Source of the DNA: Gracilariopsis chorda
Lineage: Eukaryota; Rhodophyta; Florideophyceae; Gracilariales; Gracilariaceae
NCBI GenBank assembly: GCA_003194525.1
Contig: NBIV01000376.1
Location: forward strand, 1-47,108
DNA length: 47,108 nt
Direction: 5' to 3'
Part shown: one piece after another, positions 1-47,108 of the stretch
How the letters are laid out: the number at the start of each line of letters is the position of its first letter
How positions within the stretch are numbered: position 1 is the first letter of the stretch
The notes under the pieces: model-generated
Databases searched by the model: none
What the model was told of the DNA's origin: nothing
The model's input: only the letters and a program-made list of their open reading frames with translations
Program-made: the position numbers and the translations under genes

Positions 1-1
1 T

Positions 2-496
2 GAGCTCAACCGCGAAGGCGGAGCCCAAGTCCCCCGCCGACTGGCAGTTCGCCCGCAATACCGCGAAAGCGGAAATGAACCTGCCCCAATGGGGAATGAC
101 TTGCCGGTGAAAACCGTGGCACCACACACCCTCTTGAGGGATATCTTCCCGCATGAGCAGCGGCCGCTATCACAGCGCACGGCAACGCCGGAGTTATCGC
201 CGAACACCCTGCTAAGGGACATTATACCGCACAGCGGGCAGCCTCCGCAAGGAAGTACAACCACCACCCGGCACGGCCGGCAGGTCTACGAACGAGAGTT
301 CGTAGTAGACCGACTTGTCGGACACACCTGGGACCAGGATGGTATTCTACAATACCGCGTCCGCTGGTACGGGTACGACCCCAGTGGGGATACGTGGGAG
401 CCAATTGAACACCTCCCACGGTCGCAGGTCCTGCGATACCACCGTCAAACGGGAACTGCAGCCCCAGCCACGCTGGTTAATGCCCAAGTTGGGTAA
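2..496 (+). CDS. Ty3/gypsy pol C-terminus with chromodomain (5' partial)
   Basis: The frame is open from the left edge to a TAA at 494-496, so this is the tail of a longer polyprotein. The last ~60 residues are a chromodomain: a REFVVDRLVGH opening strand, YRVRWYGY and DTWEPIEHL, with the aromatic positions that line the methyl-lysine pocket present. Such domains sit at the C-terminus of chromovirus integrases and steer insertion to marked chromatin (family knowledge). Just upstream a ten-residue motif occurs twice, as HTLLRDIFPH and NTLLRDIIPH, about 30 residues apart in a proline-rich linker. The matching polypurine tract and LTR lie at 2427-3245, almost 2 kb downstream; the gap is filled by an antisense frame. 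Bases 497-828 hold nothing else that I can support. Confidence 0.85.
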   Translation, partial: ELNREGGAQVPRRLAVRPQYRESGNEPAPMGNDLPVKTVAPHTLLRDIFPHEQRPLSQRTATPELSPNTLLRDIIPHSGQPPQGSTTTTRHGRQVYEREFVVDRLVGHTWDQDGILQYRVRWYGYDPSGDTWEPIEHLPRSQVLRYHRQTGTAAPATLVNAQVG

Positions 497-1078
497 CGTT
501 GCCGCGCGAGCGGAGAGCGAAAGGAAGGGATAAAGGCAAGGTCCGTCGAAGACGGGGAACTCAACCGAGAAGCACCGTTCTAAACGGGAAAGTTAATTCA
601 AGGGAGCAGCTAGCTCCCCACAATACTACACTACACTAACTGGCATAGCCAGGGAAAGAAGAACCAGGAAACTGGACAGAGGTTTCACTCACCCCCATCG
701 TCCAGGGCGTAACCCCCAGCAAGGCGGTAGGCCAACGCGTCCGCCATGGTGGTGACATCCCCCGATACCTCGGCAGCGCTAAGACCGGCACCGGAGAAAA
801 CGTGCGATGATTTCGTTTTCATTCGCCGTCACCCGCTGGGGATAGAAGGTCCGGCACTTGCCGCCGAAGGGTCAGCAGCCGGCTCGGCCGGAGATACCCC
901 CTCTGGGAAAGCTTCCGCTCTAGCGCCGGTTTCCCCTACGTCCATCTCCCCGGGTTCTTCCGGTTCGTTATCGACCATGGGTCATCCCCGCCGTATGCGC
1001 GGTAGTAGTCGTCAGAATCGACGTACCCCACCGGGTGGTCTTCCGGCACATGCCGGGGCGTATCGCAAGCTCGCGCGC

Positions 1079-2272
1079 CTACTCGGAGGAAATTTCCGGA
1101 ACTCCCAGGGGTCGAAGTAGATAAAATCCCCGCAAGGTCGGTGTTTCTACCCAGTCCCGGACCACCGGTGTTACCGCTGCCGCCATCCAGACGACCGCTT
1201 TGCTCCAGCGGGACCTCACTCCAGCTAACGCTGTCGATGTACCCAACGCATCCGATCGTCCCGAGACGATACTGGTCGTAGCCTCGTTGAGGATATAAGC
1301 CGCACTGCGGGCCGCCCACTCCGTAACCACTACGGACCACAACCCCGACCGGGGATCCTGCATGAGCAGCGAACCGAGGTACGTAAGGACCAGCGGGAGT
1401 TCTATGTAGCACCCCAGGCAGGCTTCATGGAAGCGCCACCACTCGGGGAGTGCTACATACCGACCTAGTCGGTGAGGCGGCGCAATCCGCTCTATCTCCA
1501 CGTTCTGATACGGGATAAAATACCCAAATCGGGATCGCCAACGCCGCTCGTAGCGGATGAAGTTTTGGAGAAAGTTGGACCGGTATTGCCGGGGAAGGTA
1601 CCTGAACTCCGCCCGAATAATCGTTCGCTCCCAGCAAAGGGCTTCTTGCCGCGCTGCGGGGAAATTTTTCCAAGAGAGGGTCTCGAGGCGGAACAGGTTC
1701 TCGCCGTACCCAATCTCCCCGCGAGTGCGGAAGTAGCTAACGTCGAAGCCAAACTCCGGTGGGACCGGTACATCGAATGGAGCCCGGCTCTGCCGTTGAT
1801 ACGCCATGCGCGTCAACGCGGTCTGTGCCGCAGCGACGGTCTCGCCCGAATTTCTTCGGAGGTGGTGACGCGGAATCGCAATCCGGTGACGCCAATCCCA
1901 CGACGTGGTGACCGCTCTGGGCAGATCCCCTGGCAAGGGTGTCTGAGCCATCCGCATAAGCGGTGACCAATCCCTCATTGAGGACAGCGACCGGGTGGAA
2001 CCACGGGGCAAGCGCAGGCGCGACGCGTGATTCCGATTCATCGGGTTGAGCCCCACCAGGGTGTTGTAGGTTGGCCAGTTTGGACACCGGAGTGGTTCCG
2101 GAGGACACCACCGAAGGTGGTAGTGCGAAGGGATGGTCGGCTCCAGCAGCCATATTCCCGGGTTGTACCGGATGTTGATCGCCCTGAGGCAGGGGAACTG
2201 ACCGGAAACCGGTGGTGTATCGCCCGAGAAGTCTCGGAGGTTGGCTGTGGTTGTTGATATTGTTGTCGTTGT
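1079..2272 (-). CDS. Antisense ORF inside a Ty3/gypsy element, unknown protein
   Basis: This minus-strand frame is open for 397 codons. It has no ATG near its 5' end; the first internal ATG is at about 2041. The protein is rich in W, R, Y and P and looks like real coding sequence (for example CPNWPTYNTLVGLNP and YERRWRSRFGYF). I recognise no family. A glutamine/asparagine-rich frame with an ATG at 2384 lies just upstream in another phase, and an acidic P/A/E/S-rich frame continues beyond 1079 to a stop at 829-831. Together they suggest one protein of about 500 residues interrupted by at least two frameshifts. It lies between the pol end and the polypurine tract, so it travels with the retrotransposon and is transcribed against it. 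A capsid-like or extra accessory protein is possible; function unknown. Confidence 0.55.
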   Translation of the reverse strand, partial: TTTTISTTTANLRDFSGDTPPVSGQFPCLRAINIRYNPGIWLLEPTIPSHYHLRWCPPEPLRCPNWPTYNTLVGLNPMNRNHASRLRLPRGSTRSLSSMRDWSPLMRMAQTPLPGDLPRAVTTSWDWRHRIAIPRHHLRRNSGETVAAAQTALTRMAYQRQSRAPFDVPVPPEFGFDVSYFRTRGEIGYGENLFRLETLSWKNFPAARQEALCWERTIIRAEFRYLPRQYRSNFLQNFIRYERRWRSRFGYFIPYQNVEIERIAPPHRLGRYVALPEWWRFHEACLGCYIELPLVLTYLGSLLMQDPRSGLWSVVVTEWAARSAAYILNEATTSIVSGRSDALGTSTALAGVRSRWSKAVVWMAAAVTPVVRDWVETPTLRGFYLLRPLGVPEISSE

Positions 2273-2426
2273 TCATTTTTCCCTTTTGGAGGGTGGCTGT
2301 TGTTGTTGTTTGTGCGCTCGATGACTCTGGTGCAGAGGGATTTACCGGAGAACCGGAGACAGAGCACGCGCTTTTATCACCCATTTTCGTCTGGGAATCC
2401 TCCGCGTCCGCGGTCGTTTTCCCGTC

Positions 2427-2439
2427 TTAGGGGGGGATA
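2427..2439 (+). other. Polypurine tract of the left gypsy element
   Basis: A purine-rich run containing seven consecutive G residues lies immediately before the TG that opens the LTR. This is the expected plus-strand primer position for an LTR retrotransposon. Confidence 0.6.
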
Positions 2440-3245
2440 TGAAGTGCAACGCCCTCAGGGAGGGATTCTTGGTACTTGAACGCTTTCCCGATATTATCGG
2501 TTGTGTAGTGTGTATATGACCTACGCCCACAATGGTGGGTATGGACACGTGGGACACGGGTTTGGGTCAATTGGCGGTTGGCCACAGTAGTGGATGTTGC
2601 CACGAAATGTGGAGTATTTTAGTTAATATTATTTATTATTTTCACACCCATTTCTGGGAAGCTAGTACTTAGTGCGACGGTGCACTGCCGTCGCACCAGT
2701 AAACCTTCCCCAACAAGGGACCCCAACCTGGGGAATTGGCTCTAGTTGTTGCCGCTTGCGCGCGTGCTCTACTCCTCCTTGGAGGGAAACGCCGTAAACC
2801 GCGGGACATCTAACCCCCTTGCACATCTAAAGAAGCCCATCCTTGGGAGTATAATTGTTCCAATCATATTGGTGTTTCGACCTGTATAGGGAGTCCTGTC
2901 CACCGGCATTGCCGTATCTGTTCGTCGCTCTCGCGACCCACTTCGCCCTTCCTTTTTCCCCTTTTTAGGGTAGCACCACCCGCTATCCGCGGCCCTCGTG
3001 TGCGCATCCGCTCACACACCCCCACTTACGTGGAAACATACCTCTACTGAGGATCACACCCCGCTCACGCGGATACCGATTCTTCGCCTTCACCTCCCTG
3101 CGCGAGTCGCGACAGGTGTCCCTGGTCTTACAAACCGGCTTCGCCGTGACACCTCTGGGAGGGCTCTACCCAACTGGGTTCACCTCGTGAGAGGAAGATC
3201 CCGAACGTCTTTCGGTGTTTTTCCCCTTTGGGGCATTGCACCACA
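2440..3245 (+). repeat. 3' LTR of the left Ty3/gypsy element
   Basis: The repeat starts TGAAGTGCAACGCCC directly after the polypurine tract and ends GGGCATTGCACCACA. The two ends are near-perfect inverted repeats over 15 bases and are bounded by TG and CA, which gives an LTR of 806 bp. At its right edge the sequence switches abruptly to an in-frame Ty1/copia reverse transcriptase, which marks the insertion point. The five bases after it (CAGCA, 3246-3250) should reappear before the 5' LTR, which lies outside the window. The interior carries many short GC-rich inverted motifs and no gene. Confidence 0.7.
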
Positions 3246-4572
3246 CAGCAGTATGGTGTAGATTACTCTCAAGTCTTTGCATCTGTAGCCAAGTATACCA
3301 CTGTTCGGATGTTGTTGGCTATGATAGTCGATCAGTCTATGTGCTACATGGGATTGGACATAAACGCGGCTTTTCTCTATGGCACACTTGAAGAAGAAGT
3401 CTACATGGAGCAACTCCGTGGTTTTGAAGTTTGCAGCAAGGAAAATCTGGTGTATTGGCTGAAGAAAGCTATTTATGGCTTGAAGCAGGCATCTAGAGCG
3501 TTCCGAAAATTCTTGCACTCTATCCTGCTCAGTCTTGGTGCCGTTGCCTCTTCTGCTGATCCTTCTCTGTATCTACTTCATGATGAGAGCAAGACGGTGA
3601 TTGTGCTTATACTGTACGTCGATGATGTTCTAATCGCTGAAAAAAACCAAGAAGGACGTCCAACACGTTGTCAAAGAGTTATCAAAGCATGTCGAGCTTC
3701 GAATCGAAACGGATGATAGCAAATTATTGGGACTAGTCATTGAAAAGTCTGCTATCGGATCAATTAAGATTCATAATGCTCCATTGATCGAGGATGCTCT
3801 TGAAAGTTTTGGAATGGCGAACTGTATACCTGTTGCCACTCCTATGGTTCCCGGCACAAAGCTTCTGGCTACAGACGTTGATGAGCGACGCACTGATGTC
3901 CCGTATCGTGAAATTATTGGATTGTTATTGCATTTGAGTAACACCTGTAGACCGGACATCTCGTTTGCTGTTGGTTATTTATCTTGCTTTTTGGACAAGT
4001 ACGGAAGTGACCATTGGAAGGCCGCAAAGAGAGTAATTCGTTATCTTAAGGGTACAAAGTATATGGGACTCGTGTACAAGAAGACAGATGGCCTTTTGGT
4101 AGGCTATAGTGACGCGGATTTTGCTGGTGATGTATGTGATCGCAAATCGACAAGTGGATTTGGATTTATCCTTTCTTGAGCAACAATTTCATGGAGATCT
4201 AAGAAGCAATCGATTTTTGCACAATCAACAGTGAAATCTGAGTATGTGGCGATGGCTTTTGCCATCCGTGAATTTATTTGGCTTCGACAACTAATGAAAG
4301 ATCTACGAATTGGCAATTCTGAGGGTACTGTTATTCATGGAGACAATCAGGGCATGTTGGCCATATCGAATGACAACTTATGCAGTGAGAGAACGAAACA
4401 CATTGACGTTTGGTATCACCTGGTTCGTGACCATGTTGAGAAGAAATCTGTTCAACTGAGCTATCTTCCCAGTTCGTTGTTGTTCGCAGACATTATGACC
4501 AAAGGACTGCCGACAGAAGTTCACAATCGTCATTGTCAAGCTCTGGGTCTCTCAATTACTTCTATGTTATAG
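3246..4572 (+). pseudogene. Ty1/copia pol: reverse transcriptase and RNase H (5' truncated, broken)
   Basis: The sequence opens in the RT palm just before QYGVDYSQVFA. It continues through the LDINAAFLYG and YVDDVLIA catalytic motifs and then through the RNase H region with GYSDADFAGD, DRKSTSGF and DNQGMLAIS. The order matches the C-terminal half of copia polyproteins, where RT and RNase H follow integrase. There are two breaks: a frame change at a run of A at about 3641-3647, and a TGA at 4177-4179 where the family has Trp. The N-terminal part (gag, protease, integrase) is missing because a gypsy element is inserted at 3245; it should lie on the far side of that element. The frame ends at 4570-4572 just ahead of the presumed LTR. 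Confidence 0.85.
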
Positions 4573-4583
4573 AACGAGAGGGT

Positions 4584-5100
4584 ATGTTGACTGGATGCTA
4601 ACGTTAGTCTGTTGACAGTTTGCATGCGTTCTGATATTATAGAATGAATTTTGACTTACGCGATAATATCTTTCTTTACGATAGATAGATATTTGACAAT
4701 AGATTGAATTGTATGCACGATTTGGGCAAAGAACTAAGCTCCAGAATGACTACTTAAGAAGATAAGAGTGCCTTGACGAAGTAAAGAGAGGTATCTAAGT
4801 CGTGATCAAGCTAAACAAACGTTTGGTATTTTCGTGCTTTCTTAGCGCCAAACCTGGTCCCATAATCTCTTAGAGATATAGGTCGACAGTGGTTAGCACA
4901 AGGGGAAAACTGGATAATTAGTGAAACGGTTGTACAGGAGTTCGCTTCTACATTTACTTCTTAGTTTCTACTATCTCGCTTTTATAGTCAGATTTTGTAC
5001 TCTGAATTACGCGAAGAGGATGAAATTATCCTGTTCAGCCGTGATCCGTTTTGGCAGTTACTCTCCATCCATACTCATGTTTGTCCTGTTTGCAAACCTC
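4584..5100 (+). repeat. Probable 3' LTR of the copia element (right end uncertain)
   Basis: Twelve bases after the copia stop codon there is a short purine-rich tract, then TGTTGACTGG, the usual TGTTG start of copia LTRs. The following ~500 bp are AT-rich and non-coding. I could not find a convincing inverted terminal match, so the right boundary is a guess. Bases 5100-5470 hold only a basic 90-codon frame (5160-5429, rich in R and K) that may be the start of the DIRS element's first ORF. Confidence 0.4.
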
Positions 5101-5475
5101 TGAGATGATTGGCCTGCAAACTCTACAGTCGTAAGTAAAATGCCTATCGCTTATCTTAGATGAAAAACTACTGCATGCACATTTTTCATCAAACAGCAAG
5201 GATCGTGCATGGCGCCTTGTGTGCGCATTTGCGCTTTCCAGGGGGGATCGCCACATTCATGAATGTTCATCATAACATCAGGGTTCCAGCCATGCAATCA
5301 AACGTAAACCGTCAAATGTCGGCAGCATTGCGAGCGAGGAATGCAGTCCGCAGTCTAGTGAAACGACACCGCCCTGTCCCTCAAAAGGCAAGGTGTGCCA
5401 GAGTAAGCTCAGCAGTGAACGGAAAGTAGAATCAGAAGCAATACAGCATCAAGGAAGGCCGCGCACCTTTCCCTC

Positions 5476-6996
5476 TTGCCCTTCTTCAGAAAAGGAAGCA
5501 CATCACAGTCTCCGCATGACACTGTCTCCGCTTGCCTTGAAGCTCTTGACTTCCTGTTTTTAGGACATCATGCCTTTAAAAACCCCACCAGTGAGTCTCG
5601 GGCGCAGACCATAGCTGCCGTGCGTTCTATTTTGAAAAGAAGCTGTGATTTAACTACAGATCATTCACCAGGTATTCAAGATGTTATTGTGCCAAGCATA
5701 CCGCGCTCTCCAGCGCCCCAAAGCGATACCAAGGTGTCACATTCAAAAGATGCACTTGACTTTCTTGAGCACCTGAAATCAAATGGAATGGTTCGAGGCG
5801 AGTTCACCCTTCTGACCGCCGAACGCCTAGATCTCCCTTTGAAAACCGCATCCGATGCCAGATTCTGGCTCAAGCGAATGCCTCAAAGCGTGCAGCGCAC
5901 ACTAAACGGTGCTGATTTCAATCAGATGGTACAGGGCATGAAATCCTACGTCCTGTCCTCCCCCGTTCCCCCATCCAAAGGTCATTGCGTACTCGGGCAG
6001 TATCCTAAATTGCTGCTCCGTCTTTCAACGTCTGAAATGTTGCATTGATATGCAGTAGACAATGAGGACAGTAGCTACACTCACCTTGCTGACAAGATCA
6101 CCATGACTTCTTTTGCAGTTGTCAAGGACAGAGATAGAGACCGGCTAATCAGCTGGCCTCGGGTTCAGAATCTTTCCATGCCAGAGCCGCCACATGTATT
6201 TCTTCCCAATTCAGGGCAATTTCGATCTGTTACAGTATCAACTAATACGCCTAAATTGTCTGGTTTCTATTTGGATGTGGCCAATATGTTTCACAACATT
6301 CGGCTACCCACCCAGCTCGCTCTCTTCTTCCCCCTCAAATGTATCGCATTTAGAGACCTCCCCAGAACGCTGCAGAAAGAAATACAGAACAATTTGGGAT
6401 TCAGACCCAGGCAAAGCCAGAAGCTTCGGCCGTGTCAGAGTACTTTGCCCATGGGTCTTAAGTGGTCGGTATTCATCGGCCATACCTTCGTGAAGTCCTG
6501 CTATATGGAAGCGTTCCCCATTTTCAAAGCAAAATCGCAAGTACTTGGCTCCAAGTTCACCTTCCCCGCTCAAATCTTGTTGCACAGACATGAACGGGTT
6601 GCCGAGTTAACCAACCATGCAGTCGTCGTCCTTCATATTACAGACGATTTGAATCTCGCTCTTCCCGGACGGCCCAAAGAGCAGGCTACTAGGCCCCAAA
6701 GTACCATTGAGTCCGTACTAGAAGCCAATGAGCCGCCAATTAAGCGGGCCAGTTCATCCCCTCTAGGAACGCTAGAGTTGAATCAACTACCATTCATAGG
6801 ATGGATATGGTACCTGCGTCAGAATATAATTCGTCCCAAGCTAGAAAAGCTCGTCTCCGCAGGGATAGCGTTTCGAAAGCAATACTGGTACCGCTCAGTG
6901 AATCCGTTATACGATCATCTGTGGGAAAGCTTATCTGGATTGCACTGGGATGTAGACCTTTGCTCTCCGTGCTTTATCGAACTTTCCAATACCTAG
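5476..6996 (+). pseudogene. DIRS-type retrotransposon: gag-like region and reverse transcriptase
   Basis: One frame runs through this block with a single internal TGA at 6046-6048. The first ~190 residues are an unassigned gag-like region. From about 6103 the sequence is an RT of the DIRS/YR class: VVKDRDRDRLISWPR (fingers), FYLDVANMFHNI (motif A), LPMGLKWSVFIGH (motif B, the PMG..W.VF form typical of DIRS elements) and ITDDLNLAL (motif C at about 6640-6648). Motif C has lost the aromatic residue usually present before DD. The frame ends at 6996, but the homology continues in another phase from about 6850 into RNase H, so a frameshift lies at 6850-6900. No clear ATG opens the first part. The element is dead. 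Confidence 0.75.
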
Positions 6997-7589
6997 AGAA
7001 CCCATCAAAACAAAATTACAGGATTCAGACTGCGGTATTTCTAGAACTGATAATATTGACAAAGCTCATCCCCTTTTCGGGAATTCGTCTTAACCGTTTG
7101 TCTTGGAATCAAGTAATTGCTTTCGATGCATCCAAAACGTCAGGCGCAGTAGTATACAAACAGGTTTCGCCGTCATGCATTGCAAGGCTCACTTCATTGG
7201 CCTTTAGTTCAAGCGCCAAAAGCTCCGAAACCAGAACCAAATTTGCAGAGTTTGTCCAAGGGCACAGTTGGACAACAGCCCTTGTGGACAATTGGAGACG
7301 AACACAGCATATAAACGATCTCGAAGCTCACAAAGCTATCCTTGCCTTGCAATGCGCTACATCTTTCAACATCACTGGCCGCAGAGTCCTACTTCTTTCT
7401 GACTCGATAGTAACCATTGGTGCTTTCCGCAAAAGGCGATCTTCGTCCGCAAATCTTTGTCTCCGCTGCAGGCGATGCGCCGCGCTCTGTCTCGCCAATG
7501 ACTTAGAACCTCTTCTCGTTCACATCTCTACACAACAAAATCCCGCCGATGGCCCCTCGCGTGGCTGGTCTACGGCGGGACAGCCATGA
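6801..7589 (+). pseudogene. DIRS-type RNase H region
   Basis: This is the continuation of the DIRS polyprotein in a shifted frame. Visible RNase H features are FDASKTSGAVVY (first Asp), HINDLEAHKAILAL (Glu), VLLLSDSIVTIGAF (second Asp) and LVHISTQQNPADGPSRG (terminal H..N.AD.SR signature shared by DIRS, PAT and Ngaro elements). The region before it, with SSVGKLIWIAL, matches the RT thumb-to-RNase H connection. It is followed after ~275 bp by the recombinase. A second, worse preserved copy of the same region is at 13.9-14.3 kb. Confidence 0.75.
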
Positions 7590-7864
7590 CCGCCTCCGCG
7601 ACCACTTCCGATGCGCCTCAAGGGCGACTTTACGCGCCTGGGATGAATACATGGCTGCAGCTCGGACCCGTAGCTGCTTAGCCCCCTCGGCCGTTCTTTT
7701 GAACGGCAATGGAATAACGCGCTCGCAAGCCTTTCAGTGCATCCATTATTACGCGCAAAAGAAGTGCTCCAGTGACTCCCAGCATAGCACAACCTCATGG
7801 TAAATGCTGAAGAAAAGAGTTTCGTCATCTCCCTAATATTGATTATCTTAGCCGCTACCCTCTT

Positions 7865-8760
7865 GTGTCCGTCACTATATCAGAAAAGACAGAGACCCAT
7901 TACTGCAATGCCTATGCTAGTTTCTGGAACTCTATCGGCATCAACCCCAGCTCTGTAGACAAGCTGGATGAATGTCGTGCGGACTACATTCACGAAAATT
8001 ATTCGCGAGATTCGTCGCCTGGGAACCGCCAACAAAGGATGTACGCTTTGTCCTTCTTGCAGCTTTTTTCGCCCATCTATCAGATCGAAACTTGGTTTAT
8101 CCCGTCGGGCCCTTGCTGGATGGAACAAGATCAAACCACCTCTACCAGCGCTACCGCTTACATGCGTCCTCATGACAGCCTTTGCGTAGTCTTTCTTGCA
8201 AAGAAGCAATGTACCCGCCGCCATTGTCGTTTGTGTCCAATGAGCATGATACATGAGAGCATCAGAGGTTCTATCGCTAAGAACAGCGGATATCATCCTC
8301 CCAGAAGATGTCCGATCAACGCAATCTAAGCATGTAGCGGTAGGCATGAACATTCGAAATTCAAAGACAGGTCCGATGCAGTTCACTCCTATACGTGACA
8401 AGGAAATTGTTGCTTTGCTTCGAAGCTATGTCGAAACGAAAGGTACTTTATCAACCGCTAGGCTTTTCAGTATCTCATATGCTAATTACAACAGCTTATT
8501 TAAGGAGGCAGCAACGCACCTTGGCCTCAACTACAATCGCTTCACAACACACTCAGCACGAATCGGAGGGGCCCTGGAAGATTACTTGCGGGGGCACTCA
8601 TCAAAAACGATCGCAATTACTAGTCGTTAGAAGTCTTTTTCTTCATTGCATCGCTATTTGAGCAATCGTAGAGCTGCCGTTACCAGCATGACCGTATCAG
8701 ACCTCATGCAGCGCCGCGTCCGAGAACTCTCCGAAGCGTTCAAAGGCTCTTCTACGTAGA
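7865..8760 (+). pseudogene. Tyrosine recombinase of the DIRS-type element
   Basis: The N-terminal SAM-like core-binding part reads KTETHYCNAYASFWNSIG and then continues in a second frame with LGLSRRALAGWNKIKP. The catalytic half starts at MRASEVLSLRTADI (8253; first catalytic Arg), followed by THSARIGGA with the H-x-x-R pair at 8550-8561 and LHRYLSN with the nucleophilic Tyr at 8655-8657. This R..HxxR..Y order defines tyrosine recombinases, which integrate DIRS elements through a circular intermediate. Breaks are a frame change around 8040, TGA codons at 8241-8243 and 8247-8249, and TAG at 8628-8630, the last at a position that is usually Trp. No methyltransferase domain is seen. Confidence 0.8.
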
Positions 8761-8823
8761 TGCGTTTGCTACAACAATTAATGAAATGTTTCAAGAACCC
8801 CCATCAATACAATATATCTAAAC

Positions 8824-8996
8824 ATGGGACTTGGGATGAAAACACAACGCATTGCAGCAGCACCGCTCGGTGCCGCCAGATATCTTCGCACAACGCGTGA
8901 TATCATCTTTTCTAGCGAAAGAAATGCCTGCATCGCAAAGCAAGCTTTCCAAAATATTGCAACATCCAGTTCTGGTTCGCGCACGAGCGTAATAAG
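8824..8996 (+). repeat. Terminal repeat of the DIRS-type element (copy 1)
   Basis: This non-coding segment follows the recombinase. Its reverse complement matches 40331-40483 and 40885-41060 closely, including the string TTTGGAAAGC and the GCTGCTGCAATGC block. All three copies end at the same point, next to GCGTAATAA or its variants, which marks the true end of the element at about 8996. Confidence 0.65.
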
Positions 8997-9388
8997 ATAT
9001 ATTGCTTCTGAAGCAATGCAGGTACGTCTCGGACAAGATTTCAGTATCGAATTCCGAAATCAGATATATTGAACAAAAGCGCAGTTCTCTACGCATGGAA
9101 TGGGAACCAACAAAAAAAATCCACTACAAGGGTACCAACAACGAAACTTCCGCTGCAAGGGTATATGGTACGGGGCTAGCACAAATGTAGCATCCACAGA
9201 TCTCTGTCGCCGAGCAGACATAAGCGCGACATATGTGATGCATATGCGTGCTCTGAGGAACTGTAGAGCACCAAATAACGTACGTTTGGAGATTGCACCG
9301 TCCAAACTACTTTACACGAATATTGGTACTACAATTAGTAACTGCGACTTAGTGCAGGGCGAATGGAGGACTGTGACTTTGGTGGAGG

Positions 9389-9397
9389 GTATATAAG
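9389..9397 (+). promoter_or_regulatory. TATA-box-like element
   Basis: GTATATAAG lies in a GC-moderate context about 210 bp upstream of an ATG at 9605. It is a plausible Pol II core promoter, but no strong gene follows: the 105-codon frame at 9605-9922 overlaps the 3' end of the antisense zinc-finger gene. Confidence 0.35.
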
Positions 9398-9504
9398 AGT
9401 AGATGCAGGTTAGCTGCTACGCGTCACTTTGCCGAACAACAAGAACAATAAGAATAACCCAACACAGAACTACCGTCACACGACAACCCTTTGACTTCTC
9501 AGGC

Positions 9505-9600
9505 GATTACCCCAGGGATTCCAATCCCCTGAAATAACGCTGATAGGTACCGCCTACGTGCTGATTACTCCGGGATACTAGCTATCCCTGAAATAGCAGA
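9505..9600 (+). repeat. Two tandem imperfect hairpin units
   Basis: Two adjacent ~55-bp units each contain a GATTACYCCRGGAT-type left part, a short loop and an ATCCCYTGAAATA-type right part, so each can fold as a hairpin. They lie in the leader between the TATA box and the ATG at 9605. Confidence 0.45.
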
Positions 9601-9604
9601 CGTT

Positions 9605-9922
9605 ATGGACGTAGACTACGCTGAGTACTATGGACCACCCGCCGGTCCTGAACTAACAGGTCTTCTACCGACCAGTGTAGATTCTCGACAATCTCGGTCA
9701 AGGGTGTGCAATAAATTGACGAAGTGCGTATTTGCTGAACTACTTTTACTTTCCGTTCATCAGTCTAAGTTTGACGAGTTAACTTCTACAAGTACCTATG
9801 TATGCAATATGGTATATGAAGGTCATACTGAGAACAGTGAAACCTCCGTTTGCATTCAGGACATTGACGAGTGTGTTCACTCCAACTGTGATCAAGGATG
9901 GTTGCCTGATCCGAAGCTATAA
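9605..9922 (+). CDS. Small hypothetical ORF behind a TATA box
   Basis: This is a 105-codon frame from an ATG at 9605 with an acidic, tyrosine-rich start (MDVDYAEYYGPP). It has no recognisable domain. Its position behind a TATA-like box and a 200-nt leader is the only support. The last 137 bp overlap the antisense zinc-finger gene, which looks much more like real coding sequence. It may be the truncated first ORF of another retroelement or a chance frame. Confidence 0.25.
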   Translation: MDVDYAEYYGPPAGPELTGLLPTSVDSRQSRSRVCNKLTKCVFAELLLLSVHQSKFDELTSTSTYVCNMVYEGHTENSETSVCIQDIDECVHSNCDQGWLPDPKL

Positions 9923-10514
9923 CCCTGCAATCTATGCAATAATGGAGATCTCTCGTGTTATGCGTTCTCAAAACATGTTTTCTAAGACGATGATGAGCCT
10001 TAAACCGTTCTTCACAATGAGGGCATGGGTATGGTAGTGGAACAGGGCTTGAATCGTTAGCTCCCGAAGGGTTCAAAGTTGAAGCACCGGCCCCGGAACT
10101 TGACGATTGTGCTGGTGGCGATGCCTCGGGCGGAGGCACAGGCAACGGTGCAGACTCCGAAGATGGAGCATGTAGCCCCCTTGCCGCAAGCATTGCTGTA
10201 ACTGCCTGTGCAACCGCAGCTGCATCTACGGCCTCAATGGAACCCGAAGCTACTGTACCAAGTGGATTGGCATCCGAAGTCGTATTCAGTGTTCTCGAAG
10301 TAGCGTTCCCAATATTTTCCGAGACAAACTGTTGATTTCCCGAGTTTTGAGAGACTCCTGCTGCACTTCGGGATTGATCAGGTGATGTGTCTTGTCTCTG
10401 CTTACGTTGTTTAGACCTCTTCCCTGTACCTTTTTTGTGCTTTCCGATGTCTTTTCTGTCTCTTGGGGGCTCTCTTCCGTCGCCTTCAGTGCAACTGTAG
10501 GGATACATATTCAT
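9786..10514 (-). CDS. C2H2 zinc-finger protein
   Basis: This minus-strand frame encodes 242 residues from the ATG at 10514. The frame extends 28 codons further upstream but without an ATG. Residues ~25-45 form a strongly basic stretch (KHKKGTGKRSKQRKQRQ) that looks like a nuclear localisation signal. Residues ~45-160 are low-complexity S/A/P/G/N-rich. The C-terminal 80 residues hold three zinc-finger units: YPCPHCEERF..HVLRTH, HYCIDCRV..HSWSEH and RQCPECKRRF..HIPYCIH. The first is a canonical C2H2 finger and the other two are looser. A DNA-binding regulator is the likely role. The frame is intact amid broken transposons. It could be a host gene or a domesticated element gene; no target is visible. 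Confidence 0.65.
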   Translation of the reverse strand: MNMYPYSCTEGDGREPPRDRKDIGKHKKGTGKRSKQRKQRQDTSPDQSRSAAGVSQNSGNQQFVSENIGNATSRTLNTTSDANPLGTVASGSIEAVDAAAVAQAVTAMLAARGLHAPSSESAPLPVPPPEASPPAQSSSSGAGASTLNPSGANDSSPVPLPYPCPHCEERFKAHHRLRKHVLRTHNTRDLHYCIDCRVIASDQATILDHSWSEHTRQCPECKRRFHCSQYDLHIPYCIHRYL

Positions 10515-10598
10515 TTCTATTTTGAAAGGACTTGGTTTTGTTGCAATTTGCAAACGTGACAAGCTGTGGTGTGTGGGGAAAGTCACGCACTGGGACAA

Positions 10599-11025
10599 GA
10601 AGAGGATGTCTATTTAACTTGTTCCGTTCTGAAGGTATCTATCGTTCAGCAGAACTTGAATTTGGTATTTCCGACGAGATATGATATGAACCTGCGGAGG
10701 AAGTTTGTATTGAATTAAAAAAAGCAAACGGATTGTCAGGTTTTAAAAGCGACATAAAAAGTGGTGAGCAGCAAATGAGGAAGTGCAGCAAGCGTAACAT
10801 GAGCGTATTGCATCGCTCCGGCCGTTCATCTACCTTTGAACTCTTTGTAATTTGTTTCCGCAACTATGAATGTGAACATCTGATATCAGGTCTAACAGAG
10901 TAAAGAAAAAACTTCCTCCTTGTAAGGGGCATCACCCACGCTCCCCAACATCTCGTGAAGAGTGAACCTTCTTATATCACCATTCTCATTTTGTAATCAA
11001 CTGCTTTATATCAACGAGATTGATT
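10599..11025. other. Gene-free interval upstream of the zinc-finger gene
   Basis: This AT-rich sequence contains no supported gene. It includes the 5' flank of the antisense zinc-finger gene and therefore presumably its promoter, but no clear TATA box is visible. Confidence 0.3.
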
Positions 11026-11029
11026 GTGT

Positions 11030-11190
11030 ACCGTGTTAACAGCTCCTTGAGGGGCAGAGTGGCACGTTCCTTTTGCTACTCTAAAATGCCCAGCTCCCAA
11101 GGGACTGCCGTCCGTAACTTTGCCCAGTGTCGCGCGGCCCCGAGTCACACTATCATCTTCCACAGTGTACAACTATTAGTCTGCGTCTCA
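11030..11190 (-). repeat. Dispersed coding-derived repeat, copy 1 (decayed)
   Basis: This segment matches 36235-36400 in the same orientation. On the minus strand both read related peptides: VEDDSVT and a TG.xY.RQ.L.SWAF core here, versus VENDSVT and TGLKYTRQTLESWAF in the other copy. This copy has stop codons and phase changes after the core. The family is unknown. Bases 11190-11528 contain no other recognisable feature except the 5' flank of the protease gene. Confidence 0.5.
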
Positions 11191-11528
11191 GCGAGGCGTT
11201 GAAGGCTGCACCGACTAGTGCCACCGCCGCTTGATGATTGTTCTGCACCAATAGCAAGGCGGCAACGGACAGTCGTACTGTCGTGGCGTGCCGCATCATC
11301 GCACTCGCAGATAATTGGTCTCTTTCAACCGTAAAGGTAAGGCGCTGTATGCGATCTAAACTTTAACGCTTGAACAAGCTCACGTAACCGTTAGAGCCAC
11401 CAACGGGAATCACGGAGAGATAAGTGTCGCGCCAATTAGCGCGCGGCAGCAAATCATTCTCTCAGAGCAAGTCATTCAAAAAGCGCGGCGAATGGTGCGC
11501 TACATTTGACGGAACGCCCGTCGTCGCA

Positions 11529-12764
11529 ATGCTTTGGCTCACGTTTCTCCTAGCGTTAAGCTCAGCCCGCGTCGTCAGCTCGAGAGCGGTAGTCCCCTGG
11601 CCGCAGCCGGTCGTCTCGGATGAGCCTGTCCTTTCGGAGGATCCCGAATGTCCGGTGGTGCTTCCGATATCATCAAACATTTCACAACTCGTCCTCGGCG
11701 GCCAACTCGTGCAGCACGACGACCTCCTCTTTCACGCATGGCTTAGCTTTACTGACGTTTTTGGCGGAAGCAATTTGTGCAGCGCCACACGGCTCTCGAA
11801 GAACTGGGTGTTAACGGCTGCGCATTGTGACGTTACAACGGCGTGGAGGGTATCGCTGTCCTCACCGTCGGTTGGAGTTGAAAACGGCATCCGTGCGAGT
11901 ATCCAGAGCGTGCATATTCACCCGAACTTCACGTATGGTACTGCGGATCCCTCCGACTATGCGTTGCTTCGCATTGTGCCGCCTCCTTCTGAACAGGGCA
12001 ATGTGCATGTGGTGCGTCTGAATGAGGCACCTTCACTACCTGTTGAGAACGCGTTTGTCCGCGTGTCTGGATATGGTATTTACGAGAACTATGGGGCTCT
12101 AGAACCCACCGCTGGCGAGTTACATTTCGCCGACATTCCAATCCACCCTTTTTCGACTTGCAGCTCCGCTTACGCGTCGCTAATTTCTTCTGGATTGTCG
12201 CCGTTGAAAGCGGATAATCATCTCTGTATGGGCTACGAACTCAACCGGTGCAATGCATGCCGAGGGGATTCAGGGGGTCCAGTGTTGCAGTATGATAAGA
12301 ATGGACGCGCCGTGCAAGTGGGCATCATTACAGCCTCGTACGAATGCGCGCGAACGGGATTTCCGGGCATTGGTTTGCGAGTATCCGCAGCGTTGGCTTG
12401 GATGAGAGAGGTTGGCGCTGTATTTGAGAGCGCTGAGCCCGAGCAGGTGTTCAGAGACCCGGTCACGACGCAGGACGCCATGGCGTCGCACACGCCAAGT
12501 CAGCAACCTGGCTTGGACGGAGCGGACGACAGTGAGGTGATGGAGGCACAGGACGCCATGGCGTCGCACACGCCAAGTCAGCAACCTGGCTTGGACGGAG
12601 TGGATGACAGTGAGGTGATGGGCAGCTCCAAGAGGACAAGCGAATCGTCCGAGGGTAGGTGGATTATTGGTATCTTGACGGTAGTTCTTATAGTGGGTTT
12701 GTTTGTCCTTGTATGGGCTCTCATTTCTTTTCTTGCAGCTCTTCCTAGGCGCCTTGCATCATAA
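11529..12764 (+). CDS. Membrane-anchored trypsin-fold serine protease
   Basis: The protein has 411 residues from the ATG at 11529. The frame is open further upstream, but only this ATG gives a clean signal peptide (MLWLTFLLALSSARVVSS). The peptidase S1 domain follows from about residue 55 (VLGGQLV). Its triad is H99 in TAAHC, D143 in PSDYALL and S248 in GDSGGP. The residue six before the Ser, which sets S1 specificity, is Asn rather than the Asp of trypsin, so Arg/Lys preference is not expected. After the catalytic domain comes a 26-residue segment repeated twice (about 315-366), a Ser-rich stalk and one transmembrane helix (about 378-405) with a short basic tail. The predicted topology is type I, with the protease outside the cell or in the secretory lumen. 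The gene is intact and intronless. Confidence 0.85.
   Translation: MLWLTFLLALSSARVVSSRAVVPWPQPVVSDEPVLSEDPECPVVLPISSNISQLVLGGQLVQHDDLLFHAWLSFTDVFGGSNLCSATRLSKNWVLTAAHCDVTTAWRVSLSSPSVGVENGIRASIQSVHIHPNFTYGTADPSDYALLRIVPPPSEQGNVHVVRLNEAPSLPVENAFVRVSGYGIYENYGALEPTAGELHFADIPIHPFSTCSSAYASLISSGLSPLKADNHLCMGYELNRCNACRGDSGGPVLQYDKNGRAVQVGIITASYECARTGFPGIGLRVSAALAWMREVGAVFESAEPEQVFRDPVTTQDAMASHTPSQQPGLDGADDSEVMEAQDAMASHTPSQQPGLDGVDDSEVMGSSKRTSESSEGRWIIGILTVVLIVGLFVLVWALISFLAALPRRLAS
12471..12626 (+). repeat. In-frame 78-bp tandem duplication in the protease gene
   Basis: Two head-to-tail copies of 78 bp encode QDAMASHTPSQQPGLDG plus an acidic tail. They differ by only a few bases (GCG to GTG and GAC to GAT near the end), so the duplication is recent. 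The copies form the stalk between catalytic domain and membrane helix. A length difference among alleles is likely. Confidence 0.85.
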
Positions 12765-12769
12765 GTTAA

Positions 12770-13300
12770 ACTCTCTACACCAAGAGCAACCCAGGGAGCG
12801 GTTTCGAAAATTGTGCAAGAGACTTGTTCGGTTTTGGAGAAGTGTCGCAGGGAGCTGCGGGAAAAGGCTGCCACGTTAATCATTGCAATACAATTATTCT
12901 CAATTTAAAAAAAGACATTATTGTTTCGAACAGAAAAGCAAACAGGGACGCTTTGCATTTTTCAGAGCATATTAATTGTGTACATTTAGTATTGTTACCA
13001 TTACAGTGCCATGCCTACGCATACACTGGGACAAACTGTTTCGTGTTTGCCATGCGCTCTTTATCCAAAAACAAAAAGGCTAAATGTAGCAATTCGATGG
13101 GTGACAGCTTGCACAATTCATCAACTCTGATGGCGACAACCACGCATTGACTTGTTTACGTGGTGACACTATAAACGGCGAGGGAATTTCTATGCGAAAC
13201 CATAAAAGCCACTCAAGTTGCAGGGGACATGTTTTTTGCCAATTCTATAACAGGGTGACCAAGACTGGTCGTAGGGTGAATATTCTCCTTGTGTTTTCAT
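12770..13300. other. Gene-free interval
   Basis: This AT-rich sequence downstream of the protease gene contains no supported gene. A pyrimidine-rich stretch ending in TTTCAG (13286-13304), which resembles a splice acceptor, leads directly into the minisatellite. Confidence 0.3.
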
Positions 13301-13304
13301 TTCA

Positions 13305-13451
13305 GGGTGACAATGAGCAAGAGAGGGGTGACAATGAGCGGAAGAAGGGTGTCGATGAGCGGAAGAAGGGTGACGATGAGCGATGAGGGGGTGGCAAAGA
13401 TCGATGAAGGAGTGACATTGAGCGATGAAGTTGTAGCATTAAGCAAGCAGT
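13305..13451 (+). repeat. 21-bp minisatellite, seven units
   Basis: Seven consecutive 21-bp units are built on GGGTGACAATGAGCGGAAGAA. They become more divergent to the right. The first three and a half are open in one frame and encode a charged heptad-like repeat (GDNEQER, GDNERKK, GVDERKK, GDDER) before a stop at 13384-13386. Looser GGGTGA-containing sequence continues to about 13.85 kb. Confidence 0.75.
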
Positions 13452-13906
13452 GAGGAGGGCAAGAGAACAGATGAAACGTCTACTACAAACTAACAAACAC
13501 TATGCATTGTTTATTGCAGCCAACTGAGCTATAATGCGTCTCCGAAAATTTGACGTAGTTGACATTGCGCAGATGACTTAGAGCGAGAGTAGGGTGACTG
13601 GGATTGATGATAGGGCGACTTGAAGAGGGTGAAGGGTGAAAAAAGAGGCAACGTCGAAAAGACAAGGTGACGCGATCGAGAAGCATGGTGAAAAAGCTAA
13701 GATGGGATTTTTGAAGGGGTGGCATTTTCAAGGCACCCGTCCAACCCTCGAAATATTTAATTGTCACCCTCCAAATTATCAAGCTTTTCCTGTGTCTCCC
13801 TCTTAGGTGGCGAAATTTGTAAGGCGTCGCCCTCAATCCTCAAAATCTCCCTATCCAAAAAGTACTCTAAAGAACATGGCGAAACTTTCATGAATAAGAG
13901 AGTCTT

Positions 13907-14640
13907 ATGGAATTGAATACCGTTACTCATTACACCACACGTTTAGCTTTATACGCGTACTTCAAAATATACGAAATCACAAAGTACGGTCTGATTTTTG
14001 AGCACATCCATGCCATCGAAGCTCATACAACTGTCCTTACCCTAGAATGGACCACATCTTTCTATATCAGTGTTCAGATAAATCTTCTTCTCTCTCATTC
14101 AATAGTATCCGTTGTCACCATTCGGAAAGCTCGCTCTTTTCTCACCAAATTTATGCCTTCCCTGCAAAAGGAAAGCCGTGTTGTGTTTTGCTGATGATTT
14201 GGAACCTCTCTTTGTACACACCGCCACTGATTTCAACCATGCCGATGGCCTATGTCATAGTTGGCCAATGCTGGGAAGGTTTTGAGTACCCTTGCTACAT
14301 ATCTGACATACACAGAACGCGCCATCGCGCATACCGGATAAAATCCAGATTCTCAGCAACACGTTGAATCTGGACTCAGCTTGCTCCGCCTTCTTTTGAG
14401 CGTCAATGGGGAAAGTCACTCAACAAAGTGTCGAATATTCAAAAGAAAACAGCGAAAATCAGGCGCCTTTACGTCGCTCCAAAGAGAAGTAAACTTACCC
14501 ACATGAAAGAAGTGAAAACGTTTTAGCTCTCTCGTCAGAACTTTCTAAATCGATGCCCATTCATTTCTTTCACCATTTCCGAGAAGACGGAAACCCCTTA
14601 TTGTCAACAAACAATACTTCTTAAAGCTCTGACAAAAGGA
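13907..14640 (+). pseudogene. Second DIRS-type relic: RNase H and start of the recombinase
   Basis: At 14005-14250 the translated sequence EHIHAIEAHTTVLTLEW, LLLSHSIVSVVTIRKARS and DLEPLFVHTATDFNHADG follows the RNase H of the DIRS copy at 7.3-7.6 kb almost residue by residue. The catalytic Asp of LLLSD is His here. At about 14565-14600 the string FTISEKTETPYC matches the recombinase N-terminus of the first copy. Several stops and a phase change separate the pieces. It is more degraded than the first copy. Confidence 0.65.
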
Positions 14641-14912
14641 CACCGGTCCAATGCCTGTTCACAGGAACTTACGAGTAAGAAAGGACGCTAGCCCCGACAC
14701 AGGTCGCAAGTAAATGGCAGAGACAAAATTTGATGACGAGCGATGAGGACCAGTACTTGACGCGAGCGGTAGCACTGCAAGGGCTAAACTGCACTTAACA
14801 TACCCTGTCCGCAGGCGCGCGCTCGCATCTACTATAAGCCCACATCGGCCAAAGATCAGGTTTCACCAAAATCTTTATATCTGCACGTGAATGGAAGTCG
14901 GTGTTTAAAAAT

Positions 14913-14939
14913 CTAGTGAAGTTTTTTTAAAAAAACTAG
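14913..14939. repeat. Perfect AT palindrome with flanking inverted arms
   Basis: AGTTTTTTTAAAAAAACT at 14920-14937 is an 18-bp perfect palindrome, and the surrounding CTAGT/ACTAG add a further short arm. It could form a cruciform, or a terminator-like U-tract hairpin in RNA; no gene ends here. Confidence 0.6.
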
Positions 14940-16990
14940 TGTTTCACAGTTTAGTAGTGAACAGGTGAGTAAAATATAGGAATTAACCTCGTGGTTACTT
15001 CTTAATTTTTGCTACCATTCAATGGTTATCTTTGCTGCAACGCGAAACTCAGTGGTTAAATGAAAATTGCAAAAAACCTCAATCAAGGTTCCATCAGTTA
15101 TTGTTGTGGCGAAACGTAGCTCAGTAACGAAACATTGACACATAAGAATAAAACGAACAACAAAAATCCGAGAACGAAGGCTGGCAATAACAGAAATTTT
15201 CCAAATGGAACAACATTTTTTTTGTGGACCTCAGTGCACCTGACAATCGCGATAATCGTCAAGGAAATATTGTTTGTTTTCAAATTAATTAGACAAGCCT
15301 TGTTCCGTTTGAATATTTTACGATTGATTTATGACTCATGATTACCTGTAAAATGTGAATATGTTTTTGCTAATTTTTGTCATTGCTTTCAGCGTTTGCT
15401 ATCGCTATTGCGTAAGTCTGGATTTATATATCTACATATGCTATGTTAATTATAATATTAGAAGAGAACGCAGATTTCCCGTTGTTCTCAGGACTACGTA
15501 ATTTTTCGGTTTTGAGATACAAGACAATAATTCCAAAAAATGGCGCCTGGTGATCAGAACCGAAGTTGGAGGGCTCTGTGTCCTCTTTCCAACAGGACTA
15601 AGCACTTCTGCTAACTCGATCCTGTTGCGGAGACACGTCCAAAACACTGTGAGGCTCCGATGCACGCTCAAAACGATGGCAATGGAAAGAATGGTCTGTA
15701 TCTCGGGAACTGCTCGACTTCCACAAATCTGGTTGAGCTCGGCCGATGGGAGAGAAAACAAAAATGAATCATGAAGCTGGATTGCAATTTAAAAACAGAA
15801 GTTACAAACGGAACGAGGACGCCTAATATGAGGCAGTGGAATAGCTATCTCGAAATCCATCTAGTGTGATATAAGGTACTTTTGATTTTAAAGCCATCCC
15901 AAGTATTGTTCAAATCTCCGCTTTCTTTAACCCGGTTCCTTGGCACCGTCGTCCTTGCCTTCGTGGTTTACGTGAACCAGACCCAGAACTTATTTCCACT
16001 CTTAAACTTTGAATCAGCATGTGGCCCAGTGTTTAAATCTTTGGTACGCCTGTACAATCAGCTGGCTCCGTATTAGTGTCTTTTTGGATCTGGCAACTTC
16101 GCATCCTGAAAATCTGTTAAACTAGTTTAACAGTGAACCTCCTGCAGCCATTTCACATGATCTACTTCCTGAGTGTAAAGCTGGCGTCACAATCGTTCTC
16201 TATTTTTAATCCATTTAGAATTCCTCTGATTTGCACCTGCAGCAAGTTACAAAAGCTATGTCCACATCTCACAGCAAGTTAAAAAACGCTCAGAAGAGAT
16301 ACACAACGTAAAGTAAACATGCTCCCAACAAAGTACTCGACGTAAGGATGAGGTTGCTACCTTCGGATAGACAAAAAGAAAGCGGCTATTTCTATAACGA
16401 ACAGCACCTGCTCTAGCCGTATGATGCTTTCTATCTCCAGCACTGGTAGCAATTGCCATTGTTGAGAATCGGGAGACAAACAATATCGGAAGTTAGCCAA
16501 TGCGACAGTTGCAGATCGACATGAAAGTGTGTTGTTCGCGATGCTGGATGCTCGAAAGTAATCGTTAAAGAAGAAATGATACTTTTCACCAATCAAAAGA
16601 AAACGAACTACACATGATCATATACGAACGTCTGGTTCGGTAGGGTATGGAGCTACAAAAATTCAAAGCGATCTCTATCACATGATATGCCATCATTCGC
16701 AATATGTTGTCCGGATTTTGAAGAACTGCACTTGGACGCATTTGGTGCCAATGCATTCAACCCTGTTACCCCATCGAACCTCACCAGGACAATATGGACT
16801 ACATTCTGTGGCACCTTCAGCTGAAAAGCTCTTTGCGCTAGGTTTGTGTATCATGAAAGCGTCATACTCCCCTTGTGCTCCTATACATTGCAATCTTCAA
16901 TGTCACTATACCACACGAAACTAATACGAAAAAGCCATATACTTGTATCATCATGTTTTAATGTGGTGAAGTGCTTGCTATGCTGACCGC
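14940..16990. other. Long gene-poor interval
   Basis: I see only short frames on both strands with no domain or codon pattern that I trust. The sequence is AT-rich and shows no repeat shared with the rest of the window that I could detect by eye. Confidence 0.3.
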
Positions 16991-17019
16991 AACCTGACAT
17001 ATTTGAAACATTTTGGTTT

Positions 17020-17367
17020 ATGGGGTTCCAGAACAATTTCAGCCGCGCTGGAGAGTCTAAGTACAACAAGCATCAGTACAAACCATGTACTGGTGCATCG
17101 TTCTATTTTGCTGGATCTGCACCTGTCGGGAAGATTTTCACACCAGATACAATGCCCCGATGTTGGAAAATGGGGCATGTGGATGTCGTCTGCCTGGGAA
17201 GTGAATATAATGGAGAATATTGGACATGTGAAACATGTGCTTTTCTGGATACAATTGAACCGAGGTTGAAGGCTAAGCCTGGGCTGCACGGGTGTAGAAG
17301 CTCTTTGGAGGGAGTTGTTTTCGAGAATCTGGTGGTTTTGCAATCCAGTTTAGGTGCCAGGGATTGA
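17020..17367 (+). CDS. Hypothetical ORF with paired cysteines
   Basis: The frame has 115 codons from an ATG at 17020 and is open about 12 codons further upstream. The middle part looks protein-like (FAGSAPVGKIFTPDT, then GEYWTCETCAFLDT) with a C-x-x-C pair that could bind a metal. I do not recognise a family. The antisense frame over the same bases is also open for 121 codons, so the strand is not certain. The frame ends at a TGA shortly before a gene-free stretch (17.4-17.78 kb). Confidence 0.3.
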   Translation: MGFQNNFSRAGESKYNKHQYKPCTGASFYFAGSAPVGKIFTPDTMPRCWKMGHVDVVCLGSEYNGEYWTCETCAFLDTIEPRLKAKPGLHGCRSSLEGVVFENLVVLQSSLGARD

Positions 17368-17779
17368 AAGGAGAAAGGTAACGTCAGTTGCACGCACTTA
17401 GTAGAATAGCGAGGGGGTTCTTATTTTCCAGAAGCGGCGTTTGCAAGTCTGCTGGCTTTCAAACAGAAGATAATCTGGGAATAGAGAGAACTGAATCGTC
17501 GTACGGAGACTAGGAGCTCTTTGTCAGTATGAGCTTCCTGGGCTGGGCTACTTGCCTTTTTCGTAATTGTTCCGTGGGGAGCTTGTCTACGAGCAATCTT
17601 TGAGATAAACTCGGCCAGAAAATATCTTCAAGAATGGGCTGGTCTGTTCGCCTCATTGTCCTGTCCCACAGCTTGAAGAAAGTGTAATGTATTCGATGCC
17701 CTTAAGTTTCTGTCTCGTTGTTTAAGGCCAGAATCAACAAGTGTACTGGGCGTCTCTTTGACTCTTAGTTCTAGAAGCG

Positions 17780-17995
17780 ACCAAAGCAGTTGAGTGCGAT
17801 TGTTATAGAGTAACTGCAGTTCAGTGGTACGTCTACTTGATGACTCAAGTACACGACCATTCAGCTAGTATAATTAGAGAGCTCACTAATAGGGTGAGGC
17901 TCGTTTGCTGTAGTCATTGACAGTGTGTCGATTCTTGTTCTGCTAAAGATGTTCAGTACCAGTCTACGCCAGCCTTCGCTTTCTTACAGCGATAG
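17780..17995 (+). repeat. Dispersed LTR-like repeat, copy 1
   Basis: This segment aligns with 34110-34305 over about 190 bp in the same orientation, sharing blocks such as CTTGATGACTCAAGTA, AGAGAGCTCACT and GATGTT(C/T)AGTA. A TATAATTAGAGAG motif lies in the middle, as expected for the promoter part of an LTR. Identity is moderate, so the copies are old. The element that owns it is not identified. Confidence 0.55.
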
Positions 17996-18329
17996 AAGCG
18001 CCCAGAGTACAATGAAGCTGTATTGTTCGGCAACATGAGGTTTGCATAGATCTGTAGATAGGTACTTGATTCACAATTCCAAACCATATGATATCAGAAG
18101 CATCAGTGTATGTGTTAATTGTTGAGGTTCTTTGCGATGAGAGAGAGTGACGAGGTTTCCCAACGCATCCATACAGGAGCTGAACGAAACTATGTCGGAG
18201 TCCTCGCATTAGATGGCTTGTAAAATTACGCAAGAAACCTCCCGAGATGTAAGTTTCCCTCGACGTTCTACACGATTTCTGCAACAGGTAGCTCTTCCGA
18301 GACGGTCTGCTCTGAGCATTAGCTGACAT
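17964..18329 (-). pseudogene. Ty3/gypsy RNase H fragment
   Basis: The minus-strand translation contains NTYTDASDIIWFGIVNQVP, which fits the RNase H start of a gypsy lineage whose usual form is [FY]TDASD..WG..VTQVP (family knowledge). It ends at the shared repeat at its left. Together with the RT fragment at 18.7-19.1 kb it forms one decayed minus-strand element; the 400 bp between them have lost their frame. No integrase is present to the left, so the element is deleted or rearranged there. Confidence 0.55.
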
Positions 18330-18735
18330 CGTGTGGAGTAGGGGGCGGAATAATACGCTAAGCTATGCTGGAAACAAGGAGTCAGATTCTACGGGCGATC
18401 TCTCATACTCAGAACTCTCTGATAGAGGCACTTGTGCTGTCGGAAATGTAGAATAGATATTACTCTTCGAGTTCTAAGGTGCAAGCCTCTCCTCCTGCTC
18501 TTTTGGAGGAGAGCTAACACGCAATGAAGCCCATAGAGGGAGCTCACGGTGAGACGACACTCCACTTCACCCCCTTAAATAGAGCGGTACCGGGATATGT
18601 CTCGTCCCGAGACAGAAACCATCGCATGATCTGGAAAAGAGTTGTTAAACGTTTTATGAGATCAAGAACGGAGTGAATCCTATTGGAGAAATCTGGAATG
18701 CCTGTCCCCAACCATTGGATGTTTCGAAAAATCAG

Positions 18736-19080
18736 TTAAAGATTAGAGCCAATGGTAGGCGATTGCGTTTGGATGAGTCTGTCCAGCATTCTGCGGTCGT
18801 ACCAGACGCCCCCAACAGAGATGATTGGGCCACTCCACTTCCGTAATTTTGCTGGAAGGACACTTTTTTGGGCACAGAGTTTGAAAAGCCTCCTAATGCA
18901 TGAGAAGAGCTCTGATGTGTCAGGGTAAAGTATCAGAATGTCGTCGAACCAGTACATAATATGATTTGGGAGCTCTTTTGGTAGGAGCCTGGAGGTGGAT
19001 GGTATCATGGCATTTTCTCTGAAAAAAGTTTCACTAAAGCATATGCGGGCGCCAACGATGAGGATGAATAACGTTTTCAA
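18736..19080 (-). pseudogene. Ty3/gypsy reverse transcriptase fragment
   Basis: The frame IMYWFDDILILYPDTSELF followed by LFKLCAQKSVLPAKL, ISVGGVWYD and a run of charged residues matches RT motif C onwards. It shows the [YF].DD active site with a Trp-Phe before DD, the L....C....L..K.C helix and the G..I/V block. The 5' part of the polyprotein is missing, although gypsy-like residues without a continuous frame may extend to about 19.3 kb. Confidence 0.6.
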
Positions 19081-19299
19081 AACTGGTTGTTTTGCTCACA
19101 TTAACTTTGAGTCTTGTAGTAATCAGAGGAGTTGGACGACAGTAACCATCAATGCGACCAAGCCTTACCAGCTTCGTCAATGTATGGTAAGTTAATGCCG
19201 CCCTAGAATGGCTTTGGCATTGTGTATCCTTCGTTGGGATATTTTGGGCTCGGGGTCGTCTTGTAGTAGACAGACGGGCCCACCAGATACTCCACATGC

Positions 19300-20560
19300 T
19301 CGGTCCGCTTTACATGAATTTGCAAGAGCGCCTCACTACGGGCTCTCCTCTCCGTGATTGCGGCTCAACCCTTATTCGAAAACCACCGCCAATGATGGTA
19401 GGCATTCTGGCGCAATGCTGATCATGAACGAAGACATACTACAAGTTTGGGATCAGTACAAGTCCAGAGGCGCATTTCGTTTTATACCAGCCAAAGCAAG
19501 AGTTTCTTGGCCACGACAATATGCCTAGTGCGGATGATTTTTACGGAAGATGGTGCGAATGAAGGATCTTCATGTTGCCATCGCAAGAGAGCGCGTCACG
19601 AAATCACAATAGCCTACGGTGATACATGTGTTCCGCGTATGGGCACAGGCGCTGGTTTCTTTCCAGACAATATATGATGCAGGCCAGCGATTTCTGTAGG
19701 AGTACCATTGGTACCAACGGTAAGGGTTACAACGGGTAAGTTACTTGTCGCGTGTTACGCAAGAACTGAAAAGCTACATTTGTGACGAGTTGTCTTTCTT
19801 AGTATTGTTGGTCTCGAGAAAACACAAAAACCCAAGGGTACTGCAAAAGGAACGGGGGGACACAATGACGGTGAGAAATGGCATTGGTATTAGGAAATCG
19901 CAAACGAATTTCTTATGCGTACGGTGTCACCAATTCAGCGAAGGCGCAGCTCTTAACCTTTACATCTGTCGCACACCCAAAGTGCGGGTGAAAAAGCTGA
20001 GATGCACTCGTAACAGGTGGAGAAAAAGGACAATAACTGGCGTGTCACAGTGATGAAGCACTAAAATAAGCGGTTGCAACGATGAGCTCCGTCCCCTGCG
20101 ACGACTATCGCTGGTGTTGAATCGCAATCATTCTTCTTCCTCGCCATGAAGACCGTTTTACAACCTCACGCGTTCCAGCGCTCCAGCTTTCTGAGCTTCT
20201 CGATACCCGCTCCTTTGTCTGCTGCAGTCTCTGCTGCGTGGAAAAGTGAGTACCAAACAAAAAAAGGCCGACATAAGGCGGACATCACTAGTGCGCTGCG
20301 GCGCGTTATCACAGCCTTCGTGCGGTCCTTTCATGACAATTGGTTGCGGCACACACCTCGCCAACGATTGGCTTCGGGAACGGCAATCAAGGGCAGACCG
20401 TGATTGCCGTTTATGTCGCGAGAGGGCAGAAACGCGTGCCACGTGGACAGATATCTCAAATAGCACGCTCTGTGATTGGGTAGTCACTCAACTGAAAGCG
20501 ATGTCCGGTCGAGCGCTGTAAAGCATTTCAAAGCTGCCGAAACGCGCGCTTTCGACGCTC
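19300..20560. other. Gene-free interval before the Tudor-like gene
   Basis: There are short frames on both strands and no domain that I recognise. Sequence near 20.25-20.55 kb becomes GC-richer and is probably promoter territory of the following gene. Confidence 0.3.
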
Positions 20561-20567
20561 TCCCAGA

Positions 20568-20575
20568 TATAAAAG
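20568..20575 (+). promoter_or_regulatory. TATA box of the Tudor-like gene
   Basis: TATAAAAG lies 94 bp upstream of the ATG at 20662. That leaves room for a start site about 30 bp downstream and a 60-nt leader. Confidence 0.55.
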
Positions 20576-20661
20576 CGTCCACGGCTCGGCGGCCAACGCC
20601 TTTATATCTTCCACCCGCCGCCGTCACCCCTCCTTTGGCCACCACCCACTTGGTCCACACA

Positions 20662-21204
20662 ATGACTCGCTCCCCCCTCGCCGCCGCCGCCGTCGCACCG
20701 CTAGTCGGCGCCCGTATCGCCGTCTTCTGGCCGTTGGACAATGCCTTCTACCCCGGCACAGTACTCTACGCCCTCCCCAACAACCGCCACATCGTCCTTT
20801 ACGACGACGAGTACAAAGAAACTCTCAACCTTTCCACAGAGCGTTTCCGTACTCTCAAGCCTGCACCGCCGCCACCGCCGCCTCTCCAGCCGCATGTACT
20901 CCCGTCTCTGACCTATGTTCCACCCGCTCTTCCGCCCCGAAAGCGCTATTCTCGACGCTCCCATCTCCGTTCAAGACGGCCCACACCACGGCTCTCTACT
21001 CCGCTTAAAAAGACTTCTCTCACAATTCGTGTGCGTCCCCCGGCGCTTTCCACTGGCGCCTCTCTGTTGCACGCAAAGCCTAAAAATCCTAAATTGCCCT
21101 CAACAAGGGACCTGCTTTCAGAAGTGTCAAACGTTCCACCCTCCCCTCCAACGCAGCCCCAACTGGCGCTCAGTCAACTGCCAACTCTAGAGAACAACAC
21201 ATGA
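20662..21204 (+). CDS. Tudor/PWWP-like domain protein
   Basis: The protein has 180 residues from the ATG at 20662. The frame is open upstream, but the TATA box at 20568 makes this the first usable ATG. Residues 15-64 form a Tudor-like fold: VGARIAVFWPLDNAFYPGTV, then HIVLYDDEYKETLNLSTERF. This is the pattern seen in Tudor domains of MSH6-type and other chromatin proteins, where an aromatic cage reads methylated histone tails (family knowledge). The rest is a basic, proline-rich tail (PPPPPP, RKRYSRRSHLRSRR). A chromatin reader is the most likely role. A Ser/Pro-rich frame in another phase at 21236-21466 may be a lost C-terminal extension. Confidence 0.6.
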   Translation: MTRSPLAAAAVAPLVGARIAVFWPLDNAFYPGTVLYALPNNRHIVLYDDEYKETLNLSTERFRTLKPAPPPPPPLQPHVLPSLTYVPPALPPRKRYSRRSHLRSRRPTPRLSTPLKKTSLTIRVRPPALSTGASLLHAKPKNPKLPSTRDLLSEVSNVPPSPPTQPQLALSQLPTLENNT

Positions 21205-21821
21205 CAGTCGTGTATCAACGCGGCCCCCTTCTGGCATGCAACAGTACCCACTTGTTGTGCAAAGCGTATTACCCGAGCCTTCTGATAACAATCCGCCATT
21301 CGCACCTACAACACCTCTTCTAAAACGGCTCACTTCATCTTCTGCCATACCGCTCATATCGCCATTTTGGACACACTCCAAACCATGGCATAGAAAATGT
21401 CAAACAAAGAATCCGTTTTTTCTACTTTGCAATAACTTGCCCGTTTCCTTCTTCAATCATTCTTAGTATCGTCAATTTGAACATAGCTGGCTGTTACTGT
21501 TCCTCCACTTTGCACGTTGCCCAACCGCCACTCTTCCAATCACACTTCCCTCATAGTTTCAGCACCTCACTCCGCTTGTGTACATTTTGTGTTCACCTCC
21601 CGTTCACCTCCCATTCCGCAACAATGTAAAACCATGTACTCATTTCTACCTGTTCCTACCTGTTCGGGCCTCGGCTACTTTTGGAATGCCTAAGAACAAA
21701 TTATGCTTCGTTTAAGCCGCTCATACTCTAGCCTGTTGTGGTGCTGTCAGTTGCAGATGGCAGTTACAGAGAGTCACGATAACCTCTCCGGCGGTGTGGC
21801 CTGGTGTCACCATACCGTGAG

Positions 21822-21897
21822 CGGCCATAGCTCAACCGGTAAACACTTTCGTGTTCTTTTTGTGTGCACCCGGGCTTCAAGGTTCCAACTCCGGCCT
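21822..21897 (+). ncRNA. tRNA-like sequence, possible tRNA-derived SINE or tRNA pseudogene
   Basis: TAGCTCAACCGG fits the Pol III box A with one mismatch. About 53 bp downstream GGTTCCAACTCC resembles box B with one extra base. GCGGCC before box A and GGCCTGCC after box B give a partial acceptor-like pairing. The D stem and anticodon arm do not fold properly, so this is not a working tRNA. Confidence 0.3.
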
Positions 21898-21899
21898 GC

Positions 21900-23085
21900 C
21901 ACTCTTCCACCCGGTTTACTACACCTGTGCAGTACTGTGGGGCAGAGGAGAACAACAGGCACAACACCGCGAGCAACGCTAATAGAATTTCGAAGAACAC
22001 TTTCGGGTATTCATGTGCAGAGAGAACTTGGCGTATCGTGCACTGTTGTTTTCCAGACGGCATCCGGCAAGATGATCAAAGTGAGTGGAAAGCCGTTGGA
22101 GGGAAGGTTGAGAGTGAGGCCAAATCTGATTCATCTACACTCACGCCATCATAACCCCGAACCATCCTTCTCGAAATCAGGGTGCCCGACTCGTTGCACA
22201 CGGTACAAACATTTTGTCCTTTGTTCATACACTACAACGAATGACAAGCGATAATGAAGGCCTACTGCCACCACTTCTCTGTTGCGCATCCAGTCTCGTC
22301 CTTGATGTGTTGTAGGTTCCATTTTTTTCTCGTATGTATAGTAAACTCTGAACTTCACTCTCGTGCTTCTGTTCTGCCCTTCGGCTTTGTTGCCACTCAC
22401 TAGATAATCAAAAAGCTGTCTAATGTAGCAAGCAGAATATATCTGTTAGATTGTCACGCAACGTAGCAGCCATGAATACCGCCATGGGCGAGTGCGATTG
22501 TCACTGGAGAGCTCACGAAAGAGACATGACTCACTACCTACCATCCTTTCTCGTTTTGCCAGCCTCTTTCCTTGTTTTCGTTTTCCCTCATCCTTCACCT
22601 GACTGCATCTCTCACGGCCCAGTGCCGACAACTCCACAGAAAACATTACTGTCTACTGACTTCCCGTACGTCTCCTCGCACTTCATACATTTCCAATTCC
22701 GGGTGAACTATTACCAATTCACTGCGACTTCTGCATGCTCTACCTAAAGAAATACAAGACTTCGACACGATAATCAGGCAAACCTGTTCATCATCTCAAT
22801 TGCCTCCCAAAAGCAAATTGAATCACTATAGTACAGCTCACCATGAACGACATGAATGTGGGATCATGCATCAATCAAAGCGCATCCCGAAACCACCGTC
22901 CCCTTACAATCCAAGGTACATACGCGCAAGCTATAGACTAAACAAAGCCTGCATTCTTTTTTCTCTGCAGAAACTTGCACGATGCAGCACACATATTTGC
23001 TTTGGACTCCAAAAAACAAGGGCAGCAGATGCCTTATTCGAGCTCTCGGTCCGCGGCCGTAGGAACGGCAACAGGTGGAGAGGAC
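21900..23085. other. Gene-poor interval
   Basis: There are only short open frames, and no domain or repeat that I can support. Confidence 0.3.
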
Positions 23086-23091
23086 AAAATA

Positions 23092-23340
23092 TCAAACGTC
23101 CAGTGAAAGATGGTAAACTCTGCTCACAAACTTTAGAAAATGGCGTAGCGCATTCACAGTGCCACCTTTAAGTACGCAGTGGTGGCATCGACCGGACCAG
23201 ATCGTGGGTGTTAGTGCAGAATATGACTGTGCTGGAGGCTTCATCTCTAGGTCTAGAAAGGAGAGGAGAAGCTCAACCACATCGTAGGAACCGACACAGC
23301 CGATTTGGGAAACCTTCTCCGCCCGTCCGGTATCTTGTGA
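23092..23340 (-). pseudogene. Possible PPR-like coding fragment
   Basis: The frame is open from about 23340 to 23092. The stretch VVELLLSFLDLEMKPPAQSYSAL resembles one pentatricopeptide unit, with a helix followed by the K-P-x-x-x-S-Y turn. The next residues, GRCHHCVLKGGTVNALRHFL, could be a second unit. It has no start and no further repeats, so it is a fragment at best and could be a chance resemblance. Confidence 0.2.
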
Positions 23341-23344
23341 AATT

Positions 23345-24750
23345 CGTCTCTGGGTCTTTCACAATTCTGGCCGAATTCTAGAGATGAGAGTAGTCTGGCA
23401 CGGACCTATCTTTACTCGGCTCTCTCTGAGCTCCGCAGGCACGTAAACCAGTAGCGATATTTGCTATGTACTATAAGTCGTTAGGCCCAGATTGCGAAGA
23501 TCTAATCCAGTGTCTTGGAGATATCCGAATAGGTAAGAACGTATCTCAGTGCATGTTCTAGAATAATTAATGTATGCGCAGCTTTTCTATGAGGTGTTCT
23601 TTAGGAAGGGTACGAAGGATTAAGAGGTTGGAGTGAAAAGAGATAGAGGGCTTCTTTTAGAAGATTCGATTCAATCAAATATGGTTGTTTATTGAAAATC
23701 TATTCGGTAGCGAGAGGTTCGCAAAGGTTTGGATGCAGATGCTCACGTGGTGAGGACCACGAAACGGTGGAATTGGATTATCATCGCTTTGAATATGTAG
23801 TCAAGATAGTTTAGTTTTGCGTAGGTGGCAATCGGCATGTTGTGCTTCAGTCAGTGCTTAGGGAAAGGAAGCTGTGGGAGCTGGAAGTGCAGTTTTAAGT
23901 CTGTAGATTCCCTTCTTCTCCTTGCTTCTGGTCCATTGAAGATTGCAGTACACCTGGAAGCTTGGATCACGGAGCGCATCTAAGAGTTTGTTTCGTTCAA
24001 AGACGTCGTGTTCACCGAGCGCACCTATCAATTTGGTTTTTTGTTCAAACACGTTGTATGCTGCGTTGTGTCCTTCTTCCTGCCGTTCTCTGTTTCTCTC
24101 TTTCCACCCACCCACCTAGCTATGATTGTATAAATTCTAATTCACTATAGCGTCAAGACGGGGGACAAGAAACCATAGTCCGGCGCAGCGAAAAGTTGTT
24201 ACGCAAGCGCTCTCAATGCCTCCACTACCTGTGCGCGTCAGCTTAATGCCTAATACGGAGGGCTGTCCTAGAAGGCGAAAGAAACTATCTGCAGTACGCG
24301 GATATCGTCCGAAACACTATAAACGAACGGTTTACTTCTAAACATTTGTAACGTTCTGGCTTTGTAAAAGTTGCGGAATATTCCTCTACAAAATTCTCTG
24401 CCAATGGCTTTGCTTTTCTCTCTTGAGAGAGCAGGGCTCCAGTAGCAGAACTGTGTCGGTAACTGATTGTAGTACTGGAGACCAAGGAGCACGCGGCTCG
24501 CGTCGGGGCATACAAAATTTTTTGTGTTGATGAGGACGCATTCCCCCTTGAATGGCACGTCGCTGGAGCCTGACAGGAGCTTGTCAGGTACGAAGGCACC
24601 AACGGCACTTGTGTGTGCTGCTCAGCAGTAAACTGGTACTTTCAGCATGCACCCATTAATGAACTTACTAGAATTCTTTACCATTGGGTCTTTCGCTGAG
24701 ACCAACAACCTTTCGGTCGTCAAAGAAAGAAGGATCAACACACGACTAAC
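23345..24750. other. Gene-poor interval left of the LINE
   Basis: I see no supported gene. The right end (24.2-24.75 kb) may include the upstream part of the LINE, but I could not find an ORF1 or a zinc knuckle. Confidence 0.3.
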
Positions 24751-24754
24751 GGTC

Positions 24755-25590
24755 ATGCAGATTAACTGCCAGAGCTTGCTCTCGGCGGTCTAGAGGGCCC
24801 TTCTGAGGAAGACGGCCCACGAGCACGATGCAGACATCTTCGGCATCCAGGAAGCATACCTAAAACAAGGAGACGATACGCGCTGGTTGTGAAATGTGAT
24901 CGGAGCGGACGCAAAAGGCGACGGAGCAGCCATACATCAACGGCGCGGCCTTGGGGCGGATATTGTTGAATCCAAACACCTAAGAAGACCCGTAATATAT
25001 GCAGTTACTGCATCTATACGAACCAAACGAGGGTTTTTGATACTGATAGACGTGTAGGTCTTGCCCAAACACAATGCAGAGCCTTGGACAAACGAAATTT
25101 GCGAAGATGAAATGATAGTAGCAGAATGTACCACGTGCGGATCATGATTTGCAGGAAAACCCGAGACCGACGGGATCACTCTGGAAGAAACCCCTTACAG
25201 TACCGGGAGAATCGTCCTCAAAGAAGACAATTCTCCAACGCGCACAGACCCTCGACATGTACTCAGAGCGGTATAGATATATCGGCTATCCCGCTGAAGT
25301 GGGCATCGTACGCCGAGTAGGAGGTTCTTCCACATATGTATAACCACACTCCAGATAGGGTCTACTTCGGCACTGGTACACAACAGAAAGAAATGGAAAT
25401 TCGCAAAGGCCGATTGGCTGAAGTTGCAGGAGGCAGTGGAAGCGGAATTGAGGGCGAAGGCCCGACAACCAACCTGTTCCACTGACAGAGAGAACGCAGT
25501 CTTGTCTTCAGCTGTATCTAGACAGCTGTTACGGGACCCAGAGGTGTGTAGCTCTGTTCGTTCCATAGGTCGTCAAGCTTCGACAAGCTG
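24755..25590 (+). pseudogene. LINE endonuclease domain and linker (broken)
   Basis: One plus-strand phase reads an endonuclease/exonuclease/phosphatase domain: MQINCQSLLSA (first strand with the Asn), HDADIFGIQEAYLKQGD (the catalytic Glu in QEA), VIYAVTASIRTKRGFLILID and PKHNAEPWTNEIC. After it comes KKWKFAKADWLKLQEAVEAEL, which resembles the linker that joins endonuclease to RT in LINEs. At least six nonsense codons interrupt it, the first at 24791-24793. The RT that should follow is not recognisable; an RNase H of LINE type lies 6 kb to the right on the same strand. Confidence 0.65.
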
Positions 25591-25599
25591 ACAATTAGC

Positions 25600-26555
25600 C
25601 GAACATTAATTCAAAGCATCGGGAAGGTCGCGAAAGCGACAGAAGAATGTGTTAAGGACTGAATGCGTAAAGGCAATCACTCCGGAAGGAGACAGAGCCT
25701 TAATGCCTGTGTTTTGTTTTTTCCACCTGTTGACTCAAGCTGCGCGTAGAAGAGCTCACCACTTCAGTTGTGTGCACAGAACGTCCTGCGTTGCAGTTAA
25801 GTAATGGGGGAGGAATCAAGAAATCCACCGCTACTACGGTTAGGCAGACCATTGTGTCCAACCTTGGGGTCACGGGTACAAGGTGTAACTCTCAGCCATT
25901 TTTCTACATTCCAAAAACTGAGAGAGCTGTATGAGAAGCGAGGGGAGGAGAAGAACCGGGAAACTGGCACCTACATCGCTCCCATGTCTTATATTGCTTC
26001 GATCGATAACTCAATGCTATAATTTTTTCTGACGGAAGCGTGGATCAAAGCCAAGACATTGCGAGTATATCTGAAGAACAGCTGAAGAATTGAGTGAAAA
26101 CCAGAGCCAGTTTTAATTCTGATCGAAACGACTTATTAAGGATTGAGCATATTACTCCGAGGAGGCACGATTCCGGGAGGCAAATGAATCTGTCCTTCAA
26201 CACTGTCTGCAAGATGCAGAGCTCTATCGAACTTGCTCTTTTACCATTTTCAGGTAAACCGTTCTAGCCGTGTAGAAGAACTGCAGCTTGTGCTGCAGCT
26301 GGTGTGCACGGCACAGAGTGGTGCAGACTGGTCAGGATGTTTGGGAAGGCAATGTTGCTGAAATTATTCATCTATACGGACAGAACTACTGCTATATGCA
26401 GTATATTAGAGACGATCCCTCGCTGGCTGGAGGATAGGAAGAAAGATAAACGACGACTACGATTAAACAACTGATTGCTACCGCGATACGCCCCTCTTCT
26501 TTAGGGTCTACCCCGCGCTCCACGGCTCTAAAGGAAATAAGATGTGATTTGTTGC
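25600..26555. other. Gene-free interval
   Basis: This should hold the LINE RT if the element were intact, but I see no RT motif in any frame. Confidence 0.3.
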
Positions 26556-26559
26556 AACT

Positions 26560-26716
26560 TACGTCAGCAACTCCAAGCATAAACAAGAAAATGATGGGCA
26601 CAAAGGCTCTACCCTCCTCGTAGGCCTTGCCTTTACTCAACTAGCCCTTTTAACTACGCTTCTGTTTTCTTTATGACCTTTCGCCATCTAATTAGAAGCT
26701 TTTGTCCAGCAGTGCT
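26560..26716 (+). repeat. Left arm of a large inverted duplication
   Basis: This ~155-bp segment is the near-exact reverse complement of 27645-27800. Both arms carry the codons for MTFRHLIRSF facing each other and share a further ~110 bp outside them. Confidence 0.8.
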
Positions 26717-26796
26717 CACGACCGTTGAGGCAAACTTACAATTGGAACTGCACAACTCAACACGGCCCCATGAAGTTACCACGAGGTTTTGTAGCT

Positions 26797-27735
26797 TCAT
26801 TCAGAAAAGTTACAGATCTTCTTGGCCTCAACCTTCAACTTACGATCTCCCGCAGTACATAAATAGTCCTCTAGTAGTCCGGGTAGGTCTTCAAAGACCA
26901 TATCTAGCGGTTCCCATGTTTGTTCAATCTCGTCCGGTAACCCAAGCCATTCGACTAGAATCTGGATACAATTGGTCTGGTTTCGTATTCCTTTTTGCGC
27001 TTTGGCACTCTGATAAGTTGTCTCCGAATGTTCCGCATATTCTAGAAGCTGAGGATCCACCGTTGTGTCCTCTAAAGCTGCACGATAGAATATAAGACGA
27101 CGTGCGTGCACTATCTCCGTCTCGGCTTTGATGAGATCCTTAACTTCGTATACCCAGTTAGATTTTGTACCTACAATCTGACGTGGGCCTCTCCACCTGA
27201 ACTGAAGCTTAGGTCCATGCTTATGTGCTTTCCGCACTAGGACAAAATCTCCAATATGAAGGTTTGTTGTGGCAACATTTGTGCGGGCGTTATGGCGGTT
27301 GATTGACTTCTGACGCTTCGCATTGACCCCCACGCTAACATCTCGATGCATTTCGGTTAATGCCTGTTGTGTTTTGTCAATCTCAATTAATTACCTTGCT
27401 CGCACTTCTGACATGGATGGTACAGTAAGATACCGTTCGATTGGTAGAGCCCTCAAGAGCGGCCTTGACGGCTTGTGTCCTGTGAACACTTCAAGTGGAC
27501 TTCTAAATACCTTTGGGTCCTTTCCGCGGCAGGCTAGACGTTTCAGTGGTGCTTGGTTCAATACGCTCTGGACACATTCAGTTACTGCAGGCCAGTCCTT
27601 AGTTGACAGGCGGAATTCGTGCAGTACTGCTCGACCAAAGCTTCTAATTAGATGGCGAAAGGTCATAAAGAAAACAGAAGCGTAGTTAAAAGGGCTAGTT
27701 GAGTAAAGGCAAAGCCTACGAGGAGGGTAGAGCAT
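26797..27735 (-). pseudogene. Ty3/gypsy integrase C-terminal half with chromodomain
   Basis: The first part (27735-27391) contains FRLSTKDWPAVTECVQSVLN followed by QAPLKRL and SPLEVFTGHKPSRP, the end of an integrase core. The second part (27351-26797) has IGDFVLVRKAHKHGPKLQFR plus WRGPRQIVG, the GPY/F-like module, and then a degenerate chromodomain (IQILVEWLG, QTWEPLDMVFEDLPGLLEDYL). A stop and phase change separate the two parts at about 27351-27391. The same lineage supplies the RNase H at 27952-28359, so this is one minus-strand element with an internal deletion. Confidence 0.75.
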
Positions 27736-27800
27736 TTGTGCCCATCATTTTCTTGTTTATGCTTGGAGTTGCTGACGTAAGTTGCAACATGATTTAAGGC
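27645..27800 (-). repeat. Right arm of the inverted duplication
   Basis: This is the reverse complement of 26560-26716 with very few differences. It lies between the RNase H and integrase remnants of the minus-strand gypsy element. It includes integrase codons and ~110 bp of sequence foreign to them. Confidence 0.8.
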
Positions 27801-27951
27801 CGCCTTTCCGACTGTTCCGATTGTTAAGTAACTCTGAGCTAAAGGAGGAAGGTAAGGGCTACGCTGCTGGTTACCCCGGCAAGTAGAATAAGCGCTATGA
27901 AACAACAGAGTTGGTGGAAAGCATCCTGTGGCGAGTTCTACGAATGCTAAA

Positions 27952-28359
27952 TTATTCAGAACTATCGAGCGGGGCGAGCAAGTCAGCACGCCAAAGTGGG
28001 GTTCCTCGACAAGCTGCGAACGATTCGGAATAAAATGACATAAGACAGAAGAATGACTTTTGATAGAGCAGGTGAGGCATCGACATAACTGCATCCACAG
28101 CTTTGCTACTCTTCCACTGCGTTGATGATCCATTGAATTTTTTCGCAACTACAGAACACTCTAGTACCTGTTCCTTTGTCCCCATTTCAACTCGAAGCAG
28201 ACATTCGTTTATCGAAAGCCTGTATATTACTGCATCTTCCAGCAATGCAACGCATCGTAGATAAAACGAGTACGTTCTAAAGAAGTCGTTTGTGATCTCC
28301 ACAAAAGCAATAACAAGGTAAGCTCTATTGTAAACGGAGGAGGGTGTAAAGGGAGACAC
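27952..28359 (-). pseudogene. Ty3/gypsy RNase H fragment upstream of the integrase relic
   Basis: The motif AKKFNGSSTQWKSSKAVDAV followed by LLYQKSFFCL aligns in pattern with the RNase H stretch G.F.GSQ.RW.T.DKE.FAI...L..L of this gypsy lineage. The catalytic Glu of the E-x-[FY]A motif is replaced. The N-terminal TDASD motif is not in this frame. The segment belongs to the same minus-strand element as 26797-27735. Confidence 0.45.
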
Positions 28360-28439
28360 ACTGCCTCGTAAGGATGAAGTCTTAGTCTCGTATCATCCTT
28401 CTCACAGCCCACAAGAATGGCAGTATTGCACTTTCATCA

Positions 28440-29045
28440 GCTAGGTTCAGTCAGGATCTGAGGTCCTTTCACGCTGTGTACATTTCAATCCGATTTAGCT
28501 TATATGGAACTCTCAGAATCTCTTCGCTTTGTCCGCACCAAAAGTCGCACCCACAACCCATCAATCTGACAGCCACTTGGAACAAAACTCTTCTGCAACG
28601 GCCTTAGGGCTTCTTCTTTCAACCCTTTCGTCGAAGTCACTGAAAGGCTTTTTGCAAAGTGATAAAAATTTTGACAATACACGGAACAAATATCGCCGTA
28701 TCAATACTCCGACTAGGGTCAAGCATATCTTGAAAAGCCCTACACAATTTTCTGTCGTCTTATATCCTAGTACGTAGCGTAGAAAAAAACCGTTCGTTCT
28801 ACTAGTCCTAGTCAATAGAAATGCTGGGCACATACTCAAAAGCGAGTCCAAAGAAGGCTTGAACATCAGCAATACATTATGCCCTTCTTCATAGGTACCA
28901 AGAAGTTCTACTTCCTTGACCCAAGCAAAAAGACTAAGAAAACCATGCTGGACAAAACGACAGATCCAGATCTATCAGAACACATGACACCTGCCCCTGT
29001 GGTTAGAAAATGTGCTTTTAAAAGGCATCCTACTTCGCCCAGTCC
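28440..29045. other. Interval ahead of the WWE-UDG-ART pseudogene
   Basis: No conserved domain is seen. A lysine- and proline-rich frame at 28879-29238, with no recognisable fold, leads into the WWE domain in another phase. It could be a disordered N-terminus of the same former gene. Confidence 0.3.
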
Positions 29046-29050
29046 TTCAA

Positions 29051-30945
29051 TGTTCCGAAGAGTAGACTCGAAGTCCAAAACCAAAACATTTCCACTTCTC
29101 TTATCTCATCATGGTATGGGAATATCAAGAAATTCATTCAAATTGGGCAAGCTCGTCAAGCTGGTCCCAATTCTCACCACAAGAATTGGAAGTGATGACA
29201 GAACTGTACAAAAAATATCTGAGCACAGTCTTAAATGAGAATATATTCCGAGTTGCTTTAGGCGGGAATCTGTACGATATTGATCTTAAGAACCTTATCC
29301 AGAGGAATGTATCGACCATTAAAGTTTGCAAGATCCGCAATAACTGCCATTCTCTCTCCTTAGCGTGCATGTTTGCCGGTGGGTATGGGTATGAATAGGA
29401 ACTACATCTCACGACCTTCATTAGCTGCATGAGTGAATCACGACTGTTTGTTGGTCCAGACCGGGATCCACGTATTGCTCCGATGAGGGAGCTTTCTTTC
29501 CAAGCAATAAAGCAATTGCCACCAGACAGCTGGAACGTAATCTTCATCGCATAAAAGCCGGTTCGTTACTCTACTTTTCACCCAGCTTGTGAGAAAGAAA
29601 GCAAGCGATTAACTTAAATGAGTTCTGGAAATATACGGAGCAGCGCGACCCAATAGAGTCTGCCACAGGTGTAGCGATATACAATCCGACTCTTGATAAT
29701 TGGAATTATAAACGTTTTGGTTCCATGAGTTCCATGCGATTCATTATCAAAGCCGCTGCAATGGCGAAGTATAACATTGGAGTGGACATGGATTTAGCCT
29801 ACCTTCGCAAATTGATATCCAATGAACACGTCGTATCACCTCAGCAATGGTTTCAACGCATGATTGCTCAGGGAGTATTGTTTTTCAACGCTTCACTTAC
29901 TACAGGTGGTTCTAAAACAAACTCAGGCCACACAGAATTCTGGCGTCCTGTGCTCAGATGCATCATTGAACGAATTCTGGTGGCGAAATCTAAATTGCAA
30001 GTATCTGACAAGCCCCGTGGGTTGGTTCTCTGTTGGTGGGGCTCGTCTATGAAGAAAACAAACATTTGCATGGTTTTAAGTAATTATCGGCACTTACCTG
30101 TGCAACAAATCGATTGGTACAATCCCGCGGCTCGAGGTGAGTGGTTCTGCAGGGGATCCCAGCATTTCTCTGTTGTTAACAAGAAAATGGCAGAGCTAGG
30201 AAGGGAACGTATTGATTGGCTTCCGACTGAAATTGAAAGCATAGCAAATAGAAAAGTTCTTGTGCCAGCAGCCTTGAAAGATTTCATGTTGAATACTAAG
30301 CATGGGCACACAACGTATCTTGGCCATCGGCAGGGTAAATAGGAGTTTGAGAAAGACATCCAACCAATAACCGGCATAGGACAAATGCCTTTACAAACCC
30401 TGGATCAGGCGTTCCGCGCATTGAGTGTCAATATAACGGATTATGCTTTGCATAATAAACTTCAGGTTTGGCAAGATTTGGCCCTTAGCAAAGAATAGAA
30501 GGGGGCTGTTTTCGTTTATTCTACAGGTGCAATCCATTTGCAACTGAATGCGGCTATGAGACGAAAGCGATGCAATGCATATTTCCCATTCTTGTCTTTG
30601 TTCTTAAGGGGTCATGACAGCATACCCCCAGCTCCGGAGAGTACGCTGCTATATCGTGGAATACGTCAGAATTTAAGTGGCCTTGTAAGGTGAATCACGT
30701 TTTGAAGTGGTGGGTTATCACAAGTTGCTCATCAAGTAGAGCGATTTCCATGGGTTTTGTAGGGGGAAACGGATCGTTTCATGTGAGGGCGAAAACAGCT
30801 GTGGCAATAAAGCCCTCCTCGTCCGTATCAAGATGAGTACCTGCTGGCACCGGGAACTCGGTTAAAGGTGACGGAAGTGGACCTTAGGAAAGCATATGCG
30901 GAGATCTACGTTGGAGAGATCCCGGGAGAAAAGCTTGTGCGTTAG
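29051..30945 (+). pseudogene. Broken multidomain gene: WWE, uracil-DNA glycosylase-like and ADP-ribosyltransferase-like domains
   Basis: Three domains follow each other on one strand with short spacers. A WWE domain (29111-29341) shows VWEYQEIHSNW, LGGNLYDIDLKN and IQRNVSTIKVCKIRN; this fold binds poly- or iso-ADP-ribose in known families. A family-1 UDG-like domain follows (29400-30240), with a GQDPY-like site (WNVIFIA and, in the next open stretch, QRDPIESATGVA), then GVLFFNASLTTGGSKTN holding the uracil-binding Asn, GLVLCWWGSS, and GSQHFSVVNKKM..RIDW. An ART-like domain (about 30400-30945) shows YSTGAIHLQLNAAMR, LLYRGI (catalytic Arg motif), ITSCSSS (Ser motif) and QDEYLL (Q-x-E in the E-x-E position). 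Breaks are TAG at 29396-29398, TAA at 29552-29554, TGA at 29590-29592, TAG at 30340-30342 and 30496-30498, plus phase changes near 29550, 30690 and 30820. Whether this was one protein or adjacent genes is inference. Confidence 0.65.
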
Positions 30946-30949
30946 AGGA

Positions 30950-31635
30950 GTCAGAAGAGAGTTCTTGGGCATCGGAATACCATGTCTTGAGCATATAAGG
31001 CACAACAAAAAGGAGAGATCGAATTATCCTCCTATGTCGTTTGCATTGTGAAGGACAGCATAAAGATCAGTTTGCCGAGGATTCGCGTATCAACTGAAAG
31101 GCAAACACATCAAAGTTCTGAATAGGATCAGATAGAGGCGCGAGAACGGTAGATTGGAGATGTACAACTTGTGAGTCTCAGATATATGGTAGTGGCGAAG
31201 AGAAAGAAAGCCCGAACGAATTGTAGAAGCGCAGTGCACCGGCTTTCCATGCCAAACTGCTATTTCCGTCGACGTTTCTACTTCGACGAGATCCCTCGGC
31301 AATGTTTTGACGGTGGTGAATGGGACACTCCGACAATCTGCCCCTGCGATTTTCGTTTGAAATTCTTACGATAGGAGCCTAGTGATAGGCACGAATGACA
31401 AGAAAGGGTGATAGTTAAAGAGGATGTAGAGGCAAATTCTCATTCTTTATTTGTCGATTCCTATTGTACCGCTTTGATAGTGAGAAGTCACTCCCTCCCG
31501 CATGTATTCATAGTAGCAATCTCTGTCTTTGGGATCGGACCGTCCCGTTTGTTTTTGCTCCCCGGTGGCAATCACCTCCCATAAAGACCCTTCGTTCTGG
31601 TCCAACTAGGATCAGAACCATGGCGAGATAGAACC
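30950..31635. other. Gene-free interval
   Basis: This is A-rich sequence with short frames and no recognisable domain. It runs from the end of the ART-like domain to the LINE RNase H. Confidence 0.3.
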
Positions 31636-31639
31636 ACAT

Positions 31640-32193
31640 CCCTCTTGTTCAAGTCCCGGTTGTTCACCGTCCATTAGCTACCCAGGCTGCATGGATAGTT
31701 CCAGCTGGGGTAGGGGTCTACTCCTACACTGCAGAGCTAACAGCGTTCCGGCGAGCTCTGTCCGACGTTTCTGTGAATGTTTGCTGCGGATGGAGAAGCA
31801 AAATCAGATTTGCAACGGACTCGAGAAACCTCGCTCACGGCCTGCAAATGTCCCGGCCCCGCCAAACACGCCAGGTTCAGGATATTTCTGTATGAATGAC
31901 ACTGATAACAAACTAATATCGCTGTCAAATTGTTTGGGTACCAGGACAATTCGGGCTCCCACAAACCGAGGCTGTAGACGACCTTGCAAGGAAGAGCCTT
32001 GGCCTTTCCATTCAGCAGCAACTCCAGAAAGAGATTGACGTTTTGGAAGTAAAACAGAGGACTCGCGTCCGCTTTACTAGCGCAGAGCCGATAGGAGAAG
32101 TTCCAGACCCATTGTTAAATGTAGTGCCTCTAAGGAGAGCCCATACTGTCCTGGCGCCAATATTTCGCGGTCAAGTCTCAACACTACTGAAAT
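31640..32193 (+). pseudogene. LINE C-terminal RNase H domain (broken)
   Basis: One phase reads AAWIVPAGVGVYSYTAELTAF (Glu in the AEL motif), then IRFATDSRNLAHGLQ (catalytic Asp), IVWVPGQFGLPQTEAVDDLA (last Asp) and a C-terminal tail ending HTVLAPIFRGQVSTLLK with a TGA at 32191-32193. TGA and TAA codons interrupt the middle (about 31892-31910). This type I RNase H with a WVPG.FG...NE.VD.LA ending is typical of LINEs that carry RNase H after RT. It lies on the same strand as the endonuclease at 24.8 kb and may be the other end of the same element. Confidence 0.7.
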
Positions 32194-32437
32194 GAAGTAG
32201 TAGGTACTACAACCCAGTCTGTTTCGTTAATGTCCGTACAATACGTTCGTGTGACGCTACAAGTTAAAACTATGTCACGACGCAACCTATGTTAGCTACA
32301 AGGCTTCTTTGAGGAGCAATATACATAAACAGCCACGAACTGGCCTGTTCGTAAAAAACAGGACCCAGAATCAGACAGGCAACCCATCGATTACCTTCGA
32401 CCTACACCCGAGACCTCCTCCTGTATTTAATATGGTA
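32192..32437 (+). repeat. LTR-like repeat, left copy of a pair
   Basis: The segment starts TGAAGTAGTAGGTACT directly at the LINE stop codon and aligns over ~245 bp with 35738-35980, including CGTGTGACGCTA, GAGCCACGAACTGGCCTGTTC-like and CACCCGAGACCTC blocks. Homology stops in both copies just after CTGTATT. The pair encloses decayed gypsy coding sequence, so these are probably the two LTRs of one old element. A proline-rich frame at 32440-32608 may be a gag remnant. Confidence 0.6.
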
Positions 32438-32619
32438 GCATCCGCTTTTTTTCCTCACCACTGGAACTCAGTTATCACAAATATGCTGCTCTTTTGTCAT
32501 GCCTCTAACCCGTCAGTCCAGACTCCGTCACCGGGCTGCACCTTAACCCTACCGTCGCAGACTCCTCCCAACGCTCGGGCTCCCAGGCCGCGACACAGGC
32601 GCAGATTTTAACCCCCCAT

Positions 32620-34105
32620 GTCGACGTCCCCTTAACAGTGACCTAACTCTGTCCGGTCCCTCCACCGAACCTGTTAGCGACTCTGAACCACAAAGTGCCC
32701 GCTACTTCACATAACACGGCCGCTGTTGAGCTCTATTCGAACAACTCAATATCTGAATCTCCTTTTACAGCCCCTCCCTCGACTATCAAGGATCATTAAA
32801 CCACAATTTCTATGGTCACCTCCCAGCTATAGACCCTGCAGCACAGCCTCGATGTCGCACGCCGACTTCCGTCACCACTGGCAGTTCCCACCAGATAAGC
32901 TTCGATAGACCCAGCACCCCACGTAACAAACCCAAGTCAATCTAATACCTCTCCGTGCAGGTGCTGAAGTCTTCTAACTTTTCTATGTACCATGGACGCA
33001 ACAGCGAGTAAACTTCAATCAAATTCCGTGTGTTTATCTCGAACGTCCCCAACTTCACATACCATTTCCCATCCATTACTGACTCATAAGACATTCATAT
33101 TGTTTCTGTTGAAGTTATATTGTGCGGTGTGTAGTGCAGTTGCAATGGGGAAGATGTAGTGCGGTAGTTGAAGCTACATTCTTCTATTTTTAACCCAGAT
33201 CAAATTAGATCTATCGCTTCTTATACTGTTTTTCAGACCTAGTCTACTTAGCTGTTTAACTATTTCTTACATCCTGCTTGGAAGTGGAGTTCCTCTCTGA
33301 GAAGCGCCACCCGTGGGTATCTAACCATGCGGCAGTCTGGTGGGCAATGAACAGACTTCGAGGTTCGACCAGACTGTATACAAGCCTCATTGTCCGACGT
33401 GGAAAGCCGCGTGTGGACTGGAAGCGGAGGAGGCGCGCGAGTTCAATCAGACACCTGCCGGTCTCTCTAACTTTACAGCCTCTCTGCGAGCCCTCTTATA
33501 GGGCTCCTGGGTTGATACTGCTACCTAAAGACTCATCAGCACGCACACCCAATTGCGTAGGTGTGCGCCAGCTTGCGTGTGTGTGCACAGGCGTGTGTAG
33601 GCGCGCATCACGCCAATATAGACTATGCTAACGTTATTATCTCGAGAGGGGAGTACACTTTGAATCCGTTTGAATTCAGTCCAGGCGTTGAATCGCACTG
33701 AACCGTAGAGTGCATCACGACACGGCGCAAATGCGCCAACCAGGATATGGTAAAATATCCTGATGTTTTCTTAATGCAGCATTTTGCTGAAACGCAACAG
33801 TTCTCAGCCTTTGTGTGACGATGCAGATGACTGTTACTCTCGCAAGACGAGCGATAGCAGTCCACAATGCTCTCTGAGCTTGTCTCCGCGAACAGAACCG
33901 TGATTGCTCGAGTCACCCTCATCCATTTATGACTCAGCGAAGGCTCCCTCGAAAGCCATATCATGAGATATGGCAATCTTGTATACATCTGTAGCACCCC
34001 TGTCACAGAAGCTTTCACGTTTTTCGAGCCCAGCCTTTTGCTTCTTTTCAAAACGAAACTCTCTGTCCACTTCCCCGATGGCAGAACAACTAGAATGGGT
34101 GAGTT
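32620..34105. other. Interior of the old gypsy relic, no gene
   Basis: Proline/serine-rich frames with many stops are compatible with a decayed gag, but nothing is conclusive. A GT/GC-rich alternating tract lies at about 33545-33610. Confidence 0.3.
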
Positions 34106-34109
34106 ATAC

Positions 34110-34305
34110 AACTGCAATAGAGTATTACCCGTTCAGTGCTACGTCCACTTGATGACTCAAGTAGACGACCACTCAGTTAGTATAAGTAGAGAGCTCACTG
34201 TTAGGGTGAAGCTCTTGCTGGTTCCAGTCATCGACAGTGTGACGGTCCTGGCTCTGGTAAGGATGTTTAGTAGCAGTCTAATCCAGTCTTCACTATATCC
34301 GTGCC
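34110..34305 (+). repeat. Dispersed LTR-like repeat, copy 2
   Basis: This copy matches 17780-17995 at moderate identity and in the same orientation, with a TATAAGTAGAGAG motif in its centre. It interrupts the older gypsy relic, so it is probably a solo LTR inserted later. Confidence 0.55.
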
Positions 34306-34759
34306 CACGGTTTACATCTTGAAGTAGTGGATTCAAAAGAATCTTTCATCATCTACATCATCCTCGAAACCAAGTCCGTAAAGGAACCAGGACCGTTCCT
34401 CTAAACCAACCTCAATAAATGGTACTGAGTACTCAATGACTGGCAAAGAAGTCTCCAACGATTGCTGGGGACCAGCTGATGTCTTAAATCCGTCTAAGAA
34501 TCGCATATACCGCGATCACGACCGCTGGATAAAGTATAGTAGAGAACCTCCGACCAATCCAGGACACTCATGCCGACAGAAGATGGTCAGCGCTTCCGGT
34601 CCGAAGGGTCCCGCAAAACAGTAAGAACACCGCACCCCGATGCGGCTAATCTGGGCACTCGATCGCTCCCTACCCTTTCTGCTATGTACGCCGCCCCTTT
34701 TGGCGATGTGACGTAAATTGGCTCCCTTAACGGTCATCTATTTGCTTTTCACCTTGACT

Positions 34760-35640
34760 CGGGTTCCTCTCATGCTTCTATCTAGCCCAAAAGAGCACGT
34801 TTTTGCAATCTCTTTCTTGAACCTTCCGACCAACCCCTTACTGAATTTGGCAACGACACAACCCTGCCAATATTCGACCAAACGAACTACACCATCACCC
34901 TGCATGGCGCCGAAGCCTCTTTCACGGTCTACGTCATTGAAATGGAGGACAAGGACAATTTTCACTCGTCGCCATCGGTCGTAAATGGCTCCGACAGGTT
35001 CGACCTTGCGTAGATTGGTTCTCGAACAGCCTTACCATCAAGTGCGCAGATGGTTCTCTCATGAATAGGCTGCGACGGAGCCGGTCTACCTGGACAAAGC
35101 GAATTGACGAACCCACTGTCCCGATAAATATTTACAAACGCATGAAACACCTTGTAAAAAAGCATGCCTGCGAACTGTACGCGCTACGTCTCCACCATTC
35201 CACGTCCTTTGAATGCCACATTGAGCTATCCTTCATCGTCGACGAATTCGAGGGCGTCCTCAAGGAACAACTGCCATACGAGTTGCCCCAACAGTGCGAG
35301 CAAGACTTCTAGATCAATCTCCTACCAGATGAACCGCCTTCTGTTCGACGTCGACGTGTAATCAGGCTCTTCGCTAAACAGCTTACCATCCTCCGCAACA
35401 CACTGGATAAACTCCTTAGCAAAGGTTTCATCCCTCCCTTTTTTCTCCCCATTTGGTGCTCCTGTCTTCGTCGTGAAGAAGAATTTCGCCCAATTGCAAA
35501 CGATCTGCAAAGGCCCGTTGGACATCATCGACGACAATGGCGCTGTAAAACAGAGGCTACAAGTACCATATCACGCAAACTCGTAAACCACCGAGTGTAC
35601 AATATCGTCTGCTTTTTGTTGTGTCTAAGAACAAGGCTAC
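34760..35640 (+). pseudogene. Ty3/gypsy protease and N-terminal RT remnant
   Basis: Two blocks resemble the young gypsy element at 43.5-44.3 kb. The first, containing FGNDTTLPIFDQTNYTITLH and TVYVIEMEDKDN, parallels the second half of its protease. The second, KKHACELYALRLH followed by LKEQLPYELP and RVIRLFAKQLTILRNTLDKL, parallels the protease-RT junction. Stop codons and phase changes are frequent. RT motifs C onwards and integrase are missing; the right LTR starts about 100 bp further on. Confidence 0.6.
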
Positions 35641-35737
35641 TTGGCTACCGCGTACTGCTTTTCGCTTTAGTTTGACTCGCGTCGCGAATTTTCTGCCATA
35701 CAGGGCTCGAGAAGGACATCGTCAGCCTAAGACGGGG

Positions 35738-35980
35738 CGAATGTAGCAAAGTAGTAGGTACTGCAAGATAGACTCTCTGTGCACTGTCAGTACAATACCT
35801 TCGTGTGACGCTATAAGCAATAACTATGTCACTGCGCAAGCTATCTTAACTACAAGCACTGTTTGACGAGTAATACAAATAAAGAGCCACGAACTGGCCT
35901 GTTCATCAAAAAGAGAACCCAGGATCAAATCCGCAACCCATCAGTTACATTCATCCTACACCCGAGACCTCTTTCTGTAT
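35738..35980 (+). repeat. LTR-like repeat, right copy of a pair
   Basis: The segment opens with TGTAGCAAAGTAGTAGG after a purine-rich AAGACGGGGCGAA and pairs with 32192-32437. The many differences between the two copies indicate an old insertion. Confidence 0.6.
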
Positions 35981-36210
35981 TACACAAACATCTGAAAGAA
36001 CAGTGCTAATGCGCAAAGAGAACTATAGAATACTTGGCAAAATATGTCAGCATAAGAAGATTTAGCGTACTGCTTTCCAGAATTACTTGGCAGCACCTTT
36101 AATATCAGAGAATAGGAGAGAGTGGTCTCTAGATACGTATTTGACGACCATACGCTCTCTATAACAGCAGTAGAAACATCAAAAACCAACCAACCACTAT
36201 CAATATTACC

Positions 36211-36457
36211 TTCAAATTTTGTCTATCAACGGCTCTTTCCTATCTGCCGCGTTAACAGCTCTCTTGAGAGCCGCTCTCGCACTTTCTTCACTATCGAATG
36301 CCCAGCTCTCAAGGGTCTGGCGTGTATACTTAAGCCCAGTCTCAGCGGGGACCGGAGTCACGCTGTCATTTTCTACCTCGATACAACCGGTACTCAGAGT
36401 CAACGTTGGTACAAATAAATCGACAGGTGCAGCTGTGTCATAGGTTCATGGTATGTA
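36211..36457 (-). pseudogene. Dispersed coding-derived repeat, copy 2 (open frame)
   Basis: A minus-strand frame of about 80 codons without an ATG at its start reads STGCIEVENDSVTPVP, then TGLKYTRQTLESWAF and ESARAALKRAVNAADRK before a stop at about 36211. It looks like real protein sequence and recurs in decayed form at 11030-11190. I do not recognise the family. It may be one exon or one domain of a repeated gene or element. Confidence 0.45.
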
Positions 36458-36920
36458 TAGAAAAATTCTGTAACTTTAACCTCAGGTTCTCAGCTATACT
36501 ACAGACTAAATGCATAGATGTTTGAGACGGCGCTTTTCCTTCACAGCTGTGAAGAATTTGGGGAAGCAACCCCCAAATATGTGGCGGACGTCGAAAAGAT
36601 ACCAATCGTTGCGAAATCCCGAAAACTGTGGGTACGAATGCGAATCGTGTTACGAAAAAACTGCCATTGTTGCAAAACCCAATGTATTGCATGTTCGTAG
36701 CTAGCTGAATTTAGTTCCGACTGTCCGAATAAGCTTCGGCAAACGTAACAGATGTGGTACCAGCATAAGGGTAGCAGGAAATAAAGGCGAGAAAGGGGGG
36801 ACATCCATCTCTGCCTTGAAACCGATTTTCGTATCTGAAAACTATTGAGCCTGGATCTCAGGCGACTGGTTTGTTCATGGCAGTGATGGAAGGAGACTGA
36901 GGATTGACTGACACCGTCTT

Positions 36921-37445
36921 TTAGACACAGAAAGCTTGCTTGCCGGGGCAAAACAGCCTAAAGCATGGATCGCGTCCAAGAACCCCCGTCAAGACACAGC
37001 AAAAGTGACAGCCACTTCTACAGCCACATATCCGTTGTTTACCGACACGAACATCTTCTTCAGACTTCGGCGATACTGAAACCTGAAACTCTTGGTCTTT
37101 GATAGGTTTGGGGTTGTTGTACCAACGGAGTGAGTTCGACAGCTCAATGTCTGATGAACGCGTGCAGTTGATTAGCGGAGTAACCATGTAGCTGGCAAAG
37201 TGCTGACGATCATAGCATTTTATATGCTTTCCATCTACGAGTCGAACATCGGGAATAAACTTCATCGCTTGATCATGCAGACATTCACGAGCAGCCGGCG
37301 AAAGCCCGAGCAAGGATGACTGTTTCTCACATTCTAGCCATTGCTGATACCAAACGGACCGCACCAAGCACGCGCTTCCTGCTGGGCAGAAAGTCAGGAT
37401 GATGAGCAAAAAAATCACATACACAGGACGCACGCAGGTAGACAT
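36921..37445 (-). CDS. Small secreted cysteine-rich protein
   Basis: The protein has 174 residues from the ATG at 37445. The frame is open upstream, but only this ATG places a signal peptide at the very start (MSTCVRPVYVIFLLIILTFC ending near AGSA). The predicted mature protein holds more than a dozen cysteines, with a dense cluster close to the C-terminus (ICGCRSGCHFCCVL). That suggests several disulfide bonds and an extracellular location. I recognise no family. The frame is intact among relics, which argues for a real gene. Bases 36460-36920 hold only short frames. Confidence 0.55.
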   Translation of the reverse strand: MSTCVRPVYVIFLLIILTFCPAGSACLVRSVWYQQWLECEKQSSLLGLSPAARECLHDQAMKFIPDVRLVDGKHIKCYDRQHFASYMVTPLINCTRSSDIELSNSLRWYNNPKPIKDQEFQVSVSPKSEEDVRVGKQRICGCRSGCHFCCVLTGVLGRDPCFRLFCPGKQAFCV

Positions 37446-37449
37446 GACG

Positions 37450-39430
37450 ATGTCGCAGCTAAGAAACAACAGAAATACAGCAACGGCACGCTGTAGAACA
37501 CGACAAGAGGGTGTACTAGAAGGAAGTTTGCTTGATTTGGAGAGCAAAGTGCTTAAATGCAAGTGCTTGTGAGACGGGCAGGGGTAATGCAACCGCGCAA
37601 GATCGGAAACAGATGTTAAGTAGCGCCGCACAATCACGATAACTAGCTACTATGTTGCTTTTTGTGAGCTGGCTCTCGCGAGCACCCACCATGCCAGCTT
37701 TGTTGCAATGGCTGTGCGTTGGACAGTTATCGATAAGTTGAGCTTGGAAATCTGTCGGTCACGTGGTCTTGTGCTGAACTTTTGAATCGCTCACCACTCT
37801 CCCAGCGAACAGAGGAGGCATCCAGCTTTTCTCAACACACACAACTTCGCGCCGCGATGCGCATACAACGAAGTTCACATACAACAACCTCGCGCGAGGA
37901 CAAGGCATGAGATGCGAATCTTTCGGTCTCGAGCTGCTTGACGGCAAGAAAACGTTGTTGGAAGCGAAAGGCGCTGGCCTGCAACCCGCCAGTACGCAAA
38001 GACAGCGTACGGTGTAGTTGGTAGGAATACCTGGGACCAGAAACGTTCCGCAGTGACTTACAGTGGGTGGTAGGTTTCGCTTTCAAGCGCTGAGCGCAAG
38101 AGGTGTGTCTGAGCCGCCAATTCATTTCCATCGCTTGGCATTGCTGCTTCTCCACGAGAACACAACCCTAAATTGGCCCCGCCAACACTACTATCGCACC
38201 GATCCAGTGAGAATAACTCAATGGCCCTTGGTTATCTCACTCCATTGGAGATGATAGCGAGATCGGCACCTTCATTTCTATGGCATGTTTTTGGTTCATT
38301 TCTCACGTATTCCTGCCTTGGAGTGGATTGGCTACACTTCGGGCAGCAGAGCGATAAGCACATTAGAGTGAAGAACTCGTGCAATCACGGATCTCTGGAA
38401 AGAAAAATTGGTACCTCGCCTGCTGCATTTTGCCCCTTCTCGTGCCCCGCAATTCGCTCTCGTTCGTCGATACAACTCATGATTATATTGTCACAAGAGA
38501 GCGAAAAGGTTTTCCACTGCCGACACTTCTAGCTCTTTACTGACTGAGGGCACAAGTCAGAAAAGCCTCACTCGGAATTCGCTTGAACTCGAAAGGAAGA
38601 AAACCCTAGTTGGAACGCAGAATTCATTGGGTGAATGGCAGATAGATTTTAATTGGAGCTAAACGGGAGCAAGCGAATCACGACGCATTTGTGAGGAGGT
38701 GTCTTGAGAGGCTACCGACATTGACAGGACTGGAGTTTCAAGGAACGCTGAAGAATATCGTCGGAATTCGAAGTGTGCAGAATGGCAGATGTTCTCCTTG
38801 CCGCCGCCGGCATTGTTCCCTGGTTAAGAGCTTGCGCTCACTACTCTTCTTGTTTTGCCATTCCTGTGCTTGTGCGACTTTGACAGTACTTGCGAGCTCT
38901 CGTTCTGGGATTTATCGTCTTTCTTGGGGTTTTCCGCTGTTGATCTCGTTCGCGCGCTTTTGATTGCCCAATCCACTCACCTAAGACCAGTGATTTTCCA
39001 GCGGATCACACTGAAGACACAATGTGTTTACCTTACGGTGTAGCCGAGCCTTAGAATTCTGTGCTTGCTCTGTGTCTCCTACTTCCAAAACTAAAGGATA
39101 TGCTGAGAGCACAACGCAGGTAATAAATAAACATTGTTGTTAATTGCCGCAGGCAGCTAAGTCAACCCAGGCTTAACACAAGCCATCGCTGCCCTTCTGC
39201 CTTTGCTACTCATAGCGCCCATCGATGGGCAGGGATTCTGCTATACAAAACAAAGGCCAAACCGTTCTTCTGTTCCCCTTCCCCTTTTTCGCTTTAGCAT
39301 TTTTGAAATCATTGTCTTCATTCTACAGTGCACATGGGACACGCAACGAGCGACTGTCGCGATAGCTCGGTAACGGTTTCCGAGAGGTCTCTAAGTTTGT
39401 CGTTCATGGCCTCGATTTACATGCCCTTTC
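37450..39430. other. Gene-poor interval
   Basis: This contains the 5' flank of the cysteine-rich gene and several short frames (for example 37832-38155 minus and 38691-38963 plus) without a recognisable domain. I support no gene here. Confidence 0.3.
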
Positions 39431-39436
39431 ACCGAT

Positions 39437-39858
39437 AAGCCGTCGCTACAGTCGTAGAATCAGTCTTCACAAATCGATATTTTGTTGACCCTCCTTTGAT
39501 ACTGGCTGCAAGGAATGGACACGTACTTCTGGTTCGAGGGCTGGTGAGCGCCGGCGCTCGCTTTGACGCTGTGCACAGGTCCGGAAGCACGGCGTTAATG
39601 TGGGCGGCTTTTGATGACCAAGTGCTTGAGGTCGTTGAACTGCCACGTGCCGACGCTCGTGTGGAAGCCGCAGAGAACGAGTCACAAGCTGCGTTGATGC
39701 AGGCTACGAGGGTTAACCACGGGCAGGCAGCAGGCAGCCGGCTGCTCAAGCAGGCCGCCATTGTGCGCGCAAATCACAAATTCAGAGGCACCGCCCGCAC
39801 GTTGCAGTACGCGAGAACCACCAGCACTTGGCGCAGACGCTATAAAACGCCCTCTTAG
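39437..39858 (+). pseudogene. Ankyrin-repeat fragment
   Basis: The frame is open after a TAA at about 39435 and has no early ATG. It reads PPLILAARNGHVLLVRGLVS, then AGARFDAVHRSGSTALMWAA followed by ...VVELPRADARVEAAENESQA and ALMQATRVNHGQAAGSRLL, that is two to three ankyrin units with the TALMWAA and AARNGH hallmarks. Later repeats deviate and the frame stops at 39858. It is probably the remaining part of a larger ankyrin protein gene. Confidence 0.55.
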
Positions 39859-39859
39859 A

Positions 39860-40328
39860 CATGCGCAAGAAAAGCAACAAATGGCAACGCCGCTCTCGAT
39901 GCTTCCGCAGTAGAGCTACCTCGCACACCACATTCGTGCCAGTGCGTCGCCTTTGGCGCCGCCCAATGCCTCCCAACTACCGATTCCATAGCTGTTGATC
40001 GAATACTCTACACGTTGCAGTACCGACTTGTGTCGTTATATGGGGAGGGCAGTAAGTAACAGACACAAAGACCCCAGAAGTCCTACTGAGGTTGCCTGCT
40101 TCCTCCAGATTTCTTCCCTTGGAGTCGGTCTTTTATTTCGTCTGAATAGCACAGTCCGTCTCCTAGAAGGCTTCTACAGATGCGTAGGTTGCGTGTCCGT
40201 TACGCTATTTGGTACGCAATTCAAAGTTCGTCAAAGATTTGAGTTGCGTTCTTTTTGGAAACCCAAGTGTTCACTTTGATAATTTCTCGGGTGCATCAAC
40301 AGTCCCCCATAAACAAAGGACTGTTATT
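39860..40328. other. Gene-free interval
   Basis: There are short frames only; nothing recognisable before the inverted DIRS relic. Confidence 0.3.
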
Positions 40329-40330
40329 AC

Positions 40331-40483
40331 GCTCTTGTGCGAACCAGAACCAGATGTTTTGAGATTTTGGAAAGCCTTCGTTGCGGTGCACGTATTTCCT
40401 TCGCTAGAATAGATGATATCACTCGTTTTGTTAAGATATCGGGAGGCACCAAGCCGCGCTGCTGCAATGCATTATAATGTTCA
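40331..40483 (-). repeat. DIRS terminal repeat, copy 2 (isolated)
   Basis: This is the reverse complement of the terminal repeat at 8824-8996. It shares the outer boundary with the other copies but lacks the adjoining recombinase sequence. It lies ~400 bp from copy 3 in the same orientation, as expected for the split direct repeats of tyrosine-recombinase elements. Confidence 0.6.
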
Positions 40484-40884
40484 TCCTAGCGCGATAGAAA
40501 AATAATCAGAATTACGACTCTGATCAAAAGGATCAATGCAGTGACCGCATAAGGCAAACGGGTGGGAGGGTGAGCATAAGAAAACTGCTATGCGGAGCAA
40601 AACAGATTTAAGTGTGAAAAGCGTTCATTTTCAACGAAAGACGACTAGAGCGTTGGGGTTCGGCGTGACGAGCGTACACATCACTTCATAGAACCTGGAG
40701 TGAAGCGCATGCATTTCTATAAGTCGATTGCCAACCGCGATCGCCTCCGGCCACACTCACGGCGCACGCAAAAAAAGATCAGATCTGGAGTCGTGCGGCT
40801 TTATGCTGTTATTCCAGATATATCACTTGTCTAGGTTACGCTCTCAAATCTCCCAATAAAACATTATCAAGATTCATCCATTAT

Positions 40885-41060
40885 TATGCTTGTGCGCGAA
40901 CCAGAAACAGACGTTATAAAATTTGGGAACGCCTGCGTTGCGTTGCAGGAATTTCTTTTCGCTAGAATAGATGATAACACTCTTTATGTTAAAATATCAG
41001 AATCCACCAAGCCGCGCTGCTGCAATGCATTGTAATCTTCATCCCGCGTCCCACGTTTAG
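40885..41060 (-). repeat. DIRS terminal repeat, copy 3
   Basis: This has the same sequence family as 8824-8996 and 40331-40483. It continues to the right into the segment that separates terminal repeat and recombinase in the copy at 8.8 kb, so it is in its native position. Confidence 0.65.
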
Positions 41061-41124
41061 ATACATTGCATTGATAGGGGTTCGTAACGCCGTTACTTTA
41101 GCGGTGTAACGAACACATATTTGA

Positions 41125-41600
41125 AGACAATCTTTGAATGTTTGGAGAGTTTTCGAAGGCGGCATTGCGTAAAATTTGATACGGGCATGATGGTTAATGT
41201 AGCTCTATTATTGGTCAAGTAGCGATTCAATAAAGAAAAAGACTTCTAAAGGCCAGTGACTGCGATATTTTTTGACGATTGCTCCCGCAAGTAGTCTACC
41301 AGGCCCCTTCGATTCGTGCCGAATGTGTTCTGAAGCGGTTGTAGTCGAAACTCAAATGCCTTGCTACTTCTTTGAAAAAGCTATTATAGTTAGCATATGA
41401 GACATTAAAATGCCTAGAGGTTGATAAAAAATTTCGGCCCTAGACATTGCTTCGAAGCAAGGAGACAATTTCTCTGTCACGCAATAGATTAAACTGCATC
41501 GGACCCGTTTTCGAATTTTGTATATTAGTACCAACCGCCCCATGCTCCAATTGCGTTGATCAATGCATCATTTCAGACTTTGAGAAACGAAGCAGTAATT
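41125..41600 (-). pseudogene. Third DIRS relic: C-terminal half of the tyrosine recombinase
   Basis: The reverse complement follows 8320-8740 base by base with many small differences, including the stretch around GGTCCGATGCAGTT and the region of the HSAR motif. No continuous frame remains. With the terminal repeats to its left it forms the 3' end of a minus-strand DIRS copy that is cut on its right side near 41.6-41.7 kb. Confidence 0.6.
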
Positions 41601-41760
41601 GGGATACTCTCCGGATACGCAATGAACTTTGGGTGAGCGAACGGGGGAGGAGAGAACGTAGGATTTTATTTCCTGTAACATCTGATTAAATTCAGCACCG
41701 TTCAATGTAGGCTGCACGCTCTGAGGCATTCGCATGAGCCAGGATCTAAAATCCGGGGCG

Positions 41761-41765
41761 GTTTT
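41761..41765 (+). other. Target-site duplication, left
   Basis: GTTTT directly before the 5' LTR is repeated exactly after the 3' LTR (47102-47106). Five bases is the usual duplication length for Ty3/gypsy integration. Confidence 0.85.
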
Positions 41766-42009
41766 TGCAACAACACAACTTTAGCATAGTAGTTCACCCC
41801 ATACCACAATCACATCCTTCGTGTCTCGCCGCTTCTCTAGGAAGCTCCATGCTGGATCAAGCCAGGTACGCAGCCCTAGCTTGATCTAACAACTTCTATA
41901 AATAAAATCCCGCCCCAGGCTGATAGCTTAGAGGGGGCGGTTAGACCTTGTCTCCGACTCTTTAGTCGTATTTCGTGCGAAGCATCTACCCTACGACTGC
42001 TTTGTTACA
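41766..42009 (+). repeat. 5' LTR of a young Ty3/gypsy element
   Basis: This LTR is 244 bp long. It starts TGCAACAACAC and ends TTTGTTACA, with imperfect inverted ends. It is nearly identical to the 3' LTR; the only differences I see are one C in a C run and one G in a G run. CTATAAATAAAAT near 41895-41910 is a TATA-like promoter element. Confidence 0.95.
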
Positions 42010-42030
42010 TCTGGTAGCATCTTTGGTCTT
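42010..42030 (+). other. Putative primer binding site
   Basis: TGGTAGCATCTTTGG begins three bases after the LTR. The TGG start matches the complement of a tRNA CCA end; I cannot name the tRNA. Confidence 0.5.
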
Positions 42031-42100
42031 TCTCTGACCGCTGATTAACGCATACTTCCACTCTCTATCCCCCGCACCCCGCTCCATCCCCGTTCTCGAC

Positions 42101-43455
42101 ATGTCGTCCAACCCGCCGAACATAACGAACCCGCCGGTGTACGCCAGTGAACGAGAGTCCTCCGCAACTCCTGACGCGCTTGAGAGCCTCCAACTCCAGG
42201 CCAACAGGCTCCAGGACATGATTTATGGTGTGCAGACCACTCAAAATGCGCTCCATTCCCTTCTGAACTCGTTCATGAAGGACCACATGGCTACTTCAGA
42301 CGACATCAAACGTGCGTTCGGCATCTATGCACAGGACCTCGAAAAGCTCAAAGACGACTTTTCTACGCTGATGGCACTTCTCCGGAACTCACAGGCCGCC
42401 CCACAACCCGTGGACATACATCCTGCCACACGAAGCCCACACACGCCACCCTAACCCGTGACTTCCCCGAACATGCGAACATATCCCCTCCGTCGGCCCC
42501 GGCTTTGAGTGTGCGTTCAATGCCGCCACTGCCACCCAACTCTACCCTACCCCCAACGGGCAACAAGGGACGACCGTCGTTGGCATCACTCGTTAAAACC
42601 GCCGCACCGGAAGCATTCAGTGGCAAAGCAGATGAACGCTCTTCGATCCGTATTCGCAGATTTATCGCATCTATACGCCGTACGATGCGTGTGGCAGGTG
42701 TGGAGCACCACCACGAGATGGTGGATGTCGCCAAGTGCTTTCTGAAAGGAGCGGCGAGTACCTGGATTAACCGAGAAGAGGCACAAGGCACTGAATTTTC
42801 CAACCTCGACGCATTGGAAAAGGCCTTAATCGAGGAGTATGTCCCCGATAACGAAGACGCCCAAGCACGTTCGAAGCTCATGCGTCTTCAATTCAAGTCC
42901 AACTTGGAGCGCCACATCTCCCAGTTTCGTGACCTCATTGAACTCTGCGGACCCCATCCTGGCGACGCCTACAACTATTTCTTCATGAGCCTACCTGACG
43001 AGTACAAGGCAGAGCTCGCTCAGCGTTTTCCCAAGGGCTCTACGGACCTGAAGGCCGTCTACAATTTCGTGCGTAACCTCGAAGTCGCACAGTCCTGGCG
43101 GGCACCATCCGCCCAACCCCCACGCCGTCGATCATCCAATGGGTTCCCCCGCACATCATCCAGACACACCGGCGCCACCAACTCTCGCACAACTACCCCC
43201 AACATGACCCAGCAGCCACTTCATGGGGCCCGTGCGACAAGTCTAACGCACTGGAACGCCAACGCTACCGGTCGAGCGATCGCTGCATGGCATGCGGAGG
43301 CGAAGGTTGGAGCAAACCAACCCATGTCTGCGACCTCACCGCCAAAGACAGCGCCGGAAAGCCAAAAAACTAACGCCGCCGCCTTGGAAGGCGGCGAGCC
43401 CCCTGGGTACCGATCCCCATTTTCTATTGCGCCTCACAGGACTCGAATCAGATGA
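42101..43455 (+). pseudogene. Gag of the young gypsy element (frame interrupted)
   Basis: The ATG at 42101 lies 91 bp after the LTR. The first 117 codons contain a long amphipathic stretch (LESLQLQANRLQDMIYGVQ onwards) that looks like a coiled coil, and end at 42454. The frame continues in another phase from 42424 with a Ty3-type gag core: APEAFSGKADERSSIRIRRF, FLKGAASTWINREEAQGTEF and LQFKSNLERHISQFRDLIEL. A cysteine-rich knuckle-like motif (CMACGGEGWSKPTHVC, about 43284-43331) is in a third phase, so a second shift lies near 43.2 kb. Gag forms the virus-like particle in which the element is reverse transcribed. Confidence 0.8.
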
Positions 43456-45330
43456 TACGGAGTTCCATTATGATGCATTTCTCAATAATTTTAACGTGGT
43501 GGCAAATATAGATCCGGGCGCGTCACACGCATTTGTGTCGCCCGTGACTGCCGCCGCGTGTGGCCTCTCGGTTACACCAGTGACCGACGCATATGTTGAG
43601 CTGGGAAATGGACAACGCATCCCCGTTCAAGGTTCCGTGCAGGCCCCTCTGCGGCTGGGCACTTCGGACCACCTTTTGTCGGCTTTTGTAATTGACATGC
43701 CAGACGATATGGACGCCCGGCCTTACATCATCGTTGGCCGCCAGTGGCTGCGCGCATGCGCACCACAGATCTGCTGGAGTACTGGGGACTTACTGCTAAG
43801 GGGCCCTGAAGGGACACAACGGCGGATTCACACCCGACAGCGACCTCGATCCAGGCGTCCACCGGGACTTACCTTCAAACTGATCTCTTGGAAGCGTGCC
43901 GCTCGCTGTCTCACACACAAACACAAAGGCTGTGAGCTGTTCGCCATCAAGCTCCGCCCGGAGGTACTGACAGGATCCACACATCCTAACATCCTTCCAC
44001 TAGTGGAGGAATTCGCCGATATCTTCCGATCCGAACTTCCACATGAACTACCCCCAACACGCGCGATGGACTTCGCTATTCCCCTCAAGTCCAATATTCC
44101 CCCACCAGTGCGACCGGTAATCCGTCTTTCGGCAGAGGAGCTTCAAGAGCTAAGGCGTACCCTCCACGAACTCCTAGACAGAGGCTATCTTCGCCCCTCG
44201 ACTTCACCATACGGCGCCCAGTTTTCTTCGTCAAGAAAAAGAACGGCGAGCTTCGTCTGGTCTGCGACTACAGGGCTCTCAACCGCATTACCATTCCAGA
44301 TGCCACCCCGCTGCACTCATCGAAGAGGCTTTTGATCAACTCGCAGGCGCAACCGTTTTTTCGCAGATTGACCTCGTCGGCGCATACCATCAGATGCGCA
44401 TCCGCGACGAGGATTGCCACAAAACGCAATACGAACACGTTATGGTTCATTCGAATGGACCGTTCTTTGTTTTGGCTTAACAAACGCGCCGGCTGCCTTC
44501 TCCCGACTCCTCGCATCCCTGCTTCGCGATCTCAATGGGCGATCCCTCATTCTTTACTTGGACGACATCTTGGTATACAGCCGCAACATGGAGGAGCACC
44601 AAGCTCATTTACGGGAGCTATTCACCATCATGCGTAGGGAAAAACTGTACATTCACCCTACAAAGTCCCATTTCGGAGTAGCCGAAGTCGACTTTTTGGG
44701 CCACAGGGTCTCCTCTGCGGGTATTCAAACCCAAAGCCGCCTAGTTGATGCGGTAAGAAACTGGCCCACTCCCACCTCAACCAAAGAAGTCCAACAATTC
44801 GTCGGACTAGCCAACTACTATCGCCGCTTCGTAAAGGCCTACGCGGACATCATGCGCCCAATCACGGACTTATTACGCCGCGAGGCGTTCAACTGGACAG
44901 CGGCACAAGCCGAAGCATTCCGTGCTATCAAACAAGCCCTCACTGCCGCTCCGGTCCTCGCACTACCTGCCGCGACAAGACGTTCGTTGTGTCCACAGAT
45001 GCATCACAACACGCCGTCGGCGCCACTCTGGAACAAGATGAACACCCAGTTGCGTACCTATCCCATCGCCTATCTCCAGCAGAGTCACGCTGGGACACCG
45101 GGGACCAGGAGCTACTCGGGTTCATTATCGCCTTGCGTAATTGGAGCCACTACCTCAGGGGAAGACGTTTCATCTTCGCACGGACCACCGCCCATTGCAG
45201 TATCTCCAGTCCAAGGCCACTCTCTCCGGCAGGCAATGCCGGTGGCTAGATTTACTTCAAGAACACTCCTTTGAAGTACAACACGTCTCTGGCCTTCGAA
45301 CACGGTCCCAGATGCCTTGAGCCGCCGCCC
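43292..45330 (+). pseudogene. Protease, reverse transcriptase and RNase H of the young gypsy element
   Basis: The aspartic protease shows ANIDPGASHAFVS (active site DPGA instead of the usual DTGA/DSGA) and YIIVGRQWL. The RT follows with VIRLSAEELQELRRTLHELL, the FEWTVLCFGLTNAPAAFSRL block and ILYLDDILVYSRN, where the catalytic YLDD is at 44555-44566. Next are KSHFGVAEVDFLGHRVS and the connection FVGLANYYRRFVKAYADIMR. RNase H has STDASQHAVGATL, GDQELLGFIIAL and, in another phase, the last catalytic Asp in a TDHRPL context. At least four frame changes occur, near 44218, 44340-44430, 44978 and 45179. At several of them a C or G run is one base shorter than the frame requires. Confidence 0.85.
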
Positions 45331-45399
45331 AGACCACCTTGCGGGAACCCTTGCCCGATTGATGATCAGTGTACAACCTTCCTCCAGCGCATTCGAGGT

Positions 45400-46620
45400 G
45401 CATATGAGCAGGATCGTGGGCCAAAGAGATGATCACCGCCTACAACGCCCACAAGATGCTCCCCCCCAGGATACAACGCCAACGCGCTCTGTTTTCCTTC
45501 GACAACTCCTTGCTTCGTTGGATTGGATTTCAATCCTCCCGGCTATATATCCCAAGCTCCGCCGTCTGCGACGAGATGTCGCGTTTCATTTTCACGGCTT
45601 GGGCCACTCGGTGCCGACAAGACGTTTTCCGCGCACACCGCTACGTCTACTGGCCAACATGTACCGAGACATTGTAGGGTTCCTGGCTGCTTGTCATCAA
45701 TGCCAGACAAACAAACACTCCAATCGCATCCCAGCAGCCCCCCTTCAAACCGCTCCCGATCCCCAACGAGTGCTGGGAGGTTATAGCGGTCGATTTTCTA
45801 TCAGAACTACCTCGCTCCGTCAACGGGAGGACATGATCATCGTCATCGTGGACAAGCTCTCCAAAACGAGGCATCTTCGTTCCGGCATCTAAGACGGCCA
45901 CCGCGGTGGATGTTGCTCAGGTCTTCACTGATTTGGTCTTTGCGAGACACGGGGTTCCACAGACTATCATCTCTGACCGCGATGGTAAGTTCACCTCCGC
46001 CTTCTGGCAAGAACTACAGCGCATCTACAACGTCAAACTCAACATCGCCACGACCGGACACCCTCAGACCGACGGCCAGACAGAGAACCTGATCCGCACC
46101 GTCTCATCTATGCTCCGCTCCAACATCCAATCGTCTCCGCATAACTGGGATACACTTCTCAGCGTGTTTGAGTACGAATACAACGCCGCCAAACATCACT
46201 CCACGCAGTTCTCGCCTTCGAGATCGATCTTGGACGCGTACCACCTCACACGCAGCACGCGAGATAATCTTACAACTCTCTTTTCCAGAAAGCTACCGAT
46301 TACGCCACACAGCGTGAAGCGTTCCGCCTCGCAACACGCGACAACCTCCTTTGCGCTCAGGAACGCCAGAGGTTCTACGCGGACCTCCGAAGATCCCCCG
46401 TGTCTTTTTCGCCCGGGGACTTAGTTCTTTTACAGGTTGCTGGCTCTCTATAGAAAGGCGCACGGATTGCCGCAGAAATGGAGGCCTAAATTTGTCGGCC
46501 CTCTCCGGATCCTCGGGAAGATCGGCCCGTAGCATACCGTCTGGAACTTCCTCCCGATATGAAGAAGGCACATAACGTATTCAATGTCGACAGAATACGC
46601 CGCTATACCCGGATGATACT
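45400..46620 (+). pseudogene. Integrase of the young gypsy element
   Basis: The zinc-binding HHCC module is visible as FHFHGLGH followed by YRDIVGFLAACHQCQTNKHS. The DDE core starts with a VIAVDFL-type strand near 45785 in a separate phase. It continues with IVIVDKLSKTRHL, HGVPQTIISDRDGKFTSAFW (second Asp) and TTGHPQTDGQTENLIRTVSS (Glu). A GPY/F-like module lies near 46470-46560 in yet another phase. Phase changes occur near 45770, 45828, 45880 and after 46230. The order protease-RT-RNase H-integrase-chromodomain is that of chromoviruses. Confidence 0.8.
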
Positions 46621-46635
46621 ACAGCCTACGTCAAT

Positions 46636-46878
46636 GTGGTCGTGGACGCGAAAGGAGGCATCGAACAGGAAGTCAAAGCTATTCTCCGCCATCGCGGTCC
46701 CAAGACTCGTCGCCAATTTTTAGTACAGTTTGTGGGAGAAACACCAAATGCCGCACTTTGGCATACTCGGACAGATCTAAAACACTGCCAGGATCTGGTC
46801 TACGAATACGAGAAGTCTCTGACGACGTCCCGGAGGACGTCTTCTAGGAAGCGGGTGAGTGCAACAACACAACTTTAG
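46636..46878 (+). CDS. C-terminal chromodomain of the young gypsy element
   Basis: The open frame reads GIEQEVKAILRHRG, RRQFLVQFVGETPNAALWHT and LKHCQDLVYEYEKSL. This is a chromodomain-like fold in which the usual ..W.GY..E..TWEP.. core is altered (F for W, W-H-T for W-E-P). The stop codon lies inside the 3' LTR (46876-46878), so the coding region overlaps the LTR by about 19 bp. It differs clearly from the chromodomains at 310-496 and 26.8 kb, which belong to other lineages. Confidence 0.65.
   Translation: MVVDAKGGIEQEVKAILRHRGPKTRRQFLVQFVGETPNAALWHTRTDLKHCQDLVYEYEKSLTTSRRTSSRKRVSATTQL
46845..46859 (+). other. Polypurine tract of the young gypsy element
   Basis: AGGAAGCGGGTGAG directly precedes the 3' LTR at the expected plus-strand priming position, inside the chromodomain reading frame. 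Confidence 0.65.
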
Positions 46879-47101
46879 CATAGTAGTTCACCCCATACCA
46901 CAATCACATCCTTCGTGTCTCGCCGCTTCTCTAGGAAGCTCCATGCTGGATCAAGCCAGGTACGCAGCCCTAGCTTGATCTAACAACTTCTATAAATAAA
47001 ATCCCGCCCAGGCTGATAGCTTAGAGGGGCGGTTAGACCTTGTCTCCGACTCTTTAGTCGTATTTCGTGCGAAGCATCTACCCTACGACTGCTTTGTTAC
47101 A
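46860..47101 (+). repeat. 3' LTR of the young Ty3/gypsy element
   Basis: This LTR is 242 bp long, with the same ends as the 5' LTR. It differs only by one base fewer in a C run and one fewer in a G run. The element therefore spans 41766-47101 (5336 bp). Confidence 0.95.
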
Positions 47102-47106
47102 GTTTT
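47102..47106 (+). other. Target-site duplication, right
   Basis: GTTTT is an exact copy of 41761-41765. Confidence 0.85.
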
Positions 47107-47108
47107 CA

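Follow-up and report, generated by a model that had tools for sequence, protein, structure and literature searches.

A red algal pseudogene joining WWE, uracil-DNA glycosylase-like and ADP-ribosyltransferase domains, and its bacterial relatives with a macrodomain neighbour

The red alga Gracilariopsis chorda carries a pseudogene of a gene that joins a WWE domain, a uracil-DNA glycosylase (UDG)-like domain and an ADP-ribosyltransferase (ART) domain. An intact paralogue lies elsewhere in the same genome, and in the great majority of the bacterial loci that we examined a UDG–ART gene of this family stands next to a macrodomain gene, a combination that may point to a reversible ADP-ribosylation system not yet described. 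The pseudogene lies in a 47,108-nucleotide stretch of DNA (hereafter the window), which is contig C376 of a 91 Mb genome assembled in 1081 contigs.

The decayed gene runs on the forward strand from an in-frame ATG at 29111 to a terminal stop at 30945, as delimited by stops and reading frames, a read-through match and blastp of its fragments; given this ATG, the span originally predicted from the letters alone (29051–30945) was nearly exact. Its WWE domain (29111–29338) was recognised by Pfam PF02825 in a search of 29066–29395 (E = 4.2e-7, 30.7 bits, above the curated cut-off of 21.1) and by the family search of the alga's own genome (E = 4.3e-5). The UDG-fold domain (29345–30237, ends approximate) is split by an intron-like stretch, and its motif A region is destroyed; positions 29593–30339 match uracil-DNA glycosylases in the PDB (3tr7, E = 3.7e-9) and NCBIfam ung models (best E = 3.2e-8, below the models' cut-offs), while no UDG model was listed in a Pfam search of this segment. 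Remains of the ART domain (30502–30942, ends approximate) are spread over three frames. Pfam gave no ART match for these fragments alone; by blastp against 121 family proteins, all three are colinear with the relatives' ART part (best E ~1e-13, 1e-9 and 3e-8). When the whole copy was cut at stops and frame changes into seven fragments, six matched these relatives in order (E = 2.7e-8 or better, default blastp) and the seventh, a short 'mid' piece, matched weakly (best E = 0.002); with blastp-short, neither the WWE nor the 'mid' fragment gave a match at E up to 0.01. Read through, 29653–30939 matches the family protein P0004 with E = 1.4e-70. The order of WWE, UDG and ART on one strand, as set out in the original prediction, is thereby confirmed.

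Four in-frame stops on the forward strand interrupt the gene, namely TAG at 29396–29398, TAA at 29552–29554 (inside the motif A stretch), TAG at 30340–30342 (in the UDG/ART linker) and TAG at 30496–30498 (close to the ART start), and two frameshifts fall in the ART part (~30681–30708 and ~30810–30830). The copy is broken, as had been claimed, except that a third shift of frame most likely marks an intron and no lesion. This 83-nt GT...AG stretch (29561–29643) is best read as an intron, since the intact paralogue has a 93-nt, stop-free, phase-0 GT–AG stretch at the matching point, where the QNP codons meet those for YPR. The reading of all frame changes as lesions was rejected on the same ground. 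Other family members are without the 31 intron residues, which the database protein P0002 keeps as coding. An intron site common to both copies suggests descent from one intron-bearing eukaryotic gene.

Elsewhere, the window holds parts of a Ty3-type LTR retrotransposon on the forward strand (42505–46421; gag, protease, reverse transcriptase and integrase by Pfam, with reverse transcriptase and gag above the cut-offs and several others below). A 446-aa ORF with a trypsin domain (11424–12761, E = 2.7e-33) contains a 78-bp tandem repeat with 97% matches at 12471–12621.

An intact copy in the same genome had been foreseen, and it was found on contig C131 (locus L002:718–2808, with matches at 90786–92693) as a single open frame of 697 aa with all three domains. 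Its WWE domain scores E = 4.3e-11 with PF02825 (43.5 bits against the cut-off of 21.1), its ART domain E = 1.6e-7 with PF01129 (31.3 bits against 22.3), and its UDG domain E = 1.3e-14 with NCBIfam, below cut-off; the PARP catalytic domain PF00644 was not listed for it at E up to 10. Starting with the ATG that opens the WWE domain, the gene comprises 637 codons, intron included. The profile searches proposed as a check have thus returned both WWE and ART, linked in one open frame. Because such a frame exists in the same genome, the three domains of the window go beyond chance, and separate chance ORFs were rejected as an explanation. Six-frame searches found only two copies of the fused gene and only two WWE domains in the genome. 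The two copies are ~44% identical in the UDG part, close to the 45% between the algal protein and P0004, which speaks for either an old duplication or a long decay. A canonical ung is encoded on contig C193 as well (268 bits; cut-off 185.75). About 6 kb from the paralogue on C131 lies a gene with three homologues in all (87%; 61%, Gracilaria domingensis; 53%, a transcriptome); this one gene would place the host among the red algae close to Gracilaria. No macrodomain was found in the algal genome by protein or PF01661 search (six-frame, intron-limited), so the proposed pairing of writer and eraser is drawn from the bacterial loci and not from the alga. According to PMC4245714, red algae were at first believed to be without PARP, and Chondrus crispus has one.

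Of 8000 candidates scored with the intact protein as query, 956 had an E value of 0.001 or better. Precomputed Pfam domains of the best 120 of the 956 include PF01129 in 119, WWE in 5, vWA in 14, a macrodomain in 2 and SAP in 1, and 121 of 121 proteins fit the UDG Asn-motif pattern, so the linkage of the domains holds among relatives too. Entries with an organism label among the best 120 are bacterial (e.g. Streptomyces, Nonomuraea, Micromonospora, Dactylosporangium, Sandaracinus and a Gemmataceae MAG), and three of the best 120 are eukaryotic (EukProt) transcripts. Database labels among these 120 read 'uracil DNA glycosylase' or 'ADP-ribosyltransferase domain-containing protein', each naming half of the protein. 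Among open-licence PMC texts, judged by title and the start of the abstract, we recognised no description of a UDG–ART or WWE–UDG–ART protein. The suggestion that relatives might be found in large DNA viruses failed in the one collection scanned once (IMG/VR), where all 29 viral loci match the UDG part only (query residues 136–402), and a giant-virus origin is thus unsupported. The BFVD rows shown by a pattern scan, which can miss distant fusions, bear UDG, ART or other names, and no row proved to be a UDG+ART fusion.

In a quick tree of 47 hand-chosen rows, supported by SH-aLRT only and read as unrooted and without a direction of transfer, all six WWE rows fit into a starred set of 11 rows (SH-aLRT 98), the smallest that contains them, and the six bacterial-labelled rows fall in a group of 26 (SH-aLRT 100). 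Architectures vary at the N-terminus. Fusions of vWA–UDG–ART, ~1040 aa long, include P0013, P0016, P0019, P0021, P0023 and nine more, as well as loci L003, L004, L005 and L032. P0029, P0041, P0046, P0058 (EukProt) and P0094 are UDG–ART proteins in which, by eye, a common and unassigned N-terminal stretch of ~90 aa replaces WWE. In P0074 a SAP domain precedes two GQTPYPR motifs, apparently two UDG-like domains, with no Pfam ART. The N-termini of P0005 and P0006 and the stand-alone proteins P0125–P0131 carry an uncharacterised domain, perhaps with the alkyladenine DNA glycosylase (AAG) fold (mean pLDDT of the AAG-like model 46).

Active-site residues were read from an alignment of 56 rows, obtained by picking 65 of the 121 proteins for diversity and length and removing nine long fusions or odd rows. 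The UDG part has a mean entropy of 1.25 with 41 of 265 columns invariant, and the ART part a mean entropy of 1.60 with 24 of 190 invariant. Motif A reads GQ(N/S/A)P(Y/F)PR, with N in 45 rows, S in 7, A in 4 and E for Q in one row; the catalytic Asp of GQDPYH occurs in none of the 56. Across the 121 proteins, 118 occurrences of the motif were read, none with Asp, and four proteins gave no reading on account of an intron or a missing N-terminus. The Tyr/Phe of motif A is kept in all 56 rows, as is the uracil-reading Asn of LLLNA, the pocket motif singled out in the original prediction. The site of Ung's HPSPLS reads HxNPAA, with His in 52 of 56 and Ala at the position of the intercalating Leu; this motif B His is Trp in P0096 and in P0001–P0003, which comprise the algal copy and its nearest relatives. 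Where the aligned UNG has Phe, the family has Met, His or Leu. In the ART part, R513, S536, E576 and E578 (R-S-E-x-E) are present in 56 of 56 rows, and the domain's nearest folds are Tre1 and ART2.2. The R and S motifs first read in the window hold for the family; the Q-x-E motif does not, being found only in the decayed copy, where relatives have E-x-E throughout. Judging from these columns, both pockets, UDG and ART, look constrained. The nearest solved UDG, Nitratifractor salsuginis UNG (5x3g), shares PYPR..ESA.G with the family and reads GQDPYPR, Asp included, so the family seems related to this subclass, except that it has no such Asp. Asn or Ala occurs at the Asp position in other active UDG families as well; loss of excision in this family is thus only predicted.

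Genomes sampled at one per species contained 233 relatives, of which the best 80 loci were examined. A macrodomain homologue lies directly upstream of the UDG–ART gene in 75 of these 80 bacterial loci (tblastn with one macrodomain query; a repeat also gave 75/80), on the opposite strand in 40 and on the same strand in 35; all 75 belong to Actinomycetota and come from related species, so they are not independent. Both neighbours scanned are Pfam Macro domains (E = 4.4e-11 and 6.1e-9). The five loci without a macrodomain are the five non-actinobacterial ones; two of them come from contigs of only 4.5 and 7.3 kb, and four (L003, L004, L005 and L032) carry the vWA fusion. The two genes are also fused outright, in P0081 and P0113 and in a 923-aa open frame covering both matches in genome G436. 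Both orientations, together with the fusions, suggest that the pair is kept together, the kinship of the species notwithstanding. The macrodomain type was present in six of six genomes (the five non-actinobacterial ones and one actinobacterium), several with more than one copy. In the seed's phylum, a sample of 198 genomes searched with a limit of E = 1e-30 gave two genomes (one being the seed, G251) that hold both genes, adjacent to each other, and none that holds only one of the two, which amounts to one independent case. No other flanking family was found in more than 8 of the 80 loci by a rough ORF clustering that caught the macrodomain itself in only 39.

The macrodomain's matches in the PDB were weak for all six sequences searched (best DR_2288, E = 0.0055), none of them named DarG or SCO6735, and identity with Streptomyces coelicolor SCO6735 is therefore unsupported. 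The same applies to a MavL-type macrodomain: the motif WDxx[S/A]xPGN, given for this arginine-specific type in PMC10951314, was absent by eye from the printed macrodomain sequences. No PADLOC model matched any of six proteins.

Three genomes, G001, G002 and G003, have one copy of this macrodomain within ~60 bp behind a WGR–PARP gene (WGR–PARP_reg–PARP by Pfam at L154, 4396–6479, with counterparts at L151 and L117 that are 82–84% identical); G001 and G002 look similar and are perhaps not independent. The WGR–PARP gene and its trailing macrodomain (L154, L151, L117) are a possible pair of PARP and eraser. Beside the second macrodomain copies on G003:C13 and G002:C239, and beside those examined in G004 and G005, there was no PARP match. 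Exactly these three of 20 genomes match PF00644; G004, G005 and all 15 actinobacterial carriers tested did not, in a search in which 0 of 14 control genomes were positive and G001–G003 were the only positives, so that the blanks lack a further positive control.

Taken together, we give about an even chance to the reading that the protein is a nucleic-acid-guided mono-ADP-ribosyltransferase, with the companion macrodomain as eraser and, in eukaryotes, WWE as reader. The UDG-fold pocket, with its Asn kept and its Asp replaced by Asn, Ser or Ala, would bind a flipped-out base or lesion, whereupon the ART domain would ADP-ribosylate a nearby target, most likely a protein arginine. The companion macrodomain would remove the mark, and the eukaryotic WWE domain would bind ADP-ribose from the same or another enzyme. 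In bacteria in which no PARP is found, the module would stand in for a PARP that responds to DNA damage. A guided writer with a dedicated eraser is the simplest account of a changed excision motif beside a kept base-reading residue and an intact transferase motif, of a macrodomain partner that elsewhere adjoins a PARP, and of relatives that add ADP-ribose modules or perhaps second glycosylase modules. Against it stand the Trp at the motif B His in the algal lineage, the algal genome in which no macrodomain was found, and the WGR–PARP genomes, where the macrodomain may serve the PARP only. The copy in the window is itself unlikely to yield such a protein, since stops interrupt it and motif A is gone. 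Overall, the interpretation of the fused domains put forward at the outset is supported, and the repair or defence role that it suggested would fit the gene neighbourhoods.

The conserved pocket could instead belong to a bifunctional repair enzyme, whose UDG part has kept base excision and whose ART domain goes on to modify either the abasic site or a repair protein. SMUG and TDG excise with Asn at the same site, and the pocket Asn (56/56), the motif B His (52/56), the motif A Tyr/Phe (56/56) and the PYPR..ESA.G shared with 5x3g would all suit such an enzyme. We nevertheless consider it unlikely, because the catalytic Asp is absent from all 56 rows, the Met/His/Leu for Phe and HxNPAA for HPSPLS alter the excision and intercalation motifs, and the host has its own ung. 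A toxin–antitoxin or phage-defence pair like DarTG, with UDG–ART as toxin and the macrodomain as antitoxin, would in turn agree with the adjoining genes in 75 of 80 loci and with a sporadic distribution in which both genes occur in the same 2 of 198 genomes and neither alone. It appears improbable in view of the blank PADLOC result for six proteins, the often divergent genes (40/75), the persistence of an intact gene in an alga without a detectable macrodomain, and the want of another flanking family above 8 of 80 loci in the rough clustering (macrodomain caught in 39). DarT modifies a base, thymidine, and the fusion of a base-flipping fold with ART could likewise mean that the nucleic acid is itself the target, the UDG pocket offering a flipped-out base for the ART domain to ADP-ribosylate. 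Macrodomains that erase ADP-ribose from thymidine or uracil do exist, according to PMC9411070 and PMC13036486. This target strikes us as very improbable all the same: R-S-E-x-E and the nearest folds indicate protein arginine, and the six macrodomain sequences match the PDB weakly, with no chain named DarG or SCO6735.

Building on the guided-writer reading, a wider proposal is somewhat more doubtful than an even call: a PARP-independent nucleic-acid-response pathway, spread from actinobacteria to algae, that would use glycosylase folds (UDG and, in some relatives, perhaps AAG-like) to sense lesions or bases and so direct ADP-ribosylation, with a dedicated writer, an eraser and a eukaryotic WWE reader, and that would replace PARP in bacteria without it. 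If true, the combination of a base-recognition fold, an ART domain and a macrodomain neighbour would be a solution separate from PARP and testable in bacteria.

Compared with known systems, the family differs from family 1 UDGs, 5x3g included, in its absent motif A Asp, in HxNPAA for HPSPLS and in the fused ART, and from the arginine mono-ADP-ribosyltransferases ART2.2, Tre1 and HopU1 in that its ART domain sits behind a UDG-like domain. It resembles DarTG in pairing an ART with a macrodomain gene and in its link to nucleic acid; in contrast to DarTG, its ART belongs to the R-S-E-x-E type (PF01129) and is joined to a UDG-fold domain, no DarT domain is found by Pfam, and its macrodomain gave only weak PDB matches, none to a chain named DarG. 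At damaged DNA, ADP-ribosylation is known as the work of PARPs whose sensors are zinc fingers or WGR domains. Like PARP1/2/3 and the bacterial WGR–PARPs, the family joins a DNA-binding module to an ART domain, and in three genomes a WGR–PARP gene is trailed by the same macrodomain type; unlike them, it has a UDG fold in place of WGR and an R-S-E ART without PF00644.
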